Shown: positions 1 through 64,000 of the stretch, piece by piece
Layout: each line of letters starts with the position of its first letter
Numbering within the stretch: position 1 is the stretch's first letter
Assembly: GCA_001795455.1 (NCBI GenBank)
Contig: MGPB01000021.1
Span: 124,001 to 188,000 of the forward strand
DNA: 64,000 nucleotides
Direction: 5' to 3'
From: Curvibacter sp. GWA2_63_95
Lineage (GTDB): Bacteria > Pseudomonadota > Gammaproteobacteria > Burkholderiales > Burkholderiaceae_C
The notes under the pieces: generated by a model
Databases searched by the model: none
Told to the model about the DNA's origin: nothing
The model's input: only the letters and a program-made list of their open reading frames with translations
Program-made: the position numbers and the translations under genes

Positions 1-25
1 GCCGGGTGGATGCGAATGATGGGGT

Positions 26-1432
26 TCATTTGATCAGCCCCATCTGATGTGGCAGCCACAGCGTCAGTGCGGGGATGTAGGTGATGGCCACCAGTGCCAG
101 CATCAGCGGAATCAGCCAGGGCAGGATGGCCATGGTGGTGCGCTCCACCGAGAGTTTGGAGATGCGTGCCAGCACAAACAGCACCATGCCCAGTGGCGGA
201 TGCAGCAGACCAATCATCAGGTTCAGCGTCATGATGAGGCCGAACTGGATGGGGTCAATGCCCAGCTTGAGCACGATGGGCAAGAGGATGGGCACGAGGA
301 TGGTGATGGCCGCAATGGTGTCGATGAAGCAGCCCACAAACAAAATCAGCAGGTTGGCCAGCAGCAGGAACACCCACTTGTTGCTGGTGATGGACAAAAT
401 CCAGTCGGCCAGGGCCTGCGCGGCCTGTGTGGTGGTGAGCAGCCAGGCAAAGATGGACGCGGCCGTGACGATGAACAGCACCGAGGCGGTGGTTTCAATC
501 GTCTCGAACGTGGCCTGGGCCAGCGTGCGCAAGGTCATGGAGCGGTAACGCACCAGGCCCAGAAACAGCGCCCAGATGACGGCAGCCACGGCCGCTTCGG
601 TGGGCGTGAACCAGCCCATGGTCATGCCACCGATCAGGATCACCGGGGCCATGAGGGCCAGCACGGCCGAGAAGTTGTAGCGCCAGTCCAGCACCAGCAG
701 GGCCACAAAGGCAGCCCCCGCGGCCAGGTTGACCGAGGCACCGGCCTTGACCGCCAGCCACACCGCCATGGGGAAGGCCAGCACCACCAGAATCTCCAGC
801 GTGGCGCCGCCCAGGCGGCCCCAGTGGAAAGCCACGTCGCCGCCCCAGCCATTGCGGTGGGCAAAAAAGGCCACGGTCGCCATCATCAGCGCTGTCATGA
901 ACAGGCCGGGCAGGATGCCCGCCACAAACAGCGCACCAATGGAGACGTTGGCCATCATGCCGTAGATCACAAAGGGCAGCGAAGGCGGAATGATGGGGCC
1001 CAGCGTGGCCGAAGCGGCCGTCACACCCACGGCAAATTCGGTGCTGTAGCCATGCTCTTTCATGGCCTTGATCTCGATCGAGCCCAGACCCGCGGCATCG
1101 GCAATGGCCGTGCCGGACATGCCTGAGAAGATGACCGAGCCGATGATGTTGACCTGGCCCAGGCCGCCCTTCATCCAGCCCACCAGGGCCACGGCAAAGT
1201 TGTAAATGCGGCTGGTGATGCCGGCGATGTTCATCAGGTTGCCGGCCAGAATGAAGAAGGGCACGGCCAAGAGCGGGAAGGACTCGATGCCCGCAATCAT
1301 GCGCTGGGCCAGCACGATGTCGGGCACGCTGCCCGACACCAGGATGTAGACCAGCGAGCCACCGGCCATGGCCACCGCCACCGGCAGGCCACAGAGCATC
1401 AGCCCCAAGAAGGAAACAATCAGGATCAACAT
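26..1432 (-). CDS. dctM: TRAP transporter large permease (DctM type)
   Basis: Large membrane subunit of a tripartite ATP-independent periplasmic (TRAP) carrier, which uses an ion gradient to import a carboxylate delivered by a periplasmic binding protein. The 468-residue protein is hydrophobic throughout and carries typical DctM stretches: an N-terminal GLPVAVAMA segment, FFILAGNLM near residue 60, SGTAIADAAGLG near 107 and TLGPIIPPSLPFVIYG near 143. Length is normal for the family. It is the last gene of the operon, 14 bp after the small permease. The substrate cannot be read from the protein; the neighbouring dehydrogenase suggests a sugar acid (inference). Confidence 0.95.
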   Translation of the reverse strand: MLILIVSFLGLMLCGLPVAVAMAGGSLVYILVSGSVPDIVLAQRMIAGIESFPLLAVPFFILAGNLMNIAGITSRIYNFAVALVGWMKGGLGQVNIIGSVIFSGMSGTAIADAAGLGSIEIKAMKEHGYSTEFAVGVTAASATLGPIIPPSLPFVIYGMMANVSIGALFVAGILPGLFMTALMMATVAFFAHRNGWGGDVAFHWGRLGGATLEILVVLAFPMAVWLAVKAGASVNLAAGAAFVALLVLDWRYNFSAVLALMAPVILIGGMTMGWFTPTEAAVAAVIWALFLGLVRYRSMTLRTLAQATFETIETTASVLFIVTAASIFAWLLTTTQAAQALADWILSITSNKWVFLLLANLLILFVGCFIDTIAAITILVPILLPIVLKLGIDPIQFGLIMTLNLMIGLLHPPLGMVLFVLARISKLSVERTTMAILPWLIPLMLALVAITYIPALTLWLPHQMGLIK

Positions 1433-1446
1433 GGAGGGGGTTCCGT

Positions 1447-2058
1447 TCAGTCGGTGGAGCCGTCAAAGAAGCCAGGGTTTTGTAGCGCCGAGAAGCCGCG
1501 CCGCCAGTTCTCTACCGCCACCTGCACGGCACGCAGGGCCATCAGGGCAAAGCCGGCAAACGCCAACCAGTACACATGGCTCTTGTTCCAGTTGATGGTG
1601 GTCATGGGTTCGTTGTCCACCGCCAGCGCGTAGCGTGCCACCAGCCAGGCGCCATAGCTGTAGAAGGTGATGGCGGCCAGATCAACGGCCGTGGACAGCA
1701 CCCGACCGGCGGACACCGGCAGGTAGCGGTACACCAGGTTGACCTGGACGTGCCGCACCCGCCGCACGCACATGGACGCCCCAATGAACACCACCGGCAT
1801 CAGGCAGTACACGGCCAGTTCCTCGGTCCAGGCGTACGAGTCGTTCAGCACATAGCGGCTGAAAAACTGCAGGAACACCAAGCCGGCCATGGCCCAGAAG
1901 AAGCCCAGGCACACCCAGTCTTCCACGCCATAGACGGAGAGGTCCACCGTGTGCTGGTCGGCCTCTGCGAAGCTGGCGACCAGCGCTTCCGCGCTGGTCT
2001 CAACCGGATGTGACTCTGATGCGCCGCCTGACAGGGGCAGGGAGCTATGAAGCGTCAT
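1447..2058 (-). CDS. dctQ: TRAP transporter small permease (DctQ type)
   Basis: Small membrane subunit that pairs with DctM. It has 203 residues: a hydrophilic N-terminal extension of about 45 residues, then four hydrophobic segments (around residues 48-68, 84-102, 122-145 and 160-180). The stretch FFSRYVLNDSYAWTEELA near residue 65 matches the DctQ signature (F-R-Y-V-x-N...W-x-E-E). It lies 11 bp downstream of dctP and 14 bp upstream of dctM, consistent with one transcript. The long N-terminus may mean that the true start is further inside, but I see no clearly better start codon. Confidence 0.92.
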   Translation of the reverse strand: MTLHSSLPLSGGASESHPVETSAEALVASFAEADQHTVDLSVYGVEDWVCLGFFWAMAGLVFLQFFSRYVLNDSYAWTEELAVYCLMPVVFIGASMCVRRVRHVQVNLVYRYLPVSAGRVLSTAVDLAAITFYSYGAWLVARYALAVDNEPMTTINWNKSHVYWLAFAGFALMALRAVQVAVENWRRGFSALQNPGFFDGSTD

Positions 2059-2069
2059 GTCGGCTCGCC

Positions 2070-3038
2070 TTACTTGATGGCCTGGATGCGATCCCAGTCC
2101 GACTTCTGGTAGCCGTACTGCTCAAAGGGCACGTTTTTCAGCACGGTGTCGCGGAACTCGCCGGTGTTCACATCCGTCACGCTCACGCCCTTGCTGCGGA
2201 AGACGGCGGCCAGTTCACCTTCACGCGCAGCCACTTCCTTGGAAGCCTTGGCAGCGGCTTCCAGTGCCACGTCCGAGAAGATTTTTTTGTCAGCGTCCGA
2301 CAGCTTCTTCCACAGCCCGCCAGCCACTACGGTGTTCAGGTGGTCCACGATATGGCCGGTCAGCACGATGTGTTTTTGCACTTCGTAGAACTTCTTGGCT
2401 TCGATGGTGGGCAGCGGGTTCTCTTGCGCTTCCACGGTGCCGTTTTGCAGCGCCAGGTAGACCTCGGCAAACGCAATGGGGGAGGTGTTGGCACCGCAGG
2501 CGCGGGGCATGGCCAGGTAGGCGGGCACATCGGGCACGCGCATCTTCAGGCCCTTGAGGTCGGCGCACTTGGCAATCGGCTTGTTGCTGGTGGTGTGGCG
2601 GGTGCCGTAGTAGGTGGTGGCAATGATTTCATTGCCGCTTTTTTGTTCGTAGCCGGCAGTCAGCTCTTTGTAGATGTCGCTGCGGGTATAGGCCAGCAGG
2701 TGGTCCACATTGCGGAAGGTGTAGGGGTAGTAGGTGACACCGATGCGGGGGAAGGCCTTGGCTGCAAAGCTGGAGCCCGAGATGATGATGTCCACGGTGC
2801 CCAGGCTCAGGCCCTGGTTGATGTCGTTCTCTTTGCCCAGCTGCGACGCGGGGTACACGTCAATCTGGTAGCGGCCACCGGTGCGCTTCTTGATTTCTTC
2901 AGCCGCCCAGACGGACGCCGTGTGGAAGGGCTCGCCCGGCTCGTACACGTGGGCCCATTTGAGCTTGGTCTGCGCGAAGGCCGGGGCGGCGACCACCAGG
3001 CTTGCAGCCAGGGCCAGGGTAATGCGTTGGAATGTCAT
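2070..3038 (-). CDS. dctP: TRAP transporter substrate-binding protein (DctP type)
   Basis: Periplasmic solute-binding protein of the TRAP system. The first 22 residues form a signal peptide ending AFA|Q. The mature part has the DctP fold markers: KLKWAHV at its start, GLKMRVPD near residue 170 with the arginine that usually binds the ligand carboxylate, and NPLPTIEAKKFYEVQKH near 230. The length of 322 residues is usual. An AGAGGAG ribosome site stands about 9 bases before the ATG. It is transcribed after the idonate dehydrogenase-like gene with a 42-bp gap, so substrate uptake and first oxidation are probably co-expressed (inference). Confidence 0.95.
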   Translation of the reverse strand: MTFQRITLALAASLVVAAPAFAQTKLKWAHVYEPGEPFHTASVWAAEEIKKRTGGRYQIDVYPASQLGKENDINQGLSLGTVDIIISGSSFAAKAFPRIGVTYYPYTFRNVDHLLAYTRSDIYKELTAGYEQKSGNEIIATTYYGTRHTTSNKPIAKCADLKGLKMRVPDVPAYLAMPRACGANTSPIAFAEVYLALQNGTVEAQENPLPTIEAKKFYEVQKHIVLTGHIVDHLNTVVAGGLWKKLSDADKKIFSDVALEAAAKASKEVAAREGELAAVFRSKGVSVTDVNTGEFRDTVLKNVPFEQYGYQKSDWDRIQAIK

Positions 3039-3080
3039 GGTGTCTGTCTCCTCTTGTTGTGAATGTTGCGCAGCCGGGTC

Positions 3081-4094
3081 TTAGCCGGGAATGAGCTGCA
3101 CTTTGGTACTGCGGCCTCTGTCCAAAGCCAGATCGAAGGCCGCTTTCGATTGGCTGATCGGCAACTGGGCGCTGATGAGCGGGCGCACATCGGCCCGTCG
3201 GCTGCGAATGGCCTGCACGGCCCAGTCAAATTCGATGTCGGCGCGGAAGGCGCCCACGTAGTCCAGCTCGCGCGACATGATGTCGTTGGCTGGAAAAGGA
3301 ATCTCTGCGGGCAGCGTGCCCACTTGCACCACCCGCCCGCCACGGCGCACCGCCGCCAGGCAGCCGGCCAGCGCAGCGGGGTGGCCCGCAGCTTCCAGCG
3401 CCACATCCACGCGGCCCTTCCAGGCGGCGGCATCGGGCAAGGCCTCGTCCGCGCCTACGGTCAGGGCCATCTCGCGCGCCCGCTCGCTGGGGTCGCAGGC
3501 AATCACGCGGCCGGCACCGGCCAGACGCGCGGCAATGACCGCCATGCAGCCGATGGTGCCCGCCCCGGTGACCAGCACGGTGGCGCCCAGCACTTCGCCC
3601 GCGCGGCGCACCGCATGCAGGCCTACCGACAGCGGCTCGGCACAGGCGATCTCGCCCAGGCTCACGTCCTCGTCGATGGCGGTGAGCTGTGCTTCAGCCA
3701 TCACAAAGTGCTCGCGGAAGAAGCCGTGGATGTGCGGAAAAATGGCTGCACTGCCCAGGAACACCATCTTCTCGCACAGGTTGCTGCGCCCGGCGCGGCA
3801 GGCGGGGCACACCCCACAGGGGTGGGCCGGGTTCACCGCCACTTTCTGGCCGACGTTGACTTTGGACACGCCTTCGCCCACGGCGTCCACCACGCCCGAG
3901 GCCTCATGCCCCGGCACAAAGGGCGCGCGGATGGCGAAGATGCCGGCGCGGCCGTGCTGGTAGTAGTGCAGGTCGGAGCCGCAGATGCCACCGGCGCCCA
4001 GGCGCACGCGCACCTGGCCGGGGCCGGGCTCCTGGGCGTCGTGGTGTTCCACGCTGAGGTTCAGCGGGCCGTTGAGGGTGCAGGCAAGGCTCAT
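3081..4094 (-). CDS. idnD: Zinc-dependent L-idonate 5-dehydrogenase-like enzyme
   Basis: Medium-chain, zinc-dependent NAD(P) dehydrogenase of 337 residues. Catalytic zinc ligands are visible as C38 in GGICGSDLHYYQ and the GHE at 62-64. The structural zinc site is C93, C96, C99 and C107, and the nucleotide-binding loop is GAGTIG at 177-182. GGICGSDLHYY and the overall layout resemble L-idonate 5-dehydrogenase (IdnD), which interconverts L-idonate and 5-keto-gluconate; a related polyol or sugar-acid specificity cannot be excluded. It sits 20 bp after the GntR gene and 42 bp before the TRAP genes, forming a regulator-enzyme-transporter operon. Confidence 0.8.
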   Translation of the reverse strand: MSLACTLNGPLNLSVEHHDAQEPGPGQVRVRLGAGGICGSDLHYYQHGRAGIFAIRAPFVPGHEASGVVDAVGEGVSKVNVGQKVAVNPAHPCGVCPACRAGRSNLCEKMVFLGSAAIFPHIHGFFREHFVMAEAQLTAIDEDVSLGEIACAEPLSVGLHAVRRAGEVLGATVLVTGAGTIGCMAVIAARLAGAGRVIACDPSERAREMALTVGADEALPDAAAWKGRVDVALEAAGHPAALAGCLAAVRRGGRVVQVGTLPAEIPFPANDIMSRELDYVGAFRADIEFDWAVQAIRSRRADVRPLISAQLPISQSKAAFDLALDRGRSTKVQLIPG

Positions 4095-4114
4095 GGTCGG
4101 GGCGTCCGGTGGGG

Positions 4115-4813
4115 TCAGGCGTCGGTGGGGGTGGGCCAGCCGGCGGAGAAGCGTTCGTGCGAGTGGTCCAGGTGGCCGCTCATGGCGGCGCGCGCCATGT
4201 CGGGGTCGTGGGCGGCAATGGCTTCGACCACGGCACGGTGTTCGTCCACCGCGGCCTTCCAGGTGGCTTCGCGTTCAAAGTGACCGCCCAGCTGTTGGAA
4301 CAAGGGGCCATTGCGCTCGTCAAACAGCTGGGTCACCACCGCTTGCAAGGCGCTGTTGTCGCTGGCCTGGGCGATGCGGATGTGGAAGGCCCGGTCGCCG
4401 CGGATGGGCAGGGTGCGGGCGGCTATGTCGACTTCCATGTCGCGCAGGGTTTCCAACAGGTCGGGCACCAGCGTGGGGTCGGTGCTGCGGGCGGCCAGGG
4501 CGGCCAGTTCACATTCGATGAGCTGGCGCGCGCGGATGATTTCCAGCGGGCCGTGCGCGTTGTCCAGCAGGCGCACGCTCTCGCGGCCAATCACCACAAT
4601 GCCCGAGCCCATGCGCACTTCGATCAGGCCTTCCACTTCGAGCGCAATCAGTGCTTCCCGCACCGACGGGCGGGACACGCCCATCTTGGCCGCCAGGTCG
4701 CGCTCGGCGGGCAGCTTGCTGCCCACGGCAAACTCACCGCTCTGGATGAGCTGGCGCAGCTGGTCGGCAATCTGGCGGTACAGGCGGCGCGGCTCTATGG
4801 GTTGGAAGGGCAT
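4115..4813 (-). CDS. GntR/FadR-family transcriptional regulator
   Basis: Local regulator of 232 residues. The N-terminal winged helix (about residues 8-75) contains LPAERDLAAKMGVSRPSVREALIAL, the classic GntR helix-turn-helix. The C-terminal part (about 95-220) is an all-helical FCD effector domain, placing it in the FadR subfamily that usually senses small carboxylates. It is the first gene of the idnD-TRAP operon. A palindromic operator lies 24 bp upstream of its start codon, so autoregulation of the whole operon, relieved by the imported sugar acid, is a reasonable inference. Confidence 0.93.
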   Translation of the reverse strand: MPFQPIEPRRLYRQIADQLRQLIQSGEFAVGSKLPAERDLAAKMGVSRPSVREALIALEVEGLIEVRMGSGIVVIGRESVRLLDNAHGPLEIIRARQLIECELAALAARSTDPTLVPDLLETLRDMEVDIAARTLPIRGDRAFHIRIAQASDNSALQAVVTQLFDERNGPLFQQLGGHFEREATWKAAVDEHRAVVEAIAAHDPDMARAAMSGHLDHSHERFSAGWPTPTDA

Positions 4814-4836
4814 GCGATAGATTTGGCTAAAAGGTA

Positions 4837-4853
4837 AATTGGTAAGACCAGTT
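4837..4853. promoter_or_regulatory. Probable GntR/FadR operator
   Basis: AATTGGTAAGACCAGTT is an almost perfect palindrome: core TGGT-N3-ACCA, with 6 of 7 positions matching in each arm. TGGT-N3-ACCA is the known core of operators of the FadR subfamily. It lies 24 bp upstream of the repressor start codon, where it would cover the promoter. Confidence 0.7.
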
Positions 4854-4922
4854 GGCCGAATTGTGGGGCGGTTTGGTGTGGGAAAGGTCTAGGGTTTTCC
4901 CGACGCAGCAACATGTGGACGT

Positions 4923-4949
4923 AAAAAAACCGCCTTGCGGGCGGTTTTT
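4923..4949 (-). terminator. Rho-independent terminator after vanAB
   Basis: CCGCC-TTGCG-GGCGG flanked by an A run on the left and a T run on the right. Read on the minus strand it gives a GC stem extended by A-T pairs and followed by a T run, about 57 bp past the vanB stop. The flanking runs would let it work in both directions. Confidence 0.8.
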
Positions 4950-5000
4950 GCTATCAATTAAGGAGCTGCTTGCGCAGTATCTATAAGGGCTAGGTGCCAA
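4950..5000 (+). repeat. Dispersed repeat copy 1
   Basis: Starts GCTATCAATTAAGGAGCTGC, continues through TTGCGCA and ends with AGGGCTAGGTGCC. It is one of at least nine copies in the window and sits between the vanB stop and its terminator. Another GCTATAAA starts at 5005 and overlaps the vanB stop codon. Confidence 0.75.
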
Positions 5001-5005
5001 TTTTG

Positions 5006-5974
5006 CTATAAATCCAGCACCAGGCGGGCGCTGCTGGCGCGTGAGCAGCAAGGCAGGAACTGGTCGTTGGCGGCCTGTTCGGCGGGCTCCAGGTACTGGT
5101 CGCGGTGGTCGGGTATGCCGGCCTTCACGCGGGTGAGGCAGGTGCCGCACACGCCTTGCTCGCAGGACATGGGAATGTCCAGGCCCGCCGCATGCAGGGC
5201 GGCCAGCGCGGTCTGGTCGGCCAGCACCTTGATGACCTTGCCGGTGCTCGCAATCTCCAGCTCAAAGCTGCCGTCGTTGGTGTGGTCCACCGGGGCGGCG
5301 CCAAAGTACTCGCGGTGCAAGCGCTCTTCGGGCCAGCCCGCGGCGCGACCTGCGGCGAGCACGGCGTCCATAAAACCTTGCGGGCCGCACACATACAGGT
5401 GAGTACCTGCTGGTGCATGTTTCAGGGTGGCGGCAATGTCCAGCTTCTGTGCCGCGTCACCATCGTCAAAGTGGTGCTGGGCGTGCGCGGCAAACGGGGC
5501 CGTCGCCACGCGGTTGATGAAGGCGGTGCGCTCGCGCGAGCGATTGCAGTGGTGCAGGGTGAAGGGTTGGCCGGTGGTGGCCAGGTGCTCAGCCATCGCC
5601 AGCATGGGTGTGATGCCAATGCCGCCGGCCAGCAGCAGGTGGTGCGGCGCACTGGCTTCCAGTGCAAACAGGTTGCGCGGTGCGCTGATGGTGAGCACGC
5701 TGCCCTCAAGCACCAGGTCGTGCACCGCGGCCGAGCCGCCGCGGGAGGCCGCATCGCGCAGCACGCCAATGACATAACGGTGGGTCTCGCTGGGCGCGTT
5801 GCACAGCGAATACTGGCGTACCAAGCCATTGGGCAGGTGCACATCAATGTGCGCACCGGCGGTGAAGGCGGGCAGGGCGCTGCCGCCTGCGGCCACCAGC
5901 TCCAGGCTGCAAATGTCTTGCGCCTCGGTGCGCTTGGCGGCTACGCGGACTTGCAGGGTCGTCGTCCCGCTCAT
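5006..5974 (-). CDS. vanB: Vanillate O-demethylase oxidoreductase (VanB)
   Basis: Reductase that passes electrons from NAD(P)H through flavin and a [2Fe-2S] centre to the VanA oxygenase. The 322 residues are ordered as in the family: flavin-binding barrel with RQYSLCNAP near residue 56, nucleotide-binding GGIGITPMLAM near 118, and a C-terminal plant-type ferredoxin domain with CEQGVCGTC near 273 and the last cysteine ligand in the CC pair near 309. It overlaps vanA by 4 bp (ATGA), indicating translational coupling. A related aromatic O-demethylase reductase is the only serious alternative. Confidence 0.9.
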   Translation of the reverse strand: MSGTTTLQVRVAAKRTEAQDICSLELVAAGGSALPAFTAGAHIDVHLPNGLVRQYSLCNAPSETHRYVIGVLRDAASRGGSAAVHDLVLEGSVLTISAPRNLFALEASAPHHLLLAGGIGITPMLAMAEHLATTGQPFTLHHCNRSRERTAFINRVATAPFAAHAQHHFDDGDAAQKLDIAATLKHAPAGTHLYVCGPQGFMDAVLAAGRAAGWPEERLHREYFGAAPVDHTNDGSFELEIASTGKVIKVLADQTALAALHAAGLDIPMSCEQGVCGTCLTRVKAGIPDHRDQYLEPAEQAANDQFLPCCSRASSARLVLDL

Positions 5975-7053
5975 GCCGCCGCGCCCTGTGTGGCCGTTTG
6001 CGCTGTCCCTTCGGTGGCGGCGGGGTTGCGCTCTGCGGCCACCACGCGGTCAATCACCTTGCGCGACTGCACGCCGCCGGTGTCGATGTTGAGCATCAGC
6101 AGCTTGCGCTCGGGGTAGGCCAGCAGGTTTTGCTGCTGGCGTTCCAGCATCTCCTGGTCTTCCGCAAAAATTTTGCCCTGGCCTTCGCGGATCTGGGCAG
6201 TCAACGCCGTGTCTTGCGGCTTGAACTTGCGTGCCATGCCCCAGAAGTAGTGGATGCTGGTGTCCGTCTCGGGGGTGATGAAGTCCACCACCCAGCTCGC
6301 GGCCTTGAATTCGTCCGGCGCCTGGTAGCCGCCATGGCCCTGCAGCGCTACCCCCACCTCGATCATGATGTGGCTGGGCGGCGTGAAGTGGCAGATCTGC
6401 CAGCGGTCCACCGGCTGGTCGTCGGGCAGGCCATTCATGCGCAGCGCCATCTTCCAGAACGGTGGCGCCTCAATGCCTTCCATGTAGCGCTCGGTGATCA
6501 CGTGGTCGCCGTCCACACGGGTCTGGCAGGGCACTTCGTCAATTTCCTTCTGGCCAATGCTGGTGCTGTGCACATAGGTTTCATGCGTCAGGTCCATCAG
6601 GTTGTCGATCATCAGGCGGTAGTCGCAGGCAATCTCGTAGAGCCCGCCGCCGTAGCCGAACTGCGGGTTGCCCAGCCACTCAAACTTGGGGATGCTCGCC
6701 ACATCCGCCTTGGTGGCATCGCCGGGCCACACCCAGACAAAACCATGCGCCTCATGGATGGGGAAGCTGCGGATGGCGGGGAAGCCGCGTGTGCGCTGGC
6801 AGGGCATGGACACGGTTTTGCCATCGCAACCCATGGCCAGGCCGTGGTAGCCGCAGACCAGCGTGTCGCCTTCCACCTTGCCCAGCGAGAGCGGGGCGCC
6901 CCGGTGCGGGCAAAAGTCTTCCACCGCCGCCGCCACGCCCGCGCTGTTGCGGAACAAGGCCATCGGCACATTGCAGATGCGGCGGCCCAAGGGGCGGTCG
7001 GAGGGGATTTCTTCGCTGCGGGCGGCAACGTACCAGGTGTTGAGGGGAAACAT
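5971..7053 (-). CDS. vanA: Vanillate O-demethylase oxygenase (VanA)
   Basis: Rieske-type oxygenase that removes the methyl group of vanillate to give protocatechuate and formaldehyde. Rieske cluster ligands are C48, H50, C67 and H70 (CPH...CGYH). The mononuclear iron site is in DLTHETYVH (D154, H157, H162). I chose the ATG at 7053 because AAGGAG stands 7 bases before it and VanA proteins begin MFPxNxWYVA; the frame extends upstream to 7083 without support. Length is 360 residues. Vanillate is the likely substrate because VanB is coupled, but other methoxylated aromatics are possible. Confidence 0.9.
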   Translation of the reverse strand: MFPLNTWYVAARSEEIPSDRPLGRRICNVPMALFRNSAGVAAAVEDFCPHRGAPLSLGKVEGDTLVCGYHGLAMGCDGKTVSMPCQRTRGFPAIRSFPIHEAHGFVWVWPGDATKADVASIPKFEWLGNPQFGYGGGLYEIACDYRLMIDNLMDLTHETYVHSTSIGQKEIDEVPCQTRVDGDHVITERYMEGIEAPPFWKMALRMNGLPDDQPVDRWQICHFTPPSHIMIEVGVALQGHGGYQAPDEFKAASWVVDFITPETDTSIHYFWGMARKFKPQDTALTAQIREGQGKIFAEDQEMLERQQQNLLAYPERKLLMLNIDTGGVQSRKVIDRVVAAERNPAATEGTAQTATQGAAA

Positions 7054-7079
7054 GGTGGGGCTCCTTGGGTGGAAATTCT

Positions 7080-7099
7080 TCATTCAGTATGCTGAATGA
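7080..7099. promoter_or_regulatory. Probable MarR operator in front of vanA
   Basis: TCATTCAG-TATG-CTGAATGA: two 8-bp arms that are exact reverse complements around a 4-bp spacer, 27-46 bp upstream of the vanA start codon. MarR dimers typically bind such palindromes, and a MarR gene lies immediately upstream. Confidence 0.7.
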
Positions 7100-7168
7100 C
7101 GCAAATCATAGACCTAAGTCAATTCCGCGGCTAGGGGCTGGGGATGAGGGTTTTCCCTCGGAATGGGC

Positions 7169-7663
7169 TTATTCCGACGACTGGTCGGCGGCGCTGTCTG
7201 GCGTGTTGGCCTGGTCTTCAGGGGCTGGGGTGTTGAGGTGCACAAACTTGCGCAGCAAGCGCAAAAACTCGTCGCGCTCGGCGGGCTCCAGTGCGTCCAG
7301 CAGCTGCGCGTACATGGGGGCCACGCGCGGCAGCATCTCGGCCAGTACCGCTTCGCCCTCGGCGGTCAGGCGCAGCGCGCGCTGGCGGCGGGGCAGCAGC
7401 TCCCGCACGATCCAGCCCTTGGCATCCAGCCGTGCGGCAATGTCGGCGGTGGTGGACGTGTCCAGCGCCACCCGGTCCGCCAGCGTCACCTGGTCCATGC
7501 CCGGTGCGTCCTGCAGCGCGCGCAACACGGCGTACTGCACCGGCGTGATCTGCTTGCCATGCGTCTTGGCAAACGTGCCCACCGCCAACTGGTGCGCCCG
7601 CCGGATCAGGTGGCCGGGTTCGGCTTGCAGGGGGATGGGAGAGGCGGAGGGAATGGATGGCAT
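7169..7663 (-). CDS. MarR-family transcriptional regulator
   Basis: MarR-type winged-helix regulator of 164 residues. QVTLADRVALDTSTTADIAARLDAKGWIVREL (about residues 78-110) is the recognition helix region, and the basic wing follows with RRQRALRLTAEG. It is on the same strand as vanAB, about 115 bp upstream of vanA, with the palindrome at 7080-7099 in between. MarR-type regulators of aromatic degradation usually repress and are released by the aromatic substrate or its CoA ester; control of vanAB here is inferred from position. The C-terminal tail after residue 145 is acidic and probably disordered. Confidence 0.9.
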   Translation of the reverse strand: MPSIPSASPIPLQAEPGHLIRRAHQLAVGTFAKTHGKQITPVQYAVLRALQDAPGMDQVTLADRVALDTSTTADIAARLDAKGWIVRELLPRRQRALRLTAEGEAVLAEMLPRVAPMYAQLLDALEPAERDEFLRLLRKFVHLNTPAPEDQANTPDSAADQSSE

Positions 7664-7681
7664 GGCGACACCGGAAAATTT

Positions 7682-7709
7682 GCTATGGATTTCGGAGCTG
7701 CGTGCGCAA
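7682..7709 (+). repeat. Dispersed repeat copy 2 (left half only)
   Basis: GCTATGGATTTCGGAGCTGC followed by GTGCGCAA matches the left half of the repeat; the right half (GGGCTAGAGGC) is missing. It marks the left edge of the segment holding the orphan gene at 7753-8754. Confidence 0.6.
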
Positions 7710-7752
7710 CTTCTGTTGGAGAAACATCGGCCCTTATCAGTTTGTTAAGTGG

Positions 7753-8754
7753 CTATTCGGTTTTTCCAGCTAAATCTATATTCAATTGTCGCGGTGCTTC
7801 ACTTGTCGGTTGACTTGGTACATCTGATATTTCATGTACTTTCCTCACGACGTAACCAACCGTCTCAATGTCTCCTAGTTCGTTTTCACGCAGTTGAATA
7901 TCTAAGTCACAAGTGATCATGGAGCCATTCTGAAACTTCACTTGCCGCGTGAGAACCGATTTTTTGAATGTGGAGTCGTCCAACTCAAAGCTAATTGACT
8001 GCTTCTCAAAGATGCCTCTCCATTTGTTCTTTCCGTCTCGTAGGACGGGGGAGACAATTTCAATGTTTACGGACTCCAAAGAGATTGGATCGATGTCTTC
8101 CGGGTCAATGATGAACTGAGGGAAAGCTGTTCTTTCGATTTGAAATTCTGGAGAGTTCGCTGCGTGATATTTCGAGAAACCGATGGCTTTTACTTTGTCG
8201 TATGCCATCAATGTGCGATACATATTTGATCGGCGTATTGCAATTTTCTTTTGTGACAATGCCGCACGAATAATCTCTTCAGTGCTCGGTATCGGCTCTA
8301 GCGGGAGTTCGTGTGTTTCGCTTTTCTTTTCCGCCATTTCCTCGTCCCGTTGCATTCTCTTCAGTTCCAGCCGAGTTTTTTCTAGAACTAGCTCGTTCTG
8401 CTGAATTTGTTGCTTGGTGAGCTTGTGCTTTCCTCCAATATGGATAGCCCAATTCGCGAAACCAAAGAGTGGGACAAGGACTGTGATTAAGGTCTCAACT
8501 TGCGCTTGTTGTTGCCCGATCAGGCTTAAATAGTCTTGGAGTCCGCCTTGACCGTAGGCCTGTGATTCAACATCTAATTTGATTTCAAATAAACGACTGA
8601 ACTCACTCAATATGCCTAGAATTTCTGCCTCGCACTGATTGCGCGTGAGAGCATCCATCTTGTGGCTACCGTCTGCCAAATAGTAGTGAATTCGCAGTTG
8701 CCCGCTCGCATCACCTATTGAGTTTTCCGCACTGTCGTTTGGTTCAAATCTCAC
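7753..8754 (-). CDS. Hypothetical protein with a hydrophobic segment and coiled coil
   Basis: I do not recognise this 333-residue protein. Visible parts: an N-terminal domain of about 85 residues with HYYLADGSHKMDA and a GGLQDYLSLI end; a single hydrophobic stretch VETLITVLVPLFGFANWAIHIG near 88-109; a charged coiled coil near 113-148; and a C-terminal domain rich in beta-type sequence (about 190-315). The gene is visibly more AT-rich than its neighbours, stands alone, and is flanked by two direct copies of the dispersed repeat, all suggesting recent gain. A membrane-linked or defence-type role is possible but unproven. Confidence 0.75.
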   Translation of the reverse strand: MRFEPNDSAENSIGDASGQLRIHYYLADGSHKMDALTRNQCEAEILGILSEFSRLFEIKLDVESQAYGQGGLQDYLSLIGQQQAQVETLITVLVPLFGFANWAIHIGGKHKLTKQQIQQNELVLEKTRLELKRMQRDEEMAEKKSETHELPLEPIPSTEEIIRAALSQKKIAIRRSNMYRTLMAYDKVKAIGFSKYHAANSPEFQIERTAFPQFIIDPEDIDPISLESVNIEIVSPVLRDGKNKWRGIFEKQSISFELDDSTFKKSVLTRQVKFQNGSMITCDLDIQLRENELGDIETVGYVVRKVHEISDVPSQPTSEAPRQLNIDLAGKTE

Positions 8755-8869
8755 TTCCCGCTCCCTGTGAAGGCGTTAAATGCACAGCGTCTAATGCGCT
8801 TTTGAGCATCAAGTAGTTGCAGCTTATTGTGCAGTGATCCGTCATGGTTCCCGATTGGGTGGATGAGTT

Positions 8870-8926
8870 GCTATCTATTCAATAGCTTCTAGCGCATATT
8901 CCACAAGCGCTAGAGGCCAATTTGAT
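8870..8926 (+). repeat. Dispersed repeat copy 3
   Basis: GCTATCTATTCAATAGCTTC then TAGCGCATATT and GCGCTAGAGGCC: a full-length, diverged copy in the same orientation as copy 2. The two copies bracket the orphan gene. The copy ends next to the stop codon of the SNF2 helicase gene. Confidence 0.7.
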
Positions 8927-8928
8927 GC

Positions 8929-11532
8929 CTAAACGCCGTCCACGCGGCTCCCCGTCCGCCCCCAGCGCCGCGCGGCTTCTTCCGGCGTTTGGCCTTGTTC
9001 CATGAGCGCGCCCAGCGGTGCCAGCAACGCTTGCAAGTCGGCCTCGTCAAACTTGGGCGATCCTTCGGCGTCATGGCCGAGCACGCTGTCGGACAGGGCG
9101 AGTTTGCGGGCCTGCAGTTCCAGCATGCGCTCTTCGATGCTGCCTTCCACCACCAGCTTGTAGACGAACACCGGCTGGTCCTGGCCGATGCGGTGGGCGC
9201 GGGCGGTGGCTTGCTCTTCGACCGCCGGGTTCCACCACGGGTCCATGTGGATGACGGTGTCGGCGGCGGTGAGGTTGAGCCCGACGCCACCGGCTTTCAG
9301 GCTGACCAGCAGCACCGGCACTTCCAGGTTTTGAAAGCGCTGCACCACTTCGCCTCGCTGGGCGGGGCGGGTGTTGCCGGTCAGGCTCAAAAACGGCAGG
9401 CGCAATGCAGAGAGCGCATCCGCAATCAGCTCCAGCAGCTCGGTGAACTGGGAGAACACCAGCACGCGTCGGCCTTCATCCACCAGCGGCACCAACAAGT
9501 CGGTCAGCGCGTGGAGTTTGGCGCGTTCCATGTCTGGCCCAAGCTCACTGCCTTTGACGAGGAATGGATCGCAACACACCTGCCGCAGCTTGAGCAGGGC
9601 ATCGAGGATGCTGATCTGCGCGCCGGCAAAGTTCTGGCGTTGCAGTACGCGGCGCACTTGTTTGTCGGCGGCCACGCGCACGCTCTCGTACAGCTCGCGT
9701 TGGCGGCCTTGCAGTTGCACGCGCTGGATGACTTCGGTGCGCGGCGGCAGTTCGGTGGCCACGTCTTGCTTGCGGCGGCGCAGGATGAAGGGGCGCACGC
9801 GCTGGGCAAGCAGGGCGGCGCGCACCGTCTCTCCGTTCTCTTCAATCGGCTTGCGCCAGCGGGCGGCAAAGCTGCGCTGGTCGCCCAGAAAGCCGGGCAT
9901 CAGCCAGTCGAACTGCGCCCAGAGTTCGCCCAGGTGGTTTTCCAGCGGGGTGCCGGTCAGGCACAGGCGGTGGCGGCTTTGCAGCTGGCGCAGGGCGCGG
10001 GCGCTGCGGCTGGCCGCGTTTTTGACCATTTGCGCCTCATCCAGAATGACCAGATGAAAAGGCTGCGCGGCCAGCGCATCGATGTCGCGCCACAGCAGCG
10101 GGTAGGTGGTGAGCACCAAGTCATGCGCGGGCATCGCCGCAAACAGGGCGGCGCGGTCCGGCCCGTGCAGGTTCAGCACCCGCAATTCCGGCGCCATGCG
10201 CTTTGCCTCGGCCTGCCAGTTGAACAGCAGCGAGGTGGGCAGCACCACCAGCACTGGGCGGTCCAGCCTGCCAGCTTGCTTTTCAAGCAGCACATGGGCC
10301 AGCGCTTGGGCGGTTTTGCCCAGGCCCATGTCATCGGCCAGGATGCCGCCCAGGTGCTGCGCCCGCAGGTATTGCAGCCAGGCCAGGCCTTCCAGCTGGT
10401 AAGGGCGCAGTTGCACCTGCAGGCCTTGGGGGGCTGGCACCGGCTGGGGCTGGCCGATGGTGTGCAAGCGTTTGGCCAGCGTGGCCAGGCCTGCGTCGCC
10501 TTCCAGCTGCCAGCCTTGGTGGGCGCCCACGCGTGAGGCGTCCAGCAGGCTGGCGCGCAGGGTGTTGATGCGGCGGGCTTCCCACGCGCCCAGCTGGAGG
10601 GGGCCCTTGGGCGCCATGCGTTGCGGGTCGGTCAGCAAATCCACCATGGCGCCCACGATGGCTTTGAGCGGGCCGGCTTCGGCGTCGATGCGCTTGCCGC
10701 CCGGTGCCCGCAGCGAGACCGTGGCCAGGTCGTCCAAGGTGTCGAGGTAGTTGCGGATCAGCCAGCGCGGGTCGCGCTTGATGAGGTTGGCTAGCATGGG
10801 GGCGAGGTCCAGCGTCTCGCCGTCAATCTCTATGCCCAGGCTCAGCAGCCATTCGCCCTCGCGCTCGGGCAGGGCCAGTTTTTCGACGCCGCGGGCGGGT
10901 TTCACCAGGGGGCTGTCCAGCTCTTTGCCCAGCACCTCACCGGTGTCGGGGCTGAGGATGAGTTTCCAGCGCTCCACCGGCACGCTCTCGTGTGCAAAGC
11001 CGGGCTGCACCACCACCGTCCAGCCCTTGGCCTGGAGCTGGGGCACCTGGTCGGCCCAGAAGTCGCCAAAGTGGTCTTCCTGCGGCAGCGTCCACACGGC
11101 ACCCAGGTGCGGGCGCTGTTTCTGGCTGCGCCACTGGAAGGTGGTGTCCGCCAGCGGCACAAAGCCCAGGTCCCACACCGCGTCCATGGCGTCGGCCTCG
11201 GCCACCAGGTTGCGCTGCAGGCGCACTACCGGGCCACCGGTGTCGAACAGCTCTTCACATGCGGCCGGGCGGCTGTTGAGGATGGACGTGGGGGCGGGCG
11301 TTTCCCAGCGGTCGCCTGCTGGTGTGCGGTAGGTCCAGTCGAACTGCGCCAGCGTCACGCTGTCGCCGCGGGGCGCAAGCTTGCCCTGGGGCTTGAGGCC
11401 CAGCAGGCCCTCGCCCCGGCCCAGCGTCATCAGCGTGATGCGCGGGCGGAACTGGCCGTGCACGGTGCCATCAGCGTCGGGCTCCGGGTGGCTTGGGTCG
11501 GCGGGCAGAGGCGGTGTGCGCTTGCGGTTCAT
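8929..11532 (-). CDS. SNF2-family DEAD/DEAH-box helicase
   Basis: ATP-driven DNA translocase of the SNF2 superfamily, similar in layout to bacterial HepA/RapA-like proteins. About 867 residues: an N-terminal region of roughly 370 residues, then motor lobe 1 with Walker A ADDMGLGKTAQ near 400 and DEAQ near 498, and motor lobe 2 ending with DPWWNPAVEEQATARAHRIG near 773. I chose the ATG at 11532 over the TTG two codons upstream. No Shine-Dalgarno sequence is evident, and dispersed repeat copy 4 forms the leader. The partner or substrate is unknown; it stands alone between unrelated genes. Confidence 0.9.
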   Translation of the reverse strand: MNRKRTPPLPADPSHPEPDADGTVHGQFRPRITLMTLGRGEGLLGLKPQGKLAPRGDSVTLAQFDWTYRTPAGDRWETPAPTSILNSRPAACEELFDTGGPVVRLQRNLVAEADAMDAVWDLGFVPLADTTFQWRSQKQRPHLGAVWTLPQEDHFGDFWADQVPQLQAKGWTVVVQPGFAHESVPVERWKLILSPDTGEVLGKELDSPLVKPARGVEKLALPEREGEWLLSLGIEIDGETLDLAPMLANLIKRDPRWLIRNYLDTLDDLATVSLRAPGGKRIDAEAGPLKAIVGAMVDLLTDPQRMAPKGPLQLGAWEARRINTLRASLLDASRVGAHQGWQLEGDAGLATLAKRLHTIGQPQPVPAPQGLQVQLRPYQLEGLAWLQYLRAQHLGGILADDMGLGKTAQALAHVLLEKQAGRLDRPVLVVLPTSLLFNWQAEAKRMAPELRVLNLHGPDRAALFAAMPAHDLVLTTYPLLWRDIDALAAQPFHLVILDEAQMVKNAASRSARALRQLQSRHRLCLTGTPLENHLGELWAQFDWLMPGFLGDQRSFAARWRKPIEENGETVRAALLAQRVRPFILRRRKQDVATELPPRTEVIQRVQLQGRQRELYESVRVAADKQVRRVLQRQNFAGAQISILDALLKLRQVCCDPFLVKGSELGPDMERAKLHALTDLLVPLVDEGRRVLVFSQFTELLELIADALSALRLPFLSLTGNTRPAQRGEVVQRFQNLEVPVLLVSLKAGGVGLNLTAADTVIHMDPWWNPAVEEQATARAHRIGQDQPVFVYKLVVEGSIEERMLELQARKLALSDSVLGHDAEGSPKFDEADLQALLAPLGALMEQGQTPEEAARRWGRTGSRVDGV

Positions 11533-11540
11533 GGTCAAAA

Positions 11541-11591
11541 TGGCTGCTAGCGCCCGTGGAATATGCGCAAGCAGCTATCAAAAAAGGAGCA
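11541..11591 (-). repeat. Dispersed repeat copy 4
   Basis: TGGCTGCTAGCGCCCGTGGA then ATATGCGCAAGCAGCTATC: the repeat read in reverse, lying directly upstream of the SNF2 helicase start codon, so it probably forms part of that mRNA leader. Confidence 0.7.
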
Positions 11592-11613
11592 ATTGCTTGC
11601 CGGAGCCCGCAGC

Positions 11614-12321
11614 TTAAATCCCCAGGCTTTGCAGCGTGACCAGGCCCTTGGGGGTTTTGAGGGTGGCGCTCAGGTTGGCCGGGCCCTCGGAAACAGGGAT
11701 GTCTCCCAGACCGATCGCGGCATAGGCGGCTTGCAGCTTGGCGGCGCTCGGGTGGCTCACCGCGATGCTGTCCAGGCTGACGCGGCTGCGCGGCAGGCTG
11801 TTGCGCGGGTGCAGGCGCAGGGGCTCGGCGTCGTCCGGTTTGCCCCATTGGATGAGCGTGGGCAGGCAGCCTTCAAACAGACGGTAGCCATCTTCCCGCA
11901 CGGTGATCTGCCAGTGCAGCACGCCTTTGCGCGAATGGCGACTGGCCGGCATGGCCGGGCCGCGGTCGATGCCCAAGTTTTTCAGGGCGATGCGGGCGGT
12001 TTGCATCTCATCCGTGCCCGCCACAAAGTGCACCAGGCGCGGTTCCTTGGCGACCGCGGCACGCAGTTCGGGGCTGTCCAGGTCGAACCAGCGTTTGGCG
12101 TTCGGGTTGGCCGGGCCTTTGGCGCCGGGGTTGATGGCGATGATCTCGAAATACGCCAGCGGGTGGGCCGGCGTGGCGATCTTGAAGAGCTTGTTGTGGG
12201 TGCCGAACTGGCTGTGTTCGCCGCCGGCTTCCGGGGTGATGCCGAGGGTGGCTTCGCACCACTGCACACCCTGTTCCAGGGTGTGGGCTGCAACGACGAG
12301 GTGGTCTATCTGTGTTTTCAT
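11614..12321 (-). CDS. VOC-family (glyoxalase-like) protein
   Basis: Protein of 235 residues beginning MKTQIDHLVVAAHTLEQGV, a typical first beta-alpha unit of the vicinal-oxygen-chelate fold. IDHLVVA and WCEATLGITPEAGG near residue 30 resemble the 'glyoxalase-like domain' group, whose reactions are mostly unknown. The open frame continues upstream to 12465, but that extension overlaps the next gene and has no family character, so the ATG at 12321 is preferred even though its ribosome site is weak. Function is not predictable beyond the fold; it might bind a metal and a small hydrophobic substrate. Confidence 0.8.
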   Translation of the reverse strand: MKTQIDHLVVAAHTLEQGVQWCEATLGITPEAGGEHSQFGTHNKLFKIATPAHPLAYFEIIAINPGAKGPANPNAKRWFDLDSPELRAAVAKEPRLVHFVAGTDEMQTARIALKNLGIDRGPAMPASRHSRKGVLHWQITVREDGYRLFEGCLPTLIQWGKPDDAEPLRLHPRNSLPRSRVSLDSIAVSHPSAAKLQAAYAAIGLGDIPVSEGPANLSATLKTPKGLVTLQSLGI

Positions 12322-12397
12322 CGTTGGAACATACCACCTTGGCTGGTGGTGCGGCCCCGGCCGGGCAAAACCTGCTGCGCCAAAGCGCACCGCTGGC

Positions 12398-12958
12398 TCA
12401 GCGGCTGGCGGCTGTCGTGGCGCTTGCTGCGGATTCGTCGGTGCTGACGCGGCGAGCGCCGTCAAAGCGCTTGGCCCAGTAGCTCACGCCCATGTCTTCC
12501 ACGCGCACTTCGGCGCCGGGTTTGGGGGAGTGGATGAACTTGCCATTGCCCACGTAAATACCGACATGGCTGAAGGTGCGGCGCAGGGTGTTAAAAAACA
12601 CCAAGTCGCCGGGCTTCAAGTCGGTTTTGTCGATTTTTTGGGTGGCGGCAGCTTGTTGCTCTGCACGGCGGGGTAGCACCAAGCCTGCGGTTTGCTCGTA
12701 GATGGCGCGCACAAAGCCGCTGCAGTCAAAGCCGGTGTCGGAATTGGTGCCGCCGCGCTTGTAGGGAACGCCCAGGAACGCCATGGAGTTCATGACCAGC
12801 TCGGTGGCACGGGCCTCCACCTTTTCGCCCACAGAGCCAATGCGCGACAGCAGGCCACGCTCGGTCATGAAATGGCCTATCTCATCACCCGTGCCTTGGG
12901 GGCTGGCCTGGGCAGAGGCGCAGGCGGCAAGCAGGGCGATGAGGAGGATTTTTCGCAT
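12398..12958 (-). CDS. NlpC/P60-family cell-wall peptidase
   Basis: Secreted peptidoglycan endopeptidase of the C40 family, cutting the stem peptide. From the ATG at 12958 it has 186 residues with a signal peptide (MRKILLIALLAACASAQA). The catalytic triad is clear: C79 in FDCSGFVRA, H131 in FSHVGIYVG and H143 in FIHSP. The open frame begins 12 codons earlier but the signal peptide fixes the start. Length and order fit single-domain P60 enzymes. It is divergent from the TetR gene; the AT-rich space between them holds a palindrome. Confidence 0.92.
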   Translation of the reverse strand: MRKILLIALLAACASAQASPQGTGDEIGHFMTERGLLSRIGSVGEKVEARATELVMNSMAFLGVPYKRGGTNSDTGFDCSGFVRAIYEQTAGLVLPRRAEQQAAATQKIDKTDLKPGDLVFFNTLRRTFSHVGIYVGNGKFIHSPKPGAEVRVEDMGVSYWAKRFDGARRVSTDESAASATTAASR

Positions 12959-13088
12959 GTGGCGCACTCTAGGGGCACGGCTGGAGCTTGTCAAGCAATG
13001 TGACTTCTTAGATTGTCTTGCTAAGTCATTGATTCATAACAATTTGCTTTTGATGGACAAAAATGTATGCAGTTGTTTGTATTTTTAT

Positions 13089-13103
13089 TTGAACATTGTT
13101 CAA
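13089..13103. promoter_or_regulatory. Palindrome, candidate TetR operator
   Basis: TTGAACA-T-TGTTCAA, exact 7-bp arms around one base, with a further half-site TGTTCAA at 13155-13161 close to the GTG start of the TetR gene at 13177. It lies in the AT-rich space between divergent genes. Confidence 0.55.
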
Positions 13104-13176
13104 TATTAAAAACTTCCAATGGTTTTAAAAACAAGGTTTGTAATAATTGGCTTTTGTTCAATGCTAAAGGCTCTGT

Positions 13177-13851
13177 GTGAGTGATTCCCGGCGATCCAGG
13201 CAAGAGGTAATGGCGCAAACCCGGCGCGATCTGGTGCTACGCGCCGTGCGCCAGGCCGTGGCCGAGGGCGGGGTGGCCAGTACCAATGTGCGCGACATTG
13301 CCAAGCGGGCGGGCTATACGGCGGGTGCCTTGTATGCCTACTTTCCGGGCAAGCAGGCGCTGTTTGAAGCGGTGCTGGCCGACAGCTTGGCGCGTGCGCA
13401 GGCCGCAGCCCTGGCGGCCAAGGTGGCACGCAGCGCGCCAGAAGGGGGCTTTGCGGCGCGGTCCCAGGCCTGGTTTGCCTACTTTCTGGCGCATCCGGCC
13501 GAGGCACATTTGCTGCTGCATGTCCTGTCCAGCGACGGACGGGGTCTGGGACGCATGGGTGACGGGCTGGCCAGCTTGCTGATGGATTCACTGGCCCCGG
13601 TGACCCAGGCCTTGCAGCTGCTGGGTTGCAGTCCGGCGCTGTTGCAGCGTGAGACCATGGCGCTGCTGTCCATGGCCGTGGGGGTCTTGCTGATCCACGA
13701 CCCCAGCAAGCTCAGCGGGACCAATGCCCTGGCGGTGGACGCGCTGGCTGCCTATATAGAAAGTGTGCAGTTGCGCCTGGTGGCGTCGCCTGCGCAGGCG
13801 GCTGCGGCGGCTGTGCCCGAGGAATTTGCCCAGGTGGATTTGTTTGGTTAG
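13177..13851 (+). CDS. TetR-family transcriptional regulator
   Basis: TetR-type repressor of 224 residues. The DNA-binding part is at about residues 13-62: TNVRDIAKRAGYTAGALYAYFPGKQALFEAVL is the canonical helix-turn-helix plus the YxYF motif. The C-terminal ligand domain is not family-specific. GTG at 13177 is chosen because AAAGG stands 6 bases upstream; an ATG at 13210 is a less likely alternative because it would clip the first helix. It is divergent from the NlpC/P60 gene and precedes the isochorismatase-like gene by about 70 bp, either of which could be its target (inference). Confidence 0.9.
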   Translation: MSDSRRSRQEVMAQTRRDLVLRAVRQAVAEGGVASTNVRDIAKRAGYTAGALYAYFPGKQALFEAVLADSLARAQAAALAAKVARSAPEGGFAARSQAWFAYFLAHPAEAHLLLHVLSSDGRGLGRMGDGLASLLMDSLAPVTQALQLLGCSPALLQRETMALLSMAVGVLLIHDPSKLSGTNALAVDALAAYIESVQLRLVASPAQAAAAAVPEEFAQVDLFG

Positions 13852-13920
13852 AGCACCGCAGCCGGGCTGCGCAGCGCAGCCTGCGCGGTTATGCTCGCAC
13901 GCAACGCAAGGAGGATGGCG

Positions 13921-14529
13921 ATGTTGATTGAATTGGAAGAGAGCCAGCTGGTGCTGGTGGACTATCAGGCCCGCCTGATGCCCGCGATGTTTGAATCGGC
14001 TGCGGTGCTGGCCAACGCCAACCGCCTGGCGCAGTGGGCGGCCCTGCTGGAAGTGCCTGTGGTGTACACCGAGCAAAACCCCAGTGGCCTGGGCGCCACG
14101 GTGCCCGAGCTGGCCGCAGCGCTGCAATCGGCCAATGCGCGCTTGCTAAGCAAAATGCAGTTCAGCGCGGTGGAAGAGGGGCTGGGCGAATGGCTGCGCC
14201 CGCCCGCCAAGCCGGTGCAGGGTAATGCCCGCAGCCTGCCCAAGCACCTACAAAAGCCCGCAGCTTCCGAGCGCGGCATGGTGGTGATTGCGGGTTGCGA
14301 AGCCCATGTGTGCCTGTTGCAAACCGCCTTGAATCTGCTGGAGGACGAGTTCGATGTGTGGGTGGTGACTGACGCCTGTACCTCCCGCACCGAGCGCAAC
14401 CGCGATGCCGCGTTTGACCGCCTGGCCGGTGCGGGCGCCGAGCTGGTCACGACCGAAATGGTCGGATTTGAGTGGCTGCGTTCGGCCGAACACCCCGCTT
14501 TCAAGGAGATGCAAGCGCTTATCAAATAG
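13921..14529 (+). CDS. Isochorismatase-family cysteine hydrolase
   Basis: Cysteine hydrolase of 202 residues with the family triad visible: D14 in VLVDYQ, K78 in LLSKMQF and C131 in GCEAHVCLLQTAL. The layout is closest to the YcaC/nicotinamidase-like branch, whose substrates vary, so no reaction is assigned. AAGGAGG at 13908-13914 decides for the ATG at 13921 over two upstream ATGs. The last codons (QALIK stop) coincide with a stretch resembling half of the dispersed repeat in reverse, so the C-terminus may have been remodelled by a repeat. Confidence 0.88.
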   Translation: MLIELEESQLVLVDYQARLMPAMFESAAVLANANRLAQWAALLEVPVVYTEQNPSGLGATVPELAAALQSANARLLSKMQFSAVEEGLGEWLRPPAKPVQGNARSLPKHLQKPAASERGMVVIAGCEAHVCLLQTALNLLEDEFDVWVVTDACTSRTERNRDAAFDRLAGAGAELVTTEMVGFEWLRSAEHPAFKEMQALIK

Positions 14530-14678
14530 CGCGGTTTGTGTTTCTGAGGGGGCTTGCAGGGCGCGGCGGCGAGCCGTTGCCCCGCTATGGGGCCACTGAA
14601 TTCGGATGAGTCAGCTTGTAGCAAGTTGCTTATCCATAATTATGAATTCAGTTTGATAGGCCCGACAGGAGACACACA

Positions 14679-16580
14679 ATGACAAGCTACGCCGACTTTC
14701 ACCGCCGCTCCATCGATGACCGCGATGGCTTTTGGACTGAACAATCGGCCCTGATCGACTGGCACACGCCACCCCGGCAGGTCTGCGACTACAGCAATCC
14801 GCCCTTCGCCCGCTGGTTCGTGGGCGGCACTACCAACCTCTGCCACAACGCGGTGGATCGCCACCTGGCCACCCGGCCTGACCAAGCGGCCCTGATTGCC
14901 GTCTCCACTGAGACGAATACCGAACAGGTCTACAGCTTTCGGCAGCTGCACGCCGAAGTGCAGCGCATGGCAGCCGCGCTGCAGGCACTGGGTGTGCGCC
15001 AGGGCGACCGGGTGCTGATCTATATGCCCATGGTGGCCGAGGCTGCATTTGCCATGCTGGCCTGTGTGCGCATTGGTGCCATCCATTCGGTGGTGTTTGG
15101 CGGTTTTGCCTCGGGCTCGCTGGCGTCCCGTATCGAGGACGCGTCGCCCACCGTCATCGTGAGTGCCGATGCAGGCTCGCGCGGCGGCAAGGTGGTGGAG
15201 TACAAGCCTCTGCTGGACGAGGCGATTGCCCTGTCTTCCCACAAGCCGTCCGCCGTGCTGTTGGTGGATCGCAAGCTGGCAACCATGGCGTTGGTGGCCG
15301 GGCGGGACCACCTGTGGGCCGACTTGCGTGCCGCGCATCTGGACACCACCGTGCCGTGCGTGTGGCTGGATGCCACCCACCCCAGCTACACGCTCTACAC
15401 CAGCGGGACCACTGGCAAGCCCAAGGGTGTGCAGCGCGACACCGGTGGTTACGCGGTGGCGTTGGCCGCCAGCATGAAGCACATCTACTGCGGCAAGGCC
15501 GGTGAGACCTACTTCTCGACCAGCGACATTGGCTGGGTGGTGGGGCACAGCTACATCATTTATGGCCCGCTGATCGCCGGCATGGCCACCATCATGTACG
15601 AGGGCTTGCCCACCCGGCCCGATGGCGGTGTGTGGTGGAGCCTGGTGGAGAAATACAAGGTGACGGTGATGTTTAGCGCCCCCACCGCTGTGCGGGTGCT
15701 CAAGAAACAGGACCCAGCACTGCTCAGCAAATACGACCTGTCCAGCCTGCGTGCCTTGTTCTTGGCCGGAGAGCCGCTGGATGAACCGACCGCGCAGTGG
15801 ATCAGCGGTGCGCTGGGCAAGCCGATCATCGACAACTACTGGCAGACCGAGACCGGCTGGCCCATTCTCAGCATTGCCAACGGCGTGGAAAAGGCCGCGA
15901 GCAAGTTTGGCAGCCCGGGCGTGGCCATGTATGGCTACAACGTCAAGCTCTTGGATGAAAACACGGGAGAGGAGCTGACCGGTGCCGACCAGAAAGGGGT
16001 GGTGGCGATTGAAGGCCCGCTGCCTCCTGGCTGCATGCAGACCGTGTGGCAAGACGATGCACGTTTTGTCAAAACCTACTGGAGCAGCATTCCGGGCAAG
16101 CTGGTCTACAGCACCTTCGACTGGGGCGTGCGTGACCAGGATGGCTACTACTTCATCTTGGGGCGTACCGACGATGTGATCAATGTCGCCGGTCACCGCC
16201 TGGGGACGCGCGAAATCGAAGAAAGCATTTCCAGCCATCCCAATATTTCGGAGGTGGCGGTGGTGGGCGTGGCCGACGCACTCAAGGGCCAGGTGGCCAT
16301 GGCGTTTGCGGTGGTGAAAGACGCCAGCCTGCTGGTGGACGATGCGGCCCGGTTGAAGCTCGAAGGCGAGGTCATGAAAGTGGTAGACCAGACTCTGGGG
16401 GCCGTGGGGCGCCCGGCACGGGTGCGTTTTGTGAGTGTGTTGCCCAAAACCCGCAGCGGCAAGCTGCTGCGCCGCGCCATTCAGGCGGTATGTGAAGGGC
16501 GGGATCCAGGCGACTTGACGACGATGGAAGACCCTGCTGCTTTGCAGCAAATTCGCGATCTGGCGGGCAATCCGGCCTAG
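14679..16580 (+). CDS. prpE: Propionyl-CoA synthetase
   Basis: AMP-forming acyl-CoA ligase that activates propionate for the methylcitrate pathway. The 633 residues show the adenylate-forming motifs: YTSGTTGKPKGV near 240, YWQTETGWP near 390, NVAGHRLGTREIEE near 505, and the C-terminal SGKLLRR lysine near 593. PCVWLDATHPSYTLYTSGTTG and CHNAVDRHL near the N-terminus favour PrpE over acetyl-CoA synthetase. AGGAG stands 7 bases before the ATG. No other prp gene is nearby, so it is detached from its usual cluster. A long minus-strand frame over it is only a shadow. Confidence 0.93.
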   Translation: MTSYADFHRRSIDDRDGFWTEQSALIDWHTPPRQVCDYSNPPFARWFVGGTTNLCHNAVDRHLATRPDQAALIAVSTETNTEQVYSFRQLHAEVQRMAAALQALGVRQGDRVLIYMPMVAEAAFAMLACVRIGAIHSVVFGGFASGSLASRIEDASPTVIVSADAGSRGGKVVEYKPLLDEAIALSSHKPSAVLLVDRKLATMALVAGRDHLWADLRAAHLDTTVPCVWLDATHPSYTLYTSGTTGKPKGVQRDTGGYAVALAASMKHIYCGKAGETYFSTSDIGWVVGHSYIIYGPLIAGMATIMYEGLPTRPDGGVWWSLVEKYKVTVMFSAPTAVRVLKKQDPALLSKYDLSSLRALFLAGEPLDEPTAQWISGALGKPIIDNYWQTETGWPILSIANGVEKAASKFGSPGVAMYGYNVKLLDENTGEELTGADQKGVVAIEGPLPPGCMQTVWQDDARFVKTYWSSIPGKLVYSTFDWGVRDQDGYYFILGRTDDVINVAGHRLGTREIEESISSHPNISEVAVVGVADALKGQVAMAFAVVKDASLLVDDAARLKLEGEVMKVVDQTLGAVGRPARVRFVSVLPKTRSGKLLRRAIQAVCEGRDPGDLTTMEDPAALQQIRDLAGNPA

Positions 16581-16930
16581 GGACTTCCGGTGTTTTCTTG
16601 GTGCAGACCACATCGCATCCTGTTTCGCATTCACCGTGACCGATCCGTCGGCGTTGTTGCCGATCGGAAAGACGTCACGGGTGACTTTGGGTGGGCAAGA
16701 TTCCGTCTGTGTGCTGCATTTCTGGCCGGCAGGGTGTTGGTCGCGGTGGATGTCTGAGCCGCAAAATAACCTTTGCCCAGTCGGCATAAAGTGGCACAAT
16801 CCGCCCTGCAATGAAGGCCCTTCCCATGCCACAGTCGCATCCGCCAATCGGTTCAGCCGTGTCGCGGAAGGTTAATTAACCAGCTTTAACCAGCTAATGT
16901 TCCCTGAAGGGGAACGGAGGTCAGCGAAAT
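16581..16930. other. 350-bp gene-free region before sucA
   Basis: No convincing gene. It contains an imperfect inverted repeat (arms about 16631-16652 and 16661-16686 around GTTGTT), two direct copies of TTAACCAGC at about 16876-16895, and a perfect hairpin at 16899-16915 just before the sucA ribosome site. It probably holds the sucAB-lpdA promoter. Confidence 0.6.
16899..16915 (+). promoter_or_regulatory. Hairpin touching the sucA ribosome site
   Basis: GTTCCC-TGAAG-GGGAAC: exact 6-bp arms. The GGAGG of the sucA ribosome site follows directly at 16916-16920, so the hairpin could influence translation initiation of the 2-oxoglutarate dehydrogenase operon. Confidence 0.5.
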
Positions 16931-19825
16931 ATGAGTGATTCCAGCTCCCATGGTGCGAGCACGGCTTCGTCCGTGTACCAAACCTACCAAGGCAATACCT
17001 ACCTGTTCGGTGGCAATGCCCCGTACGTCGAAGAGATGTACGAAAACTACTTAGCCAATCCCGGCAGCGTTCCCGATACTTGGCGCGATTACTTCGACGC
17101 CTTGCAAAACGTCCCTGCAGCCGACGGTACCACCTCCAAAGACGTAGCCCACATGCCGGTGATCAACGCGTTTGTTGATCTGGCCAAAAAGGGCGTCAAG
17201 CAGACCGTCATGGCCACCGGTGCCGATTCCGAAATGGGCCGCAAGCGTACCGCCGTGCAGCAATTGATTGCGGCCTACCGCAACGTTGGCGCTCGCTGGG
17301 CCGATCTGGACCCCCTCAAGCGCACGGAGCGTGACAAGATTCCCGAGCTGGAGCCTTCTTTCTATGGCTTCAGTGATGCAGACCAGGAAACGGTCTTCAA
17401 CATCAGCAACACCTTCTTTGGCAAGGAGTCGATGAGCCTGCGCGAGCTCATGAACGCCCTGCGTGAAACCTACTGCGGCACCATTGGCGTGGAGTACATG
17501 TACACCACCGACCAGAACCAGAAGCGTTGGTGGCAGCAAAAACTGGAGGCCAGCCGTAGCAAACCCCAGTTCAATGCCGAGAAGAAAAAACACATTCTGG
17601 AGCGCCTGACCGCAGCAGAAGGCTTGGAGCGCTTCCTCCACACCAAGTATGTGGGGCAGAAGCGTTTCTCCCTCGAAGGGGGGGAGAGCTTCATTGCCGC
17701 GATGGACGAACTGATCCAGCAAGCGGGCGCCAAAGGTGTGCAGGAAATCGTGATCGGCATGGCCCACCGGGGGCGCCTGAATGTGTTGGTGAACACCTTG
17801 GGCAAGATGCCGGCAGACCTGTTTGCCGAGTTTGACCACACTGCGCCCGAAGAGCTGCCTGCAGGCGACGTGAAATACCACCAGGGCTTTAGCTCGGACG
17901 TATCCACCCCTGGCGGCCCGGTGCACCTCTCGCTGGCCTTCAACCCTTCGCACCTGGAGATTGTGAACCCCGTGGTGGAAGGTTCGGTGCGTGCCCGCAT
18001 GGATCGCCGTGATGATCCCAGGGGTACCCAAGTGCTGCCTGTGCTGGTGCACGGTGATGCGGCCTTTGGCGGCCAAGGTGTGAACCAGGAAACGCTGGCT
18101 TTGGCCCAAACCCGTGGATACACCACGGGCGGTACGGTCCACCTGATCATCAACAACCAGATCGGTTTCACCACCTCTGACCCACGCGACATGCGCTCCA
18201 GTGCGTTTTGTACCGACATCGTGAAGATGGTCGAGTCGCCTGTGCTGCACGTGAATGGTGATGATCCGGAAGCCGTGGTGCTGGCGACCCAACTGGCACT
18301 GGAGTTCCGCATGGAGTTCCGCCAGGACGTGGTGGTCGACATCACTTGCTACCGCAAGCTGGGCCACAACGAGCAAGACACCCCTGCGCTGACCCAGCCG
18401 CTGATGTACAAAAAGATTACGGCCCACCCCGGAACTCGCAAGTTGTACGCAGACAAGCTGTCCGCCCAAGGGTTGGGCGCTGAGTTGGGTGATGCCATGG
18501 TCAAGGAATACCGCGCCGCGATGGATGCGGGCAAGCACACCGTAGACCCGGTTCTGACCAACTTCAAGAGCAAGTACTCGGTGGACTGGTCGCCATTTTT
18601 GGGCAAGAAGTGGACCGACGCCGGCGACACGGCACTGCCTTTGACAGAGTGGAAGCGCTTGTCAGAAAAGCTCACCACCATTCCCGATGGCGTGACGCCC
18701 CACCAATTGGTGAAAAAGGTCTACGACGACCGTGCCGCCATGGGCCGTGGTGAAGTGAATGTGGACTGGGGCATGGGCGAGCACATGGCTTTCGCCTCCC
18801 TGGTGGCCAGCGGCTACCCGGTGCGCCTGTCGGGCGAAGACTGCGGACGCGGCACCTTCACCCACCGCCACGCCGTGATCCACGACCAGAAGCGTGAAAA
18901 GTGGGATGCCGGTACCTACGTGCCCTTGCAAAACGTGGCCGACAACCAGGCCCCGTTTGTTGTCATCGACTCCATCTTGTCCGAAGAAGCGGTGCTGGGC
19001 TTTGAATACGGCTACGCATCCAACGACCCCAACACCCTGGTGATCTGGGAAGCGCAGTTCGGTGACTTCGCCAACGGCGCCCAGGTGGTGATTGACCAGT
19101 TCATCGCGTCCGGCGAAGTGAAGTGGGGCCGTGTGAACGGCATCACGCTGATGCTGCCGCACGGCTACGAAGGTCAGGGCCCCGAGCACAGCTCGGCACG
19201 CCTGGAGCGCTTTATGCAATTGGCGGCTGACACCAATATGCAGATCGTGCAGCCCACCACGGCCAGCCAGATCTTCCACGTGCTGCGTCGTCAGATGGTG
19301 CGCAACCTGCGCAAGCCTTTGATCATCATGACGCCCAAGAGCTTGCTGCGTAACAAGGACGCTACATCGCCGCTGTCCGAGTTCACCAAGGGCGCCTTCC
19401 AGACCGTGATTCCTGAGAGCAAGGAGCTCAAGGGTGACAAGGTCAAGCGTGTGATTGCCTGCTCCGGCAAGGTGTATTACGACCTGGTGAAGAAGCGCGA
19501 AGAGAAGGGCGATACCGATGTCGCCATCCTCCGCGTGGAGCAGTTGTACCCCTTCCCGCACAAGGCCTTTGCGACCGAACTGAAGAAGTACCCCAACGCC
19601 ACCGACGTGGTGTGGTGCCAGGACGAGCCGCAAAACCAGGGCGCGTGGTTCTTCGTGCAGCACTACATCCACGAAAACATGTTGGAAGGCCAGAAGCTGG
19701 GCTACTCCGGCCGTGCGGCATCTGCTTCGCCGGCAGTGGGCTACTCCCACTTGCACCAGGAGCAACAAAAGGCTCTGGTCGAAGGCGCTTTTGGCAAGCT
19801 GAAGGGCTTCGTGCTGACCAAGTAA
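16931..19825 (+). CDS. sucA: 2-oxoglutarate dehydrogenase E1 component
   Basis: Thiamine-diphosphate-dependent decarboxylase that begins the conversion of 2-oxoglutarate to succinyl-CoA in the TCA cycle. At 964 residues it has the usual length. The N-terminus contains [17 protein letters not shown], the short motif that docks E1 to E2; the active-site region has [11 protein letters not shown] near 275 and [18 protein letters not shown] near 375; the C-terminal half has the transketolase-type pyrimidine domain. It is first in a sucA-sucB-lpdA operon, with a 46-bp gap to sucB. GGAGG stands about 10 bases before the ATG. Confidence 0.97.
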
Positions 19826-19871
19826 GTCAGCAGCACTTCGCACCTACAACACATTACGGAAAGAATTTGAT

Positions 19872-21122
19872 ATGGCAATCGTAGAAGTCAAAGTCCCACA
19901 GCTGTCTGAATCTGTGGCGGAAGCAACCTTGTTGCAATGGAAAAAGAAGGTCGGCGAGGCAGTTGCTGTCGACGAAATCCTGATCGAAGTCGAAACCGAC
20001 AAGGTCGTGATGGAAGTGCCTGCACCTGCTGCCGGCGTGCTGGTCGAGTTGGTGGCTGCTGATGGCGCCACCGTGGCTGCTGAGCAGCTGATCGCCCGCA
20101 TCGACACCGCGGCAGTGGCTGGTGCCGTGGCTCCTGCCGCCGCTTCCGCCGCTGCCCCTGCAGCAGCCGCCCCTGTGGCTGCTGCCGCCGCAGCCAGCAA
20201 CTCCAAGGCTGGTGTGGCCATGCCCGCCGCCGCCAAGCTGCTGGCCGACAACGGCATCGCAGCATCCAGCGTCGAAGGCACAGGCAAAGACGGTCGTATC
20301 ACCAAGGGTGATGTGTTGGCTGCCGCTGCTGCTCCTAAAGTAGTAGCTGCTGCCGCAATCCCCACGGGCGTTCCGACCAAATCCCTGCCCCAAGTGGCAG
20401 CTCCTTCCGTGAACCTGGGCGACCGCCCTGAGCAGCGCGTTCCCATGAGCCGCCTGCGTGCCCGCGTGGCCGAGCGCCTGTTGCAGTCGCAGTCCACCAA
20501 CGCCATCCTGACCACCTTCAACGAAATCAACATGGCTCCGGTCATGGACATGCGCAAGCGCATGCAAGAGCGTTTCGAAAAGGAACACGGCTGCAAGCTG
20601 GGCTTTATGAGCTTCTTCGTCAAGGCTGCTGTGCACGCCCTGAAGAAATTCCCCGTATTGAATGCCTCCGTGGACGGTACCGACATCGTCTACCACGGCT
20701 ACTTCGATATCGGTATCGCCGTGGGCTCGCCCCGCGGCTTGGTGGTGCCCATCTTGCGCAATGCAGACCAGATGAGCTTTGCAGACATTGAGAAGAAGAT
20801 TGCTGAATTCGGCCAGAAGGCCAAGGATGGCAAGCTGGGCATTGAAGAAATGACCGGTGGTACTTTCTCCATCTCCAACGGCGGCACCTTCGGTTCCATG
20901 ATGTCTACCCCCATCATCAACCCTCCACAAAGCGCCATTCTGGGCGTGCACGCGACCAAAGATCGCGCCATGGTCGAGAACGGCCAAGTGGTGGTTCGTC
21001 CCATGAACTACTTCGCCATGTCCTACGACCACCGCATCATCGACGGCCGTGAAGCTGTCTTGGGCCTGGTGGCCATGAAGGAAGCGCTGGAAGATCCCGC
21101 ACGACTCCTGTTTGACATCTAA
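19872..21122 (+). CDS. sucB: Dihydrolipoyl succinyltransferase (E2 of OGDH)
   Basis: Core enzyme of the 2-oxoglutarate dehydrogenase complex, transferring the succinyl group to CoA. In order: a lipoyl domain with the lipoylated lysine K44 in [11 protein letters not shown]; an alanine/proline-rich hinge; a peripheral-subunit-binding domain near 113-150 ([23 protein letters not shown]); a second flexible linker; and the catalytic domain with [13 protein letters not shown] near 385, which holds the active histidine. It has 416 residues. It lies between sucA and lpdA with short gaps, typical for this complex. Confidence 0.97.
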
Positions 21123-21134
21123 GGATCACACAGC

Positions 21135-22562
21135 ATGAGCAAACAATTCGACGTGATCGTTATCGGCGGTGGCCCTGGTGGCTACATCGCCGCCATCCGC
21201 GCCGCCCAGCTGGGCTTTAACGTGGCCTGTATCGACGAGTGGAAGAATGCCGCAGGCGGCCCCGCTCCCGGCGGTACGTGCACCAACGTGGGCTGCATTC
21301 CTTCCAAGGCGCTGCTGCAATCCTCCGAGCACTTCAACCATGCCAACCACCACTTTGCCGAGCACGGCATTGAGGTGAAGGGTGTGAGCATGGATGTGGC
21401 CAAGATGATTGCCCGCAAGAACACCGTGGTGAAGCAGAACAACGACGGTATCTTGTACCTGTTCAAGAAGAACAAGGTTGCCTTCTTCCACGGCCGCGGC
21501 TCTTTCGTGAAGGCGACTGAAGGCGGCTACGAAATCAAGGTGGCTGGCGCTGCAGAAGAAACCATTACCGGCAAGCAAATCATCATCGCCACTGGCTCCA
21601 ATGCCCGCGCATTGCCCGGTACGCCTTTTGATGAAGTTAACGTCCTGTCCAACGACGGTGCGTTGAACATCGGTGCCGTGCCCAAAAAACTGGGTCTGAT
21701 CGGCTCCGGCGTGATTGGCTTGGAAATGGGCTCCGTGTGGAAGCGCCTGGGTTCTGAAGTCACCATTCTCGAAGGCTTGCCCACGTTTCTGGGCGCAGTG
21801 GACGAAGGTGTGGCCAAGGAAGCGCACAAGGCGTTCACCAAGCAGGGCCTGAAGATTGAGCTGGGCGTGAAGGTCGGCGAGATCAAGAACGGCAAGAAGG
21901 GCGTGTCGGTGGCCTACACCAACGCCAAGGGCGAAGCCCAGACGCTGGATGTCGACAAGCTCATCATCTCCATCGGCCGCGTGCCCAACACCATCGGTTT
22001 GAACACCGAGTCGGTAGGCTTGGCGCTGGACGAGCGCGGTGCGATCGTGGTGGATGCTGACTGCAAAACCAATCTGCCCGGTGTCTGGGCGGTGGGTGAT
22101 GTGGTGCGCGGCCCCATGTTGGCGCACAAGGCGGAAGAAGAGGGCGTTGCCGTGGCTGAGCGCATTGCCGGTCAGCATGGTCACGTCAACTTCAACACCA
22201 TCCCATGGGTGATTTACACCAGCCCCGAGATTGCTTGGGTTGGCCGTACCGAGCAGCAGCTCAAGGCGGATGGCGTGGCCTACAAGGCGGGTCAGTTCCC
22301 ATTCCTGGCGAATGGCCGTGCACGTGCTTTGGGTGACACCACCGGTTTTGTGAAGTTCCTGGCAGACGCTACGACGGACGAAATCCTGGGTGTGCACATC
22401 GTCGGTTCGCAGGCGTCGGAATTGATCTCTGAGGCTGTGGTGGCCATGGAGTTCAAGGCCAGCGCGGAAGACATCGCCCGCATCTGCCACGCCCACCCGA
22501 GCCTGAGTGAAGCGACCAAGGAAGCGGCCCTGGCCGTAGACAAGCGCACGCTGAACTTCTGA
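21135..22562 (+). CDS. lpdA: Dihydrolipoyl dehydrogenase (E3)
   Basis: FAD enzyme that reoxidises the lipoyl groups of E2 with NAD. The 475 residues carry the N-terminal FAD loop GGGPGGY at 11-17, the redox disulfide C49/C54 in [13 protein letters not shown], the NAD loop GSGVIGLE near 190, and the C-terminal HAHPSLSE with the catalytic His-Glu pair near 454/459. It starts 12 bp after sucB, so it is part of the operon and probably dedicated to the 2-oxoglutarate complex. A dispersed repeat copy follows its stop codon. Confidence 0.97.
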
Positions 22563-22570
22563 TAGTTTTG

Positions 22571-22630
22571 CACCAAATAAGCTGCTAGCCCGCATGAATA
22601 GTGCGCTAGCAGCTTCTCTTTTTGTAGCAT
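22571..22630 (-). repeat. Dispersed repeat copy 5
   Basis: AGCTGCTAGCCCGCATGAAT then AGTGCGCTAGCAGCTTCT: a reverse-orientation, diverged copy in the 81-bp gap between lpdA and zapE. Its internal GCTGCTAG / CTAGCAGC arms form an inverted repeat, so it may also act as a hairpin. Confidence 0.65.
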
Positions 22631-22643
22631 ACCGGAGCATGTC

Positions 22644-23741
22644 TTGAGCGTCAAAGAAGCCTATGCGGCGGAGTTGAAGGCCCGTGGATATACGGCTGAC
22701 CCCGCACAATTGCGCGCGGTGGACGCGCTGGAGCGCTGTGCCCAGGATTGGGCGGCGTACAAATCCAAGCGCTCGAACGCCCTCAAGAAACTGATCAACC
22801 GGCCCGAGATTCCTCGCGGGGTTTACATGTACGGCGGGGTGGGGCGGGGCAAGAGTTTTTTGATGGACTGCTTTTTTAATGCAGTTCCCTTGAAGCGCAA
22901 GACCCGGTTGCACTTTCATGAGTTCATGCGTGAGGTGCACCGCGAGTTGGTGGATTTGCAGGGTACGGTGAACCCGCTGGACGAACTGGGCAAGCGCATG
23001 GCCAAGCGCTACCGCCTCATTTGTTTCGATGAATTCCATGTGGCGGACATCACCGACGCAATGATTTTGCACCGATTGCTCAATGCCTTGTTTGACAACG
23101 GCGTGGGTTTTGTGACCACGTCCAACTTCAAGCCCAATGACCTCTATCCCGGTGGCTTGCACCGGGACCGCATACTGCCAGCCATTGCGCTCTTGAATGC
23201 CAAGCTGGAGGTGCTGAATGTGGACAACGGAACCGACTACCGCCGCCGCACCCTGGAGGATGCCAAGCTCTACCATACGCCCTGCGGTGCAGAGGCTGAT
23301 GAGGCCATGACCGCCACCTTCAATGCATTGGCCGAAATGCACGATGAAGACCCTTTGCTGCACATCGAGTCACGCGAAATCCGGGCACGGCGCAAAGCGG
23401 GCGGTGTAGTGTGGTTTGATTTCAAAACGCTTTGTGGCGGACCTCGCTCCCAGAACGATTACCTGGAGATTGCCTCGCAGTTTCATACCGTGTTTTTGAG
23501 CGATGTTCCCCACATGCCCGTGCGTATGGCGTCAGAGGCACGGCGTTTTACCTGGTTGGTGGATGTGCTGTATGACCGGCGCGTCAAGCTCATCATGTCG
23601 GCTGCCGTGGCACCCGAGGCGCTGTACACCGAGGGGCCCATGTCGCACGAGTTTCCGCGCACCGTTTCCCGCTTGACGGAAATGCAATCCAAGGAGTTCC
23701 TGGATCTGGAGCGCCGGGTTGTAGACACCCGACTGACATGA
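22644..23741 (+). CDS. zapE: Cell division protein ZapE (AFG1-like ATPase)
   Basis: P-loop ATPase of 365 residues. ZapE is known as a divisome-associated ATPase that acts on FtsZ under stress conditions; mitochondrial relatives (AFG1) help turnover of respiratory proteins. Walker A is GGVGRGKSFLMD near residue 66, and Walker B is RLICFDEFHVADI near 130. The start is a TTG at 22644 because the ATG four bases upstream is out of frame and meets a stop; GGAG lies 8 bases before the TTG. Its position after sucAB-lpdA is common in Burkholderiales. Confidence 0.93.
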   Translation: MSVKEAYAAELKARGYTADPAQLRAVDALERCAQDWAAYKSKRSNALKKLINRPEIPRGVYMYGGVGRGKSFLMDCFFNAVPLKRKTRLHFHEFMREVHRELVDLQGTVNPLDELGKRMAKRYRLICFDEFHVADITDAMILHRLLNALFDNGVGFVTTSNFKPNDLYPGGLHRDRILPAIALLNAKLEVLNVDNGTDYRRRTLEDAKLYHTPCGAEADEAMTATFNALAEMHDEDPLLHIESREIRARRKAGGVVWFDFKTLCGGPRSQNDYLEIASQFHTVFLSDVPHMPVRMASEARRFTWLVDVLYDRRVKLIMSAAVAPEALYTEGPMSHEFPRTVSRLTEMQSKEFLDLERRVVDTRLT

Positions 23742-24319
23742 CAGGCTCTCGAGTAGGAGTGACCCTGCTGGTGTGCTGGGGATGGCTGTTTGTCCCGGCG
23801 CTGGCACAGGACGCATCGCAGGTTCAGCAGCAAAGCATCACGGCTGAGCGCTCACGCGCCGAGGCCGACTTCGCCCGGCAGGAGCAGGCTTGTTACGACC
23901 GTTTTGTTGTTCAGTCTTGCCTGGACCAGGTTGCTGCCAAGCGTCGTGTGCTGGAGCGTGAGCTCAAACGGCAAGAGGCCTCCCTGAACGCAGCTCAGCG
24001 CCAGCAGCGCGCGCAAGAACAATTGCAGCGCAGTGCGGAGAAGGCTCGCGAGCGCGAAGCGCCTGTGGCAGAACAGCCAGATGCCACAGCCGAACGTCTG
24101 CTGGCCCAGCATGAGAAGCAAGAAGCCCACCGCCAAGTGTCGCCGCCGTCTATGACAGCCAGCAAGCCGACAGCGGTTGCACCCTCCTTGGCAGAGCAGG
24201 CTGCGCTGCGTGATGCCTATGCCGCCAAGCAGCGTGCCGCGCAGGAGCGCCGTGCTGCACGCGACAAGCGTCTTCGTGACTCTAAGGAAGCACGGCCTGC
24301 GTTGCCTCAGCCACAGTAG
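23738..24319 (+). CDS. Small exported coiled-coil protein of unknown function
   Basis: A 193-residue protein with a signal peptide ending near ALA|Q at 24. It continues with an Arg/Glu/Gln-rich helical stretch (about 40-115) with two cysteines in CYDRFVVQSC, and ends with another basic helix (about 150-185). It overlaps the zapE stop by 4 bp (ATGA), so the two are translationally coupled. I do not know its function; a periplasmic helical protein is what the sequence shows. Confidence 0.8.
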   Translation: MTGSRVGVTLLVCWGWLFVPALAQDASQVQQQSITAERSRAEADFARQEQACYDRFVVQSCLDQVAAKRRVLERELKRQEASLNAAQRQQRAQEQLQRSAEKAREREAPVAEQPDATAERLLAQHEKQEAHRQVSPPSMTASKPTAVAPSLAEQAALRDAYAAKQRAAQERRAARDKRLRDSKEARPALPQPQ

Positions 24320-24347
24320 GCAAGCACGTGAGTCCTGAACTCCCGTT

Positions 24348-25112
24348 TCAGGCGTGCAGGGATTCGATTTTCACCACCACCAGGGACAGATTGTCACCCC
24401 CGCCATGGCCGCGTGAGCGTGCTTTTTCGATCAAAAACTCGGTGGCCTCGCGTGCCGACAGGGTGGACAACACAGAGCCCAATTCACCGTTGTTGAAGTA
24501 GTGCCATACACCATCGCTGCAGGCCATCAGCACATCGCCAGCGCGCAGCTTGGGGATGAAATGCAGGTCCACCGGAGGATCACTCTCGGTGCCCAGGCAG
24601 CCCATCAGGATGTTGGACTGCGGGTGCACGGCAGCCTGTTCTTCGGTGAGCTCCCCGCGATTCACCAAGGCTTGCACATAGGAGTGGTCCATGGTGCGCT
24701 TGACGAAGCGGTTGCCGTGGTAGTGGTAGATCCGGGAGTCGCCCGTGTGGGCCCAGTGGCAGTCGCCACCAGGATTGATCAGGAAGGCGGCCAGCGTGCT
24801 GTGTGGCTCCTCTTCGGACGAAATGGCCGTGAGTTTGATCACGATATGGGCTTCCTGCACCACCTGCATCAGGGTTGCCGCAGCGTCATCGGTATCGGGG
24901 TCATACCGTTCAAACAGTTGTTTCGCCGTCATCATCACCTGGTCAGAGGCCTTGCGTCCGCCGCTGCGGCCTCCCATGCCATCGGCCACGACCGCCAGCA
25001 GGCAGCCATTGACACGCGGGTGCTTGAGCAGTGCAACCTGGTCCTGCTGGTATTCGCGGTCACCCTTGTGGATGCCGGTGGAGGCGGTGAGTCGGTATCC
25101 AGTGGTGGCCAT
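24348..25112 (-). CDS. PP2C-family serine/threonine protein phosphatase
   Basis: Metal-dependent phosphatase of 254 residues that removes phosphate from Ser/Thr of proteins. The metal-binding motifs are all present: DREYQQDQ near residue 18, VADGMGG near 43, HTGDSRIY near 125, CSDGVW near 196 and GGGDNLS near 238. It has only the catalytic domain, like Stp-type bacterial phosphatases. No kinase gene is adjacent; it stands alone between convergent and divergent neighbours, so its target is unknown. Confidence 0.92.
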   Translation of the reverse strand: MATTGYRLTASTGIHKGDREYQQDQVALLKHPRVNGCLLAVVADGMGGRSGGRKASDQVMMTAKQLFERYDPDTDDAAATLMQVVQEAHIVIKLTAISSEEEPHSTLAAFLINPGGDCHWAHTGDSRIYHYHGNRFVKRTMDHSYVQALVNRGELTEEQAAVHPQSNILMGCLGTESDPPVDLHFIPKLRAGDVLMACSDGVWHYFNNGELGSVLSTLSAREATEFLIEKARSRGHGGGDNLSLVVVKIESLHA

Positions 25113-25219
25113 GGTGTGTGGGCAATTTGGGGGAATTAGTCCGGGGGATTCCAGTCCGGCCGTATTATCGAGTGGACGTTTTGCAAAACTGCGTCATTTA
25201 ACCACGTACTCCCCCCTAT

Positions 25220-25429
25220 TTGCCCTTGGAAACGAATCACCACTCCCCGCCGCGGCGCCTGATTGAGTTGCGCATGGAACACAGTGATCTCGATGCACTG
25301 ATAGACCGCGCCGATGCGGATGCCCCGACTGACGAGTTGATGATGCGCAGGCTCAAAAAGCGCCGACTCGCCCTGCGCGATGAGATCGCCCGTTTGCAGC
25401 ATGCCCTGCAACCCGACGAGCCCGCTTGA
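25220..25429 (+). CDS. YdcH-like small protein (DUF465)
   Basis: A 69-residue helical protein matching the YdcH/DUF465 group in its LRMEHSDLDALID and MMRRLKKRRLALRDEIARLQ segments, which form a predicted helical hairpin. The role of this group is not established. The start is uncertain: the TTG at 25220 keeps the RRLIELRMEH motif, while the ATG at 25274 would remove it; neither has a strong ribosome site. It is followed after 3 bp by the DinG-type helicase gene, so they probably share a transcript. Confidence 0.75.
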   Translation: MPLETNHHSPPRRLIELRMEHSDLDALIDRADADAPTDELMMRRLKKRRLALRDEIARLQHALQPDEPA

Positions 25430-25432
25430 GTT

Positions 25433-27445
25433 GTGATGCTGACCGATGCCGTAGCGCAGGCCTTGGAGGCGGAGGGTCCTCTCGCGCGGGCAGTCGACGG
25501 CTTCACGCCGCGGGAAGGCCAGCGCGCCATGGCCCAGGCCGTGGCCCAGACGATGGAGCAGGGCGGTGTGCTGGTGGTGGAGGCCGGCACCGGCATTGGA
25601 AAAACATTCGCCTACCTGCTGCCCGCTTTGCTCAGCGGCGGGCGCACCCTGCTGTCCACGGCGACCAAGGCCTTGCAGGACCAGTTATTTGGTCGCGATA
25701 TTCCCCAACTGCTGTCCACTCTGGGCCTGCCATCGCGTGTGGCGCTGCTGAAGGGGCGTGCCAGTTACCTGTGCCTGAGCCGCCTGCAGCAGGCCCGGCA
25801 TAGCGGTGTGTTGCCACGCCCAGCGGACTTGCGGGCTTTGGCATCGGTGGAGCAATGGGCGCAGGTTACGCGCAGCGGCGATTTGGCCGAACTGTCGGTT
25901 CTGGACGAGCGGTCGCCTGTGATTCCGCTGGTCACTTCGACGCGCGACAACTGCACGGGCGCCAAGTGCCCAGAGTTTCAGGGTTGCCATGTGTACCGGG
26001 CCAGACGTGAGGCGATGGTGGCTGACGTGGTAGTGATCAACCACCATCTGTTTTTTGCCGACTGGAACATCCGCGAGTCCGGTGTGGCTGAGTTGCTGCC
26101 AACGGTAAATGCCGTAGTCTTTGACGAAGCGCACCAGCTCAACGAAATTGGTATCCAGTTTCTGGGCCATCAGTTAGGTACGGGCCAGTTGCTGGCCTGG
26201 GGCCGGGACCTGGTGACATTGGGCCTGCTGCATGCGCGCGGTTTTGCCGATTGGCAGGATTTGGCCATGCGTCTTGAAGGCGCATTGGCCGAGTGGCAAT
26301 TGGTGTGCCAAGCCCCAGCTGCGCCGCAAACCCGTTTGCGTTGGGTTGGTGCCGCGCCGCAAGGAATTGCACCCGCGCAGTGGCTGCAAGCCCTGGCGCA
26401 GGTGGACATCGCTTTGGTTGCCGCCACCGCCGCGGTGGCCAACGTGTCGGAAGGTGCAGAGGAGCTTGGGGCCTTGCATGCCAGGGCTCTGGTGTTGGCA
26501 GAGCGGCTGGCGCATTTCCGCCAGCCGCCACCTGAAGGCGGCGTGCGCTGGATTGAGTGTGGGCTGCGTTTGCGAATGCTGGAGTCGCCTTTGACGATTG
26601 CTGACGCGCTGCGTGAGCGGCTGGCGGACCGGGGCGACGCACAGGCCGGACCTGCGTGGGTATTTACATCGGCCACCCTGGGTCATGATTCCGGGCTGGC
26701 TTCGTTTGTGTCAGCGCATGGCTTGGATGGTGCGCGAGTGATGCAGCTTCAAAGCCCTTTTGATTACGCGCGGCAAGCCCGCCTCTATATTCCCGCGGCG
26801 TTTCCTAAACCTTCTGATCCGCACCATAGCGACCAGGTTGCGGAGCTGGTTGCGCAGGCCGGCCGTATCTTGGGTGGGCGCACGCTGGTGCTGACCACCA
26901 CCTTGCGCGCCATGCGGCGTATTGTTCAGGTCTTGCGTGCCCACTTGCCAGCTGACGGCCCAGTAGAAGTGCTGTTGCAGGGCGAGGCCCCCAAGCGGGA
27001 GTTATTGGCCCGTTTTACGGGGGCAGCCGCCACTGGCTACATATTGGTTGCCACCGGCTCGTTTTGGGAGGGCGTGGATGTGCCGGGTGATGCCCTGCAG
27101 ATGGTGGTGATCGACAAAATTCCCTTTGCCCCCCCGGACGACCCGGTGGTGGAGGCGCGTTGTTTGCAACTGGAGGCAGAGGGGAAAAGTGCTTTCACCC
27201 ATTACCAGGTCCCCCAGGCTGCCATGGCCCTCAAGCAGGGTGTGGGGCGCTTGATCCGCCGCGAGACGGACCGCGGCGTGCTGGTGATTTGCGATGTGCG
27301 GCTGTTGCAGATGGGTTATGGCCGAAGTTTGTTGGCCAGCCTGCCTGCCATGCCTCTATTGAGGCAGGAGAGTGAGTTTCTGCAGGCGCTACAGGCGCTT
27401 ACCAAATCTTCCACCACGGATCCGTATTTGTCTTCTCTCCCTTGA
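25433..27445 (+). CDS. DinG/YoaA-type ATP-dependent DNA helicase
   Basis: Superfamily 2 helicase of 670 residues with an iron-sulfur domain, related to DinG, YoaA and the eukaryotic XPD group; likely unwinds DNA 5'-3' in repair. Walker A is EAGTGIGKT near 51 and the DEAH box is FDEAHQLNE near 229. Four candidate Fe-S cysteines stand between them (SYLCL near 113, DNC, AKC and GCH near 172-184). Motif VI is QGVGRLIRRETDRG near 602. Start is GTG or the following ATG. The last 47 bp overlap the end of bamD on the other strand. Confidence 0.9.
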   Translation: MMLTDAVAQALEAEGPLARAVDGFTPREGQRAMAQAVAQTMEQGGVLVVEAGTGIGKTFAYLLPALLSGGRTLLSTATKALQDQLFGRDIPQLLSTLGLPSRVALLKGRASYLCLSRLQQARHSGVLPRPADLRALASVEQWAQVTRSGDLAELSVLDERSPVIPLVTSTRDNCTGAKCPEFQGCHVYRARREAMVADVVVINHHLFFADWNIRESGVAELLPTVNAVVFDEAHQLNEIGIQFLGHQLGTGQLLAWGRDLVTLGLLHARGFADWQDLAMRLEGALAEWQLVCQAPAAPQTRLRWVGAAPQGIAPAQWLQALAQVDIALVAATAAVANVSEGAEELGALHARALVLAERLAHFRQPPPEGGVRWIECGLRLRMLESPLTIADALRERLADRGDAQAGPAWVFTSATLGHDSGLASFVSAHGLDGARVMQLQSPFDYARQARLYIPAAFPKPSDPHHSDQVAELVAQAGRILGGRTLVLTTTLRAMRRIVQVLRAHLPADGPVEVLLQGEAPKRELLARFTGAAATGYILVATGSFWEGVDVPGDALQMVVIDKIPFAPPDDPVVEARCLQLEAEGKSAFTHYQVPQAAMALKQGVGRLIRRETDRGVLVICDVRLLQMGYGRSLLASLPAMPLLRQESEFLQALQALTKSSTTDPYLSSLP

Positions 27446-28205
27446 GCACGTAGTCGGACTGGGGGTAGTTCTTCTCCAGAATCCGCTTTGCATCGTCGCG
27501 CAGTTGTTCCATGCCCAGTGCGTCGTATGACTTGTAGAGGATGAACAGCGCCTCTTCAATGGCCGGTACATCGCGGTAATCAGTGACCGCCTGCTGGGCT
27601 CGGTTGGCTGCAGCAAGGTAGGCGCCGCGCTTGTAGTAGTAACGGGCCACATGCACTTCATATTGGGCCAGTGAACCCACGATGTAGGCCATGCGTTGGC
27701 GGGCATCGGGTGTGTAGCGTGATTCGGGGAAGCGTGTGCTCAATTCTCTAAAGGATTCAAACGATTCCTTTGCTGCTTTCTGGTCACGCTCCGACAGGTC
27801 TTGTTGCGTGATGGAGGAGAGCAGGCCCAGGTCGTCGTTGAAATTGATGATGCCTCTGAGGTAAATGGCGTAATCCAACGCGGGGCTGGCAGGGTGCAGT
27901 TTGACGAAACGATCCAGTGTCGCCAGGGCCTGTGCGGGCTCGGCTGCTTTGTAGTGGGCATAGGCTTTGTCGAGCTGGGCTTGTTGCGCCAATGGCGTAC
28001 CGGCCGCACGGGCTTCCAGTTTTTCGAGCAAGGGAACCGCTTTATCCCATTGGGATGATCCCATTTCGTCTTTGGCTTCAGCATACAGACGGTTGGGGCT
28101 CATGCCGGCCGTCTTGTCAATCGGGGCCGACGAACATCCGGCTACGACCAGCGATACGGCCGCCCATAGTGAGGCATAAACGACCGATAATTTCACACGC
28201 AGCAT
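27399..28205 (-). CDS. bamD: Outer-membrane assembly lipoprotein BamD
   Basis: Essential lipoprotein of the BAM complex, which folds beta-barrel proteins into the outer membrane. The 268 residues start with a lipoprotein signal ending VVAGC near 24, followed by tetratricopeptide-type helices (LYAEAKDEM, YAHYKAAEPAQALATLDRFVKLHP, YYKRGAYLAAANRA). YRDVPAIEEALFILYKSYDALG near 210-230 is typical of BamD. Its start codon is only a few bases from the divergent rluD start, so the two promoters must overlap, as in many proteobacteria. Its 3' end overlaps the helicase gene. Confidence 0.95.
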   Translation of the reverse strand: MLRVKLSVVYASLWAAVSLVVAGCSSAPIDKTAGMSPNRLYAEAKDEMGSSQWDKAVPLLEKLEARAAGTPLAQQAQLDKAYAHYKAAEPAQALATLDRFVKLHPASPALDYAIYLRGIINFNDDLGLLSSITQQDLSERDQKAAKESFESFRELSTRFPESRYTPDARQRMAYIVGSLAQYEVHVARYYYKRGAYLAAANRAQQAVTDYRDVPAIEEALFILYKSYDALGMEQLRDDAKRILEKNYPQSDYVLKGEKTNTDPWWKIW

Positions 28206-28218
28206 CTTGGGGACCTTC

Positions 28219-29250
28219 TTGAATCAGACCGGCGGAATTATATCGACGCACTCCATTGACACCGATTCGGAAGACGAGGTTCTGGATGGGGTCTCTGAAG
28301 TCGAACTCCGTCGTGTGGAGGTGAACCCTGGTCAGCATGGCGAACGGATTGACCGCGCACTTGCCCAAGCTGCCGGCGAATTCTCCAGGAATTACCTGCA
28401 GCAGTTGATTGAGGAGGGGGCTGTATCTCTTAACGGTCATCCGGTGGGCAAGCCGGCGCAGCGGGTCAAGGCAGGTGACGCAATTGCAGTGGAATTGCGG
28501 CCTACCCAGCAGAGCCAGGCCTTCAAGGCCCAGCCCATGGAGTTGGCGGTAGTCTATGAAGATGCCCACGTACTGGTGATCAATAAACCTGCGGGTCTGG
28601 TCGTGCATCCGGCGCCCGGCAACTGGAGCGGAACCCTGCTCAACGGCTTGTTGGCCAGAGACCCCCAATTCGCCAGTGTTCCGAGGGCTGGCATTGTTCA
28701 CCGTTTGGATAAAGACACCAGTGGTTTGATGGTCGTGGCTCGAACCCGGACGGCCATGGACGCCTTGGTCAAGGCCATTGCGGCCCGGGAAGTCAGTCGG
28801 CAGTACCTGGCTTTGGCACAACGTCCTTGGAAAGGGGCGGCGCAAGTGACAGTGGACAAGCCGATTGGCCGGGATCCACGCAACCGCCTGCGCATGGCTG
28901 TGGTGGATCTGTCGCAGTCCCCAGGCAAGCCGGCCCGCACCGATGTATTCTGGCAGGCCAATTCCGTGACGGGTTGCTGGGTGCGTTGCGCTTTGCATAC
29001 GGGGCGGACCCACCAAATCCGGGTGCACATGGCCTCGCTGGGGCATCCCTTGGTCGGCGATGCGTTGTACGGCGGCAGCCCGGAACCCGGTATGAACCGG
29101 CAAGCCCTGCATGCATTTCGATTGGCTTTCCACCACCCGGTCACAGGGGTTTGGCAAGAATTCCATGCCGAACCAGCTGCTGATTTTCTGGCGCTGCTGG
29201 CCCTATGGGGGCTCAGCTACAATCCGGGTGCAGGTCCGGGAGGACACTGA
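28219..29250 (+). CDS. rluD: 23S rRNA pseudouridine synthase RluD
   Basis: Makes pseudouridines in helix 69 of 23S rRNA. It has an N-terminal S4 RNA-binding domain (ERIDRALAQAAGEFSRNYLQQLIEEGAV) and a catalytic domain with HRLDKDTSGLMVVA near residue 160, whose aspartate is the nucleophile. No ATG is available: TTG at 28219 has GGGGA 5 bases upstream and is preferred over TTG at 28207, but the start remains uncertain. About 343 residues. It is divergent from bamD, an order conserved in many proteobacteria. Confidence 0.92.
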   Translation: MNQTGGIISTHSIDTDSEDEVLDGVSEVELRRVEVNPGQHGERIDRALAQAAGEFSRNYLQQLIEEGAVSLNGHPVGKPAQRVKAGDAIAVELRPTQQSQAFKAQPMELAVVYEDAHVLVINKPAGLVVHPAPGNWSGTLLNGLLARDPQFASVPRAGIVHRLDKDTSGLMVVARTRTAMDALVKAIAAREVSRQYLALAQRPWKGAAQVTVDKPIGRDPRNRLRMAVVDLSQSPGKPARTDVFWQANSVTGCWVRCALHTGRTHQIRVHMASLGHPLVGDALYGGSPEPGMNRQALHAFRLAFHHPVTGVWQEFHAEPAADFLALLALWGLSYNPGAGPGGH

Positions 29251-29366
29251 TAAGCCCGAGCTAGCCGCTTGTGGTCCGACACCCATGCGCTGACGACGCG
29301 CTGTTTGCCAACGACGATCGCTGTGATCGCTCAATTTGCTGGTGACTTTTTCGAAACGCCCTGACT

Positions 29367-30038
29367 ATGAACATGGTCGATGCCAAGCGAGTCCTGGAGA
29401 CCGCCCTGATGTGTGCCCAACAACCTCTGCCGCTGAAAAACATGCGGGAGTTGTTTGCGGATGCGATTGGTGTGGACTCCATCAAGCAGATGTTGGAAGA
29501 TCTGCGCAATGACTGGGCCGGGCGTGGCATGGAGTTGGTGAGTGTTGCTACCGGCTGGCGCTTTCAGAGCCGCCCTGAAATGCGTGAGTTCCTGGATCGG
29601 TTGCACCCGGAAAAACCGCCCAAATACACGCGCGCCACGCTGGAAACGCTGGCCATCATTGCCTACCGGCAGCCTGTCACCCGTGGGGACATGGAAGATA
29701 TCCGCGGGGTGACCATCAGTTCGTTGTTGATCAAACAACTGGAAGACCGTGGTTGGGTGGAAGTGATTGGTCACCGTGAGGCTCCCGGCCGACCGGCTTT
29801 GTTCGCCACCACCAAGCAGTTTCTGGACGATCTTGGTCTGGCATCCTTGGACCAGTTGCCTCTGTTGGAGCATCCCGCGCAGGCGGGTGACGCCTTGGAG
29901 GATCTGGCATCTGCCATGGAAGAGCCCGCCGTGGCGGCGCTCAACGTGCCCACTGCAAACGACGCAGGACCCCAAATGACCATGTCCCTCGACGCACACA
30001 TTACCCCTGAACCTGAAATGGGTCCCTCACATGAATGA
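29367..30038 (+). CDS. scpB: Segregation and condensation protein B
   Basis: Winged-helix partner of the SMC-ScpA condensin. The 223 residues hold two winged helices (about 5-75 and 90-165), with the family stretch RATLETLAIIAYRQPVTRGDMEDIRGV near 90 and GRPALFATTKQFLDDLGL near 145. After residue 165 the chain becomes low-complexity and is not conserved in the family. scpA is not in this neighbourhood. It overlaps the following rluB by 8 bp, so these two are coupled. Confidence 0.94.
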   Translation: MNMVDAKRVLETALMCAQQPLPLKNMRELFADAIGVDSIKQMLEDLRNDWAGRGMELVSVATGWRFQSRPEMREFLDRLHPEKPPKYTRATLETLAIIAYRQPVTRGDMEDIRGVTISSLLIKQLEDRGWVEVIGHREAPGRPALFATTKQFLDDLGLASLDQLPLLEHPAQAGDALEDLASAMEEPAVAALNVPTANDAGPQMTMSLDAHITPEPEMGPSHE

Positions 30039-31299
30039 CGTCTCCGAACCCCTGCCTTCTGACGCTGCCGATTTGCAGGCGAACGGTCCTGAAGCGGGAA
30101 TAAGCCCGGCACCAGCTGGGCAACCCGCCGTCGCTGGCGACAGCGCTGTGTACCGCTTTGAGGACGTGGTGTCTGGTCAATTTGATGCGGACGATGCCCT
30201 GGAGGCGCTGGCTCCCCCAAAGCGGGTGCTGCTGCCGCAGGCTGAAACCCCCAAGTTGCACAAGGTGCTGGCACAGTCAGGCATGGGCTCGCGCCTGGAG
30301 ATGGAGCAACTCATTCTGGAGGGGCGTATTTCCGTCAACAACGAGCCGGCCCACATAGGTCAACGCATCCAGTTTGGAGACAGCATCAAGGTCAACGGCA
30401 AGCCGATTCGCTACCGAATCGATCCACCGCCGCCCCGCGTGATTGCGTACCACAAGCCCGCAGGCGAGGTGGTGACCCATGATGATCCTCAGAATCGACC
30501 TACCGTATTCCGTAAGTTGCCCAAGTTGCAGCAAGGCAAGTGGCAGTCTGTCGGACGTCTGGACCTGAATACCGAGGGGCTCCTGCTCTTCACCAGCTCG
30601 GGTGAGCTGGCCAACAGTCTGATGCACCCGCGTTTTGGCCTGGAGCGCGAATACGCGGTGCGTGTGTTGGGGGCCTTGAACAAGGAAGAAAAGCAGGCTT
30701 TGCTGGATGGTGTTCAGCTTGACGACGGTATGGCGCAATTCGGCTCCATCGAAGAGGGCGGTGGAGAGGGGTCCAACTGCTGGTACCGGGTCACGATTTC
30801 CGAAGGCCGTAACCGCGAGGTGCGCCGCATGCTGGAGTCTGTAGGTCATGCTGTGAGCCGCCTGATCCGTATTCGCTACGGAGCCATGGTGCTGCCACGG
30901 GGGTTGAAGCGTGGTGCCTGGATGGAGCTGGATGACGGGGACATCCGTGCCCTGGCGCAAGCGGCGGGTACCGCGCGTCCCCGTGCCGACGGCCTTGCCG
31001 AGGGGGCGGGGCGTCCTGCCAAGGCACCTGGTAACCGTAATCCTGCCCGCGGCCGGTCTGCGGGTGGTCGGGGACCTTCTTATCCCAAAGCCAGTGCTGC
31101 TCCAGGTACGAATGCCGGGCGTGGTGCCGGTGGTCGCAAGGACAAACCAGCAGATCGCCAGGCAGGCGCCCAGCCCGACCCCATGAAAACGGCATTCGGC
31201 TATATCGGTGCAGACAGCTTTTCGCGTCAGCGCCAAGACGGCGCAGGCCGCCCCCGCGGCGGGCAAGGTGGGCAGCGTCGAGGCGGTCGAAACCGCTAA
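30031..31299 (+). CDS. rluB: 23S rRNA pseudouridine synthase RluB
   Basis: Pseudouridine synthase for 23S rRNA position 2605. In order: an acidic N-terminal extension of about 70 residues; an S4 domain (KLHKVLAQSGMGSRLEMEQLILEGRISVN, near 73-105); the catalytic domain with GRLDLNTEGLLLFT near 172; and a C-terminal tail (about 320-422) rich in Gly, Arg, Pro and Lys. Such basic tails are common in beta-proteobacterial RluB proteins and probably bind RNA non-specifically. The total of 422 residues is longer than the E. coli protein because of both extensions. Confidence 0.92.
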   Translation: MNDVSEPLPSDAADLQANGPEAGISPAPAGQPAVAGDSAVYRFEDVVSGQFDADDALEALAPPKRVLLPQAETPKLHKVLAQSGMGSRLEMEQLILEGRISVNNEPAHIGQRIQFGDSIKVNGKPIRYRIDPPPPRVIAYHKPAGEVVTHDDPQNRPTVFRKLPKLQQGKWQSVGRLDLNTEGLLLFTSSGELANSLMHPRFGLEREYAVRVLGALNKEEKQALLDGVQLDDGMAQFGSIEEGGGEGSNCWYRVTISEGRNREVRRMLESVGHAVSRLIRIRYGAMVLPRGLKRGAWMELDDGDIRALAQAAGTARPRADGLAEGAGRPAKAPGNRNPARGRSAGGRGPSYPKASAAPGTNAGRGAGGRKDKPADRQAGAQPDPMKTAFGYIGADSFSRQRQDGAGRPRGGQGGQRRGGRNR

Positions 31300-31367
31300 T
31301 CACAGTGTAAAATCCAGCGCTTTGCCTCTGCTGGGGTAAATGTCTCTTCATTCATAACAGGAATCCT

Positions 31368-31793
31368 ATGGCTATCGAACGCACACTCTCCATCATCAAG
31401 CCCGACGCAGTTGCCAAAAACGTAGTCGGTCAAATCTACGCCCGCTTTGAAGCGGCTGGCCTGAAGGTCGTGGCTGCACGCATGGCACACCTGTCCCGTG
31501 GTGAGGCAGAGGCGTTCTACGCAGTGCACAAAGCACGTCCTTTTTTCAAGGATCTGGTGGATTTCATGATCTCCGGTCCTGTGATGATCCAAGCCCTGGA
31601 AGGTGAAAACGCCATCCTGAAGAACCGTGACCTGATGGGTGCAACCGATCCCAAGAAGGCCGCTCCCGGCACCATTCGCGCTGACTTCGCCGATAGCATC
31701 GATGCCAATGCTGTGCACGGTTCTGACGCTGCTGAAACCGCTGCCGTCGAAATCGCGTTCTTCTTCGCTGGCATGAACGTTTACTCTCGCTAA
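31368..31793 (+). CDS. ndk: Nucleoside diphosphate kinase
   Basis: Balances nucleoside triphosphate pools by transferring phosphate between NTPs and NDPs through a phospho-histidine. The 141 residues are standard for the family. [15 protein letters not shown] opens the protein, and NAVHGSDA near 115 contains the catalytic histidine H117. It heads the long housekeeping block, 8 bp before rlmN; AGGAAT stands before the ATG. Confidence 0.97.
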
Positions 31794-31801
31794 GACATGC
31801 A

Positions 31802-32962
31802 ATGACGGCCAATCTTCTTGAATTCGATCTTGAGGGATTGGCCGCCTTTTGTGAACGGCTCGGAGAAAAGCGTTTTCGGGCCACCCAGTTGTTTCGCTGG
31901 ATTCACCAGAGAGGCGCCTCATCCTTTGATGACATGAGCGACCTTGCCAAGTCTTTGCGTGAAAAGCTGAAGACTTGTGCAGAAATGAAGCCGCTGGCTG
32001 TGATCACCCAGCACCTGTCGGGGGATGGCACCATCAAGTGGCTATTCGATGTTGGTGCCGGTGATGCGGTGGAAGCAGTCTTCATCCCTGAAGATGATCG
32101 TGGCACCTTGTGCATTTCTTCGCAAGCCGGTTGCGCCGTTGGATGCCGTTTTTGCTCTACCGGGCACCAGGGCTTTAGCCGGAACCTGACCACGGGTGAA
32201 ATCATTGCGCAGTTGTGGTTTGCCGAGCATTTTTTGCGTAAGCACCTAGGTGTCAACCAGCGTGTCATTTCCAATGTGGTGATGATGGGCATGGGAGAGC
32301 CATTGCAGAACTATGCAGCCTTGGTCCCCGCGCTGCAAGTCATGCTCAATGACAACGCCTATGGGCTCTCACGTCGTCGGGTCACAGTTTCCACTTCGGG
32401 CGTGGTTCCCATGATGGATCGCCTGGGGGCAGATTGCCCGGTGGCTTTGGCCGTGTCTCTTCATGCCCCCAATGATGTTTTACGGGACAACTTGGTTCCC
32501 CTGAACCGCAAGTACCCCTTGGCAGAGTTGCTGGATGCATGCCGTCGCTATTTGGCATTTGCACCCCGGGACTTCATTACCTTTGAATACTGCATGCTCG
32601 ATGGTGTCAACGACACGCCTGCGCATGCGCGAGAGCTGGTTGCGCTGGTGCGCCCCGTGGATGGGGCTGCTGTTTCCTGCAAGTTCAACCTGATTCCTTT
32701 CAATCCGTTCCCGGCCTCCGGTCTCAAGCGCTCCAGTGCAGCACAGGTGCAAGCCTTCTCTAAGATTTTGAGTGACGCCGGCATCGTGACAACGGTGCGT
32801 AAAACACGGGGTGACGACATTGACGCGGCCTGTGGTCAGTTAGCTGGTGATGTTAAAGACCGTACTGACGTTGCGAAGCGCATTTCCAAGCAGCGAACCG
32901 TTATGCTCCAGCCGGTAATGGACATTGCTCGCACTGAGCCGACAAAGGGGACCGATGCCTGA
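31802..32962 (+). CDS. rlmN: Dual-specificity RNA methyltransferase RlmN
   Basis: Radical-SAM enzyme that methylates C2 of A2503 in 23S rRNA and A37 in some tRNAs. The [4Fe-4S] cysteines are C111, C115 and C118 in [11 protein letters not shown]. Further family marks are [10 protein letters not shown] near 163, VSLHAPND near 218, and the C-terminal [15 protein letters not shown] whose cysteine (near 346) takes part in methyl transfer. The length of 386 residues is usual. The start of the downstream pilF lies within its last 8 bp. Confidence 0.96.
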
Positions 32963-33782
32963 TTTGCTTTTTTCTGCCCGATCGCTGTGGCGCTGCCTGG
33001 TCGGCTCCGTGGTGCTCGGCGTCTTGGTGTCGGTGGTGGCGGGCTGTGCCTCCAGCGCGTCGCCCGCAGCGCCTGGAAGTGATTTACTGACTGAGTCGGA
33101 TGAGACGTTGGCCCGCAAGCGCGCGCGTATCCGCCTGGAGTTGGCGGTGGGTTATTACAACAATGGGCAGACGACCATCGCGTTGGACGAATTGAAGCAA
33201 TCGATTGCTGCAGATCCTACGCTGCTTGAGGCGCACAATTTACGCGGGCTTATTTACATGCGTTTGAATGATGCCTCTTTGGCGGAGGAGAGTTTTCGCA
33301 AAGCTCTGCAAATCAATCCACAGGCATCTTCGGTACAGCACAACTTGGGTTGGATGTTGTGTCAACAGGGTCGAATGGTCGAGTCGAATCGCCAATTCCT
33401 CGCCGCTATCGCGGAACCGAGTTATGTGGACAAGGCTAAATCCTGGATGACCATGGGTGTTTGTCAGGCCAAAGCTGGGCAAGCTGCGGAAGCGGAGGCC
33501 AGTTTGCAACGAGCGTATGAGCTGGACGCAAGCAGCCCCGTGACGGGTTACAACTTGGCACTCGTGTTGTTTCAGCGTGCTGAATATGTGCGCTCACAGT
33601 TCTATATCCGCCGTATCAATAACGGCGATTTGGCCAACGCAGAGTCTTTGTGGTTGGGGATTAAGGTGGAACAGCGGCTAGGTAATCGTGATGCCGTTGC
33701 GCAGTTGGGTGCGCAGCTGCGCAAGCGGTTTCCACAGTCCAAAGAGCTAGGCCTGTTTGAACGTGGGGCATTCGATGAGTGA
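32955..33782 (+). CDS. pilF: Type IV pilus biogenesis lipoprotein PilF/PilW
   Basis: Outer-membrane lipoprotein that helps assemble the PilQ secretin. From the ATG at 32955 it has 275 residues with a lipoprotein signal ending VVAGC (C31), then tetratricopeptide repeats: [47 protein letters not shown], and further units to about 235. AAAGGGG just before 32955 decides for this start over the upstream frame. It overlaps rlmN and the next gene by 8 bp each, so translation is probably coupled. Confidence 0.93.
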
Positions 33783-34704
33783 AGTCAGTTCTTTGCCTGT
33801 AATTGATTCGGCTGCGCCAGACGAGTCGCCAGTTCCTGCCACGGCTGGAGCGTTGTTGCGCGCTGCACGTGAGGCTGCCGGTCTGCATGTGGCTGCGTTG
33901 GCTGTGTCTATGAAGGTGCCGGTCAAGAAACTCGAAGCACTGGAGGCGGATCGTTTTGATTTGCTGCCAGATGCCGTTTTTGTTCGAGCGCTTGCATCCA
34001 GTGTGTGCCGTGCCCTTAAGGTAGACCCGGCGCCTGTGTTATCCAAATTGCCACACCAGCATGTGCCACGCTTGGGTGCCAGCGAAGGAGGCATCAATGC
34101 ACCCTTTCATGCAGCAGGAGAAGGTCGTGCCCTGTCAGTGCCTGCTGCGCTCAGGCAACCGGCAGTCTTGGTCGTCATGCTCTTGTTGGTTGCCGCATTG
34201 GCCGTTCTTTTATTCCCGGAGTGGCAGGCCGACGTGACGCCCGATGAGGTCTCTCTTCCTTCAGAGGCTGTGCAAGTGATGCCAGTTGCTCCAAACACGG
34301 CACCTGATCCTGCGCCATCGCTTGTTGTAGAGCCGGTTGCGCCGACAGTCGCGGTGGCTGCCTCGGAGCCAGTTGTATCGCTGGCACCTCCGCTCGCTGT
34401 AGTGGTACCAGTGGCGTCCGCGCCTGCGATCAGAGTTGCGAGTGCGCCTTTATCTGTGTCTGTTGTCGGGCAGCAAGTGGTGTTCCGTGTGAGGGGCCCT
34501 TCGTGGGTAGAGGTTACCGATGCCAAAGGCCAGGTGTTGATGCGCAGAAATTTGACGCAGGGTGATGAGACCGGCGTTTCTGGGGCACTGCCCCTGTCGG
34601 TAGTCGTCGGGCGTGCTGACGTTACCGATGTTGATGTGAAGGGCAAGCCCTTCAGTCTTGCTGCGATTGCCAAAGACAATGTCGCGCGATTTGAGGTGAA
34701 GTAG
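33775..34704 (+). CDS. rodZ: RodZ-like cytoskeletal membrane protein
   Basis: Single-pass inner-membrane protein that links MreB to the envelope. It has an N-terminal helix-turn-helix domain ([36 protein letters not shown], about 25-60), a transmembrane helix near 122-145 ([17 protein letters not shown]), a Pro/Ala/Val-rich periplasmic linker, and a C-terminal DUF4115 beta domain near 230-305 ([18 protein letters not shown]). The ATG at 33775 is preferred because GTGGGG precedes it. About 309 residues. The position between pilF and ispG is conserved in many proteobacteria. Confidence 0.92.
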
Positions 34705-35972
34705 TGCAAAACGTTTCTCCTATTCCAATCGTCAGCCCCCAATTGCGGGACTCTTTGCAGGCCCGGGTGGTGTGGGGCGGTAACGTGGTGACCGTGGGCG
34801 GTGGTGCGCCAGTTCGCATCCAATCCATGACCAACACAGATACGGTGGATGCGATTGGTACAGCGATCCAGGTCAAGGAATTGGCATTGGCGGGCTCTGA
34901 AATGGTGCGCATTACCGTGAATACCCCCGAGGCGGCGCAGGCCGTGCCTTACATCCGTGAGCAGTTGGATCGCATGGGTATAGAGGTGCCGCTTGTGGGT
35001 GATTTTCACTACAACGGCCATCGGCTGCTCAGCGAGTTTCCTGATTGCGCACAGGCACTGTCGAAATACCGCATCAACCCAGGCAATGTGGGGAAGGGCG
35101 ACAAGCGTGACAAGCAGTTTGGCCAAATGATTGAGGCCGCTGTGAAGTGGGACAAGGCGGTACGCATTGGTGTGAACTGGGGCAGTTTGGACCAGGAGTT
35201 GTTGGCGTCTCTGATGGATGACAACAGCAAGCGCACCGCCCCTTGGGATGCCAAGCAGGTGATGTATGAGGCTCTGATTCTCTCGGCCTTGGAGTCCGCC
35301 GAACGTGCCCAAGAGATCGGCCTGTCTGCAGCGCAAATCATTCTCTCTTGTAAGGTCAGCGGCGTGCAGGACCTGATTGCGGTCTACCGGGCTTTGGCAC
35401 AGCGTTCACGCTATGCCTTGCACTTGGGGCTGACTGAGGCAGGCATGGGTACCAAAGGCACAGTGGCATCCACTGCCGCATTGGCTGTGCTTTTGCAAGA
35501 CGGTATAGGCGACACCATCCGTGTTTCCCTGACACCAGCCCCTGGTGAAGCACGGACACAGGAAGTCGTCGTTGCCTCCGAAATCTTGCAGTCCTTGGGT
35601 TTGCGCAAGTTTGTACCCAGTGTGACCGCCTGTCCGGGGTGTGGGCGCACGACGAGCACAACCTTTCAGGAGCTCACCAAGCAGATTGATGACTTCCTGC
35701 GCGAAAAAATGCCGGTTTGGCGCTCAACCTATCCAGGTGTGGAAGGCCTCAAGGTCGCGGTGATGGGCTGTATCGTGAACGGTCCTGGTGAAAGTAAGCA
35801 CGCAGATATCGGGATCAGTTTGCCCGGTACGGGAGAGGCCCCCGCCGCCCCGGTTTTTATTGATGGTGAAAAGCGCATGACGCTTCGCGGCGATGCGATT
35901 GCCGCTGAGTTCCAGACGGTGGTCGAAGACTACATTCGACAACGCTTTGCGCCGTCTTCCCACAACACTTGA
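34704..35972 (+). CDS. ispG: 4-hydroxy-3-methylbut-2-enyl diphosphate synthase
   Basis: Iron-sulfur enzyme of the non-mevalonate isoprenoid pathway, converting the cyclic diphosphate MEcPP into HMBPP. The 422 residues include [10 protein letters not shown] near 37, and the cluster cysteines in CPGCGRT near 310 and [10 protein letters not shown] near 352. This is the longer beta/gamma-proteobacterial form with an insert after residue 200. It starts with a GTG whose G is the last base of the rodZ stop codon, so the two are tightly coupled. Confidence 0.96.
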
Positions 35973-35983
35973 TTTGATTGCAT

Positions 35984-37309
35984 ATGGATGAGAAGGCAGT
36001 TCCGCGCAAGGCGGAAAAGTTGGTGGGCGTGAAGGGGATGAATGACATCCTGCCACCGGAGTCGGTGCGTTGGGAATGGTTCGAATCCATGGTGCGTACC
36101 TGCATGGCGCGTTATGCCTTCCGCAATATTCGCACACCGATTTTGGAGCACACGGCGCTGTTTGTGCGTGGTATCGGTGAGGTGACGGATATCGTGGAGA
36201 AGGAGATGTACTCCTTCGAAGACCGCTCCGACAAGCACGGGCAAGCAGAACATCTGAGCATGCGCCCTGAAGGAACCGCTGCCGTGGTGCGTGCAGTGGT
36301 GGAGAGCAATTTGCTCTATGACGGCGGCAAACGTTTGTTTTATATGGGGCCGATGTTTCGGCGCGAGAAGCCGCAACGTGGGCGTTACCGCCAGTTCCAC
36401 CAAGTAGGTGTCGAAACCCTGGGTTTTGCCGGCCCGGATACCGATGCGGAAGTGATTTTGTTGGCCACTTCCTTGTGGAAAATGATTGGCCTGACGGATG
36501 TGCGCCTGGAGTTAAACAGTTTGGGACAACCCGCGGAGCGGGCACAACACCGCACGCAACTGATCGCCTATTTCGAAAAACACGTGGATCGGCTCGACGA
36601 AGACGCCAAGCGCAGATTACACAGCAACCCCTTGCGCATCCTCGATACCAAAAATCCGGCCATGCAGGACTTGGTCGCTGCCGCGCCACGTCTGTTGGAC
36701 TTCCTTGGTGCCGAGTCTCTTGCGCACTTTGAGGGGCTCAAGGCGATCCTGGATCTCAACGGTATTGCTTACAGTATCAATCCGCGCCTGGTGCGTGGAC
36801 TGGACTACTACAACCTGACCGTCTTTGAGTTTGTCACCGACCGCCTGGGCTCTCAAGGTACGGTGTGCGCTGGTGGCCGCTATGACGATCTGATTGTGCA
36901 GATCGGCGGCAAACCAACGCCCGCCGTGGGTTGGGCATTGGGTATCGAGCGCGTGCTCGAACTCTTGAAGGAGCAGGGTGTGCAAGTGCCCCTGCAGGTG
37001 CCACATGCCTATGCTGTGGTGCCCGATGCTTCTGCCATGCCTTATGTGCTACGCACATTGCAGCAACTGCGTGATGTGGGCGTGTGTGTGCAAATGCACG
37101 CCGCTGGCCCAGAGGGCATGGGTAGTTTCAAGTCACAGTTCAAGAAAGCGGATGCCAGCGGTGCTGCATTTGCCTTGGTGTTTGGCGCCGACGAGTTGGC
37201 GCTGGGGCAGGTCACGGTGAAGCATCTGCGTGATGGCGTGGGGGCTCAGACCACGCAGCCGCTGGCCGACGTCGCGCAATGGGCGCCCAACCTACAATTC
37301 AACGCTTAA
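35984..37309 (+). CDS. hisS: Histidyl-tRNA synthetase
   Basis: Class II aminoacyl-tRNA synthetase charging tRNA-His. Motifs are visible: [13 protein letters not shown] at the start, [12 protein letters not shown] near 90 (motif 2 region), [15 protein letters not shown] near 125, [15 protein letters not shown] near 268 (histidine binding) and the C-terminal anticodon domain from about 335. The ATG at 35984 is chosen over the TTG two codons before. About 441 residues, which is normal. Its place between ispG and yfgM is conserved. Confidence 0.96.
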
Positions 37310-37322
37310 ACGGATACCTTTT

Positions 37323-37976
37323 ATGGCCAATCACCTCGACCTCGAAGAACAAGAACAACTCGATCAACTCAAGCATTTCTGGAATCAGTATGGCAATCTG
37401 ATTACGGGGTTGCTGATTGTGGTGTTGGGAGCATTTGCCGCTTGGAACGGCTATCAGTATTGGCAAAAACGGACCGCAGTCCAGGCCTCTGCCATGTTCG
37501 AAGAAGTTGACAAAGTGCTGCGCAGCGGCGATTTGGTGCTGGCCGAGCGTGTGTTTGGCGACATGAAAGAGCGTTTTGGATCGACGGTGTATGCCCAGCA
37601 AGCAGGGTTGTCACTCGCCAAGTTGGCTTACCAGGGTGGCAAGGCCGATCTGGCCAGAGGTACCTTGACGTGGGTAGGCACCAGCCCAGCAGATGCCGCC
37701 TATGCGGCGATCGCCAAGCTACGTCTTGCCGGGATTCATATCGAAGCCAAGGAGTTTGATCTTGCTTCCAAAGTGCTGGGCGAGAGCTATCCTGCCTCGT
37801 TCTCTGCTTTGGTGTCGGACAAGAAGGGCGATTTGCTGATGGCCCAGGGTAAGGGAGCGGAAGCGATTGTCGAGTACCGAAAAGCTTGGGCAGGTCTGGA
37901 TGCCCGTGCAGAGTATCGCCGCTTGGTGTCTGTGAAACTGGGCGCCTTGGGGGCCTCTGAAACGGCGGCCAATTGA
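37323..37976 (+). CDS. yfgM: YfgM-like membrane-anchored TPR protein
   Basis: Inner-membrane protein associated in E. coli with the SecYEG/PpiD chaperone network in the periplasm. From the ATG at 37323 it has 217 residues: a short cytoplasmic start (MANHLDLEEQEQLDQLKHFWNQYG), one transmembrane helix near 25-41 (LIVVLGAFAAWNGYQYW), then helical repeat units. The upstream open frame lies inside hisS and is ignored. It is placed between hisS and bamB, the usual order. Confidence 0.9.
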   Translation: MANHLDLEEQEQLDQLKHFWNQYGNLITGLLIVVLGAFAAWNGYQYWQKRTAVQASAMFEEVDKVLRSGDLVLAERVFGDMKERFGSTVYAQQAGLSLAKLAYQGGKADLARGTLTWVGTSPADAAYAAIAKLRLAGIHIEAKEFDLASKVLGESYPASFSALVSDKKGDLLMAQGKGAEAIVEYRKAWAGLDARAEYRRLVSVKLGALGASETAAN

Positions 37977-37978
37977 CC

Positions 37979-39112
37979 ATGGTGTTGACTTTGTTGCGCC
38001 AAATGTCTCGTGGAGCCTGCGTTGTCTCGCTCGCGTTAGCGATCGTTGCTTGCTCCGGTCCGAGTAAACCGGTTCCCAAAGATCTGGGTGCCAATATTGG
38101 GCTGATTGGAGTCAAGGCGGTATGGTCCACCCAGGTGGGACCCTTGGACGGCGCGGTGCAGGCGAATGTGGTGGGGACTCAGGTGCTGTTGGCTTCGGCC
38201 AGTGGAACGGTGACCGCATTGCAAGGTGAGACCGGCCGTGTGGCCTGGCAGTTGGGTGTTGGTGCACCCTTGGTTTCTGGTGTGGGTAGCGACGGTCAGA
38301 CCGCAGCTGTGGTGTCTGAGTCTGGCGAGTTGCTTGCCTTGTCTTCTGGCAAGGTGCTGTGGCGGCAGCGGTTGGGGGCCGTAAGTCTCACAACGCCCTT
38401 GGTTGCCGGCGCGCGCATTTTTACCTTGTCGGCAGATCGAACGGTCACTGCGTTTGATGCCGCGAGCGGTCAACGCCTTTGGCAATTGCAGCGGTCTTCA
38501 GATCCTTTGGTCCTGGGACAGGCCGGTGTTCTGCTGGCTGTGGGAGACACCTTGGTGGTGGGCGTGGCGGGCCGTCTGTTGGGTCTGAACCCTTTGAACG
38601 GAGCTTCCCGGTGGGAAGTCCCTGTGGCAGTCAGCCGCGGAACGAATGAAGTGGAGCGCCTGGTTGACCTGGTGGCCGGCGTGAGCCGTATACAGAGCAA
38701 TGTCTGTGTGCGCTCGTACCGGGCCGCCGTTGCCTGTGTGGACGCCAGCAAGGGCGCTGTGCTCTGGAATAAGGCCGCCGCCGGGACAACCGGTTTGGCC
38801 GGAGATGCCGAGTTTGTGTTCGGTACCGAAGCCGATAGCAAGCTGATGGCCTGGAGTCGCAGCTCAGGGGAGCGCCTCTGGGTGTCTGAGGCATTGCGCT
38901 GGCGCGACCTGGGTACCCCGCTTGCTGTGGGGCAGACCGTGGTGGTCGGTGACAGCTCGGGTCTGCTGCATTTCCTCTCGCGCACCGATGGCGCACCTAT
39001 GGACCGAGCCAGTACGGACGGCTCTGCCATTGTGGGTGCCCCTGTGCTTGTTGGTAAGACATTGATTGCCGTTACGCAAAAGGGCGGCGTTTTTGCGTTC
39101 CGACCCGAATAA
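37979..39112 (+). CDS. bamB: Outer-membrane assembly lipoprotein BamB
   Basis: Lipoprotein of the BAM complex with an eight-bladed beta-propeller. The signal ends LALAIVAC near residue 25. The rest is made of PQQ-like repeat strands (VTALQGETGRVAWQL, LLALSSGKVLWRQRL, VTAFDAASGQRLWQL, LLGLNPLNGASRWEV and so on), each with the A-D/L-G-W pattern. About 377 residues. The ATG at 37979 is used; it overlaps the end of yfgM closely, so coupling is likely. Confidence 0.94.
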   Translation: MVLTLLRQMSRGACVVSLALAIVACSGPSKPVPKDLGANIGLIGVKAVWSTQVGPLDGAVQANVVGTQVLLASASGTVTALQGETGRVAWQLGVGAPLVSGVGSDGQTAAVVSESGELLALSSGKVLWRQRLGAVSLTTPLVAGARIFTLSADRTVTAFDAASGQRLWQLQRSSDPLVLGQAGVLLAVGDTLVVGVAGRLLGLNPLNGASRWEVPVAVSRGTNEVERLVDLVAGVSRIQSNVCVRSYRAAVACVDASKGAVLWNKAAAGTTGLAGDAEFVFGTEADSKLMAWSRSSGERLWVSEALRWRDLGTPLAVGQTVVVGDSSGLLHFLSRTDGAPMDRASTDGSAIVGAPVLVGKTLIAVTQKGGVFAFRPE

Positions 39113-39131
39113 GTTTGAAGGGTCCTGAACC

Positions 39132-40475
39132 ATGAAACCAGTTATTGCCTTGGTAGGCCGCCCCAATGTGGGCAAGTCCACGCTTTTTAATCGATTGACC
39201 AAGACGCGGGATGCGATTGTCGCGGACTATGCGGGCTTGACGCGGGACCGTCATTACGGCAACGGCAAGCAGGGCAAGCACGAATTTATCGTGATTGATA
39301 CCGGCGGCTTTGAGCCCGACGCCAGCAGTGGTATCTACCGCGAAATGGCCAAACAGACACGCCAGGCAGTGGCCGAGGCGGACGTCGTGGTGTTCGTTGT
39401 GGATGCGCGTGGTGGTTTGTCGGCGCAAGACCATGACATTGGCAAATACCTCCGTAAATTGGGCAAACCCTGTCTGGTAATTGCCAATAAAGCCGAAGGC
39501 ATGAAAGAGGGCGCACAACTGGTCGAGTTCTTTGAACTGGGCTTGGGTGAGGTGTTCCCTGTGTCGGCTGCGCATGGCCAAGGCATTCGCTCGTTGGTGG
39601 ACATGGCGCTGGATCGTTTGGGTTGGACCCTGCCGGATGAGCCCGATACCGTCGAAGACCCGTCGATCATCAAACTGGCCGTCGCGGGCCGTCCGAATGT
39701 GGGCAAATCCACGTTGATCAATACCTGGCTGGGCGAAGAACGCCTGGTGGCTTTTGACATGCCTGGCACGACCCGGGATGCCATTTCTGTGCCTTTTGAG
39801 CGTGGTGGTCAGCGCTTTGAACTGATCGACACTGCCGGTCTGCGGCGCAAGGGCCAAGTGTTTGAGGCCATCGAGAAATTTTCCGTCGTCAAGACATTGC
39901 AGGCCATTGAGTCGGCCAGTGTGGTGCTGTTGCTCATCGATGCCACCCAGGGCGTCACCGACCAGGATGCCCATATCGCGGGCTACATCCTGGAGTCTGG
40001 GCGTGCCGTGGTCGTGGCCGTCAACAAATGGGATGCTGTGGATGACTACCAGCGTGAGCTGGTACGCCGATCGTTGGAAACCCGACTGGGCTTTCTCAAG
40101 TTTGCTGCCTTGCACATGATCTCGGCGCAGAAGCGCCAAGGTCTGGGGCCGGTCTGGGATTCGATTGCCCAGGCGCATCGCGCAGCCAATTGCAAAATGC
40201 CGACGCCCGTCCTGACCCGCTTGTTGTTGGAAGCGGTGCAGTTCCAGACCCCCAAGAAAAACGGTGCCTACCGTCCCAAGCTGCGCTACGCCCACCAGGG
40301 GGGCATGAATCCGCCCATCATCGTCATCCACGGCAACTCGCTGGAGCATGTGACCGAGGCCTACAAGCGCTTTCTGGAAGGGCGTTTCCGCAAGGAGTTC
40401 AACCTGATCGGTACCCCCTTGCGGATCGAAATGAAATCCTCCACCAACCCCTATGCCGACAAGGATGACCGCTAA
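39132..40475 (+). CDS. der: Ribosome biogenesis GTPase Der
   Basis: GTPase with two tandem G domains, needed for 50S subunit maturation. First P-loop is GRPNVGKST at 8-16, with DTAGF-type DTGGFEP near 55 and NKAE near 118. The second P-loop is GRPNVGKST near 188 with DTAGLRRKG near 235 and NKWD near 300. The C-terminal KH-like domain follows (about 360-447, with [19 protein letters not shown]). 447 residues, standard length. It ends the bamB-der pair common to beta- and gamma-proteobacteria. Confidence 0.97.
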
Positions 40476-40562
40476 GCACGTGGCAATGGGCCTGGGTCAG
40501 ATCCGGGCTTACGCGGCTGTGGTATCGTCCAGCTTCATTCACTCTTGAACACGGAGAATATC

Positions 40563-40808
40563 GTGAGCAACAAAGGCCAACTTTTGCAAGACCCGTTCCT
40601 CAATGCTTTGCGCAGGGAACATGTGCCAGTGTCCATTTACTTGGTCAATGGCATCAAACTTCAGGGCCAGATTGAATCGTTTGACCAGTACGTGGTGCTC
40701 TTGCGCAACACCGTGACTCAGATGGTTTACAAACATGCCATTTCCACCATCGTCCCCGGACGTGCGGTGAACTTGGCCACGGCCCCCGAAGACAACGCCG
40801 CTGCGTGA
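40563..40808 (+). CDS. hfq: RNA chaperone Hfq
   Basis: Hexameric Sm-like protein that pairs small RNAs with mRNAs. 81 residues: Sm1 motif near 12-40 ([35 protein letters not shown], with the Q8-type glutamine in GQLLQ) and Sm2 [10 protein letters not shown] near 55-64. I start at the GTG at 40563 because Hfq proteins begin [11 protein letters not shown] and CGGAG precedes it; the frame extends six codons upstream to a TTG. The C-terminal tail is short. Confidence 0.95.
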
Positions 40809-40811
40809 TGT

Positions 40812-40831
40812 GGTGGGGCTTGCGCCCCACC
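40812..40831 (+). terminator. Hairpin between hfq and hflX
   Basis: GGTGGGGC-TTGC-GCCCCACC, an exact 8-bp stem with a 4-base loop, 3 bp after the hfq stop. No T run follows, so it is more likely an attenuating or mRNA-stabilising hairpin than a full terminator. Confidence 0.55.
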
Positions 40832-40862
40832 CACGCGCCTTTGGCCAGACGCCTTTCCCCAT

Positions 40863-42035
40863 TTGACATCCAAAACGCCATCGATTGTTGCTCCCACCAT
40901 TCTGGTCGGAGTCGACTTGGGTGTTCCCAACTTTGATGCCGAGCTTGAAGAGTTGGGCTTGTTGGCCCAAACGGCTGGTTTGACGCCGGTTGCCCGTATC
41001 ACGTGCAAACGGCGTGCGCCCGATGCTGCCTTGTTTGTAGGGTCGGGCAAGGCCGATGAGATCAAGCTACTGGCACAGCAGCACGGTGCGACGGAAATTC
41101 TGTTTGACCAGAGTTTGAGCCCCGGTCAGCAACGCAATTTGGAGCGGCACCTGGAGTTGCCGGTCAATGACCGCACCTATCTGATTCTGGAAATTTTTGC
41201 CCAGCGTGCGCGCAGCCACGAGGGCAAGTTGCAGGTCGAGCTGGCACGTTTGCAATACCTTAGTACCCGCCTGGTTCGCCGTTGGTCGCACTTGGAACGC
41301 CAGACGGGTGGTGCTGGGGTGCGTGGTGGCCCGGGTGAAAAACAAATTGAGTTGGACCGTCGAATGATCGACGAGACCATCAAGCGCACCAAGGAGCGGC
41401 TCTCCAAGGTCAAGCGGCAACGTCAGACCCAACGCCGTCAGCGCGAGCGGCGCGATGCTTTCAATATTTCGCTGATTGGGTATACCAACGCGGGCAAGTC
41501 CACCTTGTTCAATGCACTGGTCAAGGCCCGTGCGTATGCAGCCGATCAGTTATTTGCCACCTTGGACACTACGACGCGCCAGCTCTACTTGGGTGACGCG
41601 CAGCGTACGGTGTCCTTGTCGGATACGGTGGGCTTCATCCGCGATTTGCCACATGGCCTCGTGGATGCCTTCCAGGCCACCCTGCAGGAGGCCATCGATG
41701 CCGACCTGTTGCTGCATGTGGTAGATGCATCCAATCCGAATTTCACCGAACAGATTGAGCAAGTGCAGGCGGTGTTGGCAGAAATTGGGGCCGATCAAAT
41801 TCCACAGTTGTTGGTGTTCAACAAGGTGGATGCCTTGCCGCCTGAGTTGCAGCCGCTGCGCATGGAAGATACCTACGATTTGCATGGGGTGCAAACCCCC
41901 CGTGTGTTTGTGAGCGCCCGTGAAAACTTGGGCTTGCCGCTTTTGCGCCAACATTTGGCGCTTGTGGCCAGTCAGGCTCCCGGCGCAAACCCGGTTGATG
42001 AGTATTCCCCTGAGCCCCATGGGGCCGGTTCGTAA
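40863..42035 (+). CDS. hflX: Ribosome-associated GTPase HflX
   Basis: GTPase that splits stalled or heat-damaged 70S ribosomes. The 390 residues have the HflX N-terminal domain (SGKADEIK near 60 and GPGEKQIELDRR near 157), a coiled-coil linker with KVKRQRQTQRRQRERR near 180, and the G domain with GYTNAGKST near 205, DTVGFIRDLPH near 253 and NKVD near 320. The start is a TTG without a clear ribosome site, so it is uncertain by a few codons. It lies between hfq and hflK as in E. coli. Confidence 0.94.
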   Translation: MTSKTPSIVAPTILVGVDLGVPNFDAELEELGLLAQTAGLTPVARITCKRRAPDAALFVGSGKADEIKLLAQQHGATEILFDQSLSPGQQRNLERHLELPVNDRTYLILEIFAQRARSHEGKLQVELARLQYLSTRLVRRWSHLERQTGGAGVRGGPGEKQIELDRRMIDETIKRTKERLSKVKRQRQTQRRQRERRDAFNISLIGYTNAGKSTLFNALVKARAYAADQLFATLDTTTRQLYLGDAQRTVSLSDTVGFIRDLPHGLVDAFQATLQEAIDADLLLHVVDASNPNFTEQIEQVQAVLAEIGADQIPQLLVFNKVDALPPELQPLRMEDTYDLHGVQTPRVFVSARENLGLPLLRQHLALVASQAPGANPVDEYSPEPHGAGS

Positions 42036-42074
42036 TTGGGCACAATCCCGAGCTGTTGTACGCGAGACAAAACC

Positions 42075-43448
42075 ATGAAACTATCCCTGCCGAATCCTCC
42101 CAAGGTCACGTGGCCCCAGTGGATGCGCAATATGTTCAACCTGAATGACTCCCGATGGGGCCGGGGAGACGATTCCTCTGCGCCCTCTGAGCGACCCGAA
42201 GGCGCTGCGCCAGAGAACGATCCTCCCAAGCCAGCGAACCCTCCCCACGCACAACCGGACCGCCGCGGTGCTGCGCAATCGGGCCCGCCCGACCTGGATG
42301 AGCTTTGGCGCGATTTCAGCCGCAAGTTGGGTGGCTTGTTTGGGGGCGGCTCCAGCCCCCGTGGTGGTAATGGCAATGGTTCCGGTGGCGGCTTTCAGCC
42401 CGACATGAAGAGCGCCGGCATCGGCGTGGGATTGATTCTGGGCGTCCTCGCCCTGATTTGGCTGGGCACGGGCTTCTTCATCGTGCAAGAAGGCCAACAA
42501 GCGGTGATCACCCAGTTTGGCAAATACAAGTCTACGGTCAATGCGGGTTTCAATTGGCGCCTGCCTTACCCTATCGAGAAGCACGAGCTGGTGTTTGTGA
42601 GCCAGATCCGCTCCGTCGACGTGGGCCGCGACACGGTGCTCAAGGCCACGGGCCTGAAAGAGTCCGCCATGTTGACGGAGGATGAAAACATCCTCGATAT
42701 CAAGTTTGCCGTGCAATACCGCCTGAGCGATGCGCGTGCTTTCTTGTTTGAAAGCAAGAACCCCAACGACGCGGTGGTCCAAGCTGCCGAGACCGCCGTG
42801 CGCGAGGTGCTCGGCAAGATGAAAATGGATGCGGCCCTGTCGGAAGAGCGCGACCAGATTGCACCGCGCGTGCGAGTCCTCATGCAGACCATCCTGGACC
42901 GCTACAAGGTAGGTGTGGAAATCGTGGGAATCAACCTGCAGCAGGGCGGTGTACGTCCGCCCGAGCAAGTGCAATCTTCGTTTGATGACGTGCTCAAGGC
43001 CGGTCAAGAGCGTGAGCGCGCCAAGAACGAGGCCGAGGCCTACGCCAACGACGTGGTGCCGCGCGCTGTGGGTTCCGCTTCTCGCCTGAAGGAAGAGGCC
43101 GACGCCTACAAGGCGCGTGTGGTTGCGCAAGCCCAGGGTGATGCGCAACGTTTCCGATCGGTGTTTGCCGAGTACCAGAAGGCCCCCCAGGTTACTCGCG
43201 ACCGCATGTACCTGGACACCATGCAGCAAATTTATGGCAACGTGACCAAGGTGCTGGTGGAGTCCCGACAGGGCAACAGCATGTTGTATTTGCCGCTGGA
43301 CAAGATTCTTCAGATGAATGCAGCCCCTGCTGCAGACGCACCAGCGCCTTCCGCCGCCATCCCGCCGGCAGCACCTGCGGCCCCTCTCATGAACAACGAT
43401 GCCCGCAGCCGTGACGCTGCCCGCTCGCGCGAGCGCGATTCCCGCTAG
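42075..43448 (+). CDS. hflK: FtsH modulator HflK
   Basis: SPFH-family inner-membrane protein that with HflC surrounds and regulates the FtsH protease. From the ATG at 42075 it has 457 residues: a Pro/Gly-rich cytoplasmic N-terminus of about 115 residues, a transmembrane helix near 120-140 (LILGVLALIWLGTGFFIV), the SPFH domain, a long Ala/Glu-rich helix (EAEAYANDVVPRA, LKEEADAYKARVVAQA) and a disordered tail with SRDAARSRERDSR. It is followed by hflC after 9 bp. Confidence 0.95.
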   Translation: MKLSLPNPPKVTWPQWMRNMFNLNDSRWGRGDDSSAPSERPEGAAPENDPPKPANPPHAQPDRRGAAQSGPPDLDELWRDFSRKLGGLFGGGSSPRGGNGNGSGGGFQPDMKSAGIGVGLILGVLALIWLGTGFFIVQEGQQAVITQFGKYKSTVNAGFNWRLPYPIEKHELVFVSQIRSVDVGRDTVLKATGLKESAMLTEDENILDIKFAVQYRLSDARAFLFESKNPNDAVVQAAETAVREVLGKMKMDAALSEERDQIAPRVRVLMQTILDRYKVGVEIVGINLQQGGVRPPEQVQSSFDDVLKAGQERERAKNEAEAYANDVVPRAVGSASRLKEEADAYKARVVAQAQGDAQRFRSVFAEYQKAPQVTRDRMYLDTMQQIYGNVTKVLVESRQGNSMLYLPLDKILQMNAAPAADAPAPSAAIPPAAPAAPLMNNDARSRDAARSRERDSR

Positions 43449-43457
43449 GACCCGACC

Positions 43458-44360
43458 ATGAACCGCATTGGATTTATTCTCTCTTCACTGTTGGTGCTGC
43501 TGGCATTGGCCAGCTCCACCTTGTTTGTGGTGGACCAGCGCCAGTTTGGTGTGGTCTATGCCTTGGGTCAGATCAAGGAAGTGATCACCGAGCCTGGTTT
43601 GAACTTCAAACTGCCGCCACCATTTCAAAACGTTTCCTACATTGACAAGCGCCTGTTGACCCTCGACAGCACCGATGCCGAACCCATGCTGACGGCCGAG
43701 AAGCAGCGCGTGGTGATTGACTGGTATGTGCGTTGGCGCATCTCCGAGCCCAGCGAGTACATCCGCAACGTGGGATTGAACGAGAGTGCGGGTGCCCAGC
43801 AGTTAAACCGTGTCGTGCGAAATGCCTTCCAGGAAGAGATCAACAAACGTACCGTGAAGGAACTGCTCTCGCTCAAACGTGAGGCGCTGATGGCCGATGT
43901 GAAGGCCGAGGTGTTGGATAAGGTGCGCGGTGCCAAGCCTTGGGGTGTGGATGTGGTGGATGTGCGCATCACCCGTGTTGACTATGTGGAGGCGATCACC
44001 GAATCGGTCTACCGCCGCATGGAGGCCGAACGCAAACGCGTTGCCAACGAACTGCGCTCTACCGGCGGTGCTGAAGGCGAAAAAATCCGTGCCGATGCGG
44101 ACCGTCAGCGTGAAATTACCATTGCCAATGCCTACCGTGATGCCCAGAAGATCAAAGGCGAGGGGGATGCCGAAGCTGCGCGTATTTACGCTGAAGCCTT
44201 TGGCAAGGACCCCCAGTTTGCCCAGTTCTACCGCAGCCTGGAAGCCTACAAATCCAGCTTTGCCAACAAGAGTGATGTGATGGTGCTGGACCCTTCGTCC
44301 TCGGAATTCTTCAAGGTGTTTCGCAACGGTGGCAGCGGTGCCGGTGCTGCCAAGAAGTAA
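43458..44360 (+). CDS. hflC: FtsH modulator HflC
   Basis: SPFH partner of HflK. The 300 residues start with an N-terminal membrane anchor (IGFILSSLLVLLALASSTLFVV), then the SPFH domain with VVDQRQFGVVYALGQIKEVI and YVRWRISEPSEYI, and a C-terminal helix (RQREITIANAYRDAQKIKGEGDAEAARIYAEAF). FDKDPQFA-type FGKDPQFAQFYRSLEAYK near 250 is a strong HflC mark. ATG 9 bp after hflK. Confidence 0.96.
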   Translation: MNRIGFILSSLLVLLALASSTLFVVDQRQFGVVYALGQIKEVITEPGLNFKLPPPFQNVSYIDKRLLTLDSTDAEPMLTAEKQRVVIDWYVRWRISEPSEYIRNVGLNESAGAQQLNRVVRNAFQEEINKRTVKELLSLKREALMADVKAEVLDKVRGAKPWGVDVVDVRITRVDYVEAITESVYRRMEAERKRVANELRSTGGAEGEKIRADADRQREITIANAYRDAQKIKGEGDAEAARIYAEAFGKDPQFAQFYRSLEAYKSSFANKSDVMVLDPSSSEFFKVFRNGGSGAGAAKK

Positions 44361-44363
44361 ACT

Positions 44364-44555
44364 TTGAGCGCCGATACCCTGTGGGTGGCGCTAGCCCTGG
44401 TGTTGGTGGTGGAAGGGCTTTTCCCCTTTCTCTCGCCCACCGGGTGGCGGCGCATGTTCACCCAGCTGCTGCAACTCCAAGATGGCCAGATCCGCTTTTT
44501 CGGTTTGGCCAGCATCTTGTTGGGCTTGTTGTCGATTTGGTGGCTGCTGCCCTGA
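44364..44555 (+). CDS. DUF2065 small membrane protein (YjeT type)
   Basis: A 63-residue protein with two hydrophobic helices (about 5-22 and 43-60) around a short basic loop RRMFTQLLQLQDGQIRFFG. This matches the YjeT/DUF2065 group, which normally follows hflC or lies near purA. It starts at a TTG 3 bp after the hflC stop. Function is unknown; co-transcription with hflKC suggests a membrane quality-control link (inference). Confidence 0.85.
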   Translation: MSADTLWVALALVLVVEGLFPFLSPTGWRRMFTQLLQLQDGQIRFFGLASILLGLLSIWWLLP

Positions 44556-44557
44556 AA

Positions 44558-44576
44558 ACCGGGCCCCAAGCCCGGT
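44558..44576. terminator. Strong hairpin after the DUF2065 gene
   Basis: ACCGGGC-CCCAA-GCCCGGT: exact 7-bp stem just after the stop codon. The + strand is followed by an A run rather than T, so termination for the hfl genes is doubtful; on the minus strand it would be followed by TTTT. Confidence 0.4.
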
Positions 44577-44609
44577 AAAATCGCTGTTTTAACAGCCCCC
44601 TCCAATTCC

Positions 44610-47146
<2,537 letters not shown>

Positions 47147-47168
47147 TGCGCCGTTTTTAAGTCAAATA

Positions 47169-47216
47169 GCCCTCTAGCCCCCGTGAATATTGCGCAAGCA
47201 GCTATAAATTTAGGAG
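47169..47216 (-). repeat. Dispersed repeat copy 6
   Basis: CCCTCTAGCCCCCGTGAATA then TTGCGCAAGCAGCTATAAAT: a well-conserved reverse copy between purA and the phosphoribosyltransferase gene. The AGGAG ribosome site of that gene (47212-47216) is at the edge of the repeat, so the repeat may have supplied or carries it. Confidence 0.8.
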
Positions 47217-47223
47217 TATTCTG

Positions 47224-47748
47224 ATGTTGACAGAAGACGGAAAACACCTCTACGTGAGCTACGACGAGTACCACAACCTGATCGAAAAACTGGCGATCAA
47301 GATCTTCCAATCGGGTTGGGAGTTCGACACCATCCTGTGTCTGGCACGCGGCGGCATGCGCCCCGGTGACATTCTGTCGCGCGTGTTTGACAAGCCGCTG
47401 GCCATCATGTCCACCAGCTCCTACCGTGCCGAAGCCGGCACGCAGCAGGGCAACCTGGATATTGCCCGTTTCATCACCACTCCCAAGGGCGAGATTGCCG
47501 GGCGCGTGCTGCTGGTGGACGACCTGGCGGATTCGGGCCACACGCTCCAGGCCGTGATCCACCAACTGAAAAACAATTACAAGCCGATCACCGAGCTGCG
47601 CAGCGCCGTCATCTGGACCAAGGCAGTTTCCGTTTTCACCCCTGACTACTCGGTCGAATTCCTGCCCACCAATCCCTGGATTCACCAGCCTTTTGAGGGC
47701 TATGACTCGCTGCGCCCGCAACAACTGATCCAGAAATGGTCGGTGTGA
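47224..47748 (+). CDS. Purine-type phosphoribosyltransferase
   Basis: Type I phosphoribosyltransferase of 174 residues, probably salvaging hypoxanthine, xanthine or guanine with PRPP. The PRPP loop is LLVDDLADSGHT near 97-108, and LARGGMRPGDILSR near 40 is the pyrophosphate loop. It resembles the Gpt-like group more than Apt. AGGAG lies 7 bases before the ATG. The position after purA fits a purine role. The exact base specificity cannot be set from sequence. Confidence 0.85.
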   Translation: MLTEDGKHLYVSYDEYHNLIEKLAIKIFQSGWEFDTILCLARGGMRPGDILSRVFDKPLAIMSTSSYRAEAGTQQGNLDIARFITTPKGEIAGRVLLVDDLADSGHTLQAVIHQLKNNYKPITELRSAVIWTKAVSVFTPDYSVEFLPTNPWIHQPFEGYDSLRPQQLIQKWSV

Positions 47749-47758
47749 GGTCGCTTTG

Positions 47759-48964
47759 ATGACGCATCCCATCACCGGCCTCATCCACCACCCCTACGTT
47801 CCGCCAGAAGGCTTTGAGGCACCGCAGCTCGGTGTTTTCAAGGCTTCGACCGTCTTTTTCCCCACCGTGGCCGCCATGCGCAGCCGCGAATGGAAGGACA
47901 AGACGGCGTACACCTACGGCCTGCACGGCACACCCACCAGCTATGCGCTGGAAGAGCGCCTGGCCACGCTGGAAGGTGGCAAACAATGCCTGTTGGTGCC
48001 CAGTGGCCTGGCGGCACTGGGTTTGGTGGCCTTGTCCCTGCTCAAGAGTGGCGACGAAGTGCTGCTGCCCGACAACGTGTACGGCCCCAACAAGTCCCTG
48101 GTCGAAGGCGAGCTCATGGGCTGGGGCATTACCCACCAGTACTACAACCCCATGGACCCCGAGGACCTGGAGGCGCAAATCTCCAGCCGCACCAAGCTGG
48201 TCTGGCTCGAAGCCGCGGGTTCGGTCTCGCTGGAATTCCCCAACCTGGTGGAAATGGTGCGCATCTGCCAGCGCCGCAAGGTGCTCACCGCACTGGACAA
48301 CACCTGGGGCGCAGGCCTGGCCTTTGGCCCGTTTGACCTGGTGCCCGGCGCCAGCCCGGCGGTGGGTGTGGATGTGTCGGCCCATGCGCTGACCAAATAC
48401 CCCAGCGGTGGTGGTGATGTGCTCATGGGCAGCGTCATCACGCGCGACGCGGGCCTGCACCTCAAGCTCAAGCTCACCCACATGCGCTTTGGCATTGGCG
48501 TGGGCATGAACGATGTAGAGCTGGTGCTGCGCTCCCTGCCCAGCATCGCTCTGCGCTACCGGGCCCATGATGCGGCCACGCGCACCTTGGCGGCTTGGGC
48601 GCAGACCCAGCCCGAGTTTGTGCAGGTGCTGCACCCGGCGCTGGAAGAATCGCCAGGACATGCGCACTGGAAAGCCCTGTGTGGTGGTGCCGAAGGCACG
48701 GCCGCCGGTCTGTTCAGCGTGATTTTGGACAAGCGCTTCACCCAGGCGCAGACCGATGCCTTCTGTGACGCGCTCAGGCTCTTCCGGCTGGGCTATAGCT
48801 GGGGCGGCCCCGTCAGCCTGGTGGTGCCCTACGAGCTGGAAACCATGCGCTCCGGCTGGCCCGCACATTTGCTGCCTGGCACATTGGTGCGTTTCTCCAT
48901 TGGGCTGGAGGATGTGGCCGACCTGCAGGCCGACATTGCGCAAGCGCTGAACGCGCTGCGCTGA
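47759..48964 (+). CDS. metC: Cystathionine beta-lyase-like PLP enzyme
   Basis: PLP enzyme of the Cys/Met metabolism family, 401 residues. The cofactor lysine is in SAHALTKYPSGGGDVLMG near 212; TAYTYGLHGTPTSYALEERLATLEGG near 48 and LDNTWGAGLAFGPFDL near 180 are typical. The overall form is close to cystathionine beta-lyase (MetC), which gives homocysteine, pyruvate and ammonia, but gamma-lyase or sulfhydrylase activity cannot be excluded. It follows the phosphoribosyltransferase by about 10 bp; the start is the ATG at 47759 after GAGG. A strong terminator follows. Confidence 0.87.
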   Translation: MTHPITGLIHHPYVPPEGFEAPQLGVFKASTVFFPTVAAMRSREWKDKTAYTYGLHGTPTSYALEERLATLEGGKQCLLVPSGLAALGLVALSLLKSGDEVLLPDNVYGPNKSLVEGELMGWGITHQYYNPMDPEDLEAQISSRTKLVWLEAAGSVSLEFPNLVEMVRICQRRKVLTALDNTWGAGLAFGPFDLVPGASPAVGVDVSAHALTKYPSGGGDVLMGSVITRDAGLHLKLKLTHMRFGIGVGMNDVELVLRSLPSIALRYRAHDAATRTLAAWAQTQPEFVQVLHPALEESPGHAHWKALCGGAEGTAAGLFSVILDKRFTQAQTDAFCDALRLFRLGYSWGGPVSLVVPYELETMRSGWPAHLLPGTLVRFSIGLEDVADLQADIAQALNALR

Positions 48965-48973
48965 GCCAACCAG

Positions 48974-49012
48974 ACGCAGATGCCGGGTGTTGGCCTGGCA
49001 TCTGCGTGTTTT
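48974..49012 (+). terminator. Rho-independent terminator after metC
   Basis: ACGCAGATGCC ... GGCATCTGCGT: exact 11-bp arms around a 12-base loop, followed by GTTTT. It begins 10 bp after the metC stop codon. Confidence 0.85.
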
Positions 49013-49053
49013 CCTCAGTAGGCAAGGGGAGGCAGCCACTTTAAGCTGTGGCC

Positions 49054-49908
49054 ATGCAGTCCTCAAACCCGCAAGAGTCCCCGGAGCAAGCCCTCCCAGT
49101 GATGGCCGAGCCCTACGTGCCCCCGCCTTCGGAAGCACCGCGCAAAACCATTGTTCCCCTTGGATGGGGGCAGCCCATTGTTTGGCTGCGCAAAGGTGCG
49201 GCCGACATGCTGGCCCATCCCGGCATTGCTGCCTTTTACGGGCTCGCGTTTTGCCTTATGGCGGTGGTGCTGGCCGCGGTGTTCCGTTCCAAACCCGAAT
49301 ACACCATGTCGATTGCCTCCGGCTGTCTGCTGGTGGGGCCGTTTTTGGCCATGGGTCTGTATGAAGTGAGCCGTCGGCGGGAGCTGGGCATTGCGCCCGA
49401 ACTAGGGGCGTCGGTCACCTGCTGGGACCGCCACCTTGGCAGCATGGGCTTGCTGGTTTTGGTGCTGGTGGTGCTGGAGTTGTTGTGGGGCAGGGCGTCA
49501 CTGGTGGTGTTTGCGGTGTTCTTCAACACCGGCATGCCATCGACCACCGGGGTGCTGCAAGCGGTGTTCAACCCGCAGAACTGGGAGTTTGTGGCCGCCT
49601 ATGCCGCGGTGGGCGGCGCGTTTGCCATGCTGGTGTTTTCTACCGCCGTGGTGTCCATTCCCATGATTCTGGACCGCGACACCGACGCCATTTCTGCCGC
49701 CATCACCAGCCTGGAGGTGGTGTTTCACAACACCGGGGTGATGGTGCTGTGGGGCCTGCTGCTGACCGCGCTGGTGGTGCTTGGCATGCTGCTGCCCTGG
49801 AGTCTGGGCCTGTTGGTGGTGGGGCCCTGGCTGGGGCACGCCAGCTGGCACGCCTACCGTGGCGCCGTGCAGTGGCCCGGAGATGTTACAGTGGCCCCCA
49901 TACATTGA
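49054..49908 (+). CDS. DUF2189-type integral membrane protein
   Basis: Membrane protein of about 284 residues with a proline-rich N-terminal tail (about 1-45) and roughly six hydrophobic helices. ADMLAHPGIAAFYGLAF near 50, LVGPFLAMGLYEVSRRRELG near 95 and FSTAVVSIPMILDRDTDAISAAITS near 190 match the DUF2189 group of unknown function. The start is uncertain between GTG at 49048 and ATG at 49054. It is isolated from metC by a terminator and probably has its own promoter. Confidence 0.82.
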   Translation: MQSSNPQESPEQALPVMAEPYVPPPSEAPRKTIVPLGWGQPIVWLRKGAADMLAHPGIAAFYGLAFCLMAVVLAAVFRSKPEYTMSIASGCLLVGPFLAMGLYEVSRRRELGIAPELGASVTCWDRHLGSMGLLVLVLVVLELLWGRASLVVFAVFFNTGMPSTTGVLQAVFNPQNWEFVAAYAAVGGAFAMLVFSTAVVSIPMILDRDTDAISAAITSLEVVFHNTGVMVLWGLLLTALVVLGMLLPWSLGLLVVGPWLGHASWHAYRGAVQWPGDVTVAPIH

Positions 49909-49917
49909 AAGCACATC

Positions 49918-50100
49918 TTGGCAACACCCAATTACGGTTACGAAAAGCGTCAGAAAGAACTGGCCAAGCGAAAGAAAAAAGAAGAAAAGCTCAAGAGCAA
50001 GGCCGAGCGCAAACTGACGGGTGACGCTCCCGAAAATGACGAGACAGATGCAGAACCCGGCACGCCCGCAGAAGGCGACGCCGCAGGTGAAGCCTCCTGA
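49918..50100 (+). CDS. Small lysine-rich hypothetical protein
   Basis: A 60-residue protein with a TTG start 9 bp after the DUF2189 gene. The first half is basic and helical (YEKRQKELAKRKKKEEKLKSKAE), and the second half acidic and disordered (PENDETDAEPGTPAEGD). Such proteins are widespread as short hypothetical proteins in beta-proteobacteria; I do not know the function. The charge layout suggests nucleic-acid or ribosome contact (inference). Confidence 0.7.
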   Translation: MATPNYGYEKRQKELAKRKKKEEKLKSKAERKLTGDAPENDETDAEPGTPAEGDAAGEAS

Positions 50101-50112
50101 GCCGCGTGCATT

Positions 50113-50139
50113 GAGCGGCTACGGCCTTTAGCGCCGCTC
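50113..50139. terminator. Possible hairpin between convergent genes
   Basis: GAGCGGC ... GCCGCTC with a 13-base loop, in the 58-bp gap between the small basic protein and mnmH. No T run, so termination is only suggested. Confidence 0.35.
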
Positions 50140-50158
50140 CACCCAACCTCCTGATTTG

Positions 50159-51214
50159 TTAGGGCGCCAAGAGCGCCCGCGCCAGCTCGCGCATCGCGTC
50201 TACCGATCGATCGCTGGCGGTGATGCCGCGTGCCGTGCCGAATTGACGGAAGTTGTTCTGCATGGACTTGAGGTAACTCGGGTCGTAGTGCTGCGTCAGC
50301 AGGTCTTGCACCACGGGGCGGAAGTCGCCAGCCGCCACCAGGTCTTTCCAGCCCTGTACCACCACCTTGCCACGAAACTCGGCCATCACATCCAGCCGGT
50401 GGCAGAAGTAGGCCGTGTCCTGCACCAGATGGTTGTAGTCCTCCAGCAGCAGGGCGATGCGCTCTTCCGTGGGCAGGCTCAGCTGTAGGCAGGGACTCGC
50501 GTGCATGCGTTCCACCAGGGCCGTAGGCAGTGTCAGGTTGCCAATCTTTTTGCTTTCACTCTCCACGTACACGGGGCGTGCGGTGTCGAATGTGCGCAGT
50601 GTTTCCCACACCAGGGTGTCAAAACGCTTTTGGGTCGGCTGGGGCAGGCCTGGCACCGCACCCAAGAGCGAGCTGCGGTGGTTGGCCAGGCCTTCCAGGT
50701 CCAGCACCTGCGCGCCTTCGGCAGCCAGGGCATGCAGCAGCCGTGTTTTGCCACAGCCTGTGGTGCCGCACACCACCTCAAACTGCAGGCGTTGGACCTG
50801 TAGCACGGTGTCTTCCAGCATGGCGGCGCGAAAGGCTTTGTAGCCGCCTTGCACCAATGTGACCTTGAAGCCAATCTGGTCCAGCACCAGGCTGAGCGAG
50901 CCGCTGCGCTGGCCGCCGCGCCAGCAATACGCCAACGGGGCCCAGTGTTTGGGTTTGTCCATCGCGTGGGCCTCAATGTTGCTGGCAATGTTGCGCGCCG
51001 CCAGCACGCCCCCCAGCTTGCGCGCCTCAAATGGGCTGACCTGCTTGTACATGGTGCCCACGGTCACGCGCTCCTCATCGTGCAGCGTGGGCCAGTTCTG
51101 TGCGCCAGGCAGGTGGTCCAGCGCGAATTCACCCTCGCTGCGTGCGTCAATCACCGCATCAAACTGGTCCAGTTGGGCCAGGGCCTGGGCAGCGGCCATC
51201 AGTTTCAAACTCAT
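50159..51214 (-). CDS. mnmH: tRNA 2-selenouridine synthase
   Basis: Replaces sulfur by selenium in the wobble 2-thiouridine of certain tRNAs, using selenophosphate, through a geranylated intermediate (known for SelU/MnmH/YbbB). The 351 residues have an N-terminal rhodanese domain with the active cysteine in AYCWRGGQRSGSL near 97, and a C-terminal P-loop part with CGTTGCGKTRLLHAL near 150. No selD is in the window. Tail-to-tail with the lysine-rich protein gene, and 6 bp upstream of tesA on the same strand. Confidence 0.92.
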   Translation of the reverse strand: MSLKLMAAAQALAQLDQFDAVIDARSEGEFALDHLPGAQNWPTLHDEERVTVGTMYKQVSPFEARKLGGVLAARNIASNIEAHAMDKPKHWAPLAYCWRGGQRSGSLSLVLDQIGFKVTLVQGGYKAFRAAMLEDTVLQVQRLQFEVVCGTTGCGKTRLLHALAAEGAQVLDLEGLANHRSSLLGAVPGLPQPTQKRFDTLVWETLRTFDTARPVYVESESKKIGNLTLPTALVERMHASPCLQLSLPTEERIALLLEDYNHLVQDTAYFCHRLDVMAEFRGKVVVQGWKDLVAAGDFRPVVQDLLTQHYDPSYLKSMQNNFRQFGTARGITASDRSVDAMRELARALLAP

Positions 51215-51220
51215 AGGGGC

Positions 51221-51862
51221 TTAGCGTAGTAGCGCGCGCACGGCGGGCCACATGGTGTTGAGGATGGTGGGGTGGGCCGCTTCATTGGGGTGAATCCGGT
51301 CGGCTTGGAACCACTTGGCTGCATTGGGCCCATCGGCAACCCCTTTGAGCAAAAACGGGACCAGTGCCGCCTTGTGGGCCCTGGCCACAGAGGCAAAGGT
51401 GTCGCTGAAGCGCTTGGTGTAGTCCTGCCCGTAGTTGGGCGGCACCTGCATGCCTGCCAGCAGCACCTTGGCGCCAGTGGCCTGTGCGGCCTGGGTCATG
51501 GCTTGCAGGTTGTCCTGGGTCATGGCCAAGGGCAGTCCGCGCAGGGCGTCGTTGCCACCCAGCTCAATCACCACCACCGTGGGCTTGTGCTGGGCCAGCA
51601 GCGCGGGCAGGCGGGAGCGGCCGCCCGAGGTGGTGTCGCCACTGATGCTGGCATTCACCACCCTGGTTTGCGGGCTCTCTTTGGCCAGACGCTGCTCCAT
51701 CAGCGCCACCCAGCCGGTGCCGCGTTTGAGGCCGTATTCGGCACTCAGCGAGTCGCCCACTACCAATAGGGTGTGTGGCTTGGCTTGCGCCAGAGAAGCC
51801 CCTGCAAATCCCGCCAAAATAAGCAGCGCGATACAGTGTCGTCGAACTACAGAGAGCCCCAT
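51221..51862 (-). CDS. tesA: Arylesterase / TesA-like SGNH hydrolase
   Basis: Periplasmic SGNH esterase, 213 residues from the ATG at 51862. Signal peptide with VVRRHCIALLILAGFAGASLAQA. Catalytic motifs: VVGDSLSAEYGL near 34 (block I Ser), NASISGDTTSGG near 70 (Gly), ELGGNDALRG near 98 (Asn) and DRIHPNEAAH near 190 (Asp-x-x-His). This fits TesA/ApeA, which has lysophospholipase and thioesterase activity. The start codon overlaps the divergent ybbA start codon; an ATG four codons upstream is also possible. Divergent tesA/ybbA is a known order in proteobacteria. Confidence 0.92.
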   Translation of the reverse strand: MGLSVVRRHCIALLILAGFAGASLAQAKPHTLLVVGDSLSAEYGLKRGTGWVALMEQRLAKESPQTRVVNASISGDTTSGGRSRLPALLAQHKPTVVVIELGGNDALRGLPLAMTQDNLQAMTQAAQATGAKVLLAGMQVPPNYGQDYTKRFSDTFASVARAHKAALVPFLLKGVADGPNAAKWFQADRIHPNEAAHPTILNTMWPAVRALLR

Positions 51863-52550
51863 GTCTGATTCCATCATTTCGGTTGACCATGTTTTCAAGG
51901 CGGTGACTGATTCCACCGGCACGCTGGAGATCCTGCGCGACATCGATTTTGCACTCAAAGCCCGCGAGACCGCGGCCATCGTCGGAGCATCCGGGTCGGG
52001 CAAGAGCACATTGCTCTCCATCATCGCCGGGCTGGACACGCCCACCAGTGGCACCGTGCGCCTGGGCGGGCACGACATATTTGCCATCGACGAAGACGCC
52101 CGCGCCGCACTGCGCGCCAAGCAGGTGGGTTTTGTGTTCCAGAGTTTTCAGCTGTTGGGCAACCTCACGGCGCTGGAAAACGTGATGTTGCCGCTGGAGC
52201 TGGATGGCCGCAAAGACGCCCGCAGTGCCGCCACCGAAATGCTGGCCCGCGTGGGCTTGTCGCAGCGGCTCAATTCGTACCCCAAGGTGCTCAGTGGTGG
52301 CGAGCAGCAGCGCGTGGCGCTGGCGCGTGCCTTTGTGGTCAAACCTGCCGTGCTGCTGGCCGACGAGCCCACCGGCAGCCTGGACTTCGCCACCGGCGAA
52401 AAAATCATGGAGCTGATGTTTGACCTGAACCGTGAACAGGGCACGACCCTGGTGCTGGTCACCCACGACCGCGGCATTGCCGCCCGCTGCGACCGCCGCA
52501 TCACCATCGAGGCGGGCAGGGTGGTGGCAGAGCCGGTGGCTGAAATTTAA
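51861..52550 (+). CDS. ybbA: ABC transporter ATPase (YbbA type)
   Basis: ATP-binding subunit of the LolD/MacB-like group, 229 residues. Walker A GASGSGKST near 42, Q-loop FVFQSFQLL near 92, signature LSGGEQQRVALARA near 145, Walker B VLLADEPTGSLD near 165, His-switch VTHDRG near 200. In E. coli YbbA is paired with the permease YbbP, but no permease follows here. Start codon overlaps that of tesA. The target system is therefore unknown. Confidence 0.9.
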   Translation: MSDSIISVDHVFKAVTDSTGTLEILRDIDFALKARETAAIVGASGSGKSTLLSIIAGLDTPTSGTVRLGGHDIFAIDEDARAALRAKQVGFVFQSFQLLGNLTALENVMLPLELDGRKDARSAATEMLARVGLSQRLNSYPKVLSGGEQQRVALARAFVVKPAVLLADEPTGSLDFATGEKIMELMFDLNREQGTTLVLVTHDRGIAARCDRRITIEAGRVVAEPVAEI

Positions 52551-52558
52551 GCCATTTC

Positions 52559-52609
52559 GGCCTCTAGCCCCCGTGGATATTGCGCGAGCAGCTCCTGAAA
52601 AAGTAGCAA
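52559..52609 (-). repeat. Dispersed repeat copy 7
   Basis: GGCCTCTAGCCCCCGTGGAT then ATTGCGCGAGCAGCTCC: a well-conserved reverse copy between ybbA and the small oxygenase-like gene, ending about 14 bp before its GTG start. Confidence 0.8.
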
Positions 52610-52622
52610 ACATGGTGCTTTT

Positions 52623-53003
52623 GTGACCTGGGATAGCGTGCGCAAGTACTTGCAAACCGCCTTTCGCTGGCAGCGTGGCCGCCAAGGCACGGGTTACGAC
52701 AAGATGCTGCTGCTCACCGCACGCTGGCCGCTGCCCTTTGACAGTTACTTGATCCGTTACCCCGAGGGCTCGGAGATTCCGCCGCACACCGACCCGGTGC
52801 AGGCCGGGCGCCACTACCGGCTCAACATCGTGCTCAAGTCGTCCCCAGCGGGGGGCGAGTTTGTCTGTGCCACGCCCATCTATGCCAGCCGCCGCATCAA
52901 GCTGTTTCGCCCTGACGCTTGCGAGCACAGCGTGACCCGGGTGGTGGGTGGCAGCCGTTATGTGCTGTCGCTGGGCTGGGTGCGCAAGGCGTTGGCCCGA
53001 TAA
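52623..53003 (+). CDS. Small 2-oxoglutarate/iron oxygenase-like protein
   Basis: A 126-residue protein with the signs of the 2OG-Fe(II) double-stranded beta-helix: IPPHTDPVQAGRHYRLNIVL near 52-71 gives the H-x-D pair, CEHSVTRVVGG near 101 the distal His, and RYVLSLGW near 112 the Arg region. It is shorter than most family members, so it is a minimal core. GTG start; the upstream ATG frame meets a stop. Substrate unknown. The next gene, rlmB, begins 7 bp after its stop, so they may be co-transcribed. Confidence 0.75.
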   Translation: MTWDSVRKYLQTAFRWQRGRQGTGYDKMLLLTARWPLPFDSYLIRYPEGSEIPPHTDPVQAGRHYRLNIVLKSSPAGGEFVCATPIYASRRIKLFRPDACEHSVTRVVGGSRYVLSLGWVRKALAR

Positions 53004-53010
53004 TCGGGGC

Positions 53011-53790
53011 ATGTCATCCCCCAAAGTGCTATTCGGCTTTCACGCCGTGGGCGTGCGCCTGAAGACCGCCCCCAAATCCATCATCGAGATCTTCTACGAG
53101 CCCACGCGCCGTGATGCGCGCATGCGCCAGTTTCTGGAGAAGGTCGCAGAAGCGGGCATTCGCGTGGTCGAAGCCGACGGCATGCGCCTGGCCAAGATTG
53201 CCGGCAGCCACGGCCACCAAGGCGTGGCTGCCCGCGTGCAAGAGATCAAACAAGTCCATTCGCTGGACGAGCTGCTGGAAAACCTGGAAGCCGCCAACGC
53301 CGAGCTGCCGGTGGCGGAACGCACCAACCCGCTGATCCTGGTGCTGGACGGTGTGACCGACCCGCACAACCTGGGCGCCTGCCTGCGTGTGGCCGATGGC
53401 GCGGGCGCCCACTGTGTCATCGCCCCCAAAGACCACGCCGCCGGCATCAACGCCACCGTGGCCAAGGTGGCCAGCGGCGCGGCCGAGACCGTGCCCTACT
53501 TCATGGTGACCAACCTGGCGCGCACGCTCAACGAGTTGAAAGAGCGCAACATCTGGATCATCGGCACCAGCGACCAAGCCACCAGCAACCTCTACCAGGC
53601 CGACCTGAAGGGTCCCGTAGCCCTGGTACTGGGCGCCGAGGGCGACGGCATGCGCCAGCTCACTGCCAAGACCTGCGACCAGCTCGTCAGCATCCCCATG
53701 CAGGGTGCGGTGGAAAGCCTGAACGTGTCCGTGGCCAGCGGCGTCTGCCTGTACGAGGCATTGCGCCAGCGCACGGCCGTCGCCAAATAA
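53011..53790 (+). CDS. rlmB: 23S rRNA 2'-O-methyltransferase RlmB
   Basis: SpoU/TrmH-type SPOUT methyltransferase acting on G2251 of 23S rRNA. From the ATG at 53011 it has 259 residues: an N-terminal L30e-like substrate domain (VLFGFHAVGVRLK...) and the knotted domain with LDGVTDPHNLGACLRVADGAG near 112, VLGAEGDGMRQL near 207 and SIPMQGAVESLNVSVASGVCLYEALRQ near 228. The longer upstream frame lies in the preceding gene. Confidence 0.95.
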   Translation: MSSPKVLFGFHAVGVRLKTAPKSIIEIFYEPTRRDARMRQFLEKVAEAGIRVVEADGMRLAKIAGSHGHQGVAARVQEIKQVHSLDELLENLEAANAELPVAERTNPLILVLDGVTDPHNLGACLRVADGAGAHCVIAPKDHAAGINATVAKVASGAAETVPYFMVTNLARTLNELKERNIWIIGTSDQATSNLYQADLKGPVALVLGAEGDGMRQLTAKTCDQLVSIPMQGAVESLNVSVASGVCLYEALRQRTAVAK

Positions 53791-53811
53791 CTTGAAGCCC
53801 AGGGAGTGCCC

Positions 53812-54171
53812 ATGATTGCTATTAAATCAGGAGCTGTTCGCGCAGGATTGGTGGGCTTGGTGGCCACTTTCGTCTTGATGGGCTGCACCCAGGAGCAGCA
53901 AAACAAGATCAGCCGCGACATCCAGAACTGGACCGGCACCGACGGCGTGCTGGAGTTTTATGCCGGCGACAAGCTAGTGCGCCGCTTCCTCAAGATCGAC
54001 AAACTCAGCACCGCCATGGGCACCGACGACGGCAAGCCCCGCAACTACCGATTTGGCTACGGCGTGCTGGACGAAAACCTGAACATGCAGGCCGACTCCG
54101 GCGAGAAGAAGGTCTACTTCGAGATCAGCGACTTCGGCTCCAACTACCTGTTCTTCGAGAACCCACGCTAA
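53812..54171 (+). CDS. Small lipoprotein of unknown function
   Basis: A 119-residue lipoprotein from the ATG at 53812, chosen because GGGAG precedes it by about 6 bases. The signal ends VLMGC (cysteine near 27). The mature part has short strands around VLEFYAGDKLVRRFLKIDKLST and FGYGVLDENLNMQ, without a family I recognise. The first 16 residues after MI are encoded by a copy of the dispersed repeat (53818-53865), an unusual origin for a signal peptide. It lies between rlmB and a small membrane protein gene. Confidence 0.8.
   Translation: MIAIKSGAVRAGLVGLVATFVLMGCTQEQQNKISRDIQNWTGTDGVLEFYAGDKLVRRFLKIDKLSTAMGTDDGKPRNYRFGYGVLDENLNMQADSGEKKVYFEISDFGSNYLFFENPR
53818..53865 (+). repeat. Dispersed repeat copy 8, inside a coding sequence
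   Basis: GCTATTAAATCAGGAGCTGT then TCGCGCA agrees with copy 9 at 25 of the first 27 bases. The right end, GGGCTTGGTGGCC, resembles GGGCTAGAGGCC. The TAA of copy 9 is TCA here, keeping the reading frame of the lipoprotein open. Confidence 0.75.
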
Positions 54172-54182
54172 ACGCCACCGCC

Positions 54183-54677
54183 ATGCCCGCATCCACCGCG
54201 CCCCTGAAGCTGGCCGCCGTGGCCTGCGTACTCTTGTTCATAGGGCTGGGCGTGTACCTGGCACCGCTGCAACCCAGCGTGGTGGCGCTGCAGCTCACCT
54301 TCACCCCCGACGCCTTTGCCCAGGTGCTGCAAGCCTGGGGCCCCGAAGGCGTGCAGCGCTTTCGCAACCACTTGGTCGTGGACGGGCTCCTGATGCTGAG
54401 TTACGGCGCAGCAGGTTATTTGGCCGTGGTACGCACCCATTTTTTTGAACCCCTGGCGAATAGGCTACCCCTGCGCTGGGTAGCTTTGCTGTTGCCAGTG
54501 GCGGCGCTGTGTGATGCGGGGGAGAACCTGCTGCACTGGGAGCTGACGGGTAGCGACGCGTTGGCTGCGCCTGCGGCCGCCGCTTGGTGCTTGGCAGCGG
54601 GGCTTTGCGCGGCGTTCAAATGGGTGGGTATTGGGGTGTTTGCATTGGCCGCATTGATCGCGCGTTTGCAGCGCTAG
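54183..54677 (+). CDS. Hypothetical membrane protein
   Basis: A 164-residue protein with about four hydrophobic helices (about 9-28, 68-85, 98-115 and 128-158) and an N-terminal PASTAPLKL start. No family recognised. It starts 11 bp after the lipoprotein gene, so probably the same transcript. After its stop codon the sequence changes to the accessory segment. Confidence 0.72.
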   Translation: MPASTAPLKLAAVACVLLFIGLGVYLAPLQPSVVALQLTFTPDAFAQVLQAWGPEGVQRFRNHLVVDGLLMLSYGAAGYLAVVRTHFFEPLANRLPLRWVALLLPVAALCDAGENLLHWELTGSDALAAPAAAAWCLAAGLCAAFKWVGIGVFALAALIARLQR

Positions 54678-54682
54678 TTGGA

Positions 54683-54724
54683 CTTTGGGTGAGCCAATCT
54701 CCATTGGCTGATTGCGACCCAAAG
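54683..54724. terminator. Long inverted repeat at the edge of the accessory segment
   Basis: Outer arms CTTTGGGT / ACCCAAAG and inner arms AGCCAAT-CTCC-ATTGGCT nest into one imperfect hairpin 5 bp after the stop of the membrane protein gene. It may terminate that transcript, though no T run follows, or mark a recombination border. Confidence 0.5.
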
Positions 54725-54884
54725 CGGTCCTCGGTAATCTCAGTTTGATTGCTCAGTAGCAGACATTCAGGAATGGAACGCCAGGCAGGTACGATGGACA
54801 GCCGATATGCGGCGAAAGCGGACCTCAGCAGAATCACCTGAATGGGGGATAGGCAAGTCCTGTTTCGACCATCAAAATAGCAAT

Positions 54885-55139
54885 ATGTCACGTCCATTTC
54901 TCAGCCGTTCAGCCATCGTTGATGTCATCAAGAGCCAAGAACGCACAAACGCTATTCAAAAACGCGAAGGCCTAACAGCTCACCCTGTCAGGTTTACTGT
55001 TTGTGGCTGCCCAGACCCCAACTGTGGAGGCTGGCATACCGTCAAGACTGACACAACGATTCCATCAGCAGAGGAATGCGTAACGATCATCAAAAAAGAC
55101 AATGCAATTCGCAAGCGCGGAAAAATCAAAGCGGAGTAA
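54885..55139 (+). CDS. Small zinc-ribbon-like hypothetical protein
   Basis: An 84-residue protein starting at the ATG at 54885 (the frame extends upstream without support). It has CGCPDPNCGGWH near 45, four possible metal ligands (three Cys and a His), and a basic C-terminus KKDNAIRKRGKIKAE. No family recognised. It is the first small gene of the accessory segment and has a weak ribosome site. Confidence 0.55.
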   Translation: MSRPFLSRSAIVDVIKSQERTNAIQKREGLTAHPVRFTVCGCPDPNCGGWHTVKTDTTIPSAEECVTIIKKDNAIRKRGKIKAE

Positions 55140-55537
55140 CGAGTGCTTTGGAGTCGTGCGAACGACCTCTTTCAGTCTGTAGATGCCTCGGCTTCGCCGC
55201 GGAAGCGGACTGTCAATGAAGACACCGCGCTCTGGGTTGTTGCAGGGTTCCGCAATTCTGTTATCACCATCAAATTGCATCCCACGTAAAAATGCGTAAT
55301 GAAATCAAAGAGTTCCTGAGCTGGCGTTAACGGTGTTCATAAGCAAGCCGCCTTGTTCATAAGCAGGGTTGCAGGGTTTGGCCTCATTTTCATCGATGGT
55401 CACGCGGCATCGGGTCTGACTAATCGGATATAAATCAAGCACTTAAAGAATCCACGGGAGGGAATCATGGGTGTATGTGGCTCTGTTCATAAGACCTGTT
55501 TGATGTCTACAACACGTTAAACCGCTTTAACCCAATC
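55140..55537. other. 398-bp gene-free stretch in the accessory segment
   Basis: No credible gene. It contains a GC-rich inverted repeat around CGGCTTCGCCGCGGAAGCGG (about 55188-55207, with CAGTC / GACTG outside it), three direct copies of TGTTCATAAG, and a 12-codon open frame starting at 55292 that may be a gene relic. Confidence 0.5.
55334..55493 (+). repeat. Three direct copies of TGTTCATAAG
   Basis: Copies at 55334-55343, 55354-55363 and 55484-55493. The first two are 20 bp apart and followed by C; the third is 130 bp further on. Their spacing suggests protein-binding sites or the end of a mobile element (inference). Confidence 0.6.
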
Positions 55538-55906
55538 ATGCGTAATCCAAGCTCCCTGCTGCTGGTCATAGTGGCCTTCGGTATCGCTGGCGCCTTTTGG
55601 GCGGGGCATTTCATCGCGCGGCATGACGCTGAGAAGATCACGCTAGGAGCAATTCAAGCAGTTTCAGTTCAGGACGCCGCGGCATCATTCATGGTTACCT
55701 CTGGGGCGCGCGCAGCGTTGCAAGAAGGGAAGCTCGTGCAAGCTGATATGGTCCTGCGCAACTATGGCGCTTTGAAAGCCTCTACGCTTATCGAGTGTAG
55801 AAAGTCGGCGGAATGCGTAAGTGAGGCTGGTGCCCTAATGCCTACTGAAAACGCCCTAAATGAGGCACTTGCTGCAGCTAGATGGCCCGAGGGAAAGCGC
55901 CAATGA
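55538..55906 (+). CDS. Cassette-type hypothetical membrane-anchored protein
   Basis: A 122-residue protein with one N-terminal hydrophobic helix (about residues 6-27, LLLVIVAFGIAGAFWAGHFIA) followed by a soluble part containing two cysteines (IECRKSAECVSEAG). No family recognised. Its stop lies 13 bp before a well-formed attC site, the position expected for an integron cassette gene. Confidence 0.65.
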   Translation: MRNPSSLLLVIVAFGIAGAFWAGHFIARHDAEKITLGAIQAVSVQDAAASFMVTSGARAALQEGKLVQADMVLRNYGALKASTLIECRKSAECVSEAGALMPTENALNEALAAARWPEGKRQ

Positions 55907-55919
55907 TCCGTGATACGCC

Positions 55920-56006
55920 GCTTAACATGTCGGCCCACTCGGACACACAGCAGCACTTTTCCGCTGCGCGGCGCATGCTGTGAGTCGGTGGCCTCCAACG
56001 TTGGGT
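55920..56006 (+). other. Integron attC recombination site
   Basis: Starts with GCTTAAC (fits RYYYAAC) and ends with GTTGGGT (fits GTTRRRY), 87 bp long. Between them, arms around CGGCCCACTCGGACACACAGC and GCTGTGAGTCGGTGGCCTCC pair with a few extra bases, the imperfect hairpin typical of attC. It sits 13 bp after one small gene and 3 bp before the ATG of the next. Confidence 0.72.
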
Positions 56007-56009
56007 GTC

Positions 56010-56462
56010 ATGAGCACAATCGGCACGCTGGTGAGAGCATTGCGCCAAAGATTTCGCGAGATCGGGGAAAACCTATCAGACGATTCACAGCAAAGACTTC
56101 CGGACGCGCCAGCCTCACCTGAATGGCTGGAGAAGGTCAGGCTCAGTCGTGCGTCAGAAGAGTTTGTCATGGGTGTTGCGAACAAGATGTCGCCAGAAGT
56201 CCAGGCTCACCTCAAAAGTCTGACTCAACGCGACGTATATCCTTTGTCACTTTTCGCACTCATCAAGCTCGTGAAGACAAGTTACGAAAGCGCAACGCGC
56301 TGTTTGTTGCATGACATGATCACGAAAGATGAGTACGACACCATACAAAGACTCTCGCCACGTATCCTAAGCGAGCTATCAGCGTTATCTGCCGATGAAA
56401 GCGCTGTTCATTCTGGCGGGGAACTATTGGCTAAGCCAAGCAAACCCGGAATAAGCGAATGA
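56010..56462 (+). CDS. Cassette-type hypothetical soluble protein
   Basis: A 150-residue protein beginning 3 bp after the attC site. Mostly helical, with LVRALRQRFREIGENLSDD at the start, FVMGVANKMSPEVQAHLKSL near 50, and LIKLVKTSYESATRCLLHDMI near 85. No family recognised. After its stop codon is GCCTAGC (56464-56470), which resembles a decayed left attC box. Confidence 0.65.
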   Translation: MSTIGTLVRALRQRFREIGENLSDDSQQRLPDAPASPEWLEKVRLSRASEEFVMGVANKMSPEVQAHLKSLTQRDVYPLSLFALIKLVKTSYESATRCLLHDMITKDEYDTIQRLSPRILSELSALSADESAVHSGGELLAKPSKPGISE

Positions 56463-56512
56463 CGCCTAGCTGGACGCTTCAATACCGCGTTGAAAGCACT
56501 TGAGGCATAGAA

Positions 56513-56707
56513 ATGATCTTCGGGTGCGTTGATGAAATTGCAGTTGAATTTGCCGCCGATGAAATTGGATATTCGAATTTCTTGTTGGGGCGTTGTTGCC
56601 TGGCTGTCAACGGGAAGAAGTATTTTCAGACCTTCACCAAACACACAATCTGGACTTCTCCCGCTTCGGTAGACATATTTCAGCCGCCAGATACCGGACA
56701 TTCGTGA
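56513..56707 (+). CDS. Truncated protein resembling an Imm42-type immunity protein
   Basis: A 64-residue reading frame. MIFGCVDEIAVEFAADE and the following FLLGRCCLAVNGKKYF resemble the start of Imm42-type immunity proteins, which protect against polymorphic toxins, but that family is about 150 residues long. This copy therefore appears cut after 64 codons. No cognate toxin is seen. The likeness comes from memory of the family pattern, so it is tentative; it may be a cassette remnant. Confidence 0.4.
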   Translation: MIFGCVDEIAVEFAADEIGYSNFLLGRCCLAVNGKKYFQTFTKHTIWTSPASVDIFQPPDTGHS

Positions 56708-56793
56708 CTGTCGGCAACTGGCCCCAAGCTGCCGTCGGTCGAAAGAGAAAATCCATAGAACGGAAAAGTGGCCGCTCAACGCCCGCGTTAGGC
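56708..56793 (+). other. Probable second attC site (degenerate left end)
   Basis: GTTAGGC at 56787-56793 fits the right box GTTRRRY and is preceded by GGCCGCTCAACGCCCGC, a common right-arm form. The left arm GGCAACTGGCCCCAAGCTGCC pairs only partly, and its left box is degenerate. It would close the cassette containing the Imm42-like fragment. Confidence 0.5.
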
Positions 56794-56812
56794 GAAATAA
56801 CCAATCTCCGAG

Positions 56813-57370
56813 TCAGCGCGCACGTCGGTAGTGCATGGCGACCGCGCCGCAGCGCAGCGGCTTCGCCGTAATCAGCTCGAGCTTCCGGGTGCTGGGCAGC
56901 CCGCTCTCATACAGGGTAGGGCCGTGGCCGGCAATCCTGGGGTGGACGAGGAGCTGGTACTCGTCGATCAAATCCAGCCTCTCCAGCTCGGTCGCAAGCT
57001 TGCCACTGCCGAGGAGCACGCCGCCAGGGGTCGCGTCTTTGAGTTTTTCTATGCTCCCGCGCAGGTCACCGGCGATGTGGTGGCTGTTGTTCCAGGGGAA
57101 GTCCCTTCGCGTCGAGGACACCACGTATTTTGGTTTGGCCTCCAGCTTGACCGCCCATTCGCGCATGGCTAATGGTGCGTCCGTATCACAGCGGGCGACA
57201 GCGGGCCAGTAGCTCTCCATCATCTCGTAAGTGATGCGCCCCCACAGCATCGCCCCGCTCTCGTCCATGAGCTGGGTAAAAAAAGCATGTGTCTCGTCGT
57301 CGGCAATGCCTTCCTGGTGGTCGATGCAGCCATCCAGGGTGACGTTGATACTGAAGGTCAAGAGTCCCAT
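56813..57370 (-). CDS. Dihydrofolate reductase-family protein (RibD C-terminal type)
   Basis: A 185-residue protein of the RibD C-terminal / dihydrofolate reductase-like fold. Marks are SINVTLDGCIDHQEGIADDETHAFFTQL, MLWGRITYEMMESYWP near 40, and VLLGSGKLATELERLDLIDEYQLLVHPRIAGHG near 120. These proteins often have unknown reductase substrates, so dihydrofolate is not implied. It is on the opposite strand, ending 20 bp beyond the attC-like site; it may be a reversed cassette gene or the first host gene after the array. Confidence 0.88.
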   Translation of the reverse strand: MGLLTFSINVTLDGCIDHQEGIADDETHAFFTQLMDESGAMLWGRITYEMMESYWPAVARCDTDAPLAMREWAVKLEAKPKYVVSSTRRDFPWNNSHHIAGDLRGSIEKLKDATPGGVLLGSGKLATELERLDLIDEYQLLVHPRIAGHGPTLYESGLPSTRKLELITAKPLRCGAVAMHYRRAR

Positions 57371-57442
57371 GGTGTCCTCCGTTCAAGAGGCGCGATTTTT
57401 AATGATCTTTCGCGCCGTCGCCAAAAACTGTCTGGCGCCCGC

Positions 57443-58039
57443 CTAAATCCATCCCATCCATCCCGCAATCGCCCCCGCGCCCAGCAGCCATAGCAAATGA
57501 ATGCGGGTCTTCCAGACCAGCAGGGTGCTCACCGCGGTCACGGCCCACAGGGCCAGGTGGTGGGTGTCCGCTTTGTGGTTGGCGGCCAGGATCCAGCCGG
57601 TGGCGACCAGCAGGGCGATCACCAGCGGGGCCATGCCTTGTTTGAAGGCGCGCACGGCGCGCAGCTCGCGGTTGCGGTGGCCCCAGCGTGATGCGGTGAA
57701 GGTGAGGATGCTGCTGGGCAGCATGATGCCCAGCATGGACAAAAACACGCCCAACATGGCCAGCGCCAGGCCATACCAACCCGCGCCCAGGCCACCTGCA
57801 GCGTTGAGGCCTATGGTCCAGCCCAGCAAGGGCACAAACAAAATGTTGGGGCCGGGTGCGGCCTGCGCCAGTGCAATGCTGTTGCTGAACTGTTCGGCGT
57901 CCAGCCAGCCTTGCTCCACCACCAAAAAGCGCTGCATGTCAGGCGCAGTGGTGATGGCGCCGCCCACTGCCAGCAGCGACAGCGACGCAAAGTGCATGAA
58001 CAGTTCCAGCCACTGGGCCGCAGTCAGGGTGATGCTCAT
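57443..58039 (-). CDS. chrA: Chromate transporter, C-terminal half
   Basis: One half of a split ChrA-type chromate/anion exporter. From the ATG at 58039 it has 198 residues with about five hydrophobic segments. FASLSLLAVGGAITTAPDMQRFLV near 16 and ALAQAAPGPNILFVPLLGW near 55 are the conserved CHR features. Its partner half is immediately upstream and overlaps by 4 bp. Two separate short halves are a known arrangement (short-chain CHR pairs), so this is not a broken long gene. Confidence 0.88.
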   Translation of the reverse strand: MSITLTAAQWLELFMHFASLSLLAVGGAITTAPDMQRFLVVEQGWLDAEQFSNSIALAQAAPGPNILFVPLLGWTIGLNAAGGLGAGWYGLALAMLGVFLSMLGIMLPSSILTFTASRWGHRNRELRAVRAFKQGMAPLVIALLVATGWILAANHKADTHHLALWAVTAVSTLLVWKTRIHLLWLLGAGAIAGWMGWI

Positions 58040-58650
58040 GACGCCTCCTTTTTGGCCGCCAGGCGGCCCAGGCACACATAGGCCCAGGCACAGCCCATCC
58101 CGCCTATGCCCAGCAGCACCCAGAGCAAGGGCACGCGCAGCAGGGCCACGGTGCCAAAGGTGGACGCCATCAGCGCCAGGCAGGCGCCCAAGCCCATCAC
58201 ATTGCTTTTAAGCGCCGGTACCAGGCGCAGGCCGGCCGCGATGATGAGGCCGGCCGCCACGGCGCCCATGCCGCGCAGCGCGCCCTGGGCTTGCGGGTTG
58301 TCTGCCACACCGGCAAACGCCGCCGCCAACAGCAGCACGAGGATGAGCGGGAAGCTCAGCATGCCGGCCACACCGGCCAGCGCACCGCGCCAGCCAAAGT
58401 AGCGGTCACCCAGCATGAGCGAGAGGTTGACCACATTGGGGCCGGGCAGGATTTGGGCCACGGCCCAGTCTTCGACAAACTCTTCGGCGGTGAGCCACTG
58501 TTTGCGCTCCACCAGCTCCCGCTGGGCCACAGCCAGTACGCCGCCAAAGCCCTGCAGGGCCAGCAGCGAAAACGAGAAAAACAGGTCGGTCTTGGAGCGG
58601 GGCGCCGGGCGCGGGGCAGGGGGAATGGCGGGTGGGGTGCTGGGAGACAT
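58036..58650 (-). CDS. chrA: Chromate transporter, N-terminal half
   Basis: A 204-residue CHR-family half with a proline-rich N-terminal tail (about 1-20), then FSLLALQGFGGVLAVAQRELVERKQWL near 28 and AQILPGPNVVNLSLMLGDR near 65, and several hydrophobic helices. It overlaps the other half by ATGA (58036-58039), so both are made from one message. Role: export of chromate or a related oxyanion (inferred from family). It follows the PF10118 gene on the same strand after 9 bp. Confidence 0.88.
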   Translation of the reverse strand: MSPSTPPAIPPAPRPAPRSKTDLFFSFSLLALQGFGGVLAVAQRELVERKQWLTAEEFVEDWAVAQILPGPNVVNLSLMLGDRYFGWRGALAGVAGMLSFPLILVLLLAAAFAGVADNPQAQGALRGMGAVAAGLIIAAGLRLVPALKSNVMGLGACLALMASTFGTVALLRVPLLWVLLGIGGMGCAWAYVCLGRLAAKKEAS

Positions 58651-58659
58651 GCAGGCGGT

Positions 58660-59484
58660 TTAGGTGGGTTGCCCCACCACAGTGAACTGGGCGCTATTGT
58701 CGCGCAGCCACTGTTCCGACCGTGCGCCGTCTTGCTGGCGCGGATGAAAATCTTCGCGCAGGTAGGCGCGCCACTGCGCCCGGTTGCTGGAGATAAAGCC
58801 GTCTTTGCCAAACAAGAAGTGGCCCGCACTGCGCCAGGTGCTCCAGCGGAACAGTGCCTTGTCGTGCCAAAGGTTGCGGATGGTCTGGCGCGTCACGTCG
58901 CTGAAGAACGTGAAGGTGATGTAGCGGAACAGGCGCAAGCGCCATTCGTGGTTGCCGCCAATGGCCTGGTACACGTCAAACGCGGTGCTGCGGTGCTCGC
59001 TCTCTTCGGCGCTGTGCCAAAGCCACAGGGTTTGGAGTCGCTCTTCGCTGCCCTCCAGCGCCTCGGGGTGGGCCAGCATCCAGTCGGCAAAGATGGCGGT
59101 GAGGTGTTCGGTGGCGGCGGTGGCACCCACGTGTACACGCACATCCATGTGGGCGCTGGCCTGCATGCGTTTGGCGGCGCGGCGCTCCAGCGCGTTGGTA
59201 AAGCCCTGCGTTTCCAGGTGGCCGTTGAACAGGCTGTGGATGCGACGGTGGGTGGCCTCTTGGCCCACAAAACCCTGCACCTCGGCGGCAAAGCGTGCCC
59301 GCTGGTCCTCGGGCAGGGACTTGAGCCCGGCGCGCACCGAATCCATAAAGTACTGCTCGCCCAGCGGGAAACTCATGGACAGCGCGTTGAAGAAGGCGGA
59401 GCGGAACGCGTCGCCGCCGTTCCAGCGCACCGCAAAGGGCGTGTTCAGGTCGATCAGCAGCTTGCGCACGACAAGGTCGGTCAT
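58660..59484 (-). CDS. Metal-dependent hydrolase-like protein (PF10118)
   Basis: A 274-residue helical protein from the ATG at 59484. FFNALSMSFPLGEQYFMDSVR near 29, FVGQEATHRRIHSLFN near 72 and HSAEESEHRSTAFDVYQ near 150 supply Glu and His residues for a probable di-iron or other metal centre, as in the PF10118 group. The actual reaction is unknown. The longer open frame upstream lies in the lipase gene. It overlaps the lipase stop by 4 bp, so it belongs to the same operon. Confidence 0.85.
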   Translation of the reverse strand: MTDLVVRKLLIDLNTPFAVRWNGGDAFRSAFFNALSMSFPLGEQYFMDSVRAGLKSLPEDQRARFAAEVQGFVGQEATHRRIHSLFNGHLETQGFTNALERRAAKRMQASAHMDVRVHVGATAATEHLTAIFADWMLAHPEALEGSEERLQTLWLWHSAEESEHRSTAFDVYQAIGGNHEWRLRLFRYITFTFFSDVTRQTIRNLWHDKALFRWSTWRSAGHFLFGKDGFISSNRAQWRAYLREDFHPRQQDGARSEQWLRDNSAQFTVVGQPT

Positions 59485-60380
59485 GGGGTGGCTCCATCCA
59501 GGGTGGGTGGCAGGTCGGCCAGCTCGCGCCGCACCCAGGCGTTCACGTCCGGGTCCAGGCACATCTGCAAATGGCCGATACCGGGGAACACCGTGGGCGT
59601 GATGCCGGGCAGTGTCTGCGGCCGCTGCGGGTACACGATGTTGTCTTGCGGGGTAATGGCCACCCGCAGCAGGTTGCGCAAGGCATCGTCTTCCCCCGCG
59701 GCCAGCGTGGCCAGCCAAGGGCTGCCCCACCGCATTTGCAGGCCATTGGGCGTGCGGCTGCCCTTGGCCAGCTGGGTGCCCGCATGCGGGGTGCCCAGTG
59801 TGAGCACCCGGGCCACGCGGGCGGTGCCATGCTTGCGCATCCAGGCGCGAATGGCCAGGCCGCCCATGCTGTGGCCGACCAGTGCCACCTGGGTTTGCCC
59901 GCTGTTGAGCAGTGCGCTGGTTACGGCGGATTCGAGGATGGGTGCGTAGTCGTCAATGGAGGCAAACACCGGCTCCAGGTCCACCGCAAATACGGCATGG
60001 CCTTGGGCGCGCAGCTGGGTTGCCGTGGTATCCCAAATGCGGTGGTTGCACAGGTAGCCATGCACCAGCACCACCGGCACGCGCGGCGTGTTGCTGGTGG
60101 CCGCCTGGTAGCGTGGTGCGCGGCGCTCCCAGGGCTGGCGCAGCAAAAACACCACCACGCCGGCCACCATTTCGCCGCCCAATGCGCGCCACCAGTCGTG
60201 CCAGGGCTCGGGGGCGCGGGTGATCAGGGCGGTCAGCACATCGGCCAGCAACATGGTGACCACGGGCACCAGCAACGCCAGCGCCAAGGCACCCAGCACC
60301 GAGCCCCACAGCCAGTACCCCAGCGCTGCACCGGCCAGGGTTTGGACCAGCAAAAGACGGCGCAGCAGTTGGGCAAGCAT
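59481..60380 (-). CDS. Alpha/beta hydrolase (lipase-like)
   Basis: A 299-residue hydrolase with two or three N-terminal hydrophobic helices (about 8-50) anchoring it to the inner membrane. Then PVVLVHGYLCNHRIWD near 102 (oxyanion HG), the nucleophile elbow GHSMGGLAIR near 169, and GIGHLQMCLDPDVNAWV near 270 with the catalytic His. Esterase or triglyceride lipase activity is likely. It follows the FadB-like gene by 12 bp, consistent with supplying fatty acids for beta-oxidation (inference). Confidence 0.85.
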   Translation of the reverse strand: MLAQLLRRLLLVQTLAGAALGYWLWGSVLGALALALLVPVVTMLLADVLTALITRAPEPWHDWWRALGGEMVAGVVVFLLRQPWERRAPRYQAATSNTPRVPVVLVHGYLCNHRIWDTTATQLRAQGHAVFAVDLEPVFASIDDYAPILESAVTSALLNSGQTQVALVGHSMGGLAIRAWMRKHGTARVARVLTLGTPHAGTQLAKGSRTPNGLQMRWGSPWLATLAAGEDDALRNLLRVAITPQDNIVYPQRPQTLPGITPTVFPGIGHLQMCLDPDVNAWVRRELADLPPTLDGATP

Positions 60381-60392
60381 GGGGTAGGGGCC

Positions 60393-62564
60393 TTAGTACT
60401 GGGGTTGATGGCGGCGGATGGCCGCCTTGACATCATCGCTCACAGCAAAACCCGGGCCAAACTGAGACGCCAATGCGGCCGCGCGAGCCTCAAAGGCCTC
60501 AATGCCCATGCCGTAGATGAACTGCAGGGCACCGCCGGTCCAGGCCGGAAAGCCAATACCGAAGATGGAGCCGATGTTGGCGTCGTGCACGCTGGTGAGC
60601 ACACCCTCGGCCAGGCAGCGCGCGGTTTCCACGGCTTGGCGGTACAGCAGGCGATCTTTCAGGTCGGTGATGGTCCAGGGCGTGTCGGCCTTCTCAAACA
60701 GCGGTTTGAGCTGGGGCCAGAGGAATTTCTTGGCGCCTTTCTCCGTGGGGTATTCGTAGAAGCCCGCACCGCCGGCGCGGCCGGGGCGCTCGTGTTGTCG
60801 CACCATCTGCTCCACCACCCGTTCACCCGGCGTGGCCACATACGTCTTGCCTTCGGCCTCCAAGTCTTTTTTGGTCTGGTCCATCACGTGCAGGCTCAGC
60901 GTGAGGGCGGTTTCGTCCAGCACGGCCAGCGGGCCCACGGGCATGCCGCACTGGATGCCGGCGTTCTCAATGGCCGCAGCGGGAATGCCTTCGCCCAGCA
61001 TGGCGGCCCCCTCCATCACAAAAGTGCCAAACACGCGGCTGGTGAAGAAGCCGCGCGAGTCGTTCACCACGATGGGGAACTTGCCCAGGGCCTGCACATA
61101 GTCGTATGCGCGCGCCACGGTCTCGTCGTCGGTTGCTTTGCCCTTGATGATTTCCACCAGCTTCATCTTGTCCACGGGGCTGAAGAAGTGGATGCCGATA
61201 AATTTCTTGGCATCGCGGCTGGCCGTTGCTAAGCCGGTGATGGGCAGGGTGGACGTGTTGGAGGCGAAGAAGCCGCCGGGTGCGAGCAGCGGTTCGGCTT
61301 CTTGCGTGACCTTGGCCTTGAGTTCGCGGTTTTCAAACACGGCTTCGATGATCAGGTCGCAGCCTTGCAGGTCGGCCACGCTGCCGGTGGGGTGGATCAG
61401 GTCGAGCATGGCTTGCTGTGCCTCGGGCTTCATGCGGCCCTTGTCCACACGGCCTTGCGTGATTTTGGCGCTGTAGCCCTTGCCCTGGTCGGCCTTCTCC
61501 TGGCTCACGTCCTTCAGTACGGTGGCAATGCCCTTGCTGGCTTGGCTGTAGGCAATGCCGGCACCCATCATGCCGGCGCCCAGCAGGCCTATCTTGGCCG
61601 GCTTGTAGCGTGGCACGCCGGTCGGGCGGCTCTGGCCGCTCTTGATGGCGTTGAGGTTGAAAAAGAAGGTGTTGATCATGGCCTTGGCCTGCGGGCCGGA
61701 CATGAGCTTGGCCAGGTAGCGGCTCTCGATGCGCAGCGCAGTCTCCAGGTCCACCTGCAGGCCTTCGACCATGCAGGCGATGATGGCCTCGGGCGCGGGG
61801 TAGAGGCCGCGCGTCTGCTTCTTGATGACGGCGGGCGCCACGGGCAGCATGCCCGCCACGGCAGGCGAGGAGGGCAGGCCACCCGGCACCTTGTAGCCCT
61901 TGGCCTCCCAAGGGTGCTGGGCCGTGGGGTTGGCGGAAATCCAGGCCAGGGCCTTGGCTTTCATGGTGGCGGCGGCATCGGGTCCGGGCGCTACCAGCTC
62001 GTGCACCAGGCCCAGGCCTTTGGCCTCGGTGGGGTTGAAGGTTTTGCCTTCCACCAAATAGGGCTGCGCACCCATCAGGCCCAGGTGGCGTGTCATTTTG
62101 GTCACGCCGCTGGCGCCGGGCAGCAGGCCCAGGGTCACTTCGGGCAGGCCGAACTGGGTTTTCTTGTCGTCAACGGCAATGCGGTAGTGGCCCACCAGCG
62201 CCACCTCCCAGCCACCGCCCAGTGCTGTGCCATTGAGCAGGCTGACCACAGGCTTGCCCAGGGTCTCGATGGTGCGGAAGTTCTTTTTGACGCGCTCGAT
62301 CTCTTCAAAGATGCGCGGCGCGTCAGCCGGCGTCAGGCGCATGGCGGCCTTGAGGTCGGCGCCAGCGAAGAAGGTGGTCTTGGCCGACGCCAGCAGGATG
62401 CCGGAGATGGCGTCCTTGTCCTGCAGCACGCGCGCGGCCACGGCGTCCATGTCTTCCTGCCACTGCAGGCACATGGTGTTGACGGGGGAGTCCGGCTCGT
62501 CGAAGGTGATGGTGGCAATGCCTTTGCCGTCGATGGTTTCCAGGGAATAACGAATGGTTTTCAT
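60393..62564 (-). CDS. FadB/FadJ-like trifunctional beta-oxidation protein
   Basis: A 723-residue fusion of enoyl-CoA hydratase (about 1-190) and 3-hydroxyacyl-CoA dehydrogenase (about 320-700). The hydratase part has FFAGADLKA near 66 and GGGWEVALVGHYRI near 116 with catalytic acidic residues; the dehydrogenase NAD loop is GLLGAGMMGAGIAY near 330, and GIHFFSPVDKMKLVEII near 450 is typical. The gene follows the thiolase on the same strand with a repeat copy between them. Confidence 0.93.
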   Translation of the reverse strand: MKTIRYSLETIDGKGIATITFDEPDSPVNTMCLQWQEDMDAVAARVLQDKDAISGILLASAKTTFFAGADLKAAMRLTPADAPRIFEEIERVKKNFRTIETLGKPVVSLLNGTALGGGWEVALVGHYRIAVDDKKTQFGLPEVTLGLLPGASGVTKMTRHLGLMGAQPYLVEGKTFNPTEAKGLGLVHELVAPGPDAAATMKAKALAWISANPTAQHPWEAKGYKVPGGLPSSPAVAGMLPVAPAVIKKQTRGLYPAPEAIIACMVEGLQVDLETALRIESRYLAKLMSGPQAKAMINTFFFNLNAIKSGQSRPTGVPRYKPAKIGLLGAGMMGAGIAYSQASKGIATVLKDVSQEKADQGKGYSAKITQGRVDKGRMKPEAQQAMLDLIHPTGSVADLQGCDLIIEAVFENRELKAKVTQEAEPLLAPGGFFASNTSTLPITGLATASRDAKKFIGIHFFSPVDKMKLVEIIKGKATDDETVARAYDYVQALGKFPIVVNDSRGFFTSRVFGTFVMEGAAMLGEGIPAAAIENAGIQCGMPVGPLAVLDETALTLSLHVMDQTKKDLEAEGKTYVATPGERVVEQMVRQHERPGRAGGAGFYEYPTEKGAKKFLWPQLKPLFEKADTPWTITDLKDRLLYRQAVETARCLAEGVLTSVHDANIGSIFGIGFPAWTGGALQFIYGMGIEAFEARAAALASQFGPGFAVSDDVKAAIRRHQPQY

Positions 62565-62575
62565 GGGGTTAACCT

Positions 62576-62630
62576 GCTATGAAATAAGGAGCTGTTCGCG
62601 CAATAAGTACGGGGGCTAGAGGCCTAAAAG
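62576..62630 (+). repeat. Dispersed repeat copy 9
   Basis: GCTATGAAATAAGGAGCTGT then TCGCGCAATAAGTACGGGGGCTAGAGGCC, the most complete copy, filling nearly all of the gap between the thiolase gene and the FadB-like gene. Confidence 0.85.
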
Positions 62631-62633
62631 GCT

Positions 62634-63839
62634 TCAAATTCGCTCGACAATGGTGGCAATGCCCATGCCGCCGCCCACACACAGCGTGGCCAGGCCGTAG
62701 CGCAGCTTGCGGCGGTGCAGCTCGTCAATCAGGGTGCCCAGAATCATCGCGCCCGTGGCGCCCAGCGGGTGGCCCAAGGCGATGGCGCCGCCGTTCACGT
62801 TCACCTTCTCGTGCGGCACCTTCATCTCCTTCATGAAGCGCATCACCACGGCGGCGAAGGCTTCGTTCACTTCAAACAGATCGATGTCGTCCACCGTCAG
62901 CCCCGCCTTGGCCAGCGCCTTGCGCGTGGCGGGCATGGGGCCGGTGAGCATGATGGTGGGGTCGGCCCCGCTCAGCGCGGTGGCCACGATGCGGGCGCGC
63001 GGCGTGAGCTTGTGTGCCTTGGCGGCGGCTTCGTTGCCCACCAGCACGGCGGCTGCGCCATCCACAATGCCCGATGAGTTGCCCGCGTGGTGCACGTGGT
63101 GGATGCGCTCCACCTGCGGGTAGCGGGTCAGCGCCACGGCGTCAAAGCCCATACCGCCCATGTCGGCAAACGCGGGCTTGAGCCCGGCCAGGCCTTCCAG
63201 CGTGGTGCCGGGCTTGATGAACTCGTCGCGCGCCAGAATCGTCAGGCCCAGCGTGTCTTTCACCGGGCGCACTGACGCATCAAAGTAGCCCGCTGCCTGC
63301 GCCTTGGTGGCGCGGCGCTGCGACTCCAGCGCGTAGGCATCCACATCGGCACGGGTAAAGCCTTCCAGCGTGGCAATCAAATCCGCGCCTATGCCTTGGG
63401 GCACAAACAGGGTTTGCGAATTGGTTTCGGGGTCCATGGCCCAGGCACCGCCGTCGGAGCCAATCGGCACGCGGCTCATGCTCTCCACGCCACCCGCCAC
63501 CACCAGGTCTTCCCAGCCCGAGCGCACCTTTTGCGCGGCCATGTTCACGGCCTCCAAGCCGGAGGCACAGAAGCGGTTGATCTGCACACCCGCGGCCTGG
63601 AAGTCCCAGCCCGCCTTGAGCGCGGCCACCTTGGGCAGCACAGCGCCCTGGTCGCCCACGGGCGACACCACACCCATCACCACATCGTCTACCAGCGCGG
63701 TGTCAAAGCCGTTGCGCTGCTGCAGCTCGGTGAGCAGACCGGCCAGCAGGGTGACGGGCTTGACCTCGTGCAGGCTGCCGTCTTTTTTGCCTTTGCCGCG
63801 TGGGGTGCGGATGGCGTCAAACACAAATGCTTCGCTCAT
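62634..63839 (-). CDS. Acetyl-CoA acyltransferase (thiolase)
   Basis: Thiolase of 401 residues cleaving 3-ketoacyl-CoA at the end of each beta-oxidation round. Active cysteine in [15 protein letters not shown] near 91, catalytic His in [15 protein letters not shown] near 354, and the second cysteine in LCVGGGMG near 386. The degradative FadA role is inferred from the adjacent FadB-like gene. It is the first gene of the minus-strand fad operon, divergent from an acyl-CoA dehydrogenase gene. Confidence 0.95.
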
Positions 63840-63910
63840 GGGGTGTCTCCTCGGGTGGTTTGTGCGCAGGGCGGGGCCTGTCGGTTTCGGCTGGAATGCA
63901 GTATATTCTT

Positions 63911-63934
63911 TTTACCAAGCAAATGCTTTGTAAA
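63911..63934. promoter_or_regulatory. Probable operator between divergent beta-oxidation genes
   Basis: TTTACCAAGCA-AA-TGCTTTGTAAA: arms complementary at 10 of 11 positions. It lies 72 bp upstream of the thiolase start and 28 bp upstream of the acyl-CoA dehydrogenase start, suiting a TetR-type fatty-acid regulator that controls both (inference). Confidence 0.65.
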
Positions 63935-63961
63935 AATATGCACATGACCCGAGGAAACCCC

Positions 63962-64000
63962 ATGATTGAACGCACCCTGTTTTCCCCCGAACACGAATCC
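63962..64000 (+). CDS. Start of an acyl-CoA dehydrogenase (cut by window edge)
   Basis: Only 13 codons are present: MIERTLFSPEHES. This is a typical N-terminus of bacterial acyl-CoA dehydrogenases of the long-chain type. GAGG lies about 7 bases before the ATG. It is divergent from the thiolase-fadB operon and would catalyse the first step of the same pathway. The assignment rests on the N-terminal pattern and the context. Confidence 0.6.
   Translation, partial: MIERTLFSPEHES

Follow-up and report, generated by a model that had tools for sequence, protein, structure and literature searches.

Cassettes inserted at attG genomic sites are insertions that IntI makes away from the integron, and arrays that lack intI are commonly regarded as remnants. 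The attI site is usually described as adjoining intI, while the action of IntI1 on an attI1 site on another plasmid is established in the laboratory, according to the available part of the source (PMC9668308). Clusters of attC sites without an integrase (CALINs) are called at a default threshold of two or more attC, and in Xanthomonas they lie at recurrent chromosomal loci, the accessible text of that study reporting no attI there (PMC12444791). The delta-attI cassettes of class 1 and class 2 integrons hold attI away from its usual place, in a form usable by IntI1, as far as the available text goes (PMC12901181). As described in the accessible sections of its paper, IntegronFinder 2.0 leaves attI undetected outside class 1 (PMC9024848), and an attI-headed satellite arrangement could therefore be common and go unseen. 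In the literature searched, with most subscription journals outside its scope, we recognized no description of conserved attI loci without intI.

The window analyzed here is a stretch of 64,000 nucleotides from Curvibacter sp. GWA2_63_95. Its positions 55203 to 56462 are very probably an integron array without its integrase gene, one among a set of dispersed satellite attI sites that are filled in trans. The initial annotation had proposed integron cassettes without an integrase and likened them to a CALIN; the first part was borne out, but the CALIN label fails, one attC only being supported. The unit is headed by an attI (55203 to 55522) that the annotation had overlooked, and an attI-anchored integron array without intI describes it better than a free attC cluster does.

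The attC site on the plus strand (55920 to 56006) is as the annotation had it, with GCTTAAC as its R″ box and GTTGGGT as its R′ box. A gap of 13 bp separates it from the stop codon of the preceding open reading frame (ORF; 55538 to 55906), and the next ATG, at 56010, follows after 3 bp. The site scores 77.6 bits (E = 2e-22) with covariance model R2, the second-best R2 match in the 64-kb window reaching 13.6 bits, and copies 71 to 87% identical occur in relatives. R2 comprises 20 attC sites from other genomes, with the window and its own genome excluded; its sequences were gathered by iterative searching, with the window attC as the seed, and are thus relatives of that site, not an unbiased sample of attC. 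Besides the R″ and R′ boxes, the site has paired L″ and L′ arms with covariation, 13 of the 25 model pairs showing two-sided change in at least one sequence. Folded as single-stranded DNA, the bottom strand gave a z score of −1.8 against shuffles (9 of 200 as good). A search of 45 to 64 kb with Rfam returned nothing at E ≤ 1 and so offered no ready attC family.

A second right-end box had been placed at 56787 to 56793. The GTTAGGC is present there on the plus strand, isolated and outside any detectable attC: R2 has no match at this place up to E = 10, and as a site end the box lacks a usable RYYYAAC, the nearest lying 13 bases upstream at 56774. Over 2.9 kb of plus strand there are five GTTRRRY motifs, where base frequency predicts roughly three. 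We also considered the box as the inverted attC of the neighboring RibD_C-domain gene and rejected this, as the window holds no paired box. Where the annotation had asked for at least two covariance matches in the same orientation, one was found, below the two or more attC of a CALIN, although R2 represents one attC type and others could escape it. A cassette cluster left behind without attI or integrase would account for the real attC, the small unrelated genes and the absence of any integrase found nearby; with a single attC and an attI at the head of the array, we consider that origin very unlikely.

The first cassette (55517 to 56000, plus strand) is complete at 484 bp, with G^TT at both ends, and its 5′ end GTTAAAC agrees with its own R″ GCTTAAC in three of four variable letters. 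Its gene (55538 to 55906) encodes 122 amino acids (aa) with a possible N-terminal membrane segment, as judged by eye, and has matches of 28 to 38% in 2 of 399 family genomes besides its own. Cassette 2 starts at 56001 and was followed to 56462 on the plus strand; its gene (56010 to 56462, 150 aa) has a 40% match in 1 of the 399 genomes besides its own, and no closing attC was found for it with R2 in the window. Pfam and NCBIfam gave no function for either gene, and no R2 attC was found beside their homologues in other genera. A GTTAGGT box considered as the pre-gene box of the G075 homologue was discarded when a strand check put it on the wrong side.

Farther right, a 64-aa ORF (56513 to 56707, plus strand) corresponds to the N-terminal third of Imm42 (PF15593; E = 5.7e-4; 20.8 bits, below the cut-off of 27.2) and is probably a gene remnant. 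The RibD_C-domain gene (56813 to 57370, minus strand; PF01872, 53.6 bits) is of uncertain array membership. Copies 78 to 87% identical in DNA occur in G412, G455, G406, G401 and G446 (L036 to L039 and L041), in surroundings that differ by eye, and the gene looks like a mobile neighbor. In G412 it is preceded by a degenerate attC; in the surroundings of the other copies, no box like GTTAGGC was seen by eye directly behind the stop codon. The window's genome also has two more lone attC sites (G000:C17:15370-15456 and G000:C21:306464-306553), with no attI match in their fetched surroundings.

The attI module itself lacks intI and ends at a cassette junction. Copies 72 to 92% identical occur in the window's own genome (contigs C8 and C39) and in relatives, and the own genome has three attI copies. 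We call the module attI because its relatives sit beside intI, the position that defines attI: in G349, G417 and G471, sequence of the window type separates intI from the first cassette, and in G430 it adjoins intI at a contig end. With no model involved, BLAST aligned window positions 55353 to 55519 with the G349 sequence adjoining intI at 73% identity (E = 2.8e-20). The intI-bearing copies have, between attI and intI, a motif that we take to be a LexA-like box. With 54500 to 57600 as the query against 61 genomes, including the window's own, 55172 to 55519 recurred elsewhere, and many copies stopped just before the first gene. Aligned copies are alike up to approximately AACAC^GTTRRRY and unlike past it. 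In the window, homology among attI copies ends at the junction box G^TTAAAC (55516 to 55522, plus strand), and the crossover would fall between 55516 and 55517.

Within the module, all on the plus strand, GTTCATAAG repeats are read from the sequence at 55335 to 55343 and 55355 to 55363, and a third lies at 55485 to 55493, with most columns invariant over 14 copies; these are candidate IntI-binding direct repeats. TATAAA at 55429 to 55434, invariant in the 14-copy alignment, is a candidate −10 element of a cassette promoter, and it was absent from the output of a consensus promoter scan. The sequence and the attI copy alignment give GGGAGG at 55456 to 55461 as a candidate ribosome-binding site, followed by a candidate leader ORF of 17 codons, MGVCGSVHKTCLMSTTR (55467 to 55520), which gains its stop codon TAA at the junction. 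Its start codon lies at the same distance in 44 of 49 attI copies; in 32 of the 49 the conserved position is followed by a stop codon, a few of those copies lacking the ORF. Differences at codon positions 1 to 3 (0.35, 0.24 and 0.31) are suggestive only. The first gene of the window array is probably read from the attI promoter.

Short ORFs that have a ribosome-binding site and end exactly at an attI junction, which supplies the stop codon, were seen in three attI types that look unrelated (L115, L116, L117, L118, L120, L129, L130 and L131, upstream of intI). The rule was passed by 10 of 19 intI loci with a junction, two of the 10 (L126 and L127) having 8-aa ORFs, against 3.5% of shuffles. Such ORFs recall ORF-11 of attI1. 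At the left edge of window-type attI copies there is a short intergenic motif around GCCTCGGCTTCGC.GCGGAAGCGGAC (window, 55136 to 55215; L059, 5902 to 5940 and 7018; L134, 3883 to 3943; L065, 7158 to 7207). It recurs near two window-type attI copies and, in G399, directly behind an attC. Considered as a transposon end, the 80 bases at 55136 to 55215 weakly matched four other places of the own genome at E ≤ 10.

The window thus has an attI with a G^TT junction and a cassette with attC; the remaining component of a complete integron, the intI gene, is missing from what was found in its genome. The annotation had noted no visible intI in the window, and none was found in the whole genome (99.93% complete), in which TIGR02249 had no match over the cut-off and none at E ≤ 1e-30. 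Four partial TIGR02249 matches look Xer-like, and matches of the same kind occur in all 14 control genomes. Among 103 same-genus genomes, 21 have a match over the cut-off. R1-type attI motifs (R1 being our attI model) lie beside four IntI, 85 to 100% identical to the G349 IntI, while 15 genus IntI at 63 to 74% identity have other sequences at the attI position; for one more 85% IntI (L128), the contig is cut 95 bp upstream. The attI type goes with the IntI type.

Model R1 had 57 matches in 27 of the 103 genomes at E ≤ 0.01 and 47 matches in 25 genomes at E ≤ 1e-10. At the stricter threshold, 14 genomes carry two to four attI, and 14 of the 25 lack a TIGR02249 match at E ≤ 1e-30. The latter 14 include three assemblies in one contig (G459, G462 and G474) and one in two contigs (G399); G461 and G480 count among them, yet hold intI fragments. 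We examined 54 of the 57 attI contexts, leaving out G419, G466 C11 and G426 as weak. A full intI adjoins 4 of the 54, and clear intI fragments occur at three (G461, G480 and G406 C81). A doubtful 19-aa piece lies at G430 C145, and G417 C40, at a contig end with only 2 bp upstream, is not assessable for intI. Five contexts had no junction call, leaving 49 loci; for G472 0.03, which has no attC and stands outside the permutation described below, the script misplaced the junction. An exact attI-core pattern found 18 stretches in the GTDB r220 species genomes, where the window's own records may be absent, all under the names Rhodoferax, Curvibacter or Comamonadaceae, or under broader ones that fit this group.

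Four attI loci are shared between genomes. Loci A to D are orthologous by their flanks, with left-flank identity of 75 to 99% that runs to the junction in nearly every pair, and the DNA between the junction and the right flank differs among genomes. At locus D, the right flank resumes after 483, 1474, 2443 or 3577 bp; a right flank was not recovered between G462 0.42 and all four others of locus C, or between G471 and G461 at locus A. The locus D insert is missing in G399, G461, G417 and G431, and no target-site signature was seen at these empty sites. In the attI tree, copies of A and D group together (1.0), as do those of C and E (0.88). The separation by locus is not clean: neither B nor D stays in one group, and C lacks G462 0.42 but takes in G417 C85; the A and D copies of G472 pair (0.81). 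Our reading of these sequences is that the satellite sites are old, with some exchange among them. In G217, a strong locus D satellite coexists with an IntI that is nevertheless of another type and has another attI; the filling of this satellite must therefore be the work of an integrase that was not found in G217.

Two further observations concern the surroundings. The window stretch from 54172 to 57438 is variable: its two gene ends join directly in G399, G417 and G427, and G217 and G431 carry other filler there, because of which the insert as a whole is not datable. At L150 (G462, 1.19 Mb), the sequence 638 to 1248 bp after the junction matches the locus A right flank at 80%, and its attI may be a further locus A member. 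Three matches between locus A arrays and G462 1.19 were rejected as shared cassettes, as their positions are those where the locus A right flank resumes.

The dispersal of the segment, with its candidate −10 element, ribosome-binding site and leader ORF, is also what would be seen if it were a promoter cassette or a MITE-like repeat often found upstream of cassettes, and not an attI. Such a unit does not account for its position next to intI in four genomes, leading straight to the first cassette in three, or for the flanks that copies at orthologous loci share and the grouping of many copies by locus in the tree, exceptions included. Nor do the last 87 bases have an attC-like fold in four attI copies (z = −1.2 to 1.4), in a test that separates poorly, three attC giving z = −1.9, −3.7 and +1.6 (the last being L065). 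We regard the promoter cassette or repeat as hardly probable at all, and the segment continues to be treated here as attI.

Locus A bears on how an attI can come to stand without its integrase. Three of its seven members (G349, G417 and G471) have intI between a shared flank and attI; at that place intI is partial in G461 and was not found in G458, G399 and G472. A complete integron at the window's position could have lost intI in the same manner, with capture in trans playing no part. Against such a local loss, the DNA upstream of the window attI and of its closest copies (G417 C85, G466 C7 and own C8) yielded no intI fragment, and the window-type copies share 320 to 380 bp without intI in differing surroundings. 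Local loss would also leave unexplained a cassette, described below, that is identical at an intI-less site of G349. We therefore consider it unlikely, if less so than the two alternatives above, and favor filling of satellite attI sites in trans.

Capture at intI-less attI leaves a mark in the cassettes themselves. The 5′ end of a true cassette complements the R″ of its own attC. A first attC with a readable R″ was detected in 22 of the 49 junction-called loci, and for the 19 loci not beside a full intI, which include two with intI fragments (G480 and G406 C81), the 5′ end agreed with the R″ of the first detected attC in 62 of 76 variable letters. Permutation gave a mean of 42.0 and a maximum of 58, none of 10,000 permutations reaching 62; 11 of the 19 agreements are exact. 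The attC detected first may lie further into the array, as it does in G349 1.60. No attC was found within 2.6 kb at 24 of the 49 loci, and three others have an attC with an unreadable R″; these 27 loci neither support nor oppose capture, and dead satellites or other attC types may be among them. On this evidence, the intI-less attI loci look like genuine capture sites.

A cassette common to two sites was found in G349 (three contigs). The first cassette at its intI-less locus C attI (1.60 Mb) is also in the locus A array that has intI (0.81 Mb), identical over 571 bp, on the same contig and about 0.8 Mb apart. GTT opens both copies, and they part immediately past the next GTTA, limits from which the shared unit is a 567-bp cassette; the left neighbor is attI at one copy and attC at the other. 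Although this is one pair, it reads as a direct sign of capture in trans, and it gives indirect support to IntI-mediated recombination at the window attI. Two further cassettes, 81% and 89% identical, are common to loci A and D, with left starts at GTT or GTC, and could be old. A cassette pair of G406 C81 and G481 C149 is 71% identical. Separately, a G399 locus C cassette also occurs in G465 (C17), at 93.5% over 479 bp, at a place without an attI match.

On the reading that we prefer, Rhodoferax and its close kin would have a chromosomal integron together with satellite attI sites dispersed elsewhere. An IntI like those beside attI in G349, G417, G471 and G430 would fold circular cassettes at attC and insert them in trans at each matching attI, near or far, and each attI would serve as an expression platform for its first cassette. 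Locus A displays stages of an intI deletion that leaves attI behind. In the window's genome, the integrase would have been lost or never fixed while the attI sites and arrays stayed, so that the array would be frozen unless an integrase arrives; with no integrase found in that genome, present activity there is not expected. We conjecture that the window copy type spread via short intergenic repeats or cassette-like units. More generally, integrons can probably be multi-site, one chromosomal integrase serving several vertically inherited attI loci that outlive it. If this is true, some arrays filed as CALINs may be attI-headed satellites missed by finders. A genus with multiple attI, in several genomes of which no integrase was found, provides separate cassette expression platforms and a natural test of trans action.

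How this arrangement relates to described systems depends on the part considered. Compared with cassettes at attG sites, the target here is a conserved attI, a cassette at a place with no attI match being a side case (G465 C17). Like a sedentary chromosomal integron, the window has an attI with a GTT junction, a cassette with attC, a candidate promoter and a leader ORF; unlike one, it has no intI in place and none that was found elsewhere in the genome, and there are several attI per genome. The Xanthomonas CALINs, as far as the accessible text describes them, likewise hold cassettes without a local intI at recurrent chromosomal places, whereas the window array is headed by attI and has one attC only. 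Delta-attI cassettes share with the window a displaced attI and show that attI pieces can move (PMC12901181). According to the available text, however, they are mostly short attI pieces that replace attC behind an ORF, whereas here attI stands in front of the array. The nearest precedent is the attI-headed CALIN of a Shewanella prophage, in which, from the portion of that work available, a second attI likewise heads an array without an intI of its own. That is one case in one prophage, whereas the sites described here are chromosomal, lie at several orthologous loci in many genomes, and come with evidence of exchange.
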